From Flavobacteriales bacterium (GTDB lineage Bacteria; Bacteroidota; Bacteroidia; Flavobacteriales; TMED113): a stretch of 64,000 bases of DNA. Each line of letters begins with the position of its first letter. The stretch's first letter is position 1. The notes under the pieces were generated by a model. The model made no database searches and was not told the DNA's origin. It was given only the letters and a program-made list of their open reading frames with translations. Below, in pieces: positions 1-64,000 of the stretch. The translations under genes and the position numbers were made by a program. The stretch spans positions 36,183 through 100,182 of the forward strand of contig PAWM01000017.1 of NCBI GenBank assembly GCA_002714185.1. Reading direction: 5' to 3'.

Positions 1-106
1 TTTTTCTTGGTTGTAAAACTTCTGAAGTAACAGCTAATACAGTACCAACAACTAATACCATAATAATTGCAAATAAAAATGTATATAAATTACTTTCTTT
101 ATTCAT
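1..106 (-). CDS. nqrC: Na+-translocating NADH:quinone reductase subunit C, N-terminus only (runs off window start)
   Basis: Reverse-strand ATG at 106..104 translates MNKESNLYTFLFAIIMVLVVGTVLAVTSEVLQPRK, typical of NqrC; directly downstream of nqrB and overlapping its stop. Confidence 0.85.
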   Translation of the reverse strand, partial: MNKESNLYTFLFAIIMVLVVGTVLAVTSEVLQPRK

Positions 107-1325
107 TAACTTTTAACCTTTTTAATCTTTTATTAATATTAGCTTGCACAACATAATGATCTATTAAAGGAGCCATCACATTCATAAAAAGAATAGCAAC
201 CATAACACCTTCTGGGTATGCAGGATTAAAAACACGAATTAATATAGATAATACTCCACATAAAAATCCGTATATGATTTTTCCTTTATTGGTTTGAGCT
301 GCAGAAACAGGGTCTGTGGCCATAAAAACCATCCCAAACAAAAAACTCCCTATAAATAATTGGTGTATCGCCGGCAAGGACATAAATAAATTTGTTTCAG
401 GTGCAACTTGATTAAAAATATATGCCATGAATAAACCACCTAAAAACATAGAAGCCATTATCCTAAAAGATCCTACACCAGTAAATAAAAGTATTAATGC
501 ACCTATAATTATAGCAATTACCGAGGTTTCACCAACAGAACCTGGAATAATTCCAATAAATGAATTATATAAACTATATATTCCATCAGAAGAAAATAAT
601 CCAATACTATTTAAAACATCAGCATTTGAAGACGAAACATCAGTTAAAGTAGCTAATTGACCTAAAGCAGTTTCTCCAGAAATACCATCTAATTTATCAG
701 CACTATGCACCCATACTTTATCTCCTGACATTTTAGTTGGATACGCAAAAAATATAAATGCTCTGGCAGTCAATGCTGGATTCAGAATATTCATACCTGT
801 TCCACCAAAAACTTCTTTACCAATGACTACAGCGAAAATTACTGATAGAGCAAGCATCCATAGTGGGACATCAATTGGCATAGTAAGAGGTATTAGCATA
901 CCTGTCACTAAATAGCCTTCATTGACTTGATGTTTTCTATTGACAGCAAATGCAAATTCAACGCTTAAACCAACAACATACGAAACAATAATTAAGGGCA
1001 AAACTTTCCAAAAACCAAATAAAAAATTATCTAAAGCAGTGTATACCGATTGATAACCATCCATTCCAGGGATTAATTGAGAATGATACTGATAACCAGT
1101 ATTCCACATTCCAAAAAATAAACACGGAAGTAATGCAATTATAACAAGTACCATTGTTCTTTTAAGATCAACCGAATCCTTTATATGAGTACCTGACTGC
1201 GAAGTATGATTAGGCACAAATAAAAAAGTTTCAAAAGCATCATATGCAGGATATAGAGTATGTAATTTACCACCCTCTTCAAAATGTGGTTTAATTTTAT
1301 TTAAAATATTGTGCATTAACTTCAT
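99..1325 (-). CDS. nqrB: Na+-translocating NADH:quinone reductase subunit B
   Basis: 408 aa multispanning membrane protein with FGGTGMNILNPALTARAFIFFAYP; follows nqrA. Confidence 0.95.
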   Translation of the reverse strand: MKLMHNILNKIKPHFEEGGKLHTLYPAYDAFETFLFVPNHTSQSGTHIKDSVDLKRTMVLVIIALLPCLFFGMWNTGYQYHSQLIPGMDGYQSVYTALDNFLFGFWKVLPLIIVSYVVGLSVEFAFAVNRKHQVNEGYLVTGMLIPLTMPIDVPLWMLALSVIFAVVIGKEVFGGTGMNILNPALTARAFIFFAYPTKMSGDKVWVHSADKLDGISGETALGQLATLTDVSSSNADVLNSIGLFSSDGIYSLYNSFIGIIPGSVGETSVIAIIIGALILLFTGVGSFRIMASMFLGGLFMAYIFNQVAPETNLFMSLPAIHQLFIGSFLFGMVFMATDPVSAAQTNKGKIIYGFLCGVLSILIRVFNPAYPEGVMVAILFMNVMAPLIDHYVVQANINKRLKRLKVNE

Positions 1326-2671
1326 TAGCTACATTCTTTTTTTATTAAATCAAGTCCCCTTCTAATAATTGACTGTACAGGCACTTTAGATGTACAAGCA
1401 TATTCACATAAAGCAAAATCTTCAGGGTCTACTTCATATATTCCTAAATTTTCCATTAATTCAATATCTTCAATGAGAATAGCTTTAATTAAATGAACTG
1501 GAAAAACATCAATTGGCATATATGACTCATACTGTCCTGTAACAACATATGCTCTTTCTTCACCATGTGTATTTGTATCTAAATCATATTCTTTTTGACT
1601 ATTTAACCATGAAAAAAATGTTCTAGATAAACTATATTTATGAAATCCCGGCAATAACCATCCAAAAAATTCACTGTAATTTCCCTCAGTAATAACTGAA
1701 ACCTGAAAATCATAAAAACCTATATATCCGTTTTCTCCTACTCTCGAACCAGATAACACATTTCCACTAATAACTCTTTTTTCTCCCTCAAAGAGATTAT
1801 CAGAAAGTATATTTTGCAATGATGCACCTTGAATTACTCTATAATACCTCGGTTTTTTAACCTTTGCTCCTGTTAAAGCAATTATTTTTGAAGCATCATA
1901 TTTTGCATCTTTAAAATAACGTGCAATTGTAACAACATCTTGAGGAGAAATATACCAAACTACATCTCCTTTATTAATAGGATTTATATGATGAATCTGA
2001 ACACCAACATTGCCTGCAGGATGAGGTCCATATATATTATTAATTTGCACACCCTGTGCACCACTAAAAGCAGATGCAGCATTTGAATTACCATCTAAAT
2101 TAAGATGTGTCGTACCATCACAAAGCTGAGTTATGATATCCAAACCAAGTTGAAATAATCCTTTATCTCCATGAAAGATGAAATCATTATCTGGTGCTAA
2201 AGGAGAAGAATCAAAAGCAGAGATGAAAATTGACTTAGGCTTATCACTTGGATTAGCAATTGTCCCAAAGGGGCGTTGCCTGACAAATGGCCACAGTCCA
2301 GCATTCAAAAGATTATCTATAATTTCATTCCTATTTAAAGATGCTAAATCCAATTTTGGAAATTTCTTATACTTAATTTCAGAATCAGTCTTAATAATGA
2401 CCCTTAAGATTTTTCGCTTAGCACCTCTTTCAATATCTGCAATTACACCACTAACAGGTGCTGAAAATTTAATTTTATCATTGTTTTTATCATAAAATAA
2501 AAGATCTCCCGCCTTGACAATATCACCAATTGAAACAATCATTTTCGGAATCAAAAGATGGAAATCAGGCGGCTGCACAGCATAGAATTCTGCATTAGGA
2601 ACATTCGCATAAACCCTATCAGCAACACCTTTTAATTTTATATCAGCTCCTTTTGAAATTTTAATATCCAT
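1325..2671 (-). CDS. nqrA: Na+-translocating NADH:quinone reductase subunit A
   Basis: 448 aa; NqrA-like N-terminus (IKLKGVADRVYANVPNAEFYAVQPPDFHLLIPKMIVSIGD) and IYGPHPAGNVGVQIHHINPI. Confidence 0.95.
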   Translation of the reverse strand: MDIKISKGADIKLKGVADRVYANVPNAEFYAVQPPDFHLLIPKMIVSIGDIVKAGDLLFYDKNNDKIKFSAPVSGVIADIERGAKRKILRVIIKTDSEIKYKKFPKLDLASLNRNEIIDNLLNAGLWPFVRQRPFGTIANPSDKPKSIFISAFDSSPLAPDNDFIFHGDKGLFQLGLDIITQLCDGTTHLNLDGNSNAASAFSGAQGVQINNIYGPHPAGNVGVQIHHINPINKGDVVWYISPQDVVTIARYFKDAKYDASKIIALTGAKVKKPRYYRVIQGASLQNILSDNLFEGEKRVISGNVLSGSRVGENGYIGFYDFQVSVITEGNYSEFFGWLLPGFHKYSLSRTFFSWLNSQKEYDLDTNTHGEERAYVVTGQYESYMPIDVFPVHLIKAILIEDIELMENLGIYEVDPEDFALCEYACTSKVPVQSIIRRGLDLIKKECS

Positions 2672-2794
2672 TTAGTATATAATGATATGTTATTTATAAT
2701 TAAATTCAGAATTATGAGCAAAAATAAAAAAATATCAATACTTAAATATTATTAACTATGTAAATTTGTTAAACTTTTTTTTTTTTTATAAAAT

Positions 2795-4132
2795 ATGTTA
2801 GTAAACTACCACCTTTTTTATTGTCAAATAATAATGTTTATAATAGTGAATTTTGGACACTCTCAATCATTTGATATCTATGATGAAAGAATCCAATTAA
2901 AAAATTATAATTATAATTTTAAACAAAATAAATACTCAACCTCTTTTAACGAATATCCAAAATCAGTCAAACTTGAAAATGCTGTTAATGAATTACTAGA
3001 TCCAGTCATTAAACTAAATTCTTCGGAACAATTAATACTATCATTTGATATTTTGGAAGCAGAAAGCACATCCTATGCATACACATTTATTCATTGTACC
3101 GCAAACTGGGAATACTCTGAAATAAATCAATTTGAATACTTAAATGGGTTTTTTAATAATTATATTAATGAATATCAATACTCTTTTAATACACTGACCC
3201 CTTATGTGAATTATTATTTATCATTCCCAAACGAAAATATTTCATTTAAAAAATCAGGCAATTACATTTTATTGGTTTATGACACTGAAAATAACTTACC
3301 TATTATTACTAAAAGATTTATGGTTTATGAAGAAATACTAAGTATTAGTTTAAATGTAAAAAAAGCTACATTAGCAAAAGACCAATCAACAAAACAAGAA
3401 ATTGATTTCAATATTGAAGGTCATAAAAAACTAAATATTATTGACCCGCATAATGAACTTTATATTACAATTCAAAAAAATGATGACTGGAACAATATCA
3501 TTAACAATGTAAAACCCAGCTTTGTTAGCGACTATATTTTAGAATATGATTACCAAGGTGAAATTTCTTTTTCTGGAGGGAATGAATACAAAGATTTTGA
3601 CATAAAAAGCCTTAGATACTTTGGGAAAAATATTCAAAATATAAAACAACAAGTAATTCAGGGTTTAAATATATATGTAGTCAATTTACAAATTGATTAC
3701 ATAGAAAATACAAATGAATATAAATTTCAATATGATCTTAATGGAAAATATGTGATTTCTTTATCAGAAAGGAGAAATAAAAATACTGAGGGGGATTATG
3801 CATTGGTTAAATTTATTTTACATTCAAATAAAATAGAAAATAAAGATTTATATATACACGGTGAATTAACAAATTGGGACATCTTAAAGGAAGCAAAAAT
3901 GCAATATAATGACAATGAAAATTACTACTATGGGTCTTTATTTTTAAAACAAGGCTACTATAATTATAATTATGTTTCTACTAATTTAAATGGCGAAGAC
4001 ATAGAACATATTGAAGGAGAATACCACGAAACTCGTAATCAATACTCAATTTACACTTACTATACACCAGTATGGAGAAATTATGACAGATTAGTTGGTA
4101 TTGCAAAAAGCACTTCAAATAGCTTAAACTAA
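2795..4132 (+). CDS. DUF5103-family / type IX secretion system plug-like protein
   Basis: YTFIHCTANWEYSEINQFEYLNGFFNNYINEYQYSFNT...NYYLSFPNENISFKKSGNYILLVYDTENNLPIITKRFMVYE matches the DUF5103/T9SS plug family pattern from memory. Confidence 0.8.
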   Translation: MLVNYHLFYCQIIMFIIVNFGHSQSFDIYDERIQLKNYNYNFKQNKYSTSFNEYPKSVKLENAVNELLDPVIKLNSSEQLILSFDILEAESTSYAYTFIHCTANWEYSEINQFEYLNGFFNNYINEYQYSFNTLTPYVNYYLSFPNENISFKKSGNYILLVYDTENNLPIITKRFMVYEEILSISLNVKKATLAKDQSTKQEIDFNIEGHKKLNIIDPHNELYITIQKNDDWNNIINNVKPSFVSDYILEYDYQGEISFSGGNEYKDFDIKSLRYFGKNIQNIKQQVIQGLNIYVVNLQIDYIENTNEYKFQYDLNGKYVISLSERRNKNTEGDYALVKFILHSNKIENKDLYIHGELTNWDILKEAKMQYNDNENYYYGSLFLKQGYYNYNYVSTNLNGEDIEHIEGEYHETRNQYSIYTYYTPVWRNYDRLVGIAKSTSNSLN

Positions 4133-4178
4133 TTTTATTATTATTAATTTTATACAACTCATTTATACTTAAATAATT

Positions 4179-5807
4179 ATGAATAACAATATTTCAAAAC
4201 CTCCAATCCCAACATGTGAACCAGTTAAATCCTATGCTCCTGGGTCCATTGAACGCAAAGAAATAATCAAAGAATACAAAAAAGCAATGAATAGGGTTAT
4301 AGATATCCCTATGTTCATTAATGGGAAAAATATTAAATCAAAAAAAAATAAAAAAATTACACCTCCTCATAATCATAAACACATTGTTGGACGATATTAT
4401 GAAGGTAATCAAGAACATGTTAAAAGTGCTATTAAATCTGCACTGAAAGCAAAAAAAACTTGGGAGGAAACTAGCTGGGAAAATCGTGCATCTATTTTTC
4501 TAAAAGCTGCTGATTTACTAGCAGGTCCTTACAGACAAAAGATAAATGCTGCTACAATGATTGGACAATCAAAAAATGTCTTTCAAGCTGAAATTGATGC
4601 AGCATGTGAATTAATTGATTTTTTAAAATTTAATGTACAGTTTCTTTATGATATTTACAACCAACAACCTAATTCATCAAAAGGGGTATGGAATAAAATG
4701 GAATATCGTCCATTAGAGGGATTTATTTATGCAATTACACCATTTAATTTTACTTCTATTGCTGCTAATCTTTGCATAGCTCCTGCCTTAATGGGTAACA
4801 CTGTAGTATGGAAGCCTTCTGAAAGTCAAATTTACTCTACACATGTAATTATTGAATTATTAAAAGAAGCTGGACTACCTGATGGTGTCATTAATGTTAT
4901 ATATACAGACCCTATTATAACCTCTAAAATTATTTTCTCTCACTCTGAATTTGCAGGTGTTCACTTTACAGGCTCTACAACAGTTTTTAAAGATATTTGG
5001 AAAATAATTGGGAAAAATATTAATACCTATAAGAATTATCCTAAAATTGTTGGAGAAACAGGGGGTAAAGATTTTATACTAGCACATAAATCCGCTAACA
5101 CAAAAGAGGTTGTCACAGCCTTAATTCGAGGAGCTTTTGAATATCAAGGACAAAAATGCTAAGCCGCCTCTAGGGCATATATTCCAAAAAGCAAATGGAT
5201 TAATATTAAAAAAGAATTGATAAAAGAACTAAAAACTATTAACATCGGTGACCCTGAAGATTTTTCAAATTTTATGAATGCTGTAATTCACGAAAGATCA
5301 TTCAATAAACTAAAAAATGTAATTAACACAGTCAAAAAAGATAAATCAGCCAAAATTATTTTTGGAGGTGGATATGATAAGTCCATTGGGTATTTTATTG
5401 AACCTACTGTAATTGTTGCAAAAAAACCAAATTACACAACAATGCAAGAAGAATTATTTGGACCTATATTAACAATTTATGTTTACAATGATTCTGATTT
5501 TGAAAAAACACTAAAAATTATAGATCAAACTTCTGAATACGGACTAACAGGTTCTATTTTCTCTAAAGACAGAAACATAATTTCAAAAGCCATGGATTCA
5601 TTAAAAATGGCTGCAGGGAATTTTTATATTAATGACAAGCCAACAGGTGCAGTAGTTTCACAACAACCATTTGGTGGTGGAAGATCTTCAGGCACAAATG
5701 ATAAGGCAGGTTCATATTTAAATTTAATAAGGTGGACTTCGCCAAGAACAATCAAAGAAAATTTTGTACCTGACACAAATTACAGATATCCATTTTTAAA
5801 AAAATGA
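4179..5807 (+). pseudogene. pruA: L-glutamate gamma-semialdehyde dehydrogenase (1-pyrroline-5-carboxylate dehydrogenase), interrupted by an in-frame TAA at 5160-5162
   Basis: ORFs 4179..5162 and 5217..5807 share one frame. Reading through gives FEYQGQKC*AASRAYIPKSKW; expected family motif is GQKCSAASRAY. Both halves are otherwise intact. Confidence 0.85.
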
Positions 5808-6115
5808 AACAAAAAATCAAGAAACTATATAAGAAAATACCAAATGGAATTAAAAATAGATACTTTATATCTTGTTTTATTTTTTCACTATGGATATTTT
5901 TTTTTGATGCCAACTCTCTAAAAATACAATTAAATCAAAACCAAGAAATAAAGAAATTAAAAACCGATATTAAATACTATAAAAATGAAATAAAAAAAGA
6001 TACTAAAACAATTAATATTATTTCACAAGATACATTGAACCCTAGTCTTGAAAAATACTTAAGAGAAGTTCTATTCCTTTCTAAAAAAAACGAAGAAATA
6101 TTTATAATTGAATAA
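5804..6115 (+). CDS. septum formation initiator (FtsB/DivIC-like) family protein
   Basis: 103 aa with one TM helix then coiled coil (LKIQLNQNQEIKKLKTDIKYYKNEI) and LEKYLREVLFLSKKNEEIFII; sits before the mutase, as in Flavobacteriia. Confidence 0.75.
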   Translation: MKQKIKKLYKKIPNGIKNRYFISCFIFSLWIFFFDANSLKIQLNQNQEIKKLKTDIKYYKNEIKKDTKTINIISQDTLNPSLEKYLREVLFLSKKNEEIFIIE

Positions 6116-9100
6116 TATGAAAAAAAATATCTTTCTTGAAAAATCTTCATTATTTAGAAAACAGAGTAAAAAAGATTGGAATAAATTAAACAAAACTCAA
6201 AAATATTTCCAAATAGAGGATGGGAAATTTGATTGCATTTACTTTAAAGATGAAAGAAAATACTCAAATACTTACTGCAATAATCAAAACTGGGAAATAT
6301 GTGTCGAAATAGATCTTAAAACAAATAAAAAAGCAAATAAAGATGCATTAAATGCTCTTAAAAACGGAGCAAACTCTATATGCTTTTTAAATTTCAATAA
6401 TCATAATTTAAACATTATTTTAGATCAAATTCAATTTGATATTCTTAAAATTAATTTTAAAAATATTAAGACAAGTTTAGCAAAAATCGTAAATCAACTT
6501 ATTGAAATAGCCGTCAGTAGATACGGTAAAAACTATAAAACTAAAATTCAAGGTTTTTTTCATATATCACATGAAGATTATAAAAAATTTAAAGACATCA
6601 TTTCAATTATAAATTTACAAGAAAAACTCCCAAACTATAGGCTCTTGAATCTAGAGATTAATAAGAATAATTCTATGAAAGAGCAATTCAATAATATTGA
6701 AGCGATATTTCAATTAATGAGAAATGAAAATTACAACTCTAACTTCATTATTTCAAAAGATACAATTGCAAAACAACTAATTACATTTTCTTACACATTG
6801 TCAAATCAATTTTTATATGAAATTAGTACATTGAGAGCATTTAGAATTGCCTATGAAAAAAAATATAAATGTACACCAATCATCAATTGCTCGATAAATT
6901 ATAATACTTCAGATGACAATTCATTGATTGAAACATGTGTTAAATCAATTGCTGCTATCCTTGGAGGAACTGATATGATTACTATTAAGTATAATGAGAA
7001 AAATATTCAATTATATTTAATGCAACAATTAATCCTAAAATATGAGTCAAATTTGCATAAAGTTACTGACCCCCTACATGGAAGCTACTTTATTGAATAC
7101 TTAACTTACCACATAAATAATACTAAACAGAATAAAATAAAAATCAAGAAAAAAAATAATTTTTGGCAAACATTTGAAGGAATAAATATAAAAAGTAGGT
7201 ATACTAAGTCAACTAATAAGAATATTCAACACCTGAATTATGGAGCTGGAGAACCTCCTTTTTTAAGAGGTCCATATTCGACTATGTATTCTCAAAAAAA
7301 ATGGACAATTAGACAATACTCAGGCTTCTCAACAGCTGAAGAATCAAATAAATTTTATAAAAAAAATCTTAAAGCAGGCCAAACTGGTCTTTCAATTGCT
7401 TTTGATTTACCTACTCACAGAGGCTACGATTCAGATAATGAACGAGTGTTTGGTGATGTAGGTAAGGCAGGTGTAGCGATAGATAGCATCCAAGATATGG
7501 AAACACTATTTAATGGAATCGACTTAAGTAAAACATCTGTGTCAATGACTATGAATGGAGCTATAATACCGATTATGGCATTTTATATTGCAACTGCCGA
7601 AAAAAAGGGCATTAAAAAAGAACAACTCACAGGCACTATTCAAAATGATATATTAAAAGAATTTATGGTTAGAAACACATATATATATCCGCCTGCAGCA
7701 TCAATGAGAATCGTTAGAGATATTTTTAAATATACATCCCAATATATGCCGAAATTTAATAACATAAGTGTAAGTGGATATCATATGCTTGAAGCTGGAG
7801 CAAGTGCAGATATTGAACTAGCATATACACTATGTGATGGATTAGAGTATGTACGAAATGGTATACAAGCAGGCTTAAAAATTGATGAATTTGCTCCTAG
7901 ATTATCATTTTTTTGGGGTGTTGGTATGAATTTTTTTATGGAAATTGCTAAAATAAGAGCTGCGAGATTCCTGTGGTCACAAATGATTGCTCCTTTTCAT
8001 CCAAAAAATCCAAAATCATTAATGTTAAGATCTCATTGTCAAACATCTGGATGGAGCTTAACAAAACAAAATCCGAAAAATAATATTACAAGAACAACAA
8101 TTGAAGCACTTGCTGCTGTTATGGGAGGAACACAATCATTACATACAAATGCTCTAGATGAGGCAATTGCTTTACCTACAAATTACACAGCTAAAATAGC
8201 TAGAGACACACAATTATTCTTACAAAATAACACTGACATATGTCACGCTGTTGATCCATTTGGCGGCTCATATTTTATTGAAAAACTCACAGATGAATTA
8301 ATTCATAAAGCTAAAAAACACATTACAGAAATTGAAAATATGGGTGGTATGGTTAAAGCTATTGAACAAGGAATTCCTAAGTTAAGGATAGAAACATCAG
8401 CCATAAAAAGACAAACAAAAATTGATAGTTCTGAAAACTTAATTATTGGTTTAAATTGTTTTCAAAATAAAGAAAAAACAAAAATTAAAATTCTAGAAAT
8501 TGACAATAAAAAAGTACAAAACAATCAAATTAAAAAATTAACAACAATAAAAAAAAACAGAGATAATACTTTGATAAAGAAAGCTTTAAAAAACTTACAA
8601 ACAGCATGTTCTAATCAAGATGGCAATATATTAGAATTGGCTATAGTTGCAGCAAAAGCACAAGCTACATTAGGAGAAATTTCAAATACTCTTGAAAAAG
8701 TGTTTGAAAGGTATAAAGCAAAAACTATTATTAATTCAGGTGTATATGCAATGGAGAAAAAAAATGATAAAAATTTTATAACAGCCCAAAAATTAACTGA
8801 TGAATTTAAATTAATAAATGGAAGAAGACCGAGAATTTTAACAACTAAAATAGGACAAGATGGACATGATAGAGGAATTAAAATAATTGCAACTAGTTTT
8901 GCCGACATAGGTTTTGATGTAGATATTGCTCCGTTATTCCAAACACCAAAAGAAATAGTTAAACAAGCATTAGAAAATGATGTCCATATTATAGGTATTT
9001 CTTCTCTGGCTGGAGGTCATAAAACATTAATTCCAGAAATAATTAATTTATTAAAAGAAAATAATAGAAATGACATTATCGTTATAGCTGGTGGTATAAT

Positions 9101-9221
9101 CCCAGAGTTAGATTATAAATATTTAAAAAATAAAGGTGTAAATAAAATATTTGGATCAGGTACAATAGTATTAGATGCTGCTGTAGAAATATTAAATGAG
9201 TTACTATTAAAATGGAAATAA
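6108..9221 (+). CDS. methylmalonyl-CoA mutase, apparent single-chain fusion of a small-subunit (MutA-like) domain and the catalytic large subunit (MutB)
   Basis: N-terminal ~345 aa resemble MutA (RAFRIAYEK, AAILGGTDMITI, TDPLHGSYFIEYLT). From about aa 355 it is a full MutB (YGAGEPPFLRGPYSTMY..WTIRQYSGFSTAEESN..GLSIAFDLPTHRGYDSDN) with C-terminal B12-binding GQDGHDRG / SSLAGGH. Confidence 0.88.
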   Translation: MNNMKKNIFLEKSSLFRKQSKKDWNKLNKTQKYFQIEDGKFDCIYFKDERKYSNTYCNNQNWEICVEIDLKTNKKANKDALNALKNGANSICFLNFNNHNLNIILDQIQFDILKINFKNIKTSLAKIVNQLIEIAVSRYGKNYKTKIQGFFHISHEDYKKFKDIISIINLQEKLPNYRLLNLEINKNNSMKEQFNNIEAIFQLMRNENYNSNFIISKDTIAKQLITFSYTLSNQFLYEISTLRAFRIAYEKKYKCTPIINCSINYNTSDDNSLIETCVKSIAAILGGTDMITIKYNEKNIQLYLMQQLILKYESNLHKVTDPLHGSYFIEYLTYHINNTKQNKIKIKKKNNFWQTFEGINIKSRYTKSTNKNIQHLNYGAGEPPFLRGPYSTMYSQKKWTIRQYSGFSTAEESNKFYKKNLKAGQTGLSIAFDLPTHRGYDSDNERVFGDVGKAGVAIDSIQDMETLFNGIDLSKTSVSMTMNGAIIPIMAFYIATAEKKGIKKEQLTGTIQNDILKEFMVRNTYIYPPAASMRIVRDIFKYTSQYMPKFNNISVSGYHMLEAGASADIELAYTLCDGLEYVRNGIQAGLKIDEFAPRLSFFWGVGMNFFMEIAKIRAARFLWSQMIAPFHPKNPKSLMLRSHCQTSGWSLTKQNPKNNITRTTIEALAAVMGGTQSLHTNALDEAIALPTNYTAKIARDTQLFLQNNTDICHAVDPFGGSYFIEKLTDELIHKAKKHITEIENMGGMVKAIEQGIPKLRIETSAIKRQTKIDSSENLIIGLNCFQNKEKTKIKILEIDNKKVQNNQIKKLTTIKKNRDNTLIKKALKNLQTACSNQDGNILELAIVAAKAQATLGEISNTLEKVFERYKAKTIINSGVYAMEKKNDKNFITAQKLTDEFKLINGRRPRILTTKIGQDGHDRGIKIIATSFADIGFDVDIAPLFQTPKEIVKQALENDVHIIGISSLAGGHKTLIPEIINLLKENNRNDIIVIAGGIIPELDYKYLKNKGVNKIFGSGTIVLDAAVEILNELLLKWK

Positions 9222-10174
9222 AAGATTATCTAGAGGGAATTCAAAAGTGCGACCGTGCTATATTAGGCAAATCAATAACATTAACTGAAAGTTCGCTTAA
9301 AAAAGATAAAATTAAAGCAGAAAAATTATTATCTAAATGCATACATCTAAAACAAAAAAGTCTTAGAATTGGAGTGAGTGGAACTCCAGGAGTTGGAAAA
9401 AGTACATTTATTGAATCTCTTGGCAGAAAATTAATTAAAGAAAACTATAAAATTGCTGTCCTTGCCATTGACCCAAGTAGTAATTTATCAAAAGGAAGTA
9501 TTCTTGGAGATAAAACAAGAATGGAACATTTAGTAAACTCTGATTTAGCATTTATTAGACCATCTCCTAATTCAGGAACTTTAGGAGGCGTGTCAAAAAA
9601 TACAAAAGATGCTATAACTATATGTGAAGCAGCTGGATTTGATATAATTATCATTGAAACTGTTGGAGTAGGACAAGCTGAAACCCTTGTGAAATCTATG
9701 ACCGATATCCTTATATATTTAACACTAATTCAAAACGGAGATGAATTACAGTTTATAAAAAAAGGTATCCTAGAATTATGTGATATTATTTTAATTAATA
9801 AATGTGACCAAAATCATAAAAAATCAAAACAAGTAGCTGTTTCGTTACAAAATAGTCTTACATATACACAACAAAAGATTAAACAATCTATATTAGTTTG
9901 CTCTGCATTAAACGGATTTAATATAACTAATATTTGGGAACAAATTAAAACAATTGAAAAACAAAAAAATAAACAAGGAATAATCAAAAAAAACAGAATT
10001 CAACAAAATATATTTTGGTTTAAAAAAATTTTAAAAGACGAACTATATGATTTAATAAAAACAAATCCTAAATTCAAAGATGTGATTGATAATTTTAAAA
10101 ATAAACCAAATACCAATCCAAGAACAGCAGTTTCTAAAATTATTAAAAAAACTTTTAAAGAAGATTTGAAATGA
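9212..10174 (+). CDS. meaB: methylmalonyl-CoA mutase-associated GTPase MeaB
   Basis: P-loop GTPGVGKSTFIE, LAIDPSS, ETVGVGQAE; overlaps the mutase stop. Confidence 0.92.
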   Translation: MEIKDYLEGIQKCDRAILGKSITLTESSLKKDKIKAEKLLSKCIHLKQKSLRIGVSGTPGVGKSTFIESLGRKLIKENYKIAVLAIDPSSNLSKGSILGDKTRMEHLVNSDLAFIRPSPNSGTLGGVSKNTKDAITICEAAGFDIIIIETVGVGQAETLVKSMTDILIYLTLIQNGDELQFIKKGILELCDIILINKCDQNHKKSKQVAVSLQNSLTYTQQKIKQSILVCSALNGFNITNIWEQIKTIEKQKNKQGIIKKNRIQQNIFWFKKILKDELYDLIKTNPKFKDVIDNFKNKPNTNPRTAVSKIIKKTFKEDLK

Positions 10175-11126
10175 TATTTTGAGTAGAAATTCCCTCAGTT
10201 TCTGCTTTATAATTCTTTACTATTCTATGAGACAACACCCAAGGTGCAATGTACTGTACATCTTCAATATCAGGGGAATATTTTCCAGAAAGTATAGCAT
10301 TTATTTTGGAGCCTAAAATTAGATACTGTGAAGCACGTGGACCCGCACCAAAATTAATATACTTATTGACAAAAGAAGACGATGTTGACCTATTAGGGCG
10401 AGTCTTCTGCACTAATTCAACTGCATAGTTTATAACATTTGCATTTACTGGAATACTTAGAACTAAATCATGATACTTTAAAATTTCTTCTGTTGTAAAA
10501 ATTTGCTGGACATTCTCCGTCTTGGATAATGTAGTTCTTTTAACAATATCAACCTCTTGCTCAAATGTGGGATAATCCAACAAAATACTATACATAAATC
10601 TATCTAATTGTGCTTCTGGCAAAGGATAAGTTCCCTCTTGTTCAATTGGATTTTGTGTAGCTAAAACAAAAAAAGGTAAAGATAAATTATATGTTTGTCC
10701 TCCCACTGTTACTTTTTTCTCCTCCATACATTCTAGAAGTGCAGATTGTGTTTTTGGAGGGGTTATATTAATTTCATCAGCTAAGAGTATATTACAAAAT
10801 AAAGGACCTTTAATAAATTGAAATTCTTTATTTGAATTTAAAATATCATTACCAATTATATCCGAGGGCATTAAATCCGGAGTAAACTGAACACGATTAA
10901 AATTTAATCCTAAAATTTTAGCAATTGTGTTTACGAGTAATGTTTTTGCTAAGCCAGGAACACCTATTAATAAAGCATGTCCACCAACAAAGATTGTACT
11001 TAATATTTGTTTTACAGCCTCGTCCTGGCCAACAATAACTTTTGAAATTTGACTCGTTGTCTGGCTATACTTAGCAACCAATTCTTCTACAACAAGTAGA
11101 TCTTTTTTATCAAGATTATTCTTCAT
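10155..11126 (-). CDS. MoxR-family AAA+ ATPase
   Basis: GVPGLAKTLLVNTIAK, LLADEINITPPKTQSALLECMEEK, ATQNPIEQEGTYPLPEAQLDRFM. Confidence 0.93.
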   Translation of the reverse strand: MKNNLDKKDLLVVEELVAKYSQTTSQISKVIVGQDEAVKQILSTIFVGGHALLIGVPGLAKTLLVNTIAKILGLNFNRVQFTPDLMPSDIIGNDILNSNKEFQFIKGPLFCNILLADEINITPPKTQSALLECMEEKKVTVGGQTYNLSLPFFVLATQNPIEQEGTYPLPEAQLDRFMYSILLDYPTFEQEVDIVKRTTLSKTENVQQIFTTEEILKYHDLVLSIPVNANVINYAVELVQKTRPNRSTSSSFVNKYINFGAGPRASQYLILGSKINAILSGKYSPDIEDVQYIAPWVLSHRIVKNYKAETEGISTQNIISNLL

Positions 11127-12537
11127 TTTTTAATAAATTATTATAAAATTTATAGCTTGACAAATCCTCTTTTGAGGATATATATAAATCTTTAATTTTT
11201 TCTTTATACCAATTATCTAACTTTTTTTCTTCTTGAATTTTTAAACAATAAGATTTTAAAAACGAATAATCATCTTTTAAAGTAGGAGTATGTTCATCTT
11301 TTTTTGACACTAATTTAATTATTCTATATGCCTCTTTATTATTTGGTAACTTAATATATATCGGTTTAGTAACACTACCTATTTCAAGGTTTTTTATTTC
11401 ATTAAAAATAGCAAGATCCATAGTCTCTAAATCAGTCTGAGAAAAAAATGAATTATTAGTGTTTGGATTAATTAACAATCCTCCATTATTTTTAGTTGAA
11501 AAATCAGATGAGTATTCTTGTGCTGCTACAGAAAATTCGAGTTGCTTGGAGATAATATCATTCCTTATTTGTTCTAAAATTTGTTTAGCATTTAACAGAT
11601 CAGAACTTGAAATTTTTGGAGTCATCAAAATATGTCGTAAATCTAACTCATTACCGCGACGTTCTATTAATTGCATAATATGGTAGCCGAATTCTGTTTC
11701 AAAAATCTCTGAAATATCCTCAGGACTTAAACTAAATGCTACGCCTTCAAACTCTTTAACAAAATAACCTTTTCTTATTTTTGAATATAAACCTCCATTC
11801 CTAGAAGAACCAGGGTCCTCAGAGTATAATATTGCCATAGTAGAAAAATCTGCACCCTTCAAAATACGATTTCTTAAGTCTTCTAATTTAGATAATGTTT
11901 CTTCAATAGCTAATTGCGAGGGCTCAGGAGTTTTTAATATTTGAGCAATTTGAAACTGAGTTTCAATAATAGGTAGACTATCTTTATTGGTAGTGTTATA
12001 AAATTTTTGAACTTCCATAGGAGACACATCAACATCTTTGATTATTTCATATTGCATTTTCTGAATCAACAACTGGTCAGATACTATAGGCTTTAATTCA
12101 TTTTTTAATTCAACAATAGTTTTATTAAAATACTTTTCTATCTCATCTAATGACCCTAATTGTTGTTCAAAAAAAGATAATCGCTGATCAATTGTATTTT
12201 GAATTTCATTGGGATCAACTTCAATACTATCAATCACAGAAAAATGCAGCAAAGTTTTCTGTAAAAATAGTTCTTCAACCACTTGATTATACAAGTCAGG
12301 CGGATTAAAACCTTGATTTTGATATTGCAACATCTGATTACTTATATCACTATGAAAGATAACATGATTACCAACAACAGCAAAAACTCCATCAACTAAT
12401 GTGGTTGGTAAATTACTGCTGCTTAAATTATTATCACTAGAAGTTTGTGCTATTATAAAATTACAAGTAAATAAAAAAATATATATGTAGATATTAATAC
12501 TTTTCATAAATTTCAAAATTATTATTAACAATTGCAT
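11116..12537 (-). CDS. SurA-like periplasmic peptidylprolyl isomerase (two parvulin/rotamase repeats)
   Basis: Signal peptide, then VVGNHVIFHSDISNQ, ILKTPEPSQ...FSEDPGSSRNGGLYSKIRKG and a second LRHILMTPKIS...NNGGLL. Confidence 0.85.
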   Translation of the reverse strand: MQLLIIILKFMKSINIYIYIFLFTCNFIIAQTSSDNNLSSSNLPTTLVDGVFAVVGNHVIFHSDISNQMLQYQNQGFNPPDLYNQVVEELFLQKTLLHFSVIDSIEVDPNEIQNTIDQRLSFFEQQLGSLDEIEKYFNKTIVELKNELKPIVSDQLLIQKMQYEIIKDVDVSPMEVQKFYNTTNKDSLPIIETQFQIAQILKTPEPSQLAIEETLSKLEDLRNRILKGADFSTMAILYSEDPGSSRNGGLYSKIRKGYFVKEFEGVAFSLSPEDISEIFETEFGYHIMQLIERRGNELDLRHILMTPKISSSDLLNAKQILEQIRNDIISKQLEFSVAAQEYSSDFSTKNNGGLLINPNTNNSFFSQTDLETMDLAIFNEIKNLEIGSVTKPIYIKLPNNKEAYRIIKLVSKKDEHTPTLKDDYSFLKSYCLKIQEEKKLDNWYKEKIKDLYISSKEDLSSYKFYNNLLKNEE

Positions 12538-13348
12538 CTTGGATTAAATCAGTTTCAATATTAAATATAATATCCTTTTTTCTTTTATTGATTAAAATTT
12601 TTTTTACAATCGAAGATACATATTCTAACGGTGAAGAAGTACCTTTTAGTTTAAAATCTTGTATAAAAACAAAATAACTGTACACAGAATCATTTAATTC
12701 AAATCTTCTTTGTCTTTTTAAAACCTGATTATTTTGATTTAATGCAAGTCTATTTTTTTCTGGCAATTGAGTTAAAAAATCAGACCAACTAATCCAAGGA
12801 ACATCGCCTAAAAAAAATTTATCTGCATATTGAAAACAATATTTTTCAAGTGTATCCATACTACTAGAATCTGATAAATGATATTTTTGATTAACGAACT
12901 CAATATTGGGAGCAACAGATCTAATCTTAATATAATTTAATTTTACAATATCCTCTTTAAGAGCAAAATTATCTAAATTATTTACATAATAATTACTAAT
13001 TAAAGAATCATGAATTAATGTATCAAGATATGTTTTTATGAAAGCTTCTTTATAATAATGTATTAATAACGATTCTCTATAAATATTAACAAGACTATCT
13101 ATATATAGTGTTTCATTGTTTAAATTATATTCGGCTTTTTTAACTAGTAATTTTTCTGATGCCCACTTATTAGAAAAATTATGAATAAATAATAAGCTAT
13201 CCTCAGCATTTAAGTGAGAAAAAAAAGGTATCTCATCAAAGTACAAGTACTGATCAAAAACCCTTGCAACGGGCAGGCTATCATTGTTTTTGGTATTACA
13301 TGAAATCACACAACCAATAAATAATATAAAGAAAAATCTACTCATCAT
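12494..13348 (-). CDS. putative lipoprotein of the SurA/PpiC cluster (SurA N-terminal-like)
   Basis: Lipobox-like N-terminus FILFIGCVISCN; helical region; located between two PPIase genes with overlaps on both sides. Confidence 0.6.
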   Translation of the reverse strand: MMSRFFFILFIGCVISCNTKNNDSLPVARVFDQYLYFDEIPFFSHLNAEDSLLFIHNFSNKWASEKLLVKKAEYNLNNETLYIDSLVNIYRESLLIHYYKEAFIKTYLDTLIHDSLISNYYVNNLDNFALKEDIVKLNYIKIRSVAPNIEFVNQKYHLSDSSSMDTLEKYCFQYADKFFLGDVPWISWSDFLTQLPEKNRLALNQNNQVLKRQRRFELNDSVYSYFVFIQDFKLKGTSSPLEYVSSIVKKILINKRKKDIIFNIETDLIQDAIVNNNFEIYEKY

Positions 13349-15485
13349 CCCCCATAGTTAATGGGTTAACTTCTGTAGTAAATATTGAATTATTCCAACC
13401 AAAAAAGACATCCTTTGAATAACCAAACAATTGTCCTGTAGTTAAGAAACAAGATTGAAAATCATTGCAGTTAAATTTCTGATTAAAAGCAGATGCATCA
13501 AACTTAGAACTAACATACTTGTCATCAACTAATGACAATAATTCAGCATTAACATTAACTTCATATTTCAATCTCAGATCATTTACCCACTCTTCTTCTA
13601 ATAAAATTTGGTAGTCGGAAATCACAATTCCTTTAATTTCTGACAATAATTTAACTGAAGATGGTAAAATGTCTACAACAAATAATACTTGATTGGTATT
13701 TTTAACCCTAATTATATCACCTTTTGAAATTTCTGAAAATTCCTGTGAAAAAATATAATCATCTATTAAATTATTATCGTTTTCTGAAAAAATACCGGAT
13801 TCAATAGAAACATTTAATTCAGAGTTTTTATTTAATTTTTCTAGTAATTTATTATCTGATAATCCATTTTTACCTATAGCACGAATTAATTTTTTATAAA
13901 TCATTTCATCCTTTGCACTGTATATTTTCATTGAAACTCTATCAGGCCACATATAATTATTTTTATTTTTTTCATAAAATTTTGCTAATCCTAATGAATC
14001 TTGTATTGCCTTATTCCAAACCTTTTCTTCAGACAAGTTAAATAATAATATCCCATCATGATATTCATCAATTAACAATCTAAAATCATCATATTTTTTT
14101 TCCAAACTATTTGTTTCTAATTCTAGAATCTTCTTCTCTTTAAAAGTATTATAAAATTGATCAACTAATTCTCTCACATTAATATCTTTTGATAATCGAT
14201 TTCGGTATGTTGTCATATACTCTGCAAAATCTTTTTGAAAAACCGTTCTTTGTGATAAATTGTCACAATTATTAAACACAAACATTACATGTCCGTTACT
14301 ATTAATCTTTTCTAAAATATCAGCCCCTGAGAAAAAATCCTCATTTATTATCTTGTAAAAAAGATGCTTTGCTTTAATATTTTCTACCATCCCCCATTCA
14401 TTTTTTAATCTATTTACAACAACATCTCTTGTTTTTTGCGATCTAGAATCTCTTTCAATTTTCTTTTTTAACGACTCTTTCATCTCTTCAAAGAGTGGTA
14501 ATGATTTTCTATCTAATAATTTTACTATGTGCCAGCCAAACTCTGTTTGAAATGGCTGAGAAAATGCACCTATTGAATCAAGAGAATATGAAATCTCCTC
14601 AAAATTTTTCACCATTTTATTAGTGCCAAACCACTCCAACTCACCTCCTTTTGACCCACTTTTTTTGTCATCAGAATATTTCTTTGCTAAATCTGAAAAA
14701 TTAGAACCTTTATGAAATTTCAATGAATCATATAATTCATAGATTTTTTTTCGTGAAGAATTAACAGATGATTCTGAATTATTATCCACTCGAATCATTA
14801 TATGAGAAACCTTAACTTCACCTCTTGAATCTCTTTTATCATTCACTTTAACAAGATGATATCCAAATCGAGTTTTTACAGGCTCTGACACACCACCAAC
14901 AGGAGTTAAATATGCAGCAGTTTCAAATGGATAAACCATATACAATGCAGTAAAATATCCAAGATTACCATTATTATCCTTTACAGAAGGGTCATCTGAA
15001 AAATCTTGAGCTAATTTAACAAAATCTTCACCATTATCTACTTTTTTCTTAATAGCTAATATTTTTTCAAGAGCTTGAATTGTATCATTATTTTCAACTT
15101 GAATTAAAATATGACTAACAGAGACTTCTTCCTTTAATCTATTATAAGCCTCATCTAATAATTCATCTGAAATTTTAGAGTCAGTTAAATAAGGTTTTAC
15201 AAGTTGTCTCTTGTAACCCTCTAATTCACGAACAAATGATGGCAAAGTATCTAATCCTAACTGTTCTGCTTCAACTACTTTTAATTTAAACTTAATGTAT
15301 AATTCTAAGTATTCTTGCAAAGACTCAGTAAATGGTAAAGTATCGGTTTCTAGTCGGTTTTTATGGTATGTTAACATAAAATCATCAACAGAAATTTTTT
15401 CTTCACCAACTTTTAATAAAATATTATCCTGAGCAAATAAGTTGGATATTACAAATAAAATTATGTATATGGTTATGTTTTTCAT
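13338..15485 (-). CDS. peptidylprolyl isomerase (PpiC/parvulin type, two rotamase domains)
   Basis: VSHILIQVENND..FSDDPSVKDNNGNLGYFTALYMVYPFETAAY and VSHIMIRVDNN..YSDDKKSGSKGGELEWFGTNKMV. Confidence 0.88.
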   Translation of the reverse strand: MKNITIYIILFVISNLFAQDNILLKVGEEKISVDDFMLTYHKNRLETDTLPFTESLQEYLELYIKFKLKVVEAEQLGLDTLPSFVRELEGYKRQLVKPYLTDSKISDELLDEAYNRLKEEVSVSHILIQVENNDTIQALEKILAIKKKVDNGEDFVKLAQDFSDDPSVKDNNGNLGYFTALYMVYPFETAAYLTPVGGVSEPVKTRFGYHLVKVNDKRDSRGEVKVSHIMIRVDNNSESSVNSSRKKIYELYDSLKFHKGSNFSDLAKKYSDDKKSGSKGGELEWFGTNKMVKNFEEISYSLDSIGAFSQPFQTEFGWHIVKLLDRKSLPLFEEMKESLKKKIERDSRSQKTRDVVVNRLKNEWGMVENIKAKHLFYKIINEDFFSGADILEKINSNGHVMFVFNNCDNLSQRTVFQKDFAEYMTTYRNRLSKDINVRELVDQFYNTFKEKKILELETNSLEKKYDDFRLLIDEYHDGILLFNLSEEKVWNKAIQDSLGLAKFYEKNKNNYMWPDRVSMKIYSAKDEMIYKKLIRAIGKNGLSDNKLLEKLNKNSELNVSIESGIFSENDNNLIDDYIFSQEFSEISKGDIIRVKNTNQVLFVVDILPSSVKLLSEIKGIVISDYQILLEEEWVNDLRLKYEVNVNAELLSLVDDKYVSSKFDASAFNQKFNCNDFQSCFLTTGQLFGYSKDVFFGWNNSIFTTEVNPLTMGDDE

Positions 15486-15521
15486 TGTTTTTATTATTTA
15501 AAGTAATTTATATTTTTTTGA

Positions 15522-16979
15522 TTATCTACTATAGTTTGGTGCTTCTTTAGTGATCGTAACATTATGTGGATGACTTTCTAAAACACCAGCACTCGTAATT
15601 TTTGTAAATTTTGACTCTCTTAATTTTATTAGATTTTGAGCTCCGCAATAACCCATGCCTGACTTTAATCCACCAATATATTGAAATAAAACTTCAGATA
15701 ATTTTCCTTTATATGGAACACGACCAACGATACCCTCTGGAATCATTTTATTTTTTTTATTATTTTTTTGAAAATACCTATCTGCTGATCCGCTTTGCAT
15801 TGCATCTATTGAGCCCATACCACGATAAACTTTAAATTTTCTACCTTCGTAAATAATGGTTTCACCTGGAGATTCTTCTAATCCAGCTAATAAAGAACCT
15901 AGCATTACTGAAGAAGCTCCTGCAGCTAATGCTTTTACTATATCACCTGAGAATCTTATACCTCCGTCAGCAATAACAGGAATACTCTTTTTATGTGCAA
16001 TTTTACAAACTTCATAAATTGCTGTTAGTTGTGGTACACCGACACCAGAAATAATTCTAGTTGTACAAATAGATCCTGGTCCAATACCTACCTTAATTGC
16101 ATCAGCACCTTTTTCAATCAGCATTTCAGCTGCATCAGGTGTTGCAATGTTTCCAACAACACAATCTACAGAAAATTTAGATTTCACTTTAACTAAAGTC
16201 TCAATTACTAATTTACTATGTGCATGAGCAGTATCTATTACAAGTGCATCTACACCTGCTTTAACCAAAGCATGAGCACGATCAATAGCATCATCACCAA
16301 CTCCAATAGCTGCTGCAACTCTTAATCTTCCTAATGAATCTTTACAAGCTTTTGGCTGTTCTTTAACTTTAACTATATCTCTATATGTAATCAAACCTAT
16401 TAATTTATTTGAAGCATCGACAACAGGTAATTTTTCTATACGATTTTTCTGTAAAATAGCTTCTGCCTGCTCCAAAGAAGTAGATTTATCTGTGGTAATT
16501 AAATCTTGAGATGTCATAATATTATCCACAGTTTGATTTAAGTTTTTTTCAAAACGCAAATCTCTACTTGTAATAATTCCAATTAATTTTTTGTTAACAT
16601 CTATAATTGGAATCCCTCCTATATTATTCTCTGCCATTACATTTTTTGCCTGCAATGCAGTTGCATTACTGTTTAAAGTTATAGGATCTATAATAACTCC
16701 ACTCTCAGATCTTTTAACACGTTCAATATGTTGAACTTGATTTTCAATACTCATATTTTTATGAATAACTGATATGCCACCTTCTTTTGCTAAATTAATA
16801 GCCATTTCAGATTCAGAAATTGTATCCATAGCAGCAGATATTATTGGTATACTTAATTCAATATTTTTTGAAAAAAATGTATTAGTTGACACTTGAGCAG
16901 GAAGTATCTCAGAAAATGCTGGTACTAATAAAACATCATCAAAAGTAAAACCATCTTGTAAACTGTCATGAAAATTCAT
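15522..16979 (-). CDS. guaB: inosine-5'-monophosphate dehydrogenase (start trimmed to the internal ATG)
   Basis: [27 protein letters not shown], two CBS motifs, [50 protein letters not shown]. The ORF-track start at 17006 is a TTG inside a promoter-like element, so ATG at 16979 is preferred. Confidence 0.95.
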
Positions 16980-17003
16980 AAACTTGAATATAAAAAATGA
17001 GTG

Positions 17004-17011
17004 CAAATTTA
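17004..17011 (-). promoter_or_regulatory. Bacteroidota -7 element (TAAATTTG) upstream of guaB
   Basis: CAAATTTA on + is TAAATTTG on -, 25 bp upstream of the guaB ATG; no clear -33 TTG. Confidence 0.5.
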
Positions 17012-17043
17012 ATAAAATTTGTAGAAATTATGGACTAAATAAA

Positions 17044-17991
17044 TCATAATTGTTTAAGTCTTTTTTTTTCAAAATTAAATTCCTTTATGATTTCATCTAT
17101 AATATCAGATGCAGAATCAATTGAATTTAACATAGATGCTACTTGACCAATTTCAAGCTCACCTTCACTTAAGTCACCTAAAAACATTCCTTTTTGTGCA
17201 CGACCTTTACCTAAAAGAACTTTTAAATCAGATTTAGAAGCATTGTCTAAGTAGGCTTCTTCTATTCTAGAATAAAACTTATTTTTCAACATTCTTACAG
17301 GTGTTAACTCTTTAAGAGTTAAAACAGTATCGCCATCATTGGAATTTAAAATTTTATTCTTAAAATTCATATGTGCTGAGCTTTCTTTTGATACAACAAA
17401 ACGAGACCCAATTTGTACACCATCAGCACCTAAAACCATAGCAGCTAGCATGGATTGACCAGATGAAATTCCACCTGCAGCAATTAATGGAATATCTCCA
17501 ATGGATTTTTTAATTAAAGGAATTAAACAAAAAGTTGTAGTTTCCTCTCTACCATTATGACCACCAGCTTCAAAACCTTCACAAACTAATGCATCAACAC
17601 CAGCTTCAATTGCTTTTAATGCAAATTTTAAATTCGAAATAACATGTACAACAATTACATTATTAGATTGTAATTTTTTAGTCCAAATAGCAGGGTTTCC
17701 AGCAGAAGTAAATACAATTGGAACTTTTTCTGAAATAATTATATCTATATGTTCACTTGAATATGGAAATAATAAAGGAAGATTAACTGCAAAATTATGA
17801 TTAGTATTTTTACGACATTTTTGTATATGCTCTTTCAAAATATTAGGCCGCATTGACCCAGAGCCAATAATACCTAGACCACCTGCATTAGATACGGCAG
17901 AAGCTAACCGCCACCCACTACACCACACCATTCCAGCTTGGATAATTGGATATTTAATACTAAATAAATTAGTAATTATGTTTTCTTTCAT
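17044..17991 (-). CDS. nitronate monooxygenase / NPD-family flavoprotein
   Basis: YPIIQAGMVWCSGWRLASAVSNAGGLGIIGSGSM, ALVCEGFEAGGHNGREETTTFCLIP, AAGGISSGQSMLAAMVLGADGVQIGSRF. Confidence 0.9.
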   Translation of the reverse strand: MKENIITNLFSIKYPIIQAGMVWCSGWRLASAVSNAGGLGIIGSGSMRPNILKEHIQKCRKNTNHNFAVNLPLLFPYSSEHIDIIISEKVPIVFTSAGNPAIWTKKLQSNNVIVVHVISNLKFALKAIEAGVDALVCEGFEAGGHNGREETTTFCLIPLIKKSIGDIPLIAAGGISSGQSMLAAMVLGADGVQIGSRFVVSKESSAHMNFKNKILNSNDGDTVLTLKELTPVRMLKNKFYSRIEEAYLDNASKSDLKVLLGKGRAQKGMFLGDLSEGELEIGQVASMLNSIDSASDIIDEIIKEFNFEKKRLKQL

Positions 17992-19565
17992 TAGTTTTTT
18001 ATAATTTTAAATACCTCATTATTCTCTCTTATTTTCAAAAAATATAAACCTGATTTAGCAAAAGATAAATCAAGATTATTATGCCATGGATTTAATATAC
18101 TAGAGTAAATCATATCACCAATTATATTAAAAATATCAATAGTGATGTTATTATTAGTTTTATTGTATAGTGTAAAATGATTGCTAAAAGGATTTGGAAA
18201 ATAACTTACACTAGAAAATTGTGCATCAATTTCAAGATTACTTAAAAAAGCTTGATAGAAATTTGGGATACCATAACCTAATGAGTCATTTGAATTATCA
18301 AAAAGATGGTCAGATTCTTGAATAACATCTATTAATTCCATATTTGTCAAACTTGTATCCGACTGCCATAAACATGCTGCTAAACCTGCAATTAGTGGAG
18401 AAGAAAAAGAAGTGCCATTTGCTAATCTTACAGTAGAATCTACATCTGCTACCACTGTATATACACCCTGGGCACAAACATTAGGCTTGATACGACCATC
18501 ATAAGATGGCCCTCTTGAGCTAAAAGATGCAACTTCACCAATTGCATTAACTGCACCTACCGCTAAAACACTATCACCGTCAGCTGGTGCTCCTATATAG
18601 TACCAATCATTATTCCCACTGTTTCCAGCACTGTTAACAACTAAAATACCTCTAGAAGCAGCTAAGTCTGCAGCATTAGTTATTATAGTAGAATTACCAT
18701 CCATATCATTATAAGAGTGACTATTAATAGTGTCATCATATAAAATTGTATAACCTAAAGAAGAATTAATTATATGAGCTCCTACAGAATCTGCATATTC
18801 TGCTGCTGCCGCCCAATTATCCTCTTCAACAAGTGTTTCAGAGGAAGAATCCTCTGTCCGAAACAACATATAAGTTGCTCCTGGTGCTGTACCAATTAAA
18901 CTATCAGGCATATATCCACCCATTGTTGATAACACCATAGTACCGTGTATACTTCCTAAAAAAACATTAGTATCATTATTTACAAAATCATATGTATCAA
19001 CTATTTGATTATTAATCCATAAATTATTAAAAATTGGTAATGTTTCTGTTTGTGTAAAACCTGCATCAAAAACAGCTATAACAATGCCATTACCAACAAA
19101 ACCCTGATTATGTAAATCTACACCACCCAACATATTTATCTGATTAAATGATGGACCATAAGAATTAATAAAAGATCTGTAAATATTATTATTGACTAAA
19201 TTAATTGAACCATTAAACTTATTGGAGTTTTTTAGTGTTTTAACTCGTTTAATTTCTTGAACAAAATTTAGTTCTTTTAATTGTTCTATCACATCGATTG
19301 ACTTAACACTTACAGAAACTGCATTAAGCCATCTAGATTGATGACGAATAGATAAATCATATTTATTTATAATTTTTATATAATCATCACATACTGGAAT
19401 ATCATAAAAATCAAATTCTATCCCTTGCAAAGACCTTCTTTCTACGGATTCAAATGAAAGATTAATATCAGTACTACATGCTTTATCACTAAAATATATC
19501 CACCAATTACTACTTTGAGAAAAAACAACCGAGGAAAATAAAAATATAAAAAATATATTTTTCAT
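17991..19565 (-). CDS. secreted S8-family (subtilisin-like) serine peptidase with conventional T9SS C-terminal sorting domain
   Basis: Signal peptide; VIAVFDAGF, HGTMVLSTMGG, NGTSFSSPLIAGLAACLWQ; C-terminal SYFPNPFSNHFTLYNKTNNNITIDIFNIIGDMIY...SGLYFLKIRENNEVFKIIKN. Confidence 0.9.
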   Translation of the reverse strand: MKNIFFIFLFSSVVFSQSSNWWIYFSDKACSTDINLSFESVERRSLQGIEFDFYDIPVCDDYIKIINKYDLSIRHQSRWLNAVSVSVKSIDVIEQLKELNFVQEIKRVKTLKNSNKFNGSINLVNNNIYRSFINSYGPSFNQINMLGGVDLHNQGFVGNGIVIAVFDAGFTQTETLPIFNNLWINNQIVDTYDFVNNDTNVFLGSIHGTMVLSTMGGYMPDSLIGTAPGATYMLFRTEDSSSETLVEEDNWAAAAEYADSVGAHIINSSLGYTILYDDTINSHSYNDMDGNSTIITNAADLAASRGILVVNSAGNSGNNDWYYIGAPADGDSVLAVGAVNAIGEVASFSSRGPSYDGRIKPNVCAQGVYTVVADVDSTVRLANGTSFSSPLIAGLAACLWQSDTSLTNMELIDVIQESDHLFDNSNDSLGYGIPNFYQAFLSNLEIDAQFSSVSYFPNPFSNHFTLYNKTNNNITIDIFNIIGDMIYSSILNPWHNNLDLSFAKSGLYFLKIRENNEVFKIIKN

Positions 19566-19577
19566 AATTTGAAACCA

Positions 19578-20279
19578 TTATTTATTTATTAATGAATCAC
19601 TTTGCATATAATTGATTCTTTCCAATTCATTTCCTAATTCATCGTAAAATATCCAAATAGAATCCTTAATTCCCATATTATACCTTCCAAAAGACTCTAG
19701 AATACCACTGTCATCATAATAATATGATGCAAAACCATTTAATTGATTCTTACTATATGAAGACTTCATGTTTAATATACCAGATTGATAAAATATTTCA
19801 ACTTCACCTTCTTTAGAATCGTTGATGTAATTATATTTTTCTGCAACCTGTCCATTGTCATAATAATAAATGCATTCTCCAAATAGTTTATCATTTAAAT
19901 AGTTTACAAGATTAATTTTTTCTCCATTACTATTATAATAACTCCAAAGTCCTTCTTTCTTTTTATTTACATATTCACCTTCCGCTTTTAAATTTCCATT
20001 TGAATAATACAATTTAGCTTGACTTTTTTCTCCATCTACAATATAATTTAATCTAATAACTAAATTTCCACTATAATCAAAATAATTGAATACACTTGTT
20101 TCTTTTCCATTAATAAACACACCTTTATATTTAATTTTACCATTTTCATGATAACCAGTCCAATTACCATGCCTGTAGCCATTGTCATCAAATAAATTCT
20201 GAGACAGTGCTAATGAAGAATAAAACAATACTATTAAAATAAATCTTTCCATATTTTTAAAGTTTATATAGAGAGTCAA
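19578..20279 (-). CDS. YwqK-family/MORN-like repeat protein, secreted
   Basis: Signal peptide; repeated motif NGxxxYKGxFxNGK..., YYSNGNLKAEGEYVNKKKEGLWSYYNSNG. Confidence 0.8.
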   Translation of the reverse strand: MTLYINFKNMERFILIVLFYSSLALSQNLFDDNGYRHGNWTGYHENGKIKYKGVFINGKETSVFNYFDYSGNLVIRLNYIVDGEKSQAKLYYSNGNLKAEGEYVNKKKEGLWSYYNSNGEKINLVNYLNDKLFGECIYYYDNGQVAEKYNYINDSKEGEVEIFYQSGILNMKSSYSKNQLNGFASYYYDDSGILESFGRYNMGIKDSIWIFYDELGNELERINYMQSDSLINK

Positions 20280-21405
20280 ATGTTTTAGCTAAATTTTTCC
20301 AGCTATAATTGTCTTTTTTTTTCTTTATTGAATCTGAAAAAGGTTTCTCTCTATTATGTAAATAAAAATCTTCAATTGCAGAAGAAATTGCTTTTGGATT
20401 AGGACTAACCAAATAACCATTTTTTTTATGATCAACATATTCCGCCAACCCTCCTACATTGGTTAATAAGAGAGGTCTATTGAAGTTATAAGCAATCATT
20501 GAGACGCCGCTTTGAGTGGCAGCAAGATAGGGCTGGACAACCATATCTGATGCACAAAAATAATTTACAACATCATTGTTGTTAATATAAAAGTCATGTA
20601 AAACTACTCTATCTGAAATACCTAAATTATTGATTTTCTCACAATACTTTTCTTTTGAATCATAAAACTCACCTGCAATAATTAATTTCACATCAAGTTT
20701 TGATATATTTTTCTCAGCTAGTGCATCCAACAAAATTAATAAGCCCTTATAGTTTCTAATTAACCCAAAAAATAAAATGTATTTACTTTCATTATTATTT
20801 AATGTAGTATTTGAGAGACCAAGATTTTTTCTTGCATCAATTTTTGGAATACTCTTTCCAAAATTATTATAAATAGGATGTGGGCACACTAAAATATTTT
20901 TCAATGTATGATTATATTTTAATAAATCACATTTTACAGATTTAGACATAACAACAAATGCATCACATGATTTTATAAAATAAGATGTCAGAAACTTTTG
21001 AAGAGGTATTGACTCATGAGGATTAATATTGTCAATCCATGCAATAATAAATATTGATTTTTTCCTAATTAATTTTGCTATTAAACTTAAGCAAACAGCA
21101 AAGTACGGGTGCCAGTACCTAATTATCACATAATTTGGTTTTTCATTAATAACCCAATAAGCTGTTTTTAACCAAGAAAAGGGGTTTAATGTATTAATTA
21201 AATTAAATGTTGATGAAGAAGAACTAGAAATTGAATCTACAGTTTGTTGTTTACCTGGGAAAAGGAATTTAGGATATTGCAAACTATATGAAACAATTTT
21301 TGAATTTTGGTGGTTTTCTTCAAAATAATTTTGCAATGCATGATTGCTTTCAGATATACCGCCTCTAAGAGGGTATGAAGGTCCTATGATTATTCTTTTT
21401 AACAA
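20257..21405 (-). CDS. glycosyltransferase (GT4-like)
   Basis: GPSYPLRGGISESNHAL..., ILFFGLIRNYKGLLILLDAL, VVQPYLAATQSGVSMIAYNFNRPLLLTNVGGLAEYV. Confidence 0.85.
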   Translation of the reverse strand: MLKRIIIGPSYPLRGGISESNHALQNYFEENHQNSKIVSYSLQYPKFLFPGKQQTVDSISSSSSSTFNLINTLNPFSWLKTAYWVINEKPNYVIIRYWHPYFAVCLSLIAKLIRKKSIFIIAWIDNINPHESIPLQKFLTSYFIKSCDAFVVMSKSVKCDLLKYNHTLKNILVCPHPIYNNFGKSIPKIDARKNLGLSNTTLNNNESKYILFFGLIRNYKGLLILLDALAEKNISKLDVKLIIAGEFYDSKEKYCEKINNLGISDRVVLHDFYINNNDVVNYFCASDMVVQPYLAATQSGVSMIAYNFNRPLLLTNVGGLAEYVDHKKNGYLVSPNPKAISSAIEDFYLHNREKPFSDSIKKKKDNYSWKNLAKTFDSLYKL

Positions 21406-21406
21406 A

Positions 21407-22333
21407 TTAAAATCCTATTTTTTTACTAATTTTTTCTATATGGCTAATTGGTTTATTTCGAATAATTAATTCACCTAAAAATCCAGCCAAGAACATCTGT
21501 GTACCAATAATCATACATAACATAGCTAAATAAAACAAAGGCCGATCTGTCATATTAAATTGATATAAAATAAATTTAGCATAAGTTAAATAACCTGCAA
21601 TCAAAAAACCGATAATGAAAAATAAAATACCAAGTAAACCAAATAAATGCATAGGAGTTTTTCCAAATTTATGTAAAAAAGAAATAGAGATTAAATCCAA
21701 TAATCCATTTGAAAAACGATTCCATCCACCATATTTAGTTTTTCCAAATTCTCTTTTTCTATGATTTATAACTTTTTCTCCTATTTTATTATAACCTGCA
21801 TTTTTAGCTAATAATGGAATATACCTATGCATTTCTCCCGATAGTCTAACATCTTTAACTACATCTATTGAATATGCCTTTAAACCACAATTAAAATCAT
21901 GCAAATTAATGCCAGACATAATTCTAGTTGCCCAATTATATAGCTTAGTTGGAATAGTTTTAGAAATAGGATCCAATCTTTTTTTCTTCCAACCAGATAC
22001 TATATCATAATGATCATTTACAATCATACTATATAGAACAGGAATTTCTTTTGGATCATCTTGTAAATCTGAATCCATAGTCACCACAACACTACCACTA
22101 GCATAAAAAAAACCTACATCTAAAGCCGCTGATTTACCTAAGTTTTTTTTAAATCTTAAAGCTTTAACAGAATTTAGTTCACATATGATATTCCAAGATT
22201 CGTCGGTGCTCCCATCATCTATTAATATTATTTCATAATTATAATTCGTATTTAATTCTTGATGTATTTCATTAACAAGAATTTTTATTGAATCAGACTC
22301 ATTGTAAACCGGTAAAATAATAGATAAATCCAT
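21407..22333 (-). CDS. family 2 glycosyltransferase (DPM1/DolP-mannosyltransferase-like, two TM helices)
   Basis: LSIILPVYNESDSIKILVNEI, IDDGSTDESW, VVTMDSDLQDDPKEIP; C-terminal TM pair. Confidence 0.92.
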   Translation of the reverse strand: MDLSIILPVYNESDSIKILVNEIHQELNTNYNYEIILIDDGSTDESWNIICELNSVKALRFKKNLGKSAALDVGFFYASGSVVVTMDSDLQDDPKEIPVLYSMIVNDHYDIVSGWKKKRLDPISKTIPTKLYNWATRIMSGINLHDFNCGLKAYSIDVVKDVRLSGEMHRYIPLLAKNAGYNKIGEKVINHRKREFGKTKYGGWNRFSNGLLDLISISFLHKFGKTPMHLFGLLGILFFIIGFLIAGYLTYAKFILYQFNMTDRPLFYLAMLCMIIGTQMFLAGFLGELIIRNKPISHIEKISKKIGF

Positions 22334-22336
22334 AAA

Positions 22337-22813
22337 TTATTTTATAATTTGTTTCAACAAAGATATTAGTGCTGAGTAAAGTACGCAAGGTATTAGCCAA
22401 AATACATAAGAATTTAATTGTGATTTAATAGAAAATGAATGTAAAAAATACTGATTATTATAATTATTATTAAAATCAAAAAAAGCACTTGGTAATAAAC
22501 CGTACACACCAACTATATTATTTGCTAAATTATTATATAAAAGAAAAGTGAAACATGAATATAGTAAAGAAGCAACAGACAATACTAAAAAAACTATAGA
22601 GAAATACTCTTTGTATGTAAAACTATTATTATAGTTTATAAATAACATCAAAACAGGAAACATTAAAAAAATCACCACAAAAATAGTTGAATGATATGTA
22701 GAATTAAATAACATGTCTGGATAAAAAAAGTAACAAATAACAGTTAATATACACAAAAGAATTCCTAAAAAGAATCCGTGAATTAAGGCATATTTTTTAT
22801 GTATTGGTAACAT
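22337..22813 (-). CDS. DUF4199-like four-TM membrane protein
   Basis: 158 aa, four hydrophobic segments, upstream of a GT2 gene, as is common for DUF4199 in Bacteroidota. Confidence 0.55.
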   Translation of the reverse strand: MLPIHKKYALIHGFFLGILLCILTVICYFFYPDMLFNSTYHSTIFVVIFLMFPVLMLFINYNNSFTYKEYFSIVFLVLSVASLLYSCFTFLLYNNLANNIVGVYGLLPSAFFDFNNNYNNQYFLHSFSIKSQLNSYVFWLIPCVLYSALISLLKQIIK

Positions 22814-22851
22814 TTTAGCTGTAAATATAAAAGTAAATTATAAAATAATTT

Positions 22852-22859
22852 TATTTTTG
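22852..22859 (+). promoter_or_regulatory. Bacteroidota -7 element (TATTTTTG) for SRP RNA
   Basis: TAnnTTTG match ending 5 nt before the predicted SRP RNA 5' end. Confidence 0.55.
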
Positions 22860-22863
22860 CAAT

Positions 22864-22960
22864 GGGCAAGTCTTACACAACCAGCTCCTACTGAACCTCC
22901 CCAGGGTCGGAAGACAGCAAGGATAAGGTGGTCGTAGCGGTGTGATGTAAGTAGCTTGCC
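22864..22960 (+). ncRNA. ffs: signal recognition particle RNA (bacterial small type)
   Basis: Conserved apical core CCCAGGGTCGGAAGACAGCAAGG; terminal pairing GGGCAAG (22864) with CTTGCC (22960), followed by a T-run. Confidence 0.9.
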
Positions 22961-22978
22961 TTTTTTTTTGCAAAAAAA

Positions 22979-23004
22979 AACAGGATTCTATCCTGCTTTT
23001 TTTT
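22979..23004 (-). terminator. bidirectional-looking intrinsic terminator between SRP RNA and the DUF3276 gene
   Basis: AAAAAACAGGATtctATCCTGCTTTTTTTT: 6-bp stem, 3-nt loop, with A-run and T-run flanks. Confidence 0.75.
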
Positions 23005-23026
23005 ATTTAAAAAAAATAATTTAAAA

Positions 23027-23398
23027 TTATATATCTTCAAATTTAAGATCTGAAAAATTTTCTGTATCCTTTGAGTCTTCAGAGATATCATTATTAGATG
23101 ATTCTGAACTACTATTGTCAGAATTAGTAATAACATCTCTGCCTTTTTTATCAAAAATAAAATCTGCTACTTCCTTGAAGCTAGCTGCAAATTCATCAAA
23201 ATCTTCTTTGTATAAATAAATTTTATGTTTTTTATAATGAGCAGAACCATCATCATTACTAAACTTTTTACTATCAGTAATTGTCATATAATAATCTTCA
23301 GCTCTAGTAGATCTTACATCAAAAAAATATGTTCTTCTACCTGCTCGAACAGACTTTGAAAAAATCTCTTCTCTATCATAATTTTCTTTTCCTTCCAT
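23027..23398 (-). CDS. DUF3276 family (PUR-alpha-like nucleic acid-binding) protein
   Basis: EEIFSKSVRAGRRTYFFDVRSTRAEDYYMTITDSKK..KHKIYLYKEDFDEFAASFKE. Confidence 0.9.
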   Translation of the reverse strand: MEGKENYDREEIFSKSVRAGRRTYFFDVRSTRAEDYYMTITDSKKFSNDDGSAHYKKHKIYLYKEDFDEFAASFKEVADFIFDKKGRDVITNSDNSSSESSNNDISEDSKDTENFSDLKFEDI

Positions 23399-23429
23399 TT
23401 TAAATTATTGTTAGTTAATAGTTAATAAA

Positions 23430-23437
23430 CAAATCTA
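23430..23437 (-). promoter_or_regulatory. Bacteroidota -7 element (TAGATTTG) for the DUF3276 gene
   Basis: CAAATCTA on + strand about 32 bp upstream of the DUF3276 start. Confidence 0.45.
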
Positions 23438-23462
23438 TAAAAATATATTTATATTCAAAGAT

Positions 23463-25236
23463 TTATTTTAAAAGCATTTGGTTAATAAATAATTTTTGAT
23501 ATTCACCAAACTCTTTAATTAAATCTAAGTGTGTGCCTTCTTGAATTATTTCACCTGATTTCAATACAAAAATTTGATTACATTGTGATAACAGTGACAA
23601 TCTGTTTGAAGTTAAAATAATAGTAATACCTCTTAGAGATTTTAAATAATTAATAATACGCAATTCTGTTTCAGAATCTACATTTGATAATGCATCATCT
23701 AAGACAAGGAACTCCGGCTCCCTTAAGAGAGCTCTAGCAAGTGCAATACGTTGCTTTTGTCCACCAGAAAGAGTTACCCCACCTTCTCCAATATGAGTGT
23801 CAAATCCCTGATTAAAAGATTTAATTTCTTCAAGTATAGAAACATTTTTTGAAATTTTAAGTAATTTTGATTCATCAACTGCATCAAGGCCAAATAAAAT
23901 ATTGTTTCTAATAGAATCAGAAAATAAAAATATATTTTGAGACACATAAGCAATATTATTTCTAAATTCATCCCAATTAAAATTATTTGAAGATTGATTG
24001 TCAAAAAAAAGACTTCCAGATGAAGGTGTAATTAATCCAGCTAAAATTTTAAGAATTGTACTTTTACCTGAACCTACATGTCCTACAAAACCCACTATAT
24101 TGTTTTTTTCTATATGAAAATTAATTGAATGAACTGCGACTTTATTTGAATTCGTATATCTATATGACACATCCACCATATCGATAGAGTTTTCAAATTT
24201 ATAAATTGAATTTTTATTTTTTGAAGAAAGATAATAAGTAGTGAAATCTTTTTTATTTAAAAACTCATTAATTCTAGTTTGTGATGCTGCAGCTCTTTGA
24301 ATAACCTCAGTAACCCATCCTATAGATGTAGCGGGCCAAGTTAACATATTAACATAAATAATAAATTCAGTTATTTCACCTACTGTAACTTTTCCTTCTG
24401 CAAGCAATAAACCCCCAAAATAAATAGTTAATAAAATACTAAAACCAACAAGAAATAAAACCAACGGAAAAAAAAATTGAATTTGTTTTTGATAAGGATA
24501 TATTTCTATTCATATAATCCGTAGAAATATCTTTAAAATCATTAATAATTTCATTTTCTTTCACAAATGACTTAACAAGTCTAATACCTGAAACAGCTTC
24601 TTGCACTGAGTTGGTTAATAAAGAGAGTTTATTTTGGACTATACCGCTTTTATAATTTATTCTATGACTAACTCTATAAATTAACAATGACAAAACCGGT
24701 AAAGGTATAAGAACAACCATTGTTAATTGTGGGCTTATTATTATCATTCTGTAAAGAATAAGAATAATTAAAGTTATTAAGTTCATACTATACATTAAGG
24801 CAGGTCCCAAATACATTCTAACTCTACTTACATCCTCAGTTATTCTATTTAATATATCACCGGAGTCAAATAATTTATAAAAATTCAATGACAAATTCTG
24901 ATAGTGAAGAAATATCTCATTTTTAATATCAAATTCTATATTCCTTGAAACAACTATAATATTTTGTCTCATATAAAACATAAATACACCTCTCATTAAT
25001 GCGAAAATAATCAACAATCCTGCATAAATTGCTAACAAATAATAGAGATGATCATAAGTTAATTCCTGATTCAATTTAGCTTTTTCAACCTCCTCTATAA
25101 TTAAATTAAATGACTTACCAATTAAATGAGCAGGAAAAAGAGCAGAAATATTTGCTACTATAACAAAAAAAAATCCCACAGCAATTTTAAAACTATATTT
25201 ATGTAAATATTTATTTAAGTATTTTAAACTTTTCAT
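23463..25236 (-). pseudogene. ABC transporter, fused TM + ATP-binding exporter, split by a +1 nt frameshift at an A9/T9 run (24468-24476)
   Basis: N-part 24439..25236 (SPAHLIGKSFN.., TM domain) ends ...KTNSIFFSVGFISCWF*; C-part 23463..24464 starts in another frame. Removing one T gives NSIFFPLVLFLVGFSILLTIYFGG, continuous. C-part has GHVGSGKSTILK and LSGGQKQRIALARALL. Confidence 0.88.
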
Positions 25237-25271
25237 AAAAAAATAATTTTCAATTTATAAATAAAAAAGAT

Positions 25272-25279
25272 TACTTTTG
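25272..25279 (+). promoter_or_regulatory. possible -7 element (TACTTTTG) upstream of the leucine dehydrogenase-like gene
   Basis: TAnnTTTG match about 42 bp before the start codon; no clear -33 TTG. Confidence 0.35.
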
Positions 25280-25320
25280 TCCTGCATCAAAAATAATAAA
25301 TTGTAAAACTCAAGCTAACT

Positions 25321-26406
25321 ATGAAAATATGTAATATTAAAGAAATTGCTGAAATAGATTCCAATGTGCTTGATTACATGAATAGAAAACAACATGAAAA
25401 AGTTGTTTACTGCTCAGATTCTTCAACAGGATTAAAAGCAATCATAGCAATTCATAATACTAATTTAGGTCCAGCATTAGGTGGTACCAGAATGTGGGCA
25501 TATAACAATATTAGCGAAGCCACCAAAGATGTACTCAGACTATCAAGGGGAATGACCTATAAAGCAGCTATCACAGGCCTGAATTTAGGTGGTGGCAAAG
25601 CAGTAATTATTGGGGATTCTAATAATAAAAATGATGCTATGATGAGATCTTTTGGAAAATTTGTGGAATCACAAAATGGTCAATATATTACTGCAGAGGA
25701 TGTAGGCATGAGTACTCATGATATGAAAGTGATTTTTGAAGAAACCAATCATGTAGTAGGAAAACCAATAGAGTTAGGAGGGAGTGGAGACCCATCCGTA
25801 GTTACAGCATATGGAGTATTAATGGGCATGAAAGGTAGTGCTAAATATAAATGGGGCAGCGACAAGTTAGAAAATAAAAAAGTACTAGTCCAAGGAGTTG
25901 GCAATGTGGGTGAAAATTTAATTCAATTGCTACTAAAAGAAAATGCTGACATATATATTAATGATGTTAATGAAGTAAAACTCAATAATATCAATAAAAA
26001 ATATAATGTTAAAATTATTGAAAAAAATATTTTTTCTTCAGACATTGATATTTACGCACCTTGTGCACTAGGAGGAACATTAAACGAAAAAACTATTCCT
26101 CAATTAAAATGTGCAATTGTAGCTGGTGCAGCTAATAATCAATTAGCAAAAGAATATATTCATGATGAAATGCTTAGGGAAAATAATATATTATATGCTC
26201 CTGACTTTCTAATCAATGCAGGTGGATTAATTAATGTTTATTCTGAATTAAAAGGCTTTTCAAATTCACAAGTCATGAAAAAAACAGAAAACATTTTTGA
26301 CACCACAATATCAATACTTAAAAAATCTGAAAAAGAAAATATATCTACTCAAAAAGCTGCATTAAAAATTGCAAAAGAAAAAGTTTTCAAAAAACATAAT
26401 GCATAA
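25321..26406 (+). CDS. Glu/Leu/Phe/Val dehydrogenase (leucine dehydrogenase-like)
   Basis: GPALGGTRMW, RLSRGMTYKAAITGLNLGGGKAVIIGD, VQGVGNVGENLIQLL, APDFLINAGGLINVYSE. Confidence 0.92.
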   Translation: MKICNIKEIAEIDSNVLDYMNRKQHEKVVYCSDSSTGLKAIIAIHNTNLGPALGGTRMWAYNNISEATKDVLRLSRGMTYKAAITGLNLGGGKAVIIGDSNNKNDAMMRSFGKFVESQNGQYITAEDVGMSTHDMKVIFEETNHVVGKPIELGGSGDPSVVTAYGVLMGMKGSAKYKWGSDKLENKKVLVQGVGNVGENLIQLLLKENADIYINDVNEVKLNNINKKYNVKIIEKNIFSSDIDIYAPCALGGTLNEKTIPQLKCAIVAGAANNQLAKEYIHDEMLRENNILYAPDFLINAGGLINVYSELKGFSNSQVMKKTENIFDTTISILKKSEKENISTQKAALKIAKEKVFKKHNA

Positions 26407-27300
26407 ATGCTACCTAGAAGACATATTAGAATTAAAGTTTTTCAATCACTTTATGCATATTCACAACAAAATCTGGATAAAAATTTTAGTATAGAAAAAG
26501 AATATCATAAAAATCTAGAAGGATATTTAAACAGTTATTTTTTTATAATTAATTTAATTAAACAGTTACACAATTTAGCCTTATCTGAAATAAAAATAAA
26601 TAAAAATAAATTTATTCCATCAAAAGCTGACCTAAATCCCAACATAAGATTTATTAATAATTTTATCTTTCAAAAAACTAAAAAAACACAAATACCACCA
26701 AATATTAATTTTGACAATGAAAAACTAAATATTGTTATAAAAAAAATCTTTACTTCTCTTAAAAAAACTAAATTCTACAATAATTACATGTTAAAAACAT
26801 CTATTCAAAAAGTAGAAGAAAAAAAAATCATATTTCATATACTAAAGAAGTATTTTATTAATAATGAAAAAATACATGATTTTATAGAAGACTACTCGAT
26901 TTACTGGAATGAAGATATGATGGTTGCATATAATATTTTTAAAGAAAAAATTAATCACAATCAAACACTTAACAGTATTAAAATATTTAGAAAAAAAGAA
27001 GACCAAATATTTGGAAAAAATCTTATAAACAAAACAATACAAGAAGAAAAAGCCACTAGTAAAATAATTCATAAAATTGCTAAAAATTGGGATGAAGAAA
27101 GAATTGCACTTACTGATTTAATTCTCATCAGAATGGCAATGATTGAAATAAGATATTTTATTGATATTCCAAATAATGTCACAATAGATGAATATATAGA
27201 AATTGCTAAGCAATACAGCACTCCTAAAAGCAAAGAATTTATCAATGGTATTCTCGATGTTTTTTCTAAAGATATTTTATCAAAAAAACTAACTGAATAA
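26407..27300 (+). CDS. nusB: transcription antitermination factor NusB (long Bacteroidota form)
   Basis: MLPRRHIRIKVFQSLYAYSQ; C-terminal WDEERIALTDLILIRMAMIEI...IPNNVTIDEYIEIAKQYSTPKSKEFINGILD. Confidence 0.92.
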   Translation: MLPRRHIRIKVFQSLYAYSQQNLDKNFSIEKEYHKNLEGYLNSYFFIINLIKQLHNLALSEIKINKNKFIPSKADLNPNIRFINNFIFQKTKKTQIPPNINFDNEKLNIVIKKIFTSLKKTKFYNNYMLKTSIQKVEEKKIIFHILKKYFINNEKIHDFIEDYSIYWNEDMMVAYNIFKEKINHNQTLNSIKIFRKKEDQIFGKNLINKTIQEEKATSKIIHKIAKNWDEERIALTDLILIRMAMIEIRYFIDIPNNVTIDEYIEIAKQYSTPKSKEFINGILDVFSKDILSKKLTE

Positions 27301-27343
27301 AAAGAATTTAATTATTTTTGAAAAAATATGCATTGAATAATCA

Positions 27344-27847
27344 ATGAAAATTAAAATTAATATGAAAAATCAAATACTCTTGTCTATATCTGTTTTATTA
27401 TTATTGTTCAGTTGTCAAAATGCAACCAATAAAATCAATGAAACAGCTACTAATGACAAAAATACAGTTGAAACAACAACTGAGAATCCAATTAATGCAC
27501 AAATAATAGACAATTCAGGTGGTGCAAGTTTTAAATTCACTAATACAGGTGGTACTGTTTGGGATTTTGGCACCATACAACAAGGGGAATCACCTAAGTT
27601 TACTTTTAAATTTATTAATAATGGTAATGAACCAATGATTATTTCAAATGCAAAAGGAAGTTGCGGCTGCACAGTTCCACAGTGGCCAAAAGAACCTATA
27701 GCACCTGGTGCTGAAGGAGAAATAAGTGTTCAATTTAACTCTAAAGGAAAAAAAGGATCACAAAACAAAACAGTTACTCTAACAGCAAATACAACACCGC
27801 CAACAACCAAACTCAGAGTGACTGGGCAAATTGAAGTAACTGAATAA
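27344..27847 (+). CDS. DUF1573 domain lipoprotein
   Basis: Lipobox LLLFSCQN; WDFGTIQQGESPKFTFKFINNGNEPMIISNAKGSCGCTVPQWPKEPIAPG. Confidence 0.9.
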   Translation: MKIKINMKNQILLSISVLLLLFSCQNATNKINETATNDKNTVETTTENPINAQIIDNSGGASFKFTNTGGTVWDFGTIQQGESPKFTFKFINNGNEPMIISNAKGSCGCTVPQWPKEPIAPGAEGEISVQFNSKGKKGSQNKTVTLTANTTPPTTKLRVTGQIEVTE

Positions 27848-27849
27848 TA

Positions 27850-28155
27850 ATGCAACAACTTTTTATTATATTACAAAGTCCACCAAGCTCAGGTTTTGCT
27901 AGCTTCCTACCATTCATTTTAATTATGGTAGTCTTTTATTTTTTTATGATTAGACCTCAAATAAACAAACAACGTGCTGATCAAAAGTTTCAAACTGAAT
28001 TAAAAAAAGGAGACAAGATTGTCACTATTGGAGGAATATATGGTAAGATTATCGGTGTTAAAGAAGATAAAATTATATTAGAAATAAATGAAAACACTAA
28101 AATGACAATTGAAAGAAATTCAATTTCTAGAGAAAAATCTATGATAAGGTCATAA
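27850..28155 (+). CDS. yajC: preprotein translocase subunit YajC
   Basis: FLPFILIMVVFYFFMIRPQINKQRADQKFQTELKKGDKIVTIGGIYGKI. Confidence 0.95.
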   Translation: MQQLFIILQSPPSSGFASFLPFILIMVVFYFFMIRPQINKQRADQKFQTELKKGDKIVTIGGIYGKIIGVKEDKIILEINENTKMTIERNSISREKSMIRS

Positions 28156-28188
28156 ATCATGATAAACAAGTTTTTCTAAAACTTCACA

Positions 28189-28797
28189 TTGAAAAAAAAA
28201 AATACTCATAAACCTATTAAAGTTGGACTAACAGGCGGAATTGGTTCAGGAAAAACTACTGTCTCAAATATTTTAAAAACCGTCGGCATTCCAGTGTTTA
28301 ATTCAGATGATGAAAGTAAAAATCTACTTAAAGTAAATCCGAAAATTATTAATGATGTAAAAAATTTATTTGGAAAATCTATCATTCAAGAAGAAGAAGA
28401 TATAGATTTAAAAAAACTAGGGAATATTGTATTTTCAAATAAGTCGAAACTAAATCAGTTAAGTAATATTCTCCATCCAGAAGTATTAATAAAATTCAAA
28501 CAATGGATGTTGACACAAAATACTACATACATAATTAAAGAATCTGCAATATTATTTGAAACTAAAACATATAAAGAATTAGACAAGATTATAATAGTAA
28601 CCGCACCTTTAGCTTTAAGAATAGATAGAATTAAAAAAAGAGACCATAGAGACATCAAGCAGATAAAATCAATTATAAATAATCAACTAAACTTAAACAC
28701 ACAATTAGACAAAGCAGATTACATAATTAACAATGATGAAAAATCACTACTAATTCCAAAAGTAATTGATTTACATATGAGATTATCGAGGTTGTGA
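28189..28797 (+). CDS. coaE: dephospho-CoA kinase (TTG start)
   Basis: KVGLTGGIGSGKTTVSNILKTVGIPVFNSD; I*ESAILFETK; IIVTAPLALRIDRIKKRD. Confidence 0.93.
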   Translation: MKKKNTHKPIKVGLTGGIGSGKTTVSNILKTVGIPVFNSDDESKNLLKVNPKIINDVKNLFGKSIIQEEEDIDLKKLGNIVFSNKSKLNQLSNILHPEVLIKFKQWMLTQNTTYIIKESAILFETKTYKELDKIIIVTAPLALRIDRIKKRDHRDIKQIKSIINNQLNLNTQLDKADYIINNDEKSLLIPKVIDLHMRLSRL

Positions 28798-29298
28798 AAT
28801 GTAACTAATTTCCTGTTTTAATATTTTTTGTGCTCTCTTTATAATCAATGTATTTTCATTTGAATGCTTCAGCAATTTTTTTACTAAATCATCTGTACTA
28901 TTATTATCAACAGAGTTAGCACAATTTGATATACAATTAATCATTTTATTCTTAACCAATTCTAAAATCTTCCACAAACCATCAGACACATAAATTTGTT
29001 GAGATATATTATATTCATACTCACTTACAATATTTTTAATCAAAATTGAAGGGATTTTTTCAATTTTTTCATTATGTAATTCAAGCCTATTAATCATTCC
29101 TACTGGTTCTATTCTTTCTAAAAAAAGAGTTAATCTTTCATAAGCTCTCAACTTTATCTCAATTTCATTTTGAGTTAATTCACTAGAAATATTTTGGCTT
29201 ACATCCAAATCACGATTCCTTCTTAAGTAAAAGAAGACAAAACTTAATATTGTGATAAAGACAGCAAAATAAAGTATATTTTCAAGAAAAAAATCCAT
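28783..29298 (-). CDS. DUF7935-like membrane-anchored protein
   Basis: Single N-terminal TM; LRAYERLTLFLERIEPVGMINRL as in a conserved Bacteroidota hypothetical family. Confidence 0.6.
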   Translation of the reverse strand: MDFFLENILYFAVFITILSFVFFYLRRNRDLDVSQNISSELTQNEIEIKLRAYERLTLFLERIEPVGMINRLELHNEKIEKIPSILIKNIVSEYEYNISQQIYVSDGLWKILELVKNKMINCISNCANSVDNNSTDDLVKKLLKHSNENTLIIKRAQKILKQEISYISQPR

Positions 29299-29379
29299 AT
29301 CAAATAATTAATAAGCTAATATCGTTATTTTTAATATGAAAAAAATTAATTTCATAGTTATAATTATTTAAAAGTAGAT

Positions 29380-30570
29380 ATGCAATTATCAAAAAAAATT
29401 CAACAACTCCAAGAATCTGCAACCCTTGCAATGGCAAGAAAGAGTAGAGAATTACAAAAAAAAGGTAATAAAATTATTAATTTAAGCTTAGGTGAACCTG
29501 ATTTCAATACACCAAATTTTATCAAAAATGCTGCAAAAAAAGCTATTGATAATAACTTTTCAAAATATACTCCAGTAGCTGGATATCATGATCTTTTGGA
29601 AGTGATTTCAATGAAATTCAAAAGAGATAATAAATTAATTTATAATCCTAATCAAATCATCTGTTCTACTGGAGCAAAACAAAGTATAGCACAATTATTA
29701 ATGGTACTTCTAAATAAGAATGATGAAGTAATACTACCATCACCTTATTGGGTTAGTTATTCTCAAATGATACAATTAGCTGGAGGTAAGGCTAAAGTTA
29801 TTAAAACAAATATAAAAGACAACTTTAAAATCACCCCAGATTGCTTAAAAAAAGCAATTACTAAAAAGACAAAAGCATTTCTTTTTAGTTCTCCATGCAA
29901 TCCAACTGGATCAGTTTACAGCAAAAAAGAACTTATAGATTTAGCAAGTATATTTAAAAAACATAAAAATATCATTATTATTTCTGATGAAATATATGAG
30001 CATATCAATTTCGCAAAACATCATTTTAGTATTGGAAGAATTGATGGATTACAGAACCAAGTGGTAACAATTAATGGTTTATCTAAAGGATATGCTATGA
30101 CAGGTTGGAGATTTGGATATTTAGGTGCTCCAAAAGAAATTGCTCAAGCTTGTGTCAAAATGCAAGGTCAAATTACATCAGCCACTTGCTCAATAACTCA
30201 ACGAGCAGCAATTACAGCATTAAAATCAGACCCTAGTTGTACTTATGATATGAGAAATAAATTTAAAACAAGAAGGGATCTCATGATTCAATTATTATCC
30301 GAAATTCAGGACATAAATATCAATACACCAGAGGGAGCATTTTATATATTTCCTGACATTTCTAATTACATAGGAAAAAAATATAATCAATATAGCATTA
30401 ATTCGAGCGATGACTTAGCTATGTACTTATTAGAATATGCAGGAGTTTCCACTGTTTCTGGAACTGCATTTGGAGCTAAAAACTATATAAGAATATCATA
30501 TGCAGCAGCTGAAAAAGAATTAATTAGTGCATGTAAGCTTATTAAAAAATACTTACACCAATTAAAATAA
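29380..30570 (+). CDS. pyridoxal phosphate-dependent aminotransferase (aspartate aminotransferase family)
   Basis: INLSLGEPDFNTP, SSPCNPTGSVYSKKEL, ISDEIYEHI, INGLSKGYAMTGWRFGYLGAP. Confidence 0.95.
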   Translation: MQLSKKIQQLQESATLAMARKSRELQKKGNKIINLSLGEPDFNTPNFIKNAAKKAIDNNFSKYTPVAGYHDLLEVISMKFKRDNKLIYNPNQIICSTGAKQSIAQLLMVLLNKNDEVILPSPYWVSYSQMIQLAGGKAKVIKTNIKDNFKITPDCLKKAITKKTKAFLFSSPCNPTGSVYSKKELIDLASIFKKHKNIIIISDEIYEHINFAKHHFSIGRIDGLQNQVVTINGLSKGYAMTGWRFGYLGAPKEIAQACVKMQGQITSATCSITQRAAITALKSDPSCTYDMRNKFKTRRDLMIQLLSEIQDININTPEGAFYIFPDISNYIGKKYNQYSINSSDDLAMYLLEYAGVSTVSGTAFGAKNYIRISYAAAEKELISACKLIKKYLHQLK

Positions 30571-30571
30571 T

Positions 30572-31264
30572 ATGAAAAGAAAAATTCAATTTTTTATAAT
30601 TTGCATATTTATTACAAATCTATGTTTTGGTCAAGAAGAATTACCACTAAATAACCCATTATATGACAATCAAATCTATCACTTTGGATTTACAATTGGT
30701 GTAAGTAATTCAAAATTTCAAATAAATTATAATAGTGATTTTATCACACAAAATGATTTTGACCAAATTCTCTCTAAACATTCCCCAGGATTTAATGTGG
30801 GCATCATCATGGACTTAAAAATCGGAAAAAATACTAACTTAAGACTGACGCCTTCATTTAATTTTACTGATCAAAAATTATATTTCACTCAAAATTATAT
30901 ACAAACAGTTAAGCCGGAAAACAATACTGGAATTTCTAATTTTGAATTACCACTATATTTAAAATATAGATCTGATAGAATTAATAACGGAAGAGCTTAT
31001 CTATTATTAGGTGGTAATTTTATGCTTGATATGAGTGCTACAGAAACTCTATCTCTTGCACAAGAAATTGAATTTTATAAAACAAACTATTCGATTGATA
31101 TTGGATTTGGTATAGATGTATATTTTGCATTCTTTAAACTATCACCAGAAATCAAATATTCTTACGGCCTAAAGAATATGTTAAAAGACCAAAATAATGA
31201 ATATAATAATTTAATTAGCAACCTAGCTACAAGAGCAATTCTTATTTCATTAACATTTGAGTAG
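30572..31264 (+). CDS. PorT-like outer-membrane beta-barrel protein
   Basis: Signal peptide; YDNQIYHFGFTIGVSNSKFQINY, PLYLKYRSDRINNGRAYLLLGGNF; adjacency and pattern typical of PorT. Confidence 0.75.
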   Translation: MKRKIQFFIICIFITNLCFGQEELPLNNPLYDNQIYHFGFTIGVSNSKFQINYNSDFITQNDFDQILSKHSPGFNVGIIMDLKIGKNTNLRLTPSFNFTDQKLYFTQNYIQTVKPENNTGISNFELPLYLKYRSDRINNGRAYLLLGGNFMLDMSATETLSLAQEIEFYKTNYSIDIGFGIDVYFAFFKLSPEIKYSYGLKNMLKDQNNEYNNLISNLATRAILISLTFE

Positions 31265-31268
31265 GGGG

Positions 31269-32090
31269 TTACCTGTGTGGATTAATTGCAAAACCAACAG
31301 AAATATTAAAAAATGGTGAAACTAAAGGATATACTGGCATATTTACAAAATTTCCAAGAGCATCAACAATATCTTCATTAATATCAATTTCACCAGTAGA
31401 TGATTCAGGATCATTGAAAGTCCAAGATCCTATGTGTGCTTTATCAAATTTATTTAAATTTAAAAAAATACCAGCATCTAATTTTAATCTTAGTCTTCTA
31501 GCAGTTCTCATATCAAAGGTTCTCCACATAAACTCAGTTAAAAAAGGAATACCATCCCAAGCATAACTAAGATTAAATGTTAGACCACTATAATTCCTGT
31601 TGTTTAATTGCTCCACTAAAGAATCTTCAGTATCCATAAAATATGTCTTAAATCCTATTTCTAAGGACTTTCTTAACATAACATATCTAAATTTCGGCAT
31701 AATTGTTTGAACAAATCTGTCAAATGGATTGTTATAAGTACCTTGATTAACTTTATTCCTTTTTCCAGGGTTAAGAGAAACACCAAACTTTGCATTAACA
31801 TCTTGATCAAAATCCATACCACCCATAAAATAAAATCTTTCTACTTGAGTTCCATATTTTCTACCATAGAAATTAATTTTTATAGCCCAAGAAGGTTGAG
31901 AACCATAAAATATTTCAAAAGGAGCTCTGTCTTTACCTAAGAACGTGCCTCTTTTTTGCTTGTGACCTGGATCCAAAAGACTTAGATATAGGCCTGAATT
32001 TGTCTCATTATTTGTATTATCACTTTCGTTGTTTGCATTAATAGAAAAAGCAAAAAAGAAAGCAAATATTGATACTATAATATGTTTCAT
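31269..32090 (-). CDS. hypothetical secreted/outer-membrane protein
   Basis: Signal peptide MKHIIVSIFAFFFAFSINA; amphipathic beta pattern, aromatic residues near the C-terminus; family not recognised. Confidence 0.6.
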   Translation of the reverse strand: MKHIIVSIFAFFFAFSINANNESDNTNNETNSGLYLSLLDPGHKQKRGTFLGKDRAPFEIFYGSQPSWAIKINFYGRKYGTQVERFYFMGGMDFDQDVNAKFGVSLNPGKRNKVNQGTYNNPFDRFVQTIMPKFRYVMLRKSLEIGFKTYFMDTEDSLVEQLNNRNYSGLTFNLSYAWDGIPFLTEFMWRTFDMRTARRLRLKLDAGIFLNLNKFDKAHIGSWTFNDPESSTGEIDINEDIVDALGNFVNMPVYPLVSPFFNISVGFAINPHR

Positions 32091-32154
32091 TATACATTGA
32101 AATTAATTATTAATATAAGCTAATTTAAAGAAAAAAAAATATAAATAATCATCA

Positions 32155-32889
32155 TTATCTAAATTCAGATAAAATAATTCCAAAAGATACCGCTACATTT
32201 AATGAATCTATTTGTTTATTTTTTGTAGGAATTAAAATTTCTTTATCTAATAATTTTTTAATTTCTAGACTTATACCATGTGATTCATTACCAAAAATAA
32301 TAGCATAATTATTTTTTATTTTTAACTTATATATACTCTCACCTAAAAGAGTAGCACCACAACATATAATTCCTTGTTGTTTCATTTTCTTGATAAGTAT
32401 TTTTAAATCAATAATATGTATTGAGACTCTTGACAAAGAACCCATTGTAGATTGTACAACTTTTGGATTATAAACATCTACACATTCTTTTGATAAATAT
32501 AAAGACTGAAGTCCAAACCAGTCGGCAGTTCTAATCATTGAACCCATATTGCCGGGGTCAGAAATAGAATCCAATAACACAATCTGCTCATGATGAACAA
32601 ATTGATCTATATCAAAATGTGTTTTTTTTCTATAAACAACTGCTAACACATTGGAAGGATTTTTTAAATAACTAATTCGTTTTAATTCGGCTTTAGTAAT
32701 GAATGTGACATTCTCATTTTGATTATATGTAAAACCTTTGTCTGTTGAAAAAATGGAATGTATTTTATAGTCAGAATTAATAAATTCATCTACAAGATGT
32801 GGTCCTTCAACTACAAAACAATTGTATTTTAATCTATATTTACTATATCTTAAAGATGATATAAACTTGATATTTTGCTTAGATAGCAT
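32155..32889 (-). CDS. TrmH/SpoU-family RNA 2'-O-ribose methyltransferase
   Basis: LLDSISDPGNMGSMIRTADWFG, VVQSTMGSLSRV, IIFGNESHGIS, IPTKNKQIDSLNVAVSFGIILSEF. Confidence 0.93.
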   Translation of the reverse strand: MLSKQNIKFISSLRYSKYRLKYNCFVVEGPHLVDEFINSDYKIHSIFSTDKGFTYNQNENVTFITKAELKRISYLKNPSNVLAVVYRKKTHFDIDQFVHHEQIVLLDSISDPGNMGSMIRTADWFGLQSLYLSKECVDVYNPKVVQSTMGSLSRVSIHIIDLKILIKKMKQQGIICCGATLLGESIYKLKIKNNYAIIFGNESHGISLEIKKLLDKEILIPTKNKQIDSLNVAVSFGIILSEFR

Positions 32890-32927
32890 ATTAAAAGAAT
32901 AATTTAGTACAAAATAAAATAATTACA

Positions 32928-35177
32928 TTGTTTAAAAAAATTACATCAATTATAATTATCACATTATGTGTTTCTTGTTATAACACTAAACATATTGCGT
33001 CAGAAGATTTTCTTCTTGCAAAGAATACAATTATAATTAATGGTTACAAAAGTAATAGGATTGATGGAATTTCTAACAAAGAAATTCATAATATCATTAA
33101 ACAAAGTCCAAACAAAAAAATAATTGGATTAATTCCATTTCATATATGGCTATACAATTTAAGTAATCCCGAAAAGAATAATTGGATTAATTCATACTTA
33201 AGGAAAATTGGGGAAAAACCTGTGATTCTTAATCAAGAATTATTACAAAAAAGTATAACCCAAATCAAATCACATTTTGAAAACAACGGGTACTTCAACT
33301 CAAATGTTACTCATACTATCAATTTACATAAAAAGAAAGCTTATATAGATTATAAGATTTCCACTGGGGAATCATATATAATAAACAAAATAAAATATCC
33401 GTCTGTAGACGATTATGATATTGATAAACTGATTGAACTCAGTATTAAAAAAAGTGAAATTAAGAAAGGAGATGTATTCACATACAATGACTTAAATAAA
33501 GAACGCTTTATTATTGAAAAAGTATTTCAAGACAATGGATACTATAAATTCACGAAAGATCTAATTTACATTCAAGCTGATAGCACAGAAAATAAATTAG
33601 TTAATATTATTTTTGACTTTAAGGATGTTAAAACTGATTCTATTAATTATATCAAATTTGATATTAATAATATATTTATTCATTTAGATAATAATGCACA
33701 CTTTACAGACACAATAAAATATAACAATTATTATTTTATTAAACCTAGAAATGAAAACTTCAAATTAAAACTAAATGTAATTGAAGAATTAATTAAAATT
33801 CAACCAAACAATCAATATTCTGAAAAAGATGTAGAAACAACATATAATAACTTGTCTAATTTAGCTTTTTTTAAAAAAATTGAGATTGAATTCATTGAAA
33901 ATCCTTTAACAAACCAATTAAATTGCAATATTAACATAGAAGATCCTATTAAAATGTATTATTCAATTGAAACTGAGGTAAAAAGATCAGCCGACGAAGG
34001 AAATATAGGTGTATCAAGCTACTTGCAGTTTGGTAATAATAATCTTTTAAAAGGTGCAGAGAATCTAAATAGTAAAATAAAAATTTCATTAAGTAACAGA
34101 CAAGCAGGTTCTGAAAACTCAGATATTTTATTTAACACTAAAGAAATATCATATGAGCTAGGAATTAGAAAACCTAAACTTATTTTACCTAAAAAACTAG
34201 ATAAGTGGTTAGTAAATAGTTTTCAAATGAATACTCAGTTTGTTATCTCTGCTACAAAACGAGAACGCCCCGATTTTTCTAGCCAAACAATTACACAAAA
34301 ACTAGGCTACAGTTGGAAAAATGCAAATAATAAACATCATCAATTTAATTTAATTGAATTAAGTTTTTCGGATATTGAAGAAAATGAATTTATTAATAAT
34401 TTAATTTTAAATAATATTTATTTACAAGAACAATTTGAAGATAAATTTATACCTGCCATCAACTACATCTATACTTTTAATAATCAAAAAATATATAAAA
34501 TTACTAACTACACATATTTTAAAAGTAAAATAGAAACTAGCGGTAATTTTTTTCAAATTCTGGGACAAACTGGTAAACTAGAAACTAATGAAAATGATGA
34601 CTTTATGGTTTTTAATAATCCATTTTCTCAATATGCTAAAATAGATTTTGATTTCAGAAGATATTTAATGTTTTCAAAATATAACACATTTGTATTTAGG
34701 AGTTTTTTAGGAATTGCATATGCATATGGTAACTCAGAAAAAATACCTATTCAAAAACAATTTTTCTCAGGGGGTGTAAATAGCATCAGAGCATGGGAAG
34801 CATTTAATTTAGGCCCTGGGACATCATCCCATACAAATAATAATTATGCAACTGGTGACTTAAAATTAGAATTTAATTTAGAATACCGTTTTGATTTTAT
34901 TAATTCACTAAAATCTGCTTTATTTATTGACGGTGGAAATATTTGGCTTCTAAAGGAAAATAATCAAAGTGGAAGTACATTTAAATTAAATAAATTTTAT
35001 CATGACATAGCCTTAGGAGCTGGAATTGGCTTTAGATACGATTTTGACTTTTTTGTTATAAGATTAGACTTGGCTAGTATCATTCGAGATCCAAGTCAAA
35101 ATAAAGGGGAAAGATGGGTGAATAATATATTTAATAGAAAATATCGATATAATTTAGCCATAGGTTATCCATTTTAA
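32928..35177 (+). CDS. TamL / BamA-like outer-membrane assembly lipoprotein (TTG start)
   Basis: Lipobox ITLCVSCYNTKHI; POTRA-like repeats; C-terminal barrel with FFSGGVNSIRAWEAFNLGPG and RYNLAIGYPF. Confidence 0.88.
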   Translation: MFKKITSIIIITLCVSCYNTKHIASEDFLLAKNTIIINGYKSNRIDGISNKEIHNIIKQSPNKKIIGLIPFHIWLYNLSNPEKNNWINSYLRKIGEKPVILNQELLQKSITQIKSHFENNGYFNSNVTHTINLHKKKAYIDYKISTGESYIINKIKYPSVDDYDIDKLIELSIKKSEIKKGDVFTYNDLNKERFIIEKVFQDNGYYKFTKDLIYIQADSTENKLVNIIFDFKDVKTDSINYIKFDINNIFIHLDNNAHFTDTIKYNNYYFIKPRNENFKLKLNVIEELIKIQPNNQYSEKDVETTYNNLSNLAFFKKIEIEFIENPLTNQLNCNINIEDPIKMYYSIETEVKRSADEGNIGVSSYLQFGNNNLLKGAENLNSKIKISLSNRQAGSENSDILFNTKEISYELGIRKPKLILPKKLDKWLVNSFQMNTQFVISATKRERPDFSSQTITQKLGYSWKNANNKHHQFNLIELSFSDIEENEFINNLILNNIYLQEQFEDKFIPAINYIYTFNNQKIYKITNYTYFKSKIETSGNFFQILGQTGKLETNENDDFMVFNNPFSQYAKIDFDFRRYLMFSKYNTFVFRSFLGIAYAYGNSEKIPIQKQFFSGGVNSIRAWEAFNLGPGTSSHTNNNYATGDLKLEFNLEYRFDFINSLKSALFIDGGNIWLLKENNQSGSTFKLNKFYHDIALGAGIGFRYDFDFFVIRLDLASIIRDPSQNKGERWVNNIFNRKYRYNLAIGYPF

Positions 35178-35179
35178 TT

Positions 35180-35187
35180 TAAATTTG
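35180..35187 (+). promoter_or_regulatory. candidate -7 element (TAAATTTG) immediately before the aldolase ATG
   Basis: TAnnTTTG match ending 7 nt before the ATG at 35195. Confidence 0.35.
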
Positions 35188-35194
35188 AACTATT

Positions 35195-36187
35195 ATGAAA
35201 AATTTAAAAAATATTGCACAAGCAATGGTTTCACCAGGAAAAGGTATTCTAGCAGCTGACGAAAGCACACCTACTTGTACAAAAAGATTCACTGCACTTA
35301 AAATAGAAAGTACTGAATCTAGTAGAAATAGATATCGAAGTATGTTACTGAGTGCTAATAATCTAAATCAATACATTAGTGGAGTCATACTGTTTGATGA
35401 AACATTTTATCAAAATATGATTGACACCTCACAAACTATTCCCCAGTATTTAAAATCAAAAAATATTCTAACGGGAATTAAAGTTGACACAGGTGCAAAG
35501 TCACTCGCAAAACACCCGGGTGAAAAAATCACTGAAGGACTAGATAATCTTAGAGAAAGATTACAAAAATATCACATGGAAGGAGCTGACTTTGCAAAAT
35601 GGAGAGCTGTAATTACAATTAACAAAAATATTCCGTCTGATACATGTATGCATGCTAATGCACATGCACTAGCAAGATATGCTTCACTCTGTCAAGAAAA
35701 TAGTATTGTACCAATTGTTGAACCTGAGGTGTTAATGGAGGGTAATCATAATATTAATACATGCTATGAGGTTACTGATAAAATTCTGAAAATAGTCTTT
35801 CAAGAATTGAAATTATTAAAAGTTGACCTTGAAGCAATGGTTTTAAAACCAAATATGGTTTTATCTGGGTTAGAAAATAACGAAAAAATATCAGAGGATA
35901 CTGTTGCTAAAATGACTTATGATGTTCTTAATAAGAATGTACCTAAAGAGGTTCCAGGTATTGCTTTTTTATCTGGTGGGCAAAGTAGCGATTTAGCTAC
36001 TCAACGACTAAATAATTTAAATAAATTATATGGAAATGAAAAATCTTGGAATTTAACATTTTCGTATGGTAGAGGTTTACAACAAGATGCACTATTAAAT
36101 TGGGCAACTGGAAATACAAAAAAAGCACAAGAAGCACTCATCTATAGAGCAAAAATGAATCAGCATGCTTCACTTGGTAAGCTATAA
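35195..36187 (+). CDS. class I fructose-bisphosphate aldolase
   Basis: PGKGILAADESTPTCTKRF, GVILFDETFYQ, GIKVDTG, AKWRAVI, PIVEPEVLMEG, FLSGGQS. Confidence 0.95.
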   Translation: MKNLKNIAQAMVSPGKGILAADESTPTCTKRFTALKIESTESSRNRYRSMLLSANNLNQYISGVILFDETFYQNMIDTSQTIPQYLKSKNILTGIKVDTGAKSLAKHPGEKITEGLDNLRERLQKYHMEGADFAKWRAVITINKNIPSDTCMHANAHALARYASLCQENSIVPIVEPEVLMEGNHNINTCYEVTDKILKIVFQELKLLKVDLEAMVLKPNMVLSGLENNEKISEDTVAKMTYDVLNKNVPKEVPGIAFLSGGQSSDLATQRLNNLNKLYGNEKSWNLTFSYGRGLQQDALLNWATGNTKKAQEALIYRAKMNQHASLGKL

Positions 36188-36198
36188 ATAGTTACAAA

Positions 36199-37044
36199 AT
36201 GGGTTGGTTCAAAAGAAAAAATCAAGGTATTTTTACAGATAGTAAATCTAAAAAAGATGTACCAAAGGGTCTTTGGTATAAATGTCCACAGTGTAAACAA
36301 TTAAGCCCAAAAAAAGAACATGAAAAAAATTTTTCTGTCTGTTCATACTGTGATTATCATTCAAGAATAAATAGTATTCAATACTTTTCTATATTATTTG
36401 ATGAAGGAAAATATAAAGAAACAAACAACAATCTTAAATCTTTAGATCCTCTTTTATTTATTGATACAAAAAAATATAGCGACCGATTAAAAGAAGCTGA
36501 AGAAGCCTCGATCTTCAACGAAGCAATTAGTACAGCTTACGGAAAAATGAATGGAAAGTTAATTGCAATTGCTGTTATGAACTTTGAATTTATTGGTGGT
36601 TCCATCAGTTCTGCCGTAGGTGAAAAAATATGTAGAATTATTAAGTTATCAATTAAGAAAAAAATACCATTACTAATTATTTCTAAATCTGGTGGAGCAC
36701 GGATGATGGAAGCTGCCTTTTCTCTCATGCAACTTGCAAAAACATCAGCACATTTAAGTTTACTAAGTAAGGAGAAAATTCCCTACATATCTCTTTTAAC
36801 TGATCCAACATTTGGTGGAGCAACTGCATCTTTTTCTATGTTAGGAGATATTAATATTGCTGAACCGAATGCTTTGATTGGGTTTGCTGGACCTAGAGTA
36901 GTTAAAGAGACAATAGGAAAAGACTTACCTGAGGGGTTTCAAAAGTCTGAATTTTTACTCGAAAAAGGTTTCTTAGATTTTATTGTTCATAGGAAAAATT
37001 TAAAAGAAAAAATTTCTGATTTTCTCAATATGGTATATTATTAG
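36199..37044 (+). CDS. accD: acetyl-CoA carboxylase carboxyltransferase subunit beta
   Basis: Zn ribbon CPQCKQLSPKKEHEKNFSVCSYCDYH; GGSISSAVGEKICR, SGGARMMEAAFSLMQLAKTSA, DPTFGGATASFSMLGDI. Confidence 0.95.
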   Translation: MGWFKRKNQGIFTDSKSKKDVPKGLWYKCPQCKQLSPKKEHEKNFSVCSYCDYHSRINSIQYFSILFDEGKYKETNNNLKSLDPLLFIDTKKYSDRLKEAEEASIFNEAISTAYGKMNGKLIAIAVMNFEFIGGSISSAVGEKICRIIKLSIKKKIPLLIISKSGGARMMEAAFSLMQLAKTSAHLSLLSKEKIPYISLLTDPTFGGATASFSMLGDINIAEPNALIGFAGPRVVKETIGKDLPEGFQKSEFLLEKGFLDFIVHRKNLKEKISDFLNMVYY

Positions 37045-37055
37045 AAAATAATCCA

Positions 37056-37083
37056 TTGTTTAGTAAAATAAATACTATATTTG
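37056..37083 (+). promoter_or_regulatory. Bacteroidota sigma-A promoter for rpsO (TTG-N17-TATATTTG)
   Basis: TTG at 37056-37058, 17-nt spacer, TATATTTG at 37076-37083; good -33/-7 consensus before rpsO. Confidence 0.7.
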
Positions 37084-37113
37084 CACCTCATTTAAATATT
37101 TTAAAAAAAATAT

Positions 37114-37383
37114 ATGTATTTAGATACTAAAAAAAAGAAAACAATTTTTAAAAAGTATGGTAAATCTGAAGCTGATACAGGTAATTCAGAAAGCCAAATT
37201 GCTATTTTCACAGAAAGGATAAATCATTTAACTCAGTATTTAACCGAAAATAAAAAAGATAACAACACAAAAAGATCTTTAGTATTGTTAGTGGGGAAAC
37301 GACGAAGAATGCTAGACTATTTAAAGAAGAAAGATATAGAAAGATATAGAAAAGTTATCAAATTGCTCAATTTAAGAAAATAA
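37114..37383 (+). CDS. rpsO: 30S ribosomal protein S15
   Basis: 89 aa; DTGNSESQIAIFTERINHLTQYL..RSLVLLVGKRRRMLDYLKKKD. Confidence 0.97.
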   Translation: MYLDTKKKKTIFKKYGKSEADTGNSESQIAIFTERINHLTQYLTENKKDNNTKRSLVLLVGKRRRMLDYLKKKDIERYRKVIKLLNLRK

Positions 37384-37432
37384 CTTATCTGAGCAATAAC
37401 TACTTACTAACAATAAACCCTTATATAAAATA

Positions 37433-39547
37433 ATGAAACCAGAATTAAAGACAGTGAAAATTTGTCTAAATAATGACAAAGAAATTACTATAGAAACAGG
37501 ACTATTAGCAAAACAAGCACATGGATCTTGTGTAGTAAAAATGGGTGACACAATGATATTAGCAACTGTGGTGTCAGATAAAAATCAAAAAGAAGGGATT
37601 GACTTCTTACCGCTTAGTGTTGACTACAGAGAAAAATTTGCAGCTGACGGCAGGTTCCCAGGAGGCTTTTTAAAAAGAGAAGGTCGACCATCAGACCAAG
37701 AAATTCTGGGCATGAGACTAGTTGACAGAGTTTTAAGACCATTATTTCCGAAAAATTATCATTCAGAAACACAAGTCATGATTCAGCTAATGTCGCATGA
37801 TAGAAATGTTGACCCCCATTCACTTATAGGACTAGCAGCTTCAACAGCACTAACTCTATCAGATATACCATTTGAAGGACCTATATCTGAAGTTAGAGTT
37901 GGTAGGATTAATGGTGATTTTATTATAAACCCCAGCCCCGAAGAATTAATAAGTTCTGACATAGACCTTATGATTGGAGCATCAACCGAATCAGTCATAA
38001 TGGTTGAAGGTGAAATGAAAGAAATCTCTGAAGAAGAAATGATTGAGGCAATTAAATTTGGACACGAAGCTATTAAAGATCAGTGCAACCTGCAGCTTGA
38101 ACTCCTTAAAAAATGTGATCCTATACTAAAACGAGAAAATATAGAGTCAGAAGACACTGAAATCACTAATAAAGTACATAAATATTGCTACGATTCAATT
38201 TATAAGATTGCAAGTAAAAATACCACTAAACAAGAAAGAACTGATCTACTTGACGACCTTAAAAATAAACTAATTGACACATTTTCTGAAGAAGAAAATA
38301 CAGAACATGGAGAAGAAATCAATAAAGCATTCTACTCATGTCAAAAAGAAGCGATAAGAAATTTTATTCTAGATACACAAACAAGATTAGATGGTAGAAA
38401 AACCGATGAAATTAGACCAATTTGGTGTGAAATAGATTATCTTCCAAAAACTCACGGATCAGCTGTATTTACTAGAGGTGAAACACAGTCATTAACTACA
38501 GTTACCCTTGGAACATCATTAGATGAAAACAGGCTAGATACTGTCACTCAACAAGGTGCTGAAAAATTTTACCTTCACTATAATTTTCCACCATTTTCTA
38601 CTGGTGAAGCTCGTATGAAATTTAGTGTCAGCAGAAGAGAAATTGGTCATGGAAACCTAGCTCAAAGAGCATTAAAAGATATGATTAAAGAATCTAATCC
38701 ATATACTATTAGAGTAGTTTCGGAAATACTTGAATCTAATGGATCATCCTCAATGGCAACAGTCTGTGCAGGAACATTAGCATTAATGGATGCCGGAGTA
38801 GAAATTATCAGACCTGTATCTGGTATAGCAATGGGATTAATTACAAATGAAGATAATTCAAAATTTGCAATATTATCTGATATTTTAGGAGATGAAGATT
38901 TCCTAGGTGATATGGACTTTAAAGTAACTGGTACTACAGCCGGTATCACTGCATGTCAAATGGATATGAAAGTAAAAGGTTTACCATATAACATATTAGA
39001 AGAAGCATTAAATCAATCTAAAAAAGGTAGACTACACATTTTAGATGAAATGCTAAAAACCATATCAAATAGTAGGGAAACACCTAAACCACACTCACCA
39101 AAAATGGTTACAATGACAATTCCAAAAGATATGATTGGAGGAATTATAGGTCCGGGTGGTAAGGTCATTCAAAAAATGCAAGCAGACACAGAAACAACAA
39201 TTACTATTAACGAAGAAGATAATATGGGAATTGTTGAAATACTTGGTACTAATTCGGAAGGAATAGAGAAAGCACAAAATACTATAAAAGATATTTGTTT
39301 TATTCCAGAAGTTGGAGAAATTTATGACGGTGTAGTGAAATCAATTCAGCCTTATGGAGCATTTGTAGAAATAAAAAAAGGAACAGACGGACTACTACAT
39401 ATCTCAGAAATTGATTGGAAAAGACTTGAAACTGTTGAAGAAGTTTTAAAAGAAGGTGATCCTGTTCAAGTTAAACTAATTAGTATTGATCCAAAAAATG
39501 GGAAAATGAAATTATCTCGAAAAATACTACTACCAAAACCTGAATAA
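37433..39547 (+). CDS. pnp: polyribonucleotide nucleotidyltransferase
   Basis: RNase PH domains ([45 protein letters not shown]), KH domain [16 protein letters not shown]-terminal S1 domain. Confidence 0.97.
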
Positions 39548-39566
39548 GTTAAATTATAATTGAAAT

Positions 39567-40430
39567 ATGAGACAGCTAAAAATCACAAAACAAGTCACAA
39601 ATAGAGAAACAGCTTCTCTTGATAAATACTTACAAGAAATAGGAAAAGTGGACTTGATTTCTGCTGACGAAGAAGTTACATTAGCTCAAAGAATAAAAGA
39701 AGGGGATGAAATTGCACTAGAAAAACTAACAAAAGCTAATCTTCGTTTTGTGGTGTCAGTTGCTAAACAATACCAAAATCAAGGACTCTCACTACCAGAT
39801 TTAATTAATGAGGGAAACCTAGGACTAATAAAAGCTGATAAAAGATTTGATGAAACAAGGGGTTTCAAATTTATTTCTTATGCTGTATGGTGGATTAGAC
39901 AGTCAATTCTACAAGCATTAGCTGAACAATCTAGAATTGTAAGATTACCACTAAATAAAATTGGCTCAATAAATAAAATCAATAAAACTTATGCATCTCT
40001 TGAACAAAAATATGAAAGAGAACCTTCAGCAGATGAAATTGCAAATGTTTTAGAAATTAGTGCAAACGATGTTCGTGAATCACAAAGAAACTCAGGAAGA
40101 CATATATCAATGGATGCACCATTAGTTGATGGTGAAGATAGTAATCTATATGATGTAATTATGAGTGGAGAAAGCCCAAATCCTGATGATAGTTTAATTA
40201 ATGATTCACTAAGAACAGAAATTGAAAGATCATTAACAACCTTAACAGATAGAGAAGCTGATGTAATTCGATTATATTTTGGTTTAGGAAGTAAGCATGC
40301 TATGACACTTGAAGAAATTGGAGAAAAATTTGATTTAACGAGAGAAAGAGTGAGGCAAATAAAAGAAAAAGGAATTAGGCGATTAAAACACACTTCAAGA
40401 AGTAAAATTTTAAAAACATACCTAGGTTAA
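39567..40430 (+). CDS. rpoD: RNA polymerase primary sigma factor (Bacteroidota short RpoD)
   Basis: [78 protein letters not shown]. Confidence 0.97.
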
Positions 40431-40434
40431 ATTT

Positions 40435-41085
40435 ATGAGCCATTTAATTGCTCCATCAATGCTGGCTTGTGATTTTTCAAATTTAAAATCACAAGTAGAT
40501 ATGATTAATCAAAGTGAAGCAGATTGGTTACACTTAGATGTTATGGATGGGATATTTGTACCAAATATTTCTTTTGGTATTCCAATTATTGAATCAATAT
40601 CAAAACTTACAGATAAACCACTAGATGTACACTTAATGATCGAAAAACCTGATAGATATATAAAAAATTTTAAACAAGCTGGAGCTAATATATTAACTGT
40701 ACATCTTGAAGCTTGTACACATTTACACAGAACACTTGATACTATTAAGAAAGAAGGCATGAAAGCTGGAGTTGCAATTAACCCACATACCTCAGTAAAT
40801 AATCTTTTTGATGTATTAAAAAATGTAGATTTAATTTGTATAATGTCAGTAAATCCTGGATTTGGTGGACAATTCTTTATAGAAAACACATATAATAAAA
40901 TAAAAAAATTAATAAGCCTAAGAAAAGAAACAGAAAGTGATTTTTTGATAGAAATTGATGGCGGTGTAAATTTAAAGAATGCTAGTAAATTAATTACTGA
41001 AGGAGTTGATATACTGGTTGCAGGAAACACAGTTTTCAAATCTAATGACCCTAAACAAACTATTAAGTCATTAAAAACTATTTAA
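40435..41085 (+). CDS. rpe: ribulose-phosphate 3-epimerase
   Basis: IAPSMLACDFSNLKSQV, LHLDVMDGIFVPNISFG, MSVNPGFGGQFFI, IEIDGGVN. Confidence 0.96.
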   Translation: MSHLIAPSMLACDFSNLKSQVDMINQSEADWLHLDVMDGIFVPNISFGIPIIESISKLTDKPLDVHLMIEKPDRYIKNFKQAGANILTVHLEACTHLHRTLDTIKKEGMKAGVAINPHTSVNNLFDVLKNVDLICIMSVNPGFGGQFFIENTYNKIKKLISLRKETESDFLIEIDGGVNLKNASKLITEGVDILVAGNTVFKSNDPKQTIKSLKTI

Positions 41086-42280
41086 CATAATCAAATAAAT
41101 AACTAAATCTATTAGTTAGTTTACCATTTAGTGTAATAGTAGCTCTATTAATAATATTTTTTTCACTCAATAAATCTGGAAGAATCTTATCTATAAATAC
41201 CTCACCAAAATGTATTGATGCATCCCTTGGCAATGAACATGGAAGATTATCTACAGCCATCACTACTATATTTTTATCTTTTGAATAATCATCTTCAAAT
41301 CCAGTATATGGATTATAACCATAAAACGGAGATTCAATAGTAGATGGTCTTATTGTACATGCAATAGGACCATCAATATCACAACTAATATCCCCTACTA
41401 CTTTAACATTAAACTTAGAATTACTTATATCATTTTTAGTTAATAAAAAAGGATTATTTGGAGCAAAATAATGCCCTGTAATTAACATATCAGCAATAGC
41501 TGTATAGTCAGTAAGCCTAGACATATATGAGCTAGGATTATTATAAAAATCATCTTTTGACCCCAAAGATCCATCATTTTTTTTAACACAATCAAATGAA
41601 TTTAATTGAATATACACTGGTTCTTTAAATTTTAAATTTAAGAAATCATTTTTATTGACCTTTTTAATACCTAATAAATTTAGCACTTCAACTGCACCTT
41701 TTGCAACCCTTCCTGAACCTGTTAAAATAATTTTAAAATTTTTAGGAAGAGATACTTTAAAAAGCTCCTTATCTAACTGAAATTTATTAATTAATAATTG
41801 TGGAAATTCAAGTTCATATTTTTTTGTTTTCTTCCCATAAGCTAAGAAGGTATTATAACACCCAACTATACCAGCATATCGTCCAAAACCAATTAATCGT
41901 TGATTTTTAGAGTTAGTTAATGTTTCATAATCGACCAATTGAATATTCTTTCTAAGAATACTTTGTAATAATAATTTATTATATGGCTGCTTTTTAATAG
42001 TATGTGAAAAGAAAAAGAAAATTTTATTATCAATCAACATATCAATTGGAACTTCCTTAATCCCCATAATAATATGACACATAGATAAATCTTCTCTAAC
42101 GGTAACTCCAAAGTTAGTGTACTCTGAATCAGAAAAACATCGATTTTGGCTAGACTGGATAAATATAGAAACTTCAGGATATTTGTGTAGAATATCTGCA
42201 CATTGTTTTGGAGAAAACACAACTCTTCTATCAGGAGGAACCTTTCCTTCTCTTAATAATCCTATATTGAGACTTTTCAT
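41078..42280 (-). CDS. NAD(P)-dependent oxidoreductase, alanine dehydrogenase/saccharopine dehydrogenase-like
   Basis: IGLLREGKVPPDRRVVFSPKQCADI; FSHTIKKQPYN; GRYAGIVGCYN; VVGDISCDIDGPIACTIRPSTIESPFYGYNP. Confidence 0.82.
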   Translation of the reverse strand: MKSLNIGLLREGKVPPDRRVVFSPKQCADILHKYPEVSIFIQSSQNRCFSDSEYTNFGVTVREDLSMCHIIMGIKEVPIDMLIDNKIFFFFSHTIKKQPYNKLLLQSILRKNIQLVDYETLTNSKNQRLIGFGRYAGIVGCYNTFLAYGKKTKKYELEFPQLLINKFQLDKELFKVSLPKNFKIILTGSGRVAKGAVEVLNLLGIKKVNKNDFLNLKFKEPVYIQLNSFDCVKKNDGSLGSKDDFYNNPSSYMSRLTDYTAIADMLITGHYFAPNNPFLLTKNDISNSKFNVKVVGDISCDIDGPIACTIRPSTIESPFYGYNPYTGFEDDYSKDKNIVVMAVDNLPCSLPRDASIHFGEVFIDKILPDLLSEKNIINRATITLNGKLTNRFSYLFDYVK

Positions 42281-42319
42281 TATCGTTGTAAAATTATAAA
42301 ATAATTAAACTATTGTATG

Positions 42320-42327
42320 TAAATTTG
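42320..42327 (+). promoter_or_regulatory. candidate -7 element (TAAATTTG) for ssrA
   Basis: TAnnTTTG match 30 bp upstream of the mature tmRNA 5' end. Confidence 0.45.
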
Positions 42328-42357
42328 CGATTAATAAATTAGGATCTTTGATTTAAT

Positions 42358-42717
42358 GGGGATGACCGGCTTTGACAGCAAGGTTAATAAAATAATAAGC
42401 ATGTCGAGTATTGTTATACTCTCTCGTAAAAAAAGTATGCAAAATTTTAATTGGCGAGAATAACTACGCTTTAGCTGCTTAATTTAATATTAATTAGCTT
42501 TTGTTCCCGTATTAGGTTTTTTCAACACCTAAAACATGGAACATCATTTAAGTTGAAATAGCTTTAATAACACCTGGGTATTAAAGTGAAATTTACCAGG
42601 ATAAGGTTAATTTTGGTTGTGTTATAGCTGAGTTAATTCGAAAACTAAATAACACTAAACATGTAGAAAATTATTATGTTACTTGTTTGGACCAGGGTTC
42701 GATTCCCTGCATCTCCA
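42358..42717 (+). ncRNA. ssrA: transfer-messenger RNA (tmRNA); encoded tag GENNYALAA
   Basis: 5' GGGGATG pairs with 3' CATCTCC; T-arm CAGGGTTCGATTCCCTG; tag reading frame GGC GAG AAT AAC TAC GCT TTA GCT GCT TAA at 42453-42482. Confidence 0.96.
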
Positions 42718-42780
42718 CTAAATTAAATGAATAGTAATTTTTGATAAATACAATAATAAAATTTACAAAAACTTAGTAGA

Positions 42781-44034
42781 ATGAAAACTTATTTATTAAT
42801 CACATCATTATTTCTACAAACATTTTTATTTTCACAAACATGCATGTATGACTTTCTTATTAAGAAAAAATGTACAAATAATACTTTTAAAGTATTTTAC
42901 GAAAATGTATATAATGCATCTAAAAATAGAATGTCGACAAATAATAATACATATTATATTCCGGTAGTCTTTCATATTGTTTACAATACCGATGCTCAAA
43001 ACATAGCTGACTCAATTGTATATTCTCAAATTGATGTATTAAATGAAGATTATCGTAGACTAAATGCAAATGCTTCTGATACTCGAGATGAGTTTTTAGA
43101 GTTCGCAGGTGATGCTAATATTGAATTTTTCCTTGCTAATACTGATCCTGATGGAAACCCAACTAACGGCATAATTCATCAGTATACTTCTAGAGATGAA
43201 TTTCTAATGTTTGACAATATACTATCAAATGAAATTACCCTTGATGAAGTGAAATCTTCATTAACAGGTGGGTCAGATGCATGGAATACAAGCAAATACC
43301 TGAATATTTGGGTATGTAATATTGCAAGCTTAGATATTTTAGGATTAGAGCTTGGTCAAGTTTTTGGATATGCTTATCCTCCCACAAATATTGATGAAGC
43401 ATTATTAGAATTATCAAATTCACAAACTGTCCCTGATTGGCCCACAGATATGTTATCAAATGATGAATCTCTCCAAGGTGTTGTATTACATTATACAACT
43501 GTGGGTAGAAATAATCCATATGCAAATGACGATGGTATGGTTGAAAATAATCTAGGTAGAACTGCTGTACATGAAATAGGACATTACTTAGGTCTAAGAC
43601 ACACTTGGGGAGATGCAATAAGCTTTTTAGGTGAGGATGGGTGTAATCTAGATGATGGTATTTCAGACACACCCAATGCAAGCGATCAAGCTGGATATAT
43701 ATGTGATTTTAATAAAAATACTTGCACCGGTGATTTATTTGGGTCTACTGGGGAGGACTTACCTGATATGGTGGAAAATTATATGGACTATAGTCCAGAT
43801 GATTGCTTAAATATATTTACCAATGGACAAATTAATATTATGAGAAATATATTAGAAATAAGTAGACCTAATTTGATTAATGAATCAGTATCTGTTGAGA
43901 GTAATGATAGCCTATTAACTGATCTAAAACTAATTAAAAAAATTGATATATTAGGAAGACTAACAAATACAACAAAATTTAACATAGAATTTTACAATGA
44001 TGGTTCTGTTATGAAAAAATACATTATCAAATAA
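42781..44034 (+). CDS. secreted M43 (pappalysin-like) zinc metalloprotease with short IDxLGR...DGSV C-terminal tail
   Basis: Signal peptide; TAVHEIGHYLGLRHTWGD (HEXXHXXGXXH) and downstream VENYMDYSPDDC; C-terminal LIKKIDILGRLTNTTKFNIEFYNDGSVMKKYIIK. Confidence 0.9.
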   Translation: MKTYLLITSLFLQTFLFSQTCMYDFLIKKKCTNNTFKVFYENVYNASKNRMSTNNNTYYIPVVFHIVYNTDAQNIADSIVYSQIDVLNEDYRRLNANASDTRDEFLEFAGDANIEFFLANTDPDGNPTNGIIHQYTSRDEFLMFDNILSNEITLDEVKSSLTGGSDAWNTSKYLNIWVCNIASLDILGLELGQVFGYAYPPTNIDEALLELSNSQTVPDWPTDMLSNDESLQGVVLHYTTVGRNNPYANDDGMVENNLGRTAVHEIGHYLGLRHTWGDAISFLGEDGCNLDDGISDTPNASDQAGYICDFNKNTCTGDLFGSTGEDLPDMVENYMDYSPDDCLNIFTNGQINIMRNILEISRPNLINESVSVESNDSLLTDLKLIKKIDILGRLTNTTKFNIEFYNDGSVMKKYIIK

Positions 44035-44036
44035 AT

Positions 44037-45437
44037 TTATTTAATAATATAAAATTTCTCAATACTACCATCAGTAAATATTTTAGCACTAAAACCTAAT
44101 TGTGGATTTTGTCGACCAAGCACATCAATTGTTTTTATTAATGATTTATTTTGATTGAAATTTTCATTGTTCTGAAGAGGCCATGCAGCTACTTGCATAA
44201 AGAAATCCCATATTTGTTCATCTGCAAAACTAGGCCATGTGTGTTCCATTCCATTTGCAACATATAGTCTTAACTCTGTTGATGTATTACTAGTGCAACT
44301 AAAATATTGTGTAACATCAGTTGAATAGTCAAATCCAAAATTAATTGTTTCCTCATTTGTGCAACCGTGCATGTTACTCCAAAAATCCATAATTGTATAA
44401 ATATCTGGTGCTCCTCCCCAACCCTCACTCACATAGCCCATAGATCCATCCATAGGTACTACATCATCATTTGTTCCACTAATTTGCATTACTGGTATCA
44501 TTTCAGATGGGTTGCACTCATCCCAGTCTGGCCCACTCATTGTACCTGTTACTGAAGCAATTGCTTTAAAAATTTCTGGAGCATGACATGCTAATGACCA
44601 GCTCATGAAACCACCATTAGAGAAACCACATGAAAATGTTTTATTAGGATCTAAATCGTATTCTTCCTGAAGAGATAATGCTAGATTAGACAAGAACCCC
44701 AAATCATCCACCGTTGTCATTGAAGTATTAAAATTTGCATTCCAGTGGTTAACTCCCATCATATCAGCTAGTCCGTTGGGATAACATATTACAAATCCAT
44801 GTTGATTAGCTTGTTCTTGAAATAGACCAATCATATCTGACCCAGAACCCCAATAGCCATGTAATACAAACACAAGCGGAGCATTTTCTGGTAAGTTCTC
44901 AGGAACATATAAAAAATATTCTCTTTCTTGTTTGTCCCAGTCATAAAATAGTGGTGTAATACAAGAGTCATCATCTATGGTAGCTAATTCATTATAATTA
45001 ATTGCATCTTGATTAGTGCATCCTGGGATTTCCCATTCACAAGGGTCAGTATTGACTTCAAATGTCCAATACCCCCAAGTTCCATCAGTTAGCTCATATG
45101 TCTCAGGAGATTTTGTATTATTTACATTAACAACTATATATCCATCGTTCCAGCCGTCTCCATAACTGTCGTATGCCCCAATCATATAGCATCCATCACT
45201 TGGTAGACATGCTTCAAAATTAATTGTTTCATAATTATTTGTGCCAAGAAATCCCATTATTTGATTTTCTGAACTCGGATTTGCTGTCATCCAGGTGTTA
45301 TAATCCCATAATCCCCAAGCCATTTCATAAGCCCATTCTCCAGTAGTGGTTGATATAGATATTGTATATTCATTTTCATCACACTGAGAATTAGATATTA
45401 AAGGAAAAATAATTAGTATAAGTAAAATATATCTCAT
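44037..45437 (-). CDS. secreted PHB-depolymerase/feruloyl-esterase-like alpha/beta hydrolase with N-terminal DSYGDGW-type domain and GCTN...DDDSC repeat
   Basis: APLVFVLHGYWGSGSDM, FSCGFSNGGFMSWSLACHAPEIFKAIASVTG; GCYMIGAYDSYGDGWNDG; C-terminal LIKTIDVLGRQNPQLGFSAKIFTDGSIEKFYIIK. Confidence 0.88.
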   Translation of the reverse strand: MRYILLILIIFPLISNSQCDENEYTISISTTTGEWAYEMAWGLWDYNTWMTANPSSENQIMGFLGTNNYETINFEACLPSDGCYMIGAYDSYGDGWNDGYIVVNVNNTKSPETYELTDGTWGYWTFEVNTDPCEWEIPGCTNQDAINYNELATIDDDSCITPLFYDWDKQEREYFLYVPENLPENAPLVFVLHGYWGSGSDMIGLFQEQANQHGFVICYPNGLADMMGVNHWNANFNTSMTTVDDLGFLSNLALSLQEEYDLDPNKTFSCGFSNGGFMSWSLACHAPEIFKAIASVTGTMSGPDWDECNPSEMIPVMQISGTNDDVVPMDGSMGYVSEGWGGAPDIYTIMDFWSNMHGCTNEETINFGFDYSTDVTQYFSCTSNTSTELRLYVANGMEHTWPSFADEQIWDFFMQVAAWPLQNNENFNQNKSLIKTIDVLGRQNPQLGFSAKIFTDGSIEKFYIIK

Positions 45438-45448
45438 ATAATATTTAT

Positions 45449-46762
45449 TTAGTTTATGATGTATTGTTTTTCGACAGTACCATCATCATAAATATTAAAC
45501 AAGAATCTAGAATTACTAGTGTTATGTCGACCTAAGTAGTCAACCGAGTAAAGTAAATGCTTAATAGAAAAATTTTCATCAATATTAGTATAATTAAAAT
45601 TTGGATTATATAATTCAATTATTTCGTTTGGACCTTGACTTGGCCAAGAGTAACCATTAGTAGCTAAGTATATTTTACCGTCTGGACTAACACAGATATC
45701 TCTTAATCTACCCCATTCATTATTAAAAAATTCAGTGTATTCAGTAACCTCCTGCCCATCGTCAGTAAATTCGAATCTTACGAGCATTTTATCCTTTAAA
45801 ACAGTCATTAAAAGAGTATTTTGAAACTCAGGAATTGAAGGATGATAATACCATATAATATCAGAAGTAGCAATCGTACTTGAGCCACTACTCCAAATCG
45901 CATCTACAATATTATTGTCTTCACAATAATCAGTTTCTGTATAGTTATTACTTAAATCACTTGCGTAATAATAATCTACCGATAGATTATCGCAATAACC
46001 CTGCACATTGGGCCATCCATAATTCGAACCAGAACTTAAAATATTTAATTCATCATCATTACTTGGTCCATGCTCAGAACTATAAATTATATTATTTGCA
46101 CCTATCGCTAAACCCTGTGCATTTCTATGACCTAAGCTCCATACTAAACTACCAGGAATTGGATTATCAACAGCAGGACTACCCATAGTTCCATCAGTTG
46201 GATTAATACTCATTCTCAATGTTTTACCTGTTAACTCGTTAATATCTTGAGAAGCATCCCAATCTTGGGCATCTCCTGTAGTAATCAACATTGTTAAATC
46301 ATCCATTGCAAGTAATCTACACCCAATATGTGTACTATTGCCATCAAGACCATCTAATAAGATAACTTCATTTATTAATTGATCTAAATTTTGATCATAT
46401 TCATAATATACTATTTTTTCTTTTGCACCTGAGGACAAGTATGTGTATGCTAAAAAAACATATGGGTAACCTTCATTAAATAAAGGATGAATTTCCATAC
46501 CTAAAAGCCCAGCCTCATTAGAATCCCAAACATCACTTTGAATATCCAAGATAATGTGCTTGTCTCCTGTTTCAACATTAATTCTACTAACTAAACCAGA
46601 TCTTTCAGTTACCCACAGATAATTATCTGGTCCCCATTTAATTTCCCAAGGCACATCTAAACCATTCACAACCTCTCTTTCATTTAATATTGTAGAGCCA
46701 ACTTGATGTTGAGAATATAAAAAGTTAGTAGTTAATAATACAAGTAGTAAAAAAATTTTCAT
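45449..46762 (-). CDS. secreted glucose/sorbosone dehydrogenase-like (PQQ-dependent sugar dehydrogenase family) protein
   Basis: LDVPWEIKWGPDNYLWVTERSGLVSRI; GLLGMEIHPLF; SLGHRNAQGLAIG..YSSEHGPSNDDELNIL; C-terminal SVDYLGRHNTSNSRFLFNIYDDGTVEKQYIIN. Confidence 0.9.
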   Translation of the reverse strand: MKIFLLLVLLTTNFLYSQHQVGSTILNEREVVNGLDVPWEIKWGPDNYLWVTERSGLVSRINVETGDKHIILDIQSDVWDSNEAGLLGMEIHPLFNEGYPYVFLAYTYLSSGAKEKIVYYEYDQNLDQLINEVILLDGLDGNSTHIGCRLLAMDDLTMLITTGDAQDWDASQDINELTGKTLRMSINPTDGTMGSPAVDNPIPGSLVWSLGHRNAQGLAIGANNIIYSSEHGPSNDDELNILSSGSNYGWPNVQGYCDNLSVDYYYASDLSNNYTETDYCEDNNIVDAIWSSGSSTIATSDIIWYYHPSIPEFQNTLLMTVLKDKMLVRFEFTDDGQEVTEYTEFFNNEWGRLRDICVSPDGKIYLATNGYSWPSQGPNEIIELYNPNFNYTNIDENFSIKHLLYSVDYLGRHNTSNSRFLFNIYDDGTVEKQYIIN

Positions 46763-46764
46763 AA

Positions 46765-49700
46765 TTATTTATTTATTTGATATATCTTGTCTACACTACC
46801 ATCTTCGTAGAAATAAAAGATATACTGATTAGTTGTTTTTTTATTTACATCCCTTCCTAACACATCTTTAACAGATGATATTTTTTTAAAATTAAATATA
46901 TTTTCTAATAAATTAATAGATGATGGAATAATTGAAACATTAAATTCAATAACACATGTTTCATTTTCACCATAAAACTGCATAAAACTAATTGTACCTT
47001 CTCCAGGGTTTAACCATTGTACTCCAATACTTGGTTCATTAGCCGAATTCCATACGATATTACCCCCAGTTATACTCCAAGAGGCAGTATTATCAATATT
47101 AGAAGATAATGTATAAATTTGATAAGAACCTGACTCAACAACAATATCACCAATAATATTAACATATTGACATGAGCACTCATCACCATATCCATCATTA
47201 TCATTATCTATTTGACTAGGATTATACTCTTCAATACAGTTATCTATTTGATCACAAATACCATCTAAATCCATATCAGACAAACAATTTCCATTACAAT
47301 CAAAGAAATTCTCAGGACCATCACCATCACATTCGCCACATTCATCTAAAATAGCTAAACCACCACATTCACCTAAACAATCTATATTAACTAAACAATT
47401 TCCATCGCAATCAAAATTTGTTACAGGATAATCACAACTATTATCTTCAATAATAGCATCATTATCATAATTACATGCTAATATATCAGTACAACCTAAA
47501 CAAATTGTATTGTCACCATTACATATACCACATTCATCTACAATAGCTGAACCACCACAATCACCTGCACAATCTATATTAATTAAACAATTTCCATCGC
47601 AATCAAAATTAATTTCAGGAAACTGACATGATTCATCATCAATATTAGCTGTCATATTATAATTACATGCATCTGGGTTCATACAACCAAATAAATCACA
47701 AATTTCGTCATTATTTATATCACTTAAACAATTTCCTTCACAATCAAAATTAGAAGAAGGATATTCACAAGAACCATCTTCTAAATTATTCAACTCATCA
47801 TAATTACATGCAAATGAATCTGTGCATCCTTCAATTATTAATGTCAAACAAGAACCATCATCCTCTGTAGCTATGGAATTGTACTCAAAATAATTCTCAT
47901 TAGTACACCCAAAAATTTCATCCTCATCACAAATATTATCTTCATCTAAATCTGCTTCACATATAATAACACAAAATTCATTTAAAGATTCTTGACCATA
48001 ATTAAGATTATCCATTTGCACTAAGTAATCTCCATCCAAAGATAAAATGTAAAAGTTTGGTTCATTACCAGCTGTATTATCAGAACTCAATCCATCGCCC
48101 CAAGAATCATATATATTAAACTCATAGCAACCTTCAGCTAAACAATAGGTTTGATTAACAGTAATCCCACCTTGAAAATAATCTCCAATTTCAACATTTT
48201 CAATCGTAGAACCATTATCTATAGTTAAAAGCTCCCAACCGACTTCATTACTATAATAATCTGTTTCTAAAAATAATGTAATTTCACCTGAACATATACA
48301 AGAACCATCATCCATTGATGCATTTGGATTATAATTATCTGCATTAGGACTCATGCAACCATAAATATATTCACATGAATTATCATTTATATTAGCATTT
48401 GGATTATAATTTTCAGCAATTGAATCAGTACAACCATAAATTGAATTTCCACAACTAGTTTCAATATCATCACAGGTTGTGATGCAATTTGCACTATTTA
48501 CACCCGGTATTAAAGCTTGATTTTCAACAATTTGATGAAATTCTAAAGAGATACCAACTGATCCTAAATCACAATAACTCATTATAGTTCCTAAAGACTG
48601 TTGCCATAACTCATTTGGAATATCAGCAGGTGTATCACATCCACCTTCAACATCTGCACAACCATCAATTGCACCACCAGGGAAACTTAAAGACATATCT
48701 GCATCCCATCCACAATTATGTGTATGCGGGGAGCCAAAATTATGACCAATTTCGTGACCTAAATATGAAAGATTATAACTGTATGGTGTATTGTCTGGAT
48801 AATCATATGTTAAAGTAGTATTTAGTCCAGTTGTTACTCCAAAACCCCAATTTGCATTTGAAAGACCTCCACATAAAGCACCAACATATGCAATACCACC
48901 ATTAGCATTTTTTCTGCTAAACAAATGTACTAAATCTGTTTGTGCATAAATATCACTAAATGGTGGATTATTCCAGTATGTAGGCATTGCATCAAGCATT
49001 TCACCACAATCTGTAAGAGGTTCATAAATATCTTCAATCTCCCAAACATTAATATATCTAGCTTCTAGTGAAATTGGACTATCTAGTTGAGAACTAAGTT
49101 CAGAGTCATAAATTTCATTTACACCTGCAAGTAAAGCCAAGGCCCATTCAGCAGCATCAAAACAGTTTTGATTAAATTGATTATAAGTATAATAATCTAT
49201 TTCAATACCCATCTCAAGACACCCCCCTCCACCTGATGAGGACTGACTACTGTTTTGAAATTCAAAATTATCAGTATTTGTTTTACAAGTAAAATTAGAT
49301 TGAGCAGTACTTTTATTTACATCGAATAATACATATAAATTTTCATTAATTGATTTAATTTCATAAACCTGACCGTTTTTTTTAATTACTCCAATTAAAT
49401 AATTTTTCATAAATGATATACTACCTGACACTCCATCAGCTCCTTTTATTTTATATGATTTTATATCAGGCTTATAATTGTCATATATTAATCCATTTGC
49501 AGTATTTCTTAGTAATTGAAAATCATCAGTATATGCATTGAATGCACTAAGTTCAACTGTAAGTATAGTGTTATTGAAGAAAGGTAAATCTAAAACAAAA
49601 TCACATGGATTCACATTCTTAATATCATCAAAATAATCTAAATTTAATGAAAGAGGGATTTGAAATTCGTTATCATAAGTTAATAATGGAATATCATTAT

Positions 49701-49782
49701 CCGACTTAATAAATAATTTAGACTGTCCACTTAAACATAAGGATGTCAACACACAAAAAAATAAGCAGTAAATTTGCTTCAT
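46765..49782 (-). CDS. secreted reprolysin-like (M12B-type) metalloprotease with multiple Cys-rich GCTD..DDGSC repeats
   Basis: YLGHEIGHNFGSPHTHNC (HEXXHXXGXXH) then IMSYCDLG; six GC[TM][DN]..NYN...DD.SC repeats; TSP3-like NDNDGYGDEC; C-terminal VKDVLGRDVNKKTTNQYIFYFYEDGSVDKIYQINK. Confidence 0.88.
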   Translation of the reverse strand: MKQIYCLFFCVLTSLCLSGQSKLFIKSDNDIPLLTYDNEFQIPLSLNLDYFDDIKNVNPCDFVLDLPFFNNTILTVELSAFNAYTDDFQLLRNTANGLIYDNYKPDIKSYKIKGADGVSGSISFMKNYLIGVIKKNGQVYEIKSINENLYVLFDVNKSTAQSNFTCKTNTDNFEFQNSSQSSSGGGGCLEMGIEIDYYTYNQFNQNCFDAAEWALALLAGVNEIYDSELSSQLDSPISLEARYINVWEIEDIYEPLTDCGEMLDAMPTYWNNPPFSDIYAQTDLVHLFSRKNANGGIAYVGALCGGLSNANWGFGVTTGLNTTLTYDYPDNTPYSYNLSYLGHEIGHNFGSPHTHNCGWDADMSLSFPGGAIDGCADVEGGCDTPADIPNELWQQSLGTIMSYCDLGSVGISLEFHQIVENQALIPGVNSANCITTCDDIETSCGNSIYGCTDSIAENYNPNANINDNSCEYIYGCMSPNADNYNPNASMDDGSCICSGEITLFLETDYYSNEVGWELLTIDNGSTIENVEIGDYFQGGITVNQTYCLAEGCYEFNIYDSWGDGLSSDNTAGNEPNFYILSLDGDYLVQMDNLNYGQESLNEFCVIICEADLDEDNICDEDEIFGCTNENYFEYNSIATEDDGSCLTLIIEGCTDSFACNYDELNNLEDGSCEYPSSNFDCEGNCLSDINNDEICDLFGCMNPDACNYNMTANIDDESCQFPEINFDCDGNCLINIDCAGDCGGSAIVDECGICNGDNTICLGCTDILACNYDNDAIIEDNSCDYPVTNFDCDGNCLVNIDCLGECGGLAILDECGECDGDGPENFFDCNGNCLSDMDLDGICDQIDNCIEEYNPSQIDNDNDGYGDECSCQYVNIIGDIVVESGSYQIYTLSSNIDNTASWSITGGNIVWNSANEPSIGVQWLNPGEGTISFMQFYGENETCVIEFNVSIIPSSINLLENIFNFKKISSVKDVLGRDVNKKTTNQYIFYFYEDGSVDKIYQINK
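47160..48445 (-). repeat. coding tandem/interspersed Cys-rich repeats (GCxxxxAxNYNxxAxxDDxSC and FDCDGNCLxxIDCxGxCGG)
   Basis: Six copies including GCTDSIAENYNPNANINDNSC, GCMSPNADNYNPNASMDDGSC, GCTDSFACNYDELNNLEDGSC, GCTDILACNYDNDAIIEDNSC. Confidence 0.85.
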
Positions 49783-49794
49783 AATTTAGTAAAG

Positions 49795-51618
49795 TTAATG
49801 AATTAATTTCTTTTGTATTACTCCATTATTAAATATAAAAAATAACACTTGACCTTTCTGCGGATTTATCACATTTCTCCCCATCACATCAATAATTTTA
49901 ATTAAATTATCATCATCTAAATCAAGAAATTCTAAATCAACAGTATCATTACACGGTCCATCGGTAAATACAAAAATATTATTGCACTCCGCTTCTTCTA
50001 AATTACTATATGTCACTCCATTACATCCACATACAGGATCCCAGGTAGAGGAAAAGAAACAATCAGAATCTATTTGTGCTACACATTCAAATTCATCACA
50101 TTGATTATAGTCATAAATAAAACTATTATATCCCCCATCTAAAGCTGTCATGGGTCGGAATTGTTCTTTTCCATTGTTAGCAATTGCATGAATGTAGTAT
50201 TCAATTTCAGCAAGCTCATCAAAAGTCATTACCATATTCCATAATCCATCTACTTGATCCTGCTGCATATTAACAGAGTTAAATTCAACATCGCCTGCAT
50301 ATCTATATTTGAAATAAACCTCACTTATACCGGACTTATGCTGCACCATAGCTTGTAGCGGAACATAAGGAGTATTTGGACATATATCTTCAATTTTTTT
50401 ATAAGAAATTAATAAAGGCTCATTAACACCCACTGAGTGAGTTATACAATGAATAGCTCCGCTCAAAGAAATAATATTATTACCACTATTATCACAATCA
50501 ATTCCTACAATATTATATCCAGGTAATGCTTCTTCATAAATCCTTTGAGCTATGGTATCATATTCTTCACGATAAAATGGTACAATAACTGTTTTATTTA
50601 CAAAAACAGAATTTGTATATGTTCTATAATAACCATCGATTTGATTATTAGGTTGAGAACCAGGGTAAGCACCACTTGTACTTGGAGGACTAGGGATTCT
50701 AACAACTTTGAAAGGAGTCCCCCATTTAGTAGTATAGTTATTTAAAATATATTCTAAATTTTCTTCAATTTGCGGACCATCAGACATACCTTCTGGATAT
50801 TCGGCTACCAATAAAGTTTCTTCATCTAACAATTTCATATGCATATCAATGTGATGGATAGCATCATATGGAAGCTCAGGCATTTTTATATATGTTTCAA
50901 TACCCATAAATGAATTCATAATCTCATCAATATCTTGTTCAGATTGATTAGGATAATTAAGACTATTATAATCACCTGACCCATCATTTTCATCTAAAAT
51001 AAGATTCGATGAAAATGCTGTACCGAAACCATCAGTCATAAAATTTCCACCCGTTGCAACCAATCTGTATGGATTAACAGAAGTTTGATATAAATTGAGA
51101 TTCAAATAATCTGCTAAAGATTCTGGAAAAGTATCATCATCAGGCCTTGGTCTATTATAAATCCAATCTACTAAATAAAGTGAATCTACATCGTTTTCAT
51201 AAATTGTATTTTGACCATAGTCTCGCATCCATATACTATTTGTGCTAATATTTAAATACTCTACATTGGATGTTTCCACATTATTATTCATTAAATAATT
51301 TTCTACTTGACTTGGGTTTTCACATGCAATTATTACTTTACATTGATCAACAGAATTTCTAACAATTTCAGTAAGAATAGGCTCGTAACCTTCCCAAGCA
51401 ATAGTTAATGCTTGTATTTCTTCCCATTCAGCCATAGTTCGAACTGAAAAATTAGGAGGGACAGTAATTACATCTTGTGAAATTGATAAATTAGATAAAT
51501 ACTTATCCATTAAATTAAATTCTTCAAATGAAAAATTTTTTGGCAGCATTTTTTCTTGAGAAAAAACAAAATTAAATAGAAAAAGAAAAGCAAAGGAAAT
51601 TTGGTACAATTTATTCAT
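49795..51618 (-). CDS. secreted agmatine deiminase/peptidylarginine deiminase-family protein with C-terminal Kazal-like module
   Basis: TIAWEGYEPILTEIVRNSVDQCKVIIACENP; SIWMRDYGQ; ATGGNFMTDGFG; HHIDMHMK; GAIHCITHSVG; Kazal-like CFFSSTWDPVCGCNGVTYSNLEEAEC; tail LIKIIDVMGRNV...FNNGVIQKKLIH. Confidence 0.88.
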   Translation of the reverse strand: MNKLYQISFAFLFLFNFVFSQEKMLPKNFSFEEFNLMDKYLSNLSISQDVITVPPNFSVRTMAEWEEIQALTIAWEGYEPILTEIVRNSVDQCKVIIACENPSQVENYLMNNNVETSNVEYLNISTNSIWMRDYGQNTIYENDVDSLYLVDWIYNRPRPDDDTFPESLADYLNLNLYQTSVNPYRLVATGGNFMTDGFGTAFSSNLILDENDGSGDYNSLNYPNQSEQDIDEIMNSFMGIETYIKMPELPYDAIHHIDMHMKLLDEETLLVAEYPEGMSDGPQIEENLEYILNNYTTKWGTPFKVVRIPSPPSTSGAYPGSQPNNQIDGYYRTYTNSVFVNKTVIVPFYREEYDTIAQRIYEEALPGYNIVGIDCDNSGNNIISLSGAIHCITHSVGVNEPLLISYKKIEDICPNTPYVPLQAMVQHKSGISEVYFKYRYAGDVEFNSVNMQQDQVDGLWNMVMTFDELAEIEYYIHAIANNGKEQFRPMTALDGGYNSFIYDYNQCDEFECVAQIDSDCFFSSTWDPVCGCNGVTYSNLEEAECNNIFVFTDGPCNDTVDLEFLDLDDDNLIKIIDVMGRNVINPQKGQVLFFIFNNGVIQKKLIH

Positions 51619-51656
51619 AATAAGATTTATTTTAATTTGGAATGTTCATTCTATTG

Positions 51657-51664
51657 CAAAATTA
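51657..51664 (-). promoter_or_regulatory. candidate -7 element (TAATTTTG) for the four-gene secreted-enzyme operon
   Basis: CAAAATTA on + strand, about 39 bp upstream of the 51618 start. Confidence 0.4.
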
Positions 51665-51686
51665 ATTAGTTTATTTAACATATTAA

Positions 51687-53138
51687 TTATAAAATAATAA
51701 GTTTTTCAAAATGATTCAACTCATTTAACTCATTAATTACATTCACATAGTATAGTCCTGGAGATATACTTCCCAAAGGAACTATAGGATGATTAATACC
51801 AATTAAATCAGTATATATAATGTTTCCAGATAAATTATAAATTGTAATTACAGATTTTGAATCTAGATTAAATAAGGATAAATCTATGTAATCGTTAGCA
51901 GGATTAGGAAAAATAGAAACATCTATATGCACACTATTATCTTCTAAATTTATTACCAACCCTTCATCAACAATATCAACATTATAATCAATATAATTAA
52001 CCAAACCAGTACAATTGTTTATGACTTCTAAAGTAACTACATATTCACCAGGTTCATCATATATAAAATAAGGGTTCATTAAATTAGAATCAATATAACC
52101 ATCCTCATTAAAATCCCAAGAATAATAATTTTCATTTGAATTAAAATCTGATTCTGTATTGAAAAAATAAACTGTATCGTTTTGAATTGAATAATCAAAC
52201 AAGGGCAGTCCAAATGTGCTATTTTCTTGATTCATATTAGTATTAGTAAGAAAAACACCTGAATCAAGTCCAGCCCAATAATCTGAAACACCATCAACAA
52301 TTACTAATTTAATATGATAATTAGCATCTGGTAAAAGCAATAAATTAAATAACATAGGAATAGTATAGCCATCATAACCAATAGCATCACAAAATTCTCC
52401 ATTTGGATTATCTAAATATAAACACTCATTTTGACCTGGTAGACCAAATACTTCAGAATAAGGTCTAATAGTCCATGCAGATATCGGCTTATTCTCAATT
52501 TCACAGCTAATTATATTATTATTGAATTCTGAGTTTAAAATTAAGCCCGTTTCCATAATATTAACAGGATTTGAATCAAAGTTTGGATCAATATTTCCAT
52601 TAATTTCAGTAACAAAAAAAGCAAATGCATCTGCATAAAATGGGCTCATCCATTCAGTATATTCTTCTGAGCCAAAAATAACCTCAAAATTAAAGGAAGA
52701 AGAATCAGTAGATAAAACATCAAACTCTAATACACAAGCATCAAAAAGATCTACACTGGGAGTTATTACTCCATAATCCACTAAATAATTATGAAAAAAT
52801 GAATCAAAATATTCCACATTCCATTCTTCTCCACTGTCACCACTATTATTAGGTCCCTGAGCATAATCAATCATTCCACTTGTCATTAAAATTCCCCTGT
52901 TTAAACCAAAATCACCAAAACAATAATCACTATTCTGCGTGTAAGAAAAATTACCAATAGCCTGCTGACTACCTATGTATTCTATATTAGAGACTTCAAC
53001 ACCACATCCAAATAATTCAGAAACAATTATATTTTCTAAGTCATCTGAGCTCACATCAATTGAAGTTACTTCAAGTTGAGCAGAAACGTTTGAATAAAAA
53101 GAAATAAAAAAAATAACAATTAATACTCTATTAATCAT
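51687..53138 (-). CDS. secreted choice-of-anchor L-type protein with PKD-like domain and conventional T9SS C-terminal domain
   Basis: FSYTQNSDYCFGDFGLNRGILMTSGMIDYAQGPNNS; FEVIFGSEEYTEW..YADAFAFFV; YSWDFNEDGYIDS; SIFPNPANDYIDLSLF...GLYYVNV. Confidence 0.82.
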   Translation of the reverse strand: MINRVLIVIFFISFYSNVSAQLEVTSIDVSSDDLENIIVSELFGCGVEVSNIEYIGSQQAIGNFSYTQNSDYCFGDFGLNRGILMTSGMIDYAQGPNNSGDSGEEWNVEYFDSFFHNYLVDYGVITPSVDLFDACVLEFDVLSTDSSSFNFEVIFGSEEYTEWMSPFYADAFAFFVTEINGNIDPNFDSNPVNIMETGLILNSEFNNNIISCEIENKPISAWTIRPYSEVFGLPGQNECLYLDNPNGEFCDAIGYDGYTIPMLFNLLLLPDANYHIKLVIVDGVSDYWAGLDSGVFLTNTNMNQENSTFGLPLFDYSIQNDTVYFFNTESDFNSNENYYSWDFNEDGYIDSNLMNPYFIYDEPGEYVVTLEVINNCTGLVNYIDYNVDIVDEGLVINLEDNSVHIDVSIFPNPANDYIDLSLFNLDSKSVITIYNLSGNIIYTDLIGINHPIVPLGSISPGLYYVNVINELNELNHFEKLIIL

Positions 53139-53232
53139 ATAAATAAATTAGATTACTAATTAACATACAAATATCGTACCAAAATGGTGTAAAAAAAAAC
53201 ACATCTAGATTATTACTATGAACATAATTATA

Positions 53233-53240
53233 TATTTTTG
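53233..53240 (+). promoter_or_regulatory. candidate -7 element (TATTTTTG) immediately before the WD40 gene ATG
   Basis: TAnnTTTG match ending 7 nt before the ATG at 53248. Confidence 0.35.
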
Positions 53241-53247
53241 ACAATTT

Positions 53248-54549
53248 ATGAAAAACCTAATTGTTAGCATCATATTATTTACAACTATTTATGTTCAAGG
53301 ACAAAAAATAGAATTAATTGAGTCATTTATTGGCTATACTGAAAAATCGGAAATTATATCTTTCACTCCGAATCCAAAATTAATAATGAGTGGAAATTAT
53401 AAAGGAAGTTTAAATCTTTGGGACTTGGAACAAGAAAAATTAATTAAAACAATAGATGCTCATAAAAAATTTATTAATAACATTACATTTCATAGAAAAA
53501 AAAATCTTTTTTTAACGTGTTCACAAGACTCAACAATCAAACTATGGTCTTTCTACTCAAATAAAATTCTTGATTCTCTTAAAATCCAGCACATTCCAAC
53601 ACTAAGTTTTTTTAGAAAAAAAAATAACAATTACTTCGTTTGCACTAATAATGGACTAATATTTGAAAAAAATCCAAAAAAAGAAGAAATAATAGAAATC
53701 ATTAATCTCGATGAAACTATAAATGACGCACTTCTAACTGAGGATGAAACCAGGATTATCACTTGTGATAAAGAATCAATTAAAACTATTTCATTAGAAA
53801 ATGGAGAAATCATTAATGAAATAAAAAATCCATACAGCAGCCACTTTTTAAAAATTGAAATATACTCTACTGATACTTTAATAACATGGAGTGAGAATGG
53901 TATAATTAGTTATTGGGATTTAAATCAACAAATTCCGATAACTGAAATTCGCGCTAAAAATGCCTATAATAAATTATTAATAAATAGTTATTCTGAAATT
54001 ATTTTATCTGGCTACTATAACGACAGACCTCTTGTAATTAATTTAAAAGAAATAGAACTTGAAAAAAAATATAGTGAAAACATGATTGTAGTAAATACTT
54101 TTTTATCAAGTTTAGACCAAGAGTATTTAGTTAGTGCAGATGTGAATGACAGGCATAGATTGATGACGATTAGAGAAGTTGATTTTTCCCCACTTGTAAT
54201 TCAAGAAAGAAAACTACAAGACGAAAAAGTATTTGAAATTTCATCCAGATATGTATTAATTAATATATGGGATGACGAGAAGATTGACGGAGATACATTA
54301 TCCATTAATTTTAATGGAAAATGGGTACTCAAAGACTACCACTTAATTAAAGAAGAAAAAACCATTTTATTACCTCTTAAAAAAAATGAAGCAAATGAAA
54401 TTATTTTTCATGCTGAAAACTTAGGAAGTATTCCACCTAATACTGCTGCAGTAAGACTAGAATATGATAATGGTACGAAAAAAGAGTTTAATATGCGATC
54501 TGATTTTGATGCAAACGGTATTATTAAATTAATTCAAAAAGATAAATAA
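53248..54549 (+). CDS. exported WD40-repeat protein
   Basis: Signal peptide; GNYKGSLNLWDLEQEKLIKTIDAHKKFINNITFHRKKNLFLTCSQDSTIKLWSF. Confidence 0.78.
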   Translation: MKNLIVSIILFTTIYVQGQKIELIESFIGYTEKSEIISFTPNPKLIMSGNYKGSLNLWDLEQEKLIKTIDAHKKFINNITFHRKKNLFLTCSQDSTIKLWSFYSNKILDSLKIQHIPTLSFFRKKNNNYFVCTNNGLIFEKNPKKEEIIEIINLDETINDALLTEDETRIITCDKESIKTISLENGEIINEIKNPYSSHFLKIEIYSTDTLITWSENGIISYWDLNQQIPITEIRAKNAYNKLLINSYSEIILSGYYNDRPLVINLKEIELEKKYSENMIVVNTFLSSLDQEYLVSADVNDRHRLMTIREVDFSPLVIQERKLQDEKVFEISSRYVLINIWDDEKIDGDTLSINFNGKWVLKDYHLIKEEKTILLPLKKNEANEIIFHAENLGSIPPNTAAVRLEYDNGTKKEFNMRSDFDANGIIKLIQKDK

Positions 54550-54550
54550 A

Positions 54551-55312
54551 TTATATATTATTAATCACATTAATCCTTTGAAAGACACAATCCTCTATTC
54601 TGATAGAATCTGCTAAATGCCAATCTATTGTCCCATCACCATCGGAATCTAAAATATAATCATTAATAGTGGGATTAAATAAATCTAAATTAGGAGGGTT
54701 ATCCACCCCCATAAATGAACTAGGAGCAGCAGTAGCTCGATATAATGTAGCATTAAAAGTTCCTGACATAATACCATTATTTATATCAAGTTCAGCAATA
54801 TTTAACTCTGCATCATAACCATAATATTCAATACCTAAACCTCCATTATCATTACCATCTTGATCACGTTCTAGCTTGTAATAAGCCGAAATTACATTGG
54901 TTGGCAAATCCGGGTGATTAGAATAATGACTACCTGCAATATACATTTGTTCACTTATATCATTGACATAGGCTGTAATAATTAACTTATGCATTACATC
55001 TTCTTCTTCCGTAACATACCAATCATATTCATTACAATTATTTTGAGATTTAAAATAATCATTGGCTTCAATTTGAATAGTGAAATAAGTATTATCCGCT
55101 GAGCCATCTGTCCATTGATCTAATTTTACAAATTCATGATCTGCACACCCACCTACATCATCATCAGAGGTGAAATTGACTTTAGCCTGGTAACTCTCTG
55201 GAGCCATATCAATTATAGCAATTAGTCTATTTTCTAATCCTGCATTAAATGTTGTATCACTACATGAAAACAAAAAAATAACACAAAGGAATAAAGAGAG
55301 GTTACGTATCAT
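54551..55312 (-). CDS. hypothetical lipoprotein
   Basis: Lipobox LCVIFLFSCSD; no recognised family. Confidence 0.65.
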   Translation of the reverse strand: MIRNLSLFLCVIFLFSCSDTTFNAGLENRLIAIIDMAPESYQAKVNFTSDDDVGGCADHEFVKLDQWTDGSADNTYFTIQIEANDYFKSQNNCNEYDWYVTEEEDVMHKLIITAYVNDISEQMYIAGSHYSNHPDLPTNVISAYYKLERDQDGNDNGGLGIEYYGYDAELNIAELDINNGIMSGTFNATLYRATAAPSSFMGVDNPPNLDLFNPTINDYILDSDGDGTIDWHLADSIRIEDCVFQRINVINNI

Positions 55313-55420
55313 AATTATTTTTTTTTGAATTTTTACAAAGTAAATTTAATTATTATTATTAACATAATAACTTGAAAAAATTAAAATTATATATAATTTA
55401 GAACTCACTCTAATCAAAAA

Positions 55421-56572
55421 ATGAAAAAAAAATATACAATTATTACCGCAATGTCAGGTGGAGTAGATTCTAGTGTAGCTGCTTTGCTTTTAAAACAAGC
55501 AGGGCATAATGTAATAGGTTTGTTTATGAGAAATTGGCACGATGAATCTTTAACGACTAATAATGAGTGTCCTTGGATTGAAGACAGTAATGATGCACTT
55601 CAAATTTGTGAACAATTAAATATACCTTTTCAAATAATTGATTTAAGCAAAGAATATAAGGAACGTATTGTAGACTACATGATTAAGGAATACTCCATCG
55701 GCAATACACCTAATCCAGATATACTTTGCAACAGAGAAATTAAATTTGATGTGTTTTTACAATATGCTATGAAACTGAAAGCTGATTTTATTGCTACTGG
55801 TCACTATTGTGTTAAATCAAAATATAAAAATATATATCAATTAAAAAGGGGACGAGACCGAATAAAAGATCAAAGTTATTTTCTTTGTCAAATAAATCAA
55901 GAACAACTAAAAAAAACTATGTTCCCTATCGGGAATTACACAAAGAAAGAGGTAAGAGAAATTGCAGAGGAAAATAATTTAATTACAGCCACTAAAAAAG
56001 ATTCGCAGGGTCTTTGTTTTGTAGGAAAAATAAAATTACCTGAATTTCTTCAAAATCAATTAAAGAAAAAAAAAGGAGACATTATTGAAATCTCCAACAA
56101 AGCCAATCTATATAAATTAAATATAGAAACAGGAGAAGAAAGAAAATATTCTATTTCTGACGGAAAAAAAATTGGTGAGCATATTGGAGCACACTACTTT
56201 ACAATTGGACAAAGAAAAGGGTTAAATATTGGAGGAAAAAAATATCCGATGTTTGTCATAGGTACTGATGTGAAAACTAATACTATATTTGTAGGAATGG
56301 GCAAAAATCACCCTGGATTATTTAGAACTCATCTTAAAATCTACCATCACAATATAAATTGGCTAAGAAAAGATAAAAAATTAAATATTGGCGATGAAAA
56401 AGATTACTTTGTAAGAATTAGACATAGACAAAATCTACAAAAAGCAACTCTCAAAATGACAAAAGATTATTTATTTATAATATTTATGCACTGTCAAAGA
56501 GGAATTGCTAAAGGACAATTTGCTGCATGGTATGAAAATGATGAATTAATTGGATCAGGCCCTATTAATTAA
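55421..56572 (+). CDS. mnmA: tRNA-specific 2-thiouridylase
   Basis: AMSGGVDSSVAALLLKQAGHNVIGLFMRNW; TPNPDILCNREIKF; FATGHY; GLCFVGK; GQRKGLNIGG; CQRGIAKGQFAAWY. Confidence 0.96.
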   Translation: MKKKYTIITAMSGGVDSSVAALLLKQAGHNVIGLFMRNWHDESLTTNNECPWIEDSNDALQICEQLNIPFQIIDLSKEYKERIVDYMIKEYSIGNTPNPDILCNREIKFDVFLQYAMKLKADFIATGHYCVKSKYKNIYQLKRGRDRIKDQSYFLCQINQEQLKKTMFPIGNYTKKEVREIAEENNLITATKKDSQGLCFVGKIKLPEFLQNQLKKKKGDIIEISNKANLYKLNIETGEERKYSISDGKKIGEHIGAHYFTIGQRKGLNIGGKKYPMFVIGTDVKTNTIFVGMGKNHPGLFRTHLKIYHHNINWLRKDKKLNIGDEKDYFVRIRHRQNLQKATLKMTKDYLFIIFMHCQRGIAKGQFAAWYENDELIGSGPIN

Positions 56573-56573
56573 A

Positions 56574-58442
56574 TCACAGATTTTTAAAAGAATTATTAAT
56601 ATACTTCGTTAATTCTTCTCCCTTAAGTAAATTATTTGCTAATAATGCAAGGTCTATTGACTGCTTAATTAAATTAGATTTAGCTTTGCCTTTCAATCCG
56701 TTAATTTTATTTATTAATTTATGATTTGAGTTAACAACTAAATTATAAGAATCTGGCATATTACCCATACCCATCATTGGACCACCACCAGTCATGCTCA
56801 TTTCCTTCATTCTTCGCATGAATTCAGATTGAGTAATAGCAATTGGTGATGAATTAGGACTCAAAGAATCAAAAGAAACTATAAAACCTTCTTTGGGTAA
56901 TGCTTTTTCAAATAATGGCTTCAACTTATTTTGATCTTCTTCTGATAGTACAGACTCAATTTTTTCATCTTTTTTAATTAAATTATCAATAATATCACTA
57001 TCAACTCTTACAAAAGAAGCCTTTTCTAGTTTACTTTCCAACTTTTGAATAACATGAGAAACTATAGGACTATCAAGAACTAGTACTTCATAGCCTTTTT
57101 CTTGAGCTTTAGAAACATACATATGTTGTGCATCTAAATTATTTGTGTATAAATATATTGTTTTATCATCTTTATCTTTCTGTTTATCCTTAATATGCTC
57201 ACTAAATTCACTGATTGTATAATACTTTTCCTCAACAGTTCTATATAAGGCGAATTCTTGAGATCTGTCATAAAATTTATCATCAGATAACATTCCATAT
57301 TCAACAATAATATTCATATCACTCCATTTCTTTTCAAAATTTGGACGATCCTTTTTAAACATATCTTTCAATCTATCCGATACTTTCTTACTAATATGAC
57401 TAGATATTTTTTTAACATTAGAATCACTTTGTAAAGCAGATCTTGAAACATTTAAAGGAATGTCAGGTGAATCAATTACACCTTGCAATAAAGCTAAGAA
57501 ATCTGGGACTACTCCTTCTAATGAATCAGTGACAAAAACTTGATTACAATATAATTGTATCTTTTGCCTATTCAAATCCATACCTGCATTAATTTTAGGA
57601 AAATACAAAACACCCGTTAACTCAAACGGAAAATCTACATTAAGATGTATATGAAACAAAGGATCATCAAAATTAAAAGGATATAATTCCTTATAAAAAT
57701 TCTTATAATCTTCGTCCTTTAATTTTTTAGGTGCTATGGTCCAAGCTGGATTTGGATTATTAATAATATTATCTTCTACAACATCCACCTCTTCTCCCTT
57801 TTCATTTTTTTCTTTTTTAGTTTTAGTACCAAATTTTATCTCAACAGGCAAGAACTTACAATACTTACTCAATAAATTTGACAACTTAGTTTCTTCCAAA
57901 TAATCTTCAGAATCTTTATCAATAAACAGCTTTATCTCTGTACCTCTCTCTTGCTTATCATGTTCTTTCAAATTATATTCAGGACTTCCATCACATTCCC
58001 AAAAACAACCTTTTTCTTTTTTAATATGAGATTTAGTAATAATCTGAACTTTTTCAGCTACCATAAATGCAGAATAAAAACCAAGTCCAAAATGCCCAAT
58101 AATTCCGGATTTATCATTTTTGTCCTCATATTTTTTTAAAAAATCCTCAGCACCTGAAAATGCTACTTGATTAATATATTGTTTCACTTCATCTCTACTC
58201 ATACCAATACCCTTATCAATAATTGAGATTGTTTTATCTTTTTTATTTACAACAATTTCAATTGTCAAGTCATTCAAGTCACCTTTAAAAGATCCAATTG
58301 ATGATAATTTTTTTAATTTAGTCGTTGCATCCACAGCATTTGACACAAGTTCCCTAAGAAAAATCTCCTGATCAGTATATAAAAACTTTTTAATAATTGG
58401 AAAAATATTTTCTGCTTGTACTTTAATCTTACCTTTACTCAT
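56574..58442 (-). CDS. htpG: molecular chaperone HtpG (Hsp90)
   Basis: FLRELVSNAVDATTKLKKLS; IIDKGIGMSRDE; GHFGLGFYSAFMVA; LNVSRSALQSD. Confidence 0.96.
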   Translation of the reverse strand: MSKGKIKVQAENIFPIIKKFLYTDQEIFLRELVSNAVDATTKLKKLSSIGSFKGDLNDLTIEIVVNKKDKTISIIDKGIGMSRDEVKQYINQVAFSGAEDFLKKYEDKNDKSGIIGHFGLGFYSAFMVAEKVQIITKSHIKKEKGCFWECDGSPEYNLKEHDKQERGTEIKLFIDKDSEDYLEETKLSNLLSKYCKFLPVEIKFGTKTKKEKNEKGEEVDVVEDNIINNPNPAWTIAPKKLKDEDYKNFYKELYPFNFDDPLFHIHLNVDFPFELTGVLYFPKINAGMDLNRQKIQLYCNQVFVTDSLEGVVPDFLALLQGVIDSPDIPLNVSRSALQSDSNVKKISSHISKKVSDRLKDMFKKDRPNFEKKWSDMNIIVEYGMLSDDKFYDRSQEFALYRTVEEKYYTISEFSEHIKDKQKDKDDKTIYLYTNNLDAQHMYVSKAQEKGYEVLVLDSPIVSHVIQKLESKLEKASFVRVDSDIIDNLIKKDEKIESVLSEEDQNKLKPLFEKALPKEGFIVSFDSLSPNSSPIAITQSEFMRRMKEMSMTGGGPMMGMGNMPDSYNLVVNSNHKLINKINGLKGKAKSNLIKQSIDLALLANNLLKGEELTKYINNSFKNL

Positions 58443-58582
58443 TTTAATAATATTTTAAATCTACTAACTCGCGAATTTAATAAAAATAATAAACACACAA
58501 AACTTATATTTATTCCGATGTCTAATTTTAAAAACATTAATTAAAGTAATAATACTTTTTTAATTATTAATTTAAAAAATTG

Positions 58583-58590
58583 TAGATTTG
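58583..58590 (+). promoter_or_regulatory. candidate -7 element (TAGATTTG)
   Basis: TAnnTTTG match overlapping the ORF-track TTG start at 58588; supports the downstream ATG at 58615 as the real start. Confidence 0.45.
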
Positions 58591-58614
58591 GAGCTATTAA
58601 ATGCTTTATCTATT

Positions 58615-59250
58615 ATGAATTTCAAATTTCTATCAAAAATCAATGAACAAAAAAATAGATTAATAATGTTTTTATTATCATTTTATGATGATTATAAAAA
58701 ATATCTTCAAATTATTTTACCTACAACAGTTTTACTTCTTGGAATTTGGCTCACTAATATTATACTTCAGCCGATAAAATTTGAAAAAGAACGAGAATAT
58801 AGATATGATTTTATAAAAGAAAAATTAATAGACATAAGAAGTGCACAATTAGCATATAAAGAACGAACAGGCCGATTCACTAACAGTTTTGAAGAATTAG
58901 TACAATTTGTTAAACTAGATTCATTTATATTAGTACAAAAAACCGATACACTTGAAACTTATTACAACGACATATATAAAGAAAATATGGTAAGAGACAT
59001 TACTATTATTGACACTTTAGGTAGAGTAAGTGTTTTAGACTCTCTATTTGGCTCTAACTACCCTATTGATTCACTATCATATGTGCCACCTTTAAATCAA
59101 TTACAATTTGATTTGAATGCTGGTACAATTAATAAATCTAAAATAGATGTACCTGTTTTCGAAGCTAAAGATCCTAGTCCATATGATGCACAAAAACCTT
59201 TAATTATTGGATCAATGATAGAAGCGAATTTAAATGGAAATTGGCAGTAA
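58615..59250 (+). CDS. hypothetical single-TM membrane protein
   Basis: From ATG 58615 MNFKFLSKINEQ...; one TM (IILPTTVLLLGIWLTNIIL), then REYRYDFIKEKLIDIRSAQLAYKERTGRFTNSFEELV. Confidence 0.7.
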   Translation: MNFKFLSKINEQKNRLIMFLLSFYDDYKKYLQIILPTTVLLLGIWLTNIILQPIKFEKEREYRYDFIKEKLIDIRSAQLAYKERTGRFTNSFEELVQFVKLDSFILVQKTDTLETYYNDIYKENMVRDITIIDTLGRVSVLDSLFGSNYPIDSLSYVPPLNQLQFDLNAGTINKSKIDVPVFEAKDPSPYDAQKPLIIGSMIEANLNGNWQ

Positions 59251-59262
59251 TTTAAAATAAAA

Positions 59263-60051
59263 GTGACTACTGATTTAAAATTAATTATATATATAAATCA
59301 AGATATTTTTTCGTACACAATTTTCAATACCAATAAAAATTGTTTTGAAGAAATCAATCAATATAATCTATTAAGAAATCAGAAAAATCTATCAGAAGAA
59401 ATATTAAAAACAATTGAATCAAATTCAATTTTATCAAAAAATTATAGTAAAATACTATGCGCAGTTGATTTTGAAACATCAACATTCATCCCAATAGAAT
59501 TATTTAATAAAAATAACATCAATCATTATATAAATGACAACAATCAAGAAAATAAAATTGAATATATAAAACAACAGTTTATAGACTGTTATACATTGTT
59601 CACTATCCCGAAAAATATATTAGAAATATTAGAAACTAAATATAATAATATCCACATCAAGCCTTTCGCATCAATAATTGTAGATTATGCGATGCATATA
59701 CACAACAAAAATGATAGCCAAATACTAACTCAAGTTAATAAAAATAATTTTCATATTACATTTGTAAATAATGGACAATTTATTTTTTATAATAAGTTTA
59801 ATTTTGAAAGCACTGACGACTTCTTATATTATTTCATGAATTGTTTACATATATTAGAAATTGACGGTAAAAAAACTAACACATTTGTAATTACTGAACT
59901 TGACAATAAACTAGAATTATTTCAAAAATTAAGTAAGTATTTACAAATTTTATTTCTTGAAAAACCCTCAAACTTTTTGTACAAAAATCAAATTTTAGAA
60001 TATGAAACATATAAAAATCATAAATTATTTAGTCAATTAATATGCGAATAA
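59263..60051 (+). CDS. DUF3822 family protein (GTG start)
   Basis: 262 aa upstream of and overlapping rsmD, the DUF3822 context in Bacteroidota; YKQQFIDCYTLFTIPKNILEIL..NNGQFIFYNKFNFESTDDFLYY. Confidence 0.7.
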   Translation: MTTDLKLIIYINQDIFSYTIFNTNKNCFEEINQYNLLRNQKNLSEEILKTIESNSILSKNYSKILCAVDFETSTFIPIELFNKNNINHYINDNNQENKIEYIKQQFIDCYTLFTIPKNILEILETKYNNIHIKPFASIIVDYAMHIHNKNDSQILTQVNKNNFHITFVNNGQFIFYNKFNFESTDDFLYYFMNCLHILEIDGKKTNTFVITELDNKLELFQKLSKYLQILFLEKPSNFLYKNQILEYETYKNHKLFSQLICE

Positions 60052-60584
60052 TTGCAGGTATCCACAAAAATAGACGACTAGATTTTAAAAATCTTAATAT
60101 TAGACCAACTACAAATTTTGCAAAAGAAAGTTTATTTAATATTTTAAATAATTACTTTGATTTTGAAAAAATATCAGCACTGGACCTGTTCGCAGGTTCT
60201 GGAAATATTAGCTATGAATTTATTTCTAGAGGTTGCAAAAAAATAGTTGCTGTTGAAAAAAATAAAAAATGTATAAATTTTATAAATAAAATAAAATGCA
60301 AATTGACACTTGACAACTTAACGATTTACTGTTCAGATGTTATAAGTTATTTAAAAAAAGAAACACAATCTTATGATGTAATTTTTCTAGACCCTCCATT
60401 TAATTATACACAAAATCAATATGATGAAATAATCCGAATTATTATCAATAATAAACTGTTAAATGAAAATACTATGATTATCATTGAACACGGAAAATTT
60501 ATTAATTTTGATTCTCATCCACTTTATTTAAAAACAAAAAAATATGGACGAGTACATTTTAGTTTTTTAAAAAATGAAAAATAA
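60042..60584 (+). CDS. rsmD: 16S rRNA (guanine966-N2)-methyltransferase
   Basis: MRIIAGIHKNRRL..RPTTNFAKESLFNIL; ALDLFAGSGNISYEFISRGCKKIVAVEKN; VIFLDPPF. Confidence 0.93.
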   Translation: MRIIAGIHKNRRLDFKNLNIRPTTNFAKESLFNILNNYFDFEKISALDLFAGSGNISYEFISRGCKKIVAVEKNKKCINFINKIKCKLTLDNLTIYCSDVISYLKKETQSYDVIFLDPPFNYTQNQYDEIIRIIINNKLLNENTMIIIEHGKFINFDSHPLYLKTKKYGRVHFSFLKNEK

Positions 60585-61044
60585 TTATGCAATATTTCCT
60601 GGAAGCTTTGACCCTATAACATTAGGTCACATAAGTATTATACATAACAGCTTAAAAATATTCCCAACTATCATAGTAGCTATTGGTGTCAATAATAATA
60701 AAAACAATATGTATAGTTTGACAAAAAGAAAAGAATTAATTGAGTCTGTTTTTCAAAATGAACAAAGAATATTAATTAAAGAATATCAAATATTGACAGT
60801 AGATTTTTGTAAAAAAAACAATGCTAATCACATAATACGGGGAGTAAGAAATACCCAAGACTTCAAATACGAAAGAGATATCGCACTTGCTAATGAAGAA
60901 TTAGATAGCAATATCAAAACTATTTTCATTCCAGCAAAAAAAGAACACATATTTATATCCTCTACTATTGTTAGAGAAATCATCACACATAAAGGTGACT
61001 TAACATCTTTCCTACACCCTCAGACAATAAATCAAATAACTTAA
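60574..61044 (+). CDS. coaD: pantetheine-phosphate adenylyltransferase
   Basis: AIFPGSFDPITLGHISII; NHIIRGVRNTQDFKYERDIALANEEL; ISSTIVREI. Confidence 0.96.
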   Translation: MKNNYAIFPGSFDPITLGHISIIHNSLKIFPTIIVAIGVNNNKNNMYSLTKRKELIESVFQNEQRILIKEYQILTVDFCKKNNANHIIRGVRNTQDFKYERDIALANEELDSNIKTIFIPAKKEHIFISSTIVREIITHKGDLTSFLHPQTINQIT

Positions 61045-61664
61045 TAATTCAAAAAAAAAGTAAATACATCTTTTATTAAAGTATATGTTTTAATTTGATT
61101 TAAATTATGTGACCTGACCCACTTTACCTTTTTTATACCCTCAGAAATCTGCGGAATTAATTCATTCTTACAATTGGAAGACATTAAAAACCATTTTGTT
61201 TCTTTCAGATATATTTTTGATTTAATACAATACATGTGATAAGTCGAAAAAGATTGGGAATTAATATATTTAATTTCAACATTAGTTTCCTCTTTCAATT
61301 CTCTAATTGCAGTTTTTTCAGAATTCTCATTGTTTTCTATTTTTCCTTTTGGCAAATCCCATATTTGATTTTTATAAATCATCAAAACATCTTTATGTTT
61401 ATTTTGCACAACCCCGCCGGCTGCAACAATAAAATTAAATTGTGACTTGAATTTTTTAAAACAACTTAAAGGACTATCAGTAATATAAATAATATTTTTA
61501 TCTAAAAAATAATTTTTTGAATTCAAATAAGTCATTAAGTCTCTATACGATGATATCAATTTATAATCAAATTTTATACTCTTCAGTAAATAATTTTTGG
61601 GATTAGAATCAGGAATAAACGATAAAAAAAAATTATTAATAAAAACTTTATAAATTTGTGACAT
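61041..61664 (-). CDS. NUDIX hydrolase
   Basis: Nudix box-like GKIENNENSEKTAIRELKEETNVE; AAGGVVQNKHKDVLMIYKNQIWDLPKGK. Confidence 0.9.
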   Translation of the reverse strand: MSQIYKVFINNFFLSFIPDSNPKNYLLKSIKFDYKLISSYRDLMTYLNSKNYFLDKNIIYITDSPLSCFKKFKSQFNFIVAAGGVVQNKHKDVLMIYKNQIWDLPKGKIENNENSEKTAIRELKEETNVEIKYINSQSFSTYHMYCIKSKIYLKETKWFLMSSNCKNELIPQISEGIKKVKWVRSHNLNQIKTYTLIKDVFTFFLNY

Positions 61665-62283
61665 GATAGTTAATAAAAATGATGCTCAAAAAGTTGCAAA
61701 CATCCTGCTTAAAATAAATGCTGTAAATTTACAACCTTCTAATTTTTTTACATGGACTTCTGGCAAAAAATCTCCTATATATTGTGATAATAGAGTTGTT
61801 CTATCATATGTTAGAGAAAGAAAAATCATAATTGATTTATTTTGCTACTATATAAAGAAAAAATTTACTTCAATTGATTACATCGCCGGAGTTGCGACAG
61901 GTGCTATTCCTTACGGTATGTTGATAGCATCAAACCTTGAACTTCCATTTATATATGTAAGAGATAAAGCAAAAAATTATGGAAGACAGAATCAGATAGA
62001 GGGCCACCTGAAACAAAAAAGCCAAGTTATAGTCATAGAAGATTTAATTAGTACCGGAAAAAGCAGTATGAATGCAATTGATGCAATAGAAAAAAAAGGA
62101 TCTAAAGTATGTGGTTTAATGTCAGTATTTACATATAATTTTTTTGACACTAACGATCTTACTATGCCGTACATACCTTTATGTAACTTTTCAACTTTGA
62201 TTAATGTTGCTGTTGAAAAAAAAATAATTAAAAAAGAAGAAATTACCATTCTTCAAAACTGGCACAGTAAAAATTTAATTTAA
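61663..62283 (+). CDS. pyrE: orotate phosphoribosyltransferase
   Basis: FTWTSGKKSPIYCDNRVVLSYV; YIAGVATGAIPYGMLIA; VIVIEDLISTGKSSMNAI. Confidence 0.95.
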   Translation: MIVNKNDAQKVANILLKINAVNLQPSNFFTWTSGKKSPIYCDNRVVLSYVRERKIIIDLFCYYIKKKFTSIDYIAGVATGAIPYGMLIASNLELPFIYVRDKAKNYGRQNQIEGHLKQKSQVIVIEDLISTGKSSMNAIDAIEKKGSKVCGLMSVFTYNFFDTNDLTMPYIPLCNFSTLINVAVEKKIIKKEEITILQNWHSKNLI

Positions 62284-62994
62284 TATAAAACTGACATCTG
62301 AATACTTAACAACTTCTTTATTTTTCTCGCTAGTTGATACGGTCAAATAACCCTTACTATTTAAATCTAATATTTTCATATTAGTCAATTTACCTTTGAG
62401 AAAAGACGGGACATAACTACTTGAACCGTGTAAATGTGAAAAATATATTTTTTTTATCTCATTTATTTTGGAATAATATAATTCTAACTCACGATTAATA
62501 ATATTAATTAAATCATCTTTATCAATATCATTTGATGTTAATTGTTTAATTGAAATTGCTTTTTTTAATTCAAATGGAAAACAAGTATTATTAATATTTA
62601 ATCCAACACCTGTAATACAGTATTTCAACATATTAACTGAAATTACCTCTGTTAAAATACCTGCAATTTTTTTATTATTAATAATAATATCATTTGGATA
62701 CTTAATCATCGCTTGTAAACCTAAATCACTTAAAACTTTAATTAAAACTACACTCACAAGCATATTTATTTTCCAAGGATTAATTTGCGAATTAGTCAGT
62801 ACTGAAAAGCTGAATGAAAGACTATTTCTGTCTGAAAACCATTTTTTACCCATTGTTCCCCTTCCATTACTTTGATAATTAGCAACTACCATTAAATTAG
62901 ATTTTAATGAAAACCTTTTATATAATCTCTTAATATAATTATTTGTTGAATCTAGAGATTCAAAATAAATTACTTTATTAAATAATTTAGACAT
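62275..62994 (-). CDS. birA: biotin--[acetyl-CoA-carboxylase] ligase
   Basis: YFESLDSTNNYIKRLY; ANYQSNGRGTMGKKWFSDRNSLSFS; IKYPNDIIINNKKIAGILTE; GVGLNINN. Confidence 0.93.
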   Translation of the reverse strand: MSKLFNKVIYFESLDSTNNYIKRLYKRFSLKSNLMVVANYQSNGRGTMGKKWFSDRNSLSFSFSVLTNSQINPWKINMLVSVVLIKVLSDLGLQAMIKYPNDIIINNKKIAGILTEVISVNMLKYCITGVGLNINNTCFPFELKKAISIKQLTSNDIDKDDLINIINRELELYYSKINEIKKIYFSHLHGSSSYVPSFLKGKLTNMKILDLNSKGYLTVSTSEKNKEVVKYSDVSFILN

Positions 62995-63052
62995 TTATAA
63001 ATCTTTTAAATAAAAGTTTATTTATTATTAAACTAAAGATTAAATTAAATTA

Positions 63053-63060
63053 TATTTTTG
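63053..63060 (+). promoter_or_regulatory. candidate -7 element (TATTTTTG) for the rsfS-ftsH unit
   Basis: TAnnTTTG match upstream of rsfS. Confidence 0.4.
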
Positions 63061-63127
63061 TAAACCTTATAATTAATTTTAAAATAATACAATAATTAGT
63101 TCAATTGAAAAAAATAAAAATATAACT

Positions 63128-63448
63128 TTGATTACCGAAGGTATTAAAGAAAAAAAAGGGGATAATATTGTAATAATTGATTTTAATAACATAAAAAATC
63201 CACCTTGTTCTTTATTTGTAATTTGTAGTGCAAAATCAAAAAAACAAGTTAATGCTATAGGAAACAGTATTGAAAAAGTATTATTAGAAAAATTAAATAT
63301 CAAACCATGGCATCAAGAAGGGCGCTTATCAAATTGGAGATTAATTGATTATATGGATATTGTGGTACATATTTTCAAGGAAGAAACTCGAGAATACTAT
63401 AAATTAGAAGAACTATGGGGAGATAGTTTAATAAAAAAAATAAATTAA
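63128..63448 (+). CDS. rsfS: ribosome silencing factor (start uncertain; frame open back to 63083 without ATG)
   Basis: CSLFVICSAKSKKQVNAIGNSIEKVLLEKLNIKPWHQEG..WRLIDYMDIVVHIFKEETREYYKLEELWGDS. Confidence 0.93.
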   Translation: MITEGIKEKKGDNIVIIDFNNIKNPPCSLFVICSAKSKKQVNAIGNSIEKVLLEKLNIKPWHQEGRLSNWRLIDYMDIVVHIFKEETREYYKLEELWGDSLIKKIN

Positions 63449-63449
63449 A

Positions 63450-64000
63450 TTGAAAACAAAAAACAAAAAAAACAAAGATTTTAATTTTTATTGGATATAT
63501 GGTGCTATTGCATTATTCTTTATAACAATTCAAATCATAAATTTATTTTCAAATCCAATTACAAAAATTACAAAAAAAGAATTCTTTACTGATTTTTTAA
63601 TTGAAGGAGATGTTGAAAAAGTTACAATAGTAAATAATGAATTTGTAGAAGTCTTCATTAAAAAATTTAAACTAGAAAAAGATAAACACAAAGCAATAAA
63701 AACAAGCAGTAATATTGGACCTCATTATTATTTTAATGTAACAAGTGGCGAAAAATTTGAAAAAGACCTAGATGAATTTTATTCTAAAAATGAATATATC
63801 AACACCGAAGATCAAATATTTCCAGATATAGAAAAAAGAAAAGATGTTTTTGGCGAAATGCTCTCCTGGATTGTCCCAATAGGAATTATGCTTTTTATTT
63901 GGCTATACTTAATGCGGAGGATGAGCTCAGGTGGAGCTCCAGGAGGCGGAATTTTTAATATAGGAAAATCTAGAGCAGAATTATTCGATAAAAATACAAA
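63450..64000 (+). CDS. ftsH: ATP-dependent zinc metalloprotease FtsH, N-terminal part (TTG start; runs off window end)
   Basis: My translation: LKTKNKKNKDFNFYWIYGAIALFFITIQIINLF...MLSWIVPIGIMLFIWLYLMRRMSSGGAPGGGIFNIGKSRAELFDKNTK. Confidence 0.92.
   Translation, partial: MKTKNKKNKDFNFYWIYGAIALFFITIQIINLFSNPITKITKKEFFTDFLIEGDVEKVTIVNNEFVEVFIKKFKLEKDKHKAIKTSSNIGPHYYFNVTSGEKFEKDLDEFYSKNEYINTEDQIFPDIEKRKDVFGEMLSWIVPIGIMLFIWLYLMRRMSSGGAPGGGIFNIGKSRAELFDKNT

Follow-up and report, generated by a model that had tools for sequence, protein, structure and literature searches.

Why should five secreted proteins with unrelated catalytic parts end in the same short C-terminal tail? The question arises from a 64,000-nucleotide stretch of a Flavobacteriales genome (the window, taken at its full length), in which a first-pass annotation had read the tail as a truncated or divergent T9SS CTD. 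All five open reading frames (ORFs) and their C-termini are as that annotation quoted them (Table 1), and the catalytic parts named in the table are indeed unrelated. Four of the tailed ORFs lie on the minus strand and one (42781-44034) on the plus strand; tail 5 is the most divergent of the set. Among the T9SS CTD models of Pfam and NCBIfam, none is reached by any of the five proteins. The classical type A body, said to be missing from these five and present elsewhere in the window, is found on the two comparator ORFs, both of which match TIGR04183 and PF18962 above cut-off.

Table 1. Tails, the proteins that carry them, and type A comparators, with positions counted from the first letter of the window
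Feature	Coordinates	Strand	Description
Tail 1, LIKKIDILGRLTNTTKFNIEFYNDGSVMKKYIIK	43930..44031	+	C-terminus of M43 metallopeptidase ORF 42781-44034
Tail 2	44040..44141	-	C-terminus of PHB-depolymerase-like esterase ORF 44037-45437
Tail 3	45452..45556	-	C-terminus of glucose/sorbosone dehydrogenase ORF 45449-46762
Tail 4	46768..46881	-	C-terminus of reprolysin-type metallopeptidase ORF 46765-49782
Tail 5, FNNGVIQKKLIH	49798..49905	-	C-terminus of PAD_porph-like ORF 49795-51618
Cargo, secreted M43 metallopeptidase	42781..44034	+	N-terminal signal peptide, end ...FLFSQ
Cargo, secreted PHB-depolymerase-like esterase	44037..45437	-	
Cargo, secreted glucose/sorbosone dehydrogenase	45449..46762	-	
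Cargo, secreted reprolysin-type metallopeptidase	46765..49782	-	Cys/Asn-rich repeats
Cargo, secreted PAD_porph/agmatine-deiminase-like protein	49795..51618	-	Kazal-like segment
Comparator, classical type A CTD (TIGR04183)	51693..51914	-	Choice-of-anchor L ORF 51687-53138
Comparator, classical type A CTD (TIGR04183)	17994..18200	-	Subtilase ORF 17991-19565

Distribution of the tail and of the T9SS machinery

Searched with an HMM built from the five tails, the 1.5-Mb host genome shows 40 matching places. E is <1e-4 for 36 of them, and in 39 of the 40 a stop codon follows the tail within 0-5 residues. The similarity among tails goes far beyond chance. Every one of 12 genomes from the same GTDB family carries the tail, in 12-42 copies each. 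When 264 Gb of prokaryote genomes are scanned with an exact DNA pattern for Y[ND]DGxxEKK, at least 84 readable matches emerge; among the matches listed, 82 of 84 sit 12-15 residues before a stop codon. The tail is largely confined to a few related Flavobacteriales families, and the bearers of its expansion are small-genome, mostly marine bacteria in which dozens of secreted proteins per genome end in it. A single genome has it on no fewer than 17 unrelated body families. N-termini resembling signal peptides are present in 66 of 70 complete cargoes (by a simple hydrophobicity rule, not SignalP), and 61 of the 70 have a small residue followed by Gln at the N-terminal signal. A PADLOC scan of neighbouring genes gave no hit.

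Of the 62 genomes with tails that were tested, 61 have SprA (the exception is an 87%-complete MAG); phylogeny confounds this association, since among the genomes listed in the order sample most of those without SprA measure just 0.3-0.6 Mb. The host genome itself encodes SprA (2624 bits), PorV (438 bits, C3:5471-6511) and PorU (1203 bits), and PorV and PorU are also seen in its GTDB family. The tails are not found mostly in non-secreted proteins or in T9SS-lacking genomes.

Relation of the tail to type A CTDs

Three of the window's unrelated enzymes have homologues in other Bacteroidia, and in 53 of these 57 a type A CTD stands at the tail's place: 27 of 29 for the PAD-like protein, 14 of 14 for the M43 peptidase, and 12 of 14 for the glucose/sorbosone dehydrogenase. 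Because it occupies the exact place of its relatives' longer signal, the tail is very probably a miniature T9SS signal.

The tail is 34-38 residues long, and a type A CTD about twice that. Aligning 101 non-redundant tails refines the consensus to K-K-L-I-K-h-h-D-h-L-G-R-x(8-13)-L-F-Y-I-Y-[DN]-D-G-[TS]-V-E-K-K-h-h-h-[EK]-end. The motif B strand (hydrophobic-x-D-x-x-G-[RK]) has D or N in 99 of the 101, G in 100 and R or K in 82. Motif E was tallied backward from the C-terminus, since the middle segments of the tail and of type A CTDs differ in length and a global hhalign alignment misaligns it. Counted so, K or R stands at -5 in 83% of tails (vs. a basic residue in 37-53% of type A CTDs) and at -6 in 87%. 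Tails and type A CTDs alike are hydrophobic at -4 to -2 (85-87% for the tails) and rich in Gly, Asn and Asp at -12 to -10. What the tail lacks is motif D (GxY): neither the 101-tail alignment nor the C-terminal register shows a conserved Gly before the second strand, and the Tyr at -19 found in 56-63% of type A CTDs is not a feature of the tails. The PNP strand of type A CTDs is absent as well.

Profile comparison of the tails with the host's type A CTDs gives a score of 17.4, reached by none of 200 column shuffles (maximum 15.5; reversed 10.0). Locally, the two profiles align over the IxxDxxGR strand of motif B. The tail HMM scores more than 3 bits on 36% of 83 type A CTDs, vs. 2.4% of reversed and 2.8% of shuffled sequences and 0% of catalytic segments. 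The hhalign probability of tail against type A is 15-21%, and homology between the two would appear weak in absolute terms, extending over a short stretch. Of 18,950 NCBIfam models, TIGR04183 alone registers against more than one of 69 tails; three tails touch it, all below cut-off (best E 0.051). A search of the tails with PF18962 gives no match, and the type B (TIGR04131) and type C models match neither the five proteins nor the 69 tails. With no Pfam or NCBIfam match above cut-off, the tails lie outside existing CTD models. A PDB sequence search with the tail returns nothing (best E 5.1).

In two AlphaFold runs, one of them on the last 70 aa of the glucose/sorbosone dehydrogenase ORF, a linker of low confidence is followed by exactly three strands. 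The predicted strands number three, without PNP, rather than the seven of the type A beta-sandwich; one sheet of three strands bearing motifs B and E, as described for Prevotella intermedia short CTDs, agrees with the AlphaFold models and with the sequence. Foldseek of the tail model against the PDB returns generic small sheets alone and no CTD, an unspecific outcome because a three-stranded sheet holds little information.

A proposed export route and its rivals

The reading best backed by computation, and well supported by it, is that of a T9SS CTD both reduced and divergent: the exchange with type A CTDs, motifs B and E, the signal peptides, and the presence of SprA, PorV and PorU all favour what the first-pass annotation had put forward. 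We consider it likely, with good confidence, that the tail directs sorting by the T9SS as a short C-terminal signal. The cargo would cross the inner membrane by Sec via its N-terminal signal peptide, and its last 34-38 residues would fold as a small three-stranded sheet, with the DhLGR loop (motif B) on strand 1, hFYIY as strand 2, then a DDG turn, and the basic residues of motif E on strand 3. The T9SS would recognize this sheet, the cargo would enter the SprA pore and leave with PorV as its shuttle, and PorU would probably cut the hydrophilic linker just upstream of the tail, leading to release or anchoring of the cargo. The tail may represent a type A CTD cut down to strands 3, 6 and 7, whether by descent or by convergence. 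In solved translocons PorV is touched by a Lys that is almost invariant close to the end of the CTD, and most conserved residues of type A CTDs serve to set the fold (PMC10994853).

Several observations count against this explanation. Motif D, which type A CTDs and most of the P. intermedia short CTDs conserve, is missing; the host genome has 36 classical type A CTDs too; and the hhalign probability is weak, the SprA association confounded, the PDB fold search unspecific, and a cleavage-site-like motif upstream of the tail only modestly enriched (16 of 80 observed vs. 4.4 expected). The coexistence of 39 tails with 36 type A CTDs in one genome would also suit a tail that uses SprA with a shuttle of its own, a PorV-family or PorP/SprF-like barrel other than PorV, and sends its cargo to a different final place from the type A cargo. 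The two cargo sets do differ, tail cargoes being shorter (median 467 vs. 740 aa, p = 0.0015), and type B CTDs are a precedent for separate shuttles (PMC12618676). The host genome has three PorV-family matches, the third weak (34 bits, C16:59837); they look like PorV, a PorQ-like paralogue (C3:25002-25943) with a PorZ-like ORF close by, and a distant barrel. But the PorV family shows no expansion parallel to that of the tail, the genomes of family f60 mostly have one tail each without expansion, as though ordinary T9SS machinery suffices, and short and long CTDs of P. intermedia have been modelled on one and the same PorV (PMC11969387). We regard a separate shuttle of this kind as distinctly unlikely. 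Slightly less doubtful, though still rather unlikely, is the broader notion that a tail without motif D is read by either a dedicated shuttle or a PorV/SprA surface that has co-evolved with it, so that two parallel routes of sorting, one perhaps for release and one for anchoring, would pass through one translocon.

Known anchoring signals are, like the tail, modular, exactly C-terminal and borne by secreted proteins, and the tail might accordingly serve surface anchoring or retention, or be the target of an unrelated processing enzyme, instead of directing export. An LPXTG or PEP-CTERM-like anchor was rejected, as the tail has no hydrophobic helix with a basic end. Its one-for-one replacement of type A CTDs with motifs B and E in common, and the SprA and PorU of tail-bearing genomes, also make an anchoring or processing role highly improbable. 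That the tail is a lineage-specific structural extension with no targeting role would fit its near restriction to a few related families, but hardly its occurrence on so many unrelated bodies in one genome, always exactly C-terminal and with signal peptides; we give this next to no credence.

Comparison with known T9SS signals

If the tail is a sorting signal, it adds about 39 cargoes to the 36 found by type A models, so that secretome counts for these Flavobacteriales lineages, most of them marine, would fall short by about half. Being natural, some 35 residues long and devoid of motif D, the signal would narrow down the features of a CTD that SprA and PorV recognize, a point that full-length domains do not settle, and it could serve as a compact tag for surface display.

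Like a type A CTD (TIGR04183/PF18962), the tail sits at the same place on homologous enzymes, in a genome with the same machinery genes, and has an IxxDxxGR strand, a basic residue at -5 and a hydrophobic last strand. Unlike one, it is half as long, has neither the PNP first strands nor GxY, is predicted to form three strands instead of seven, and falls below the model cut-offs. Type B (TIGR04131) and type C (ChiA) CTDs are also C-terminal T9SS signals with sequences unlike type A, but type B CTDs have about 100 residues, their own motifs and PorP/SprF shuttles (PMC12618676). Deletion analysis of HBP35 GFP fusions in Porphyromonas gingivalis assigned surface translocation to a C-terminal stretch of 22 residues with motifs D and E, motifs A, B and C being dispensable for the GFP fusion (PMC3120885). 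Those 22 residues are an artificial type A truncation that has motif D without motif B, whereas the tail is natural and has motif B without GxY.

The nearest relatives in design are the 48 short CTDs of P. intermedia, described in 2025 as a minimal three-stranded signal and modelled on PorV like long CTDs (PMC11969387), so a minimal CTD of three strands is not in itself a new idea. A literature search for the term "short CTD" finds it in two P. intermedia papers alone, and a text search for tail strings across 5.4 million papers finds no match. Both kinds of signal are C-terminal, comprise one three-stranded sheet with motifs B and E, and stand beside long CTDs in one genome on signal-peptide proteins. 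Going by their description, the P. intermedia short CTDs measure about 45-50 residues from the likely cut site to the end, keep motif D (an invariant Gly, as GxY or GxN) 1-6 residues after motif B, are mostly found by existing CTD models and come from one species; the tail has no motif D, is found by no Pfam or NCBIfam model, is set apart by its near-invariant Y-[DN]-D-G-[TS]-V-E-K-K block and occurs in several Flavobacteriales families. The tail would be a second, shorter and sequence-distinct class of short CTD, without GxY, spread across those families.

The short tail and its cargo

Strong circumstantial evidence supports the tail as a genuine T9SS sorting signal in reduced form, present throughout the lineage, with putative export and a putative shuttle. 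Translation of the ORFs places a tail at all five C-termini where the first-pass annotation had quoted one, and the signal is modular, as proposed there: it follows unrelated catalytic parts (M43 peptidase, PHB-depolymerase-like esterase, glucose/sorbosone dehydrogenase, reprolysin-type peptidase and PAD_porph). The host genome, G000 (88.7% complete, 1.52 Mb in 21 contigs, with the window at C17:36183-100182), has 40 places matching an HMM built from the five tails. ORF reading bears out enrichment at exact C-termini, a check suggested in the first-pass annotation: in 39 of the 40 matches, 0-5 residues separate the end from the stop codon, and the remaining one is interrupted by an in-frame TAA, through either decay of the signal or a mistake in the assembly. 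One tail protein occurs identically on two contigs, probably through assembly overlap, so that tail counts for this genome are one too high. The same genome encodes 36 classical type A CTDs above the TIGR04183 cut-off; the tail therefore matches the known signal in abundance there. Its cargoes include at least 17 body families. Other tail cargoes have repeats similar to those of the reprolysin-type ORF, which is probably why the all-against-all comparison gave a 19-member cluster.

Coordinates of tail-bearing ORFs in the window and of selected tail matches in the host genome
Feature	Coordinates	Strand	Remark
Cargo ORF	window 42781-44034	+	
Cargo ORF	window 44037-45437	-	
Cargo ORF	window 45449-46762	-	
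Reprolysin-type cargo ORF	window 46765-49782	-	several Cys/Asn/Asp repeats, GCTDxxAxNYNxxAxxDDxSC
Cargo ORF	window 49795-51618	-	
Tail match, locus L075	G000:C14:8048-8146		overlaps a partial match to TIGR04183 at protein end, weak at 12.7 bits (model 8-35)
TAA-cut tail, locus L077	G000:C16:140697-140798		stop after LGKKTVQKKG
Duplicate tail, copy 1	G000:C2:1895-1996		identical to copy 2
Duplicate tail, copy 2	G000:C16:159444-159545		identical to copy 1

The proteins had been taken to be secreted, and a hydrophobicity rule finds a signal-peptide-like N-terminus in 66 of 70 complete tail proteins; in 61 of the 70 the probable cleavage site has a small residue with Gln after it. Asn, Ser and Thr are abundant in the linker ahead of the tail. 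A cleavage motif like that of Prevotella intermedia (small residue, I/V/L, x, E/D/N) appears before 16 of 80 tails, where 4.4 would be expected and shuffles give 10 at most, a sequence enrichment that is suggestive only. Since tail cargoes in G000 are shorter than type A cargoes (median 467 versus 740 aa, p = 0.0015), the two signals may serve different cargo sets.

Distribution and secretion machinery

All 12 genomes of the host's GTDB family carry the tail, in 12-42 copies each. It is present in 107 of 398 genomes of the order, where counts are lower bounds (the best 19 candidates per genome were scored). Within this order sample, families f1, f61, f64 and f68 have several to many copies per genome and f60 mostly one per matching genome, while no tail is seen in f2 or f3. 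In f60 (for example locus L257), the one tail read is on a PHB-depolymerase-like esterase. Lone copies of this kind, lying outside the expansion, point to transfer or to an ancestral seed. The remaining matches in a phylum sample of 396 genomes are the host, one strong single match, and one weak match that lacks the look of a C-terminal tail. The strong one, ELIGVFDVNGRKVESVENQLLFYIYSDGSVEKKLIFEY (locus L082), sits on a GH16-like secreted protein in G064, a 5.2-Mb genome of another family far from the main lineage. The exact pattern Y[ND]DGxxEKK gives at least 84 readable matches in 264 Gb; of the 84 listed, 82 lie 12-15 residues before a stop, and nearly all are from Flavobacteriales MAGs, some labelled Cryomorphaceae, Crocinitomicaceae or BACL11.

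The host encodes SprA (2624 bits, on C5), PorV (438 bits) with PorU (1203 bits) beside it on C3, and a PorV-family paralogue whose neighbour is a long PorZ-like ORF. Co-occurrence with SprA holds in the order sample (61 of 62 tail-bearing against 82 of 111 tail-free genomes, Fisher p = 1e-5), although it is confounded by phylogeny because most of the listed SprA-negative genomes are of 0.6 Mb. The lone tail-bearing genome without SprA is an 87%-complete MAG, and no tail is seen in a clearly T9SS-lacking genome of that sample.

Relation to type A CTDs

Should the tail act as a T9SS CTD, one would expect a CTD at the corresponding position in homologues from outside the lineage. Type A CTDs, called with an HMM made from G000's own, do occupy that place in 53 of 57 homologues of three enzymes. 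They end 27 of 29 PAD-like homologues with fetched loci (48-55% body identity; the other two being one with dockerin-like repeats at its end and one cut short where the frame runs off the contig), 14 of 14 M43 peptidases, and 12 of 14 glucose/sorbosone dehydrogenases, the other two ending without any extension.

The tail lies outside existing CTD models: the five proteins have no match at E <=10 (NCBIfam) or <=1 (Pfam). Among 69 tails scanned singly, three touch TIGR04183 far below its cut-off (best E 0.051), the only NCBIfam family matched by more than one, and Pfam yields scattered single matches. The tail is not filed as a type A CTD, because it falls below the cut-off and lacks both the seven-strand features and motif D (GxY, at -21 to -19 from the C-terminus in type A). 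In both, counting from the C-terminus, -5 is basic and -4 to -2 are hydrophobic, and each has an Asp/Asn/Gly stretch resembling a turn around positions -12 to -10. Profile-profile alignment upholds the suspected resemblance of the LGR core to a CTD strand, pairing the tail with the IxxDxxGR strand (motif B) at a score of 17.4, versus at most 15.5 for 200 column-shuffled type A alignments and 10.0 reversed; the tail HMM also gives type A CTDs scores that clearly exceed those of the reversed, shuffled and catalytic controls. This motif B similarity favours descent from type A over convergence. The protein end at L075 is possibly an intermediate between the two.

Across 101 non-redundant tails the core is near-invariant (LGR Gly in 100, Y/F in 101, D in 98, G in 99), and the first position of motif E is K/R in 100. 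AlphaFold, run on two different tails of the window, predicts three strands in each (E17-22, E33-38 and E43-47 in the 50-residue run; E36-41, E53-58 and E63-67 in the 70-residue run). Block-mean pLDDT is 75-91 over the tail and 44-65 over the preceding linker. A Foldseek search with the tail model gave no placement, the fold being too small.

Comparison with reported signals

Surface translocation of a GFP fusion required the last 22 residues of HBP35 (PMC3120885). In RgpB the loop that follows strand 3 has a Gly that is required (PMC11285876), and a near-invariant Lys near the CTD end touches PorV (PMC10994853); the tail has Gly and basic residues at the corresponding places. None of the papers in the literature collection searched contains the tail sequence strings. 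Short T9SS signals of this kind have been known since 2025, from a single species: P. intermedia has 48 short CTDs of 43-55 residues with motifs B, D and E, whose three predicted strands correspond to strands 3, 6 and 7 of long CTDs, which are cleaved and glycosylated, and which are modelled on PorV like long CTDs; it is, according to the authors of that study, the only species reported with both kinds (PMC11969387). Compared with these, the tail class is distinct in sequence, shorter, free of motif D, and widespread.
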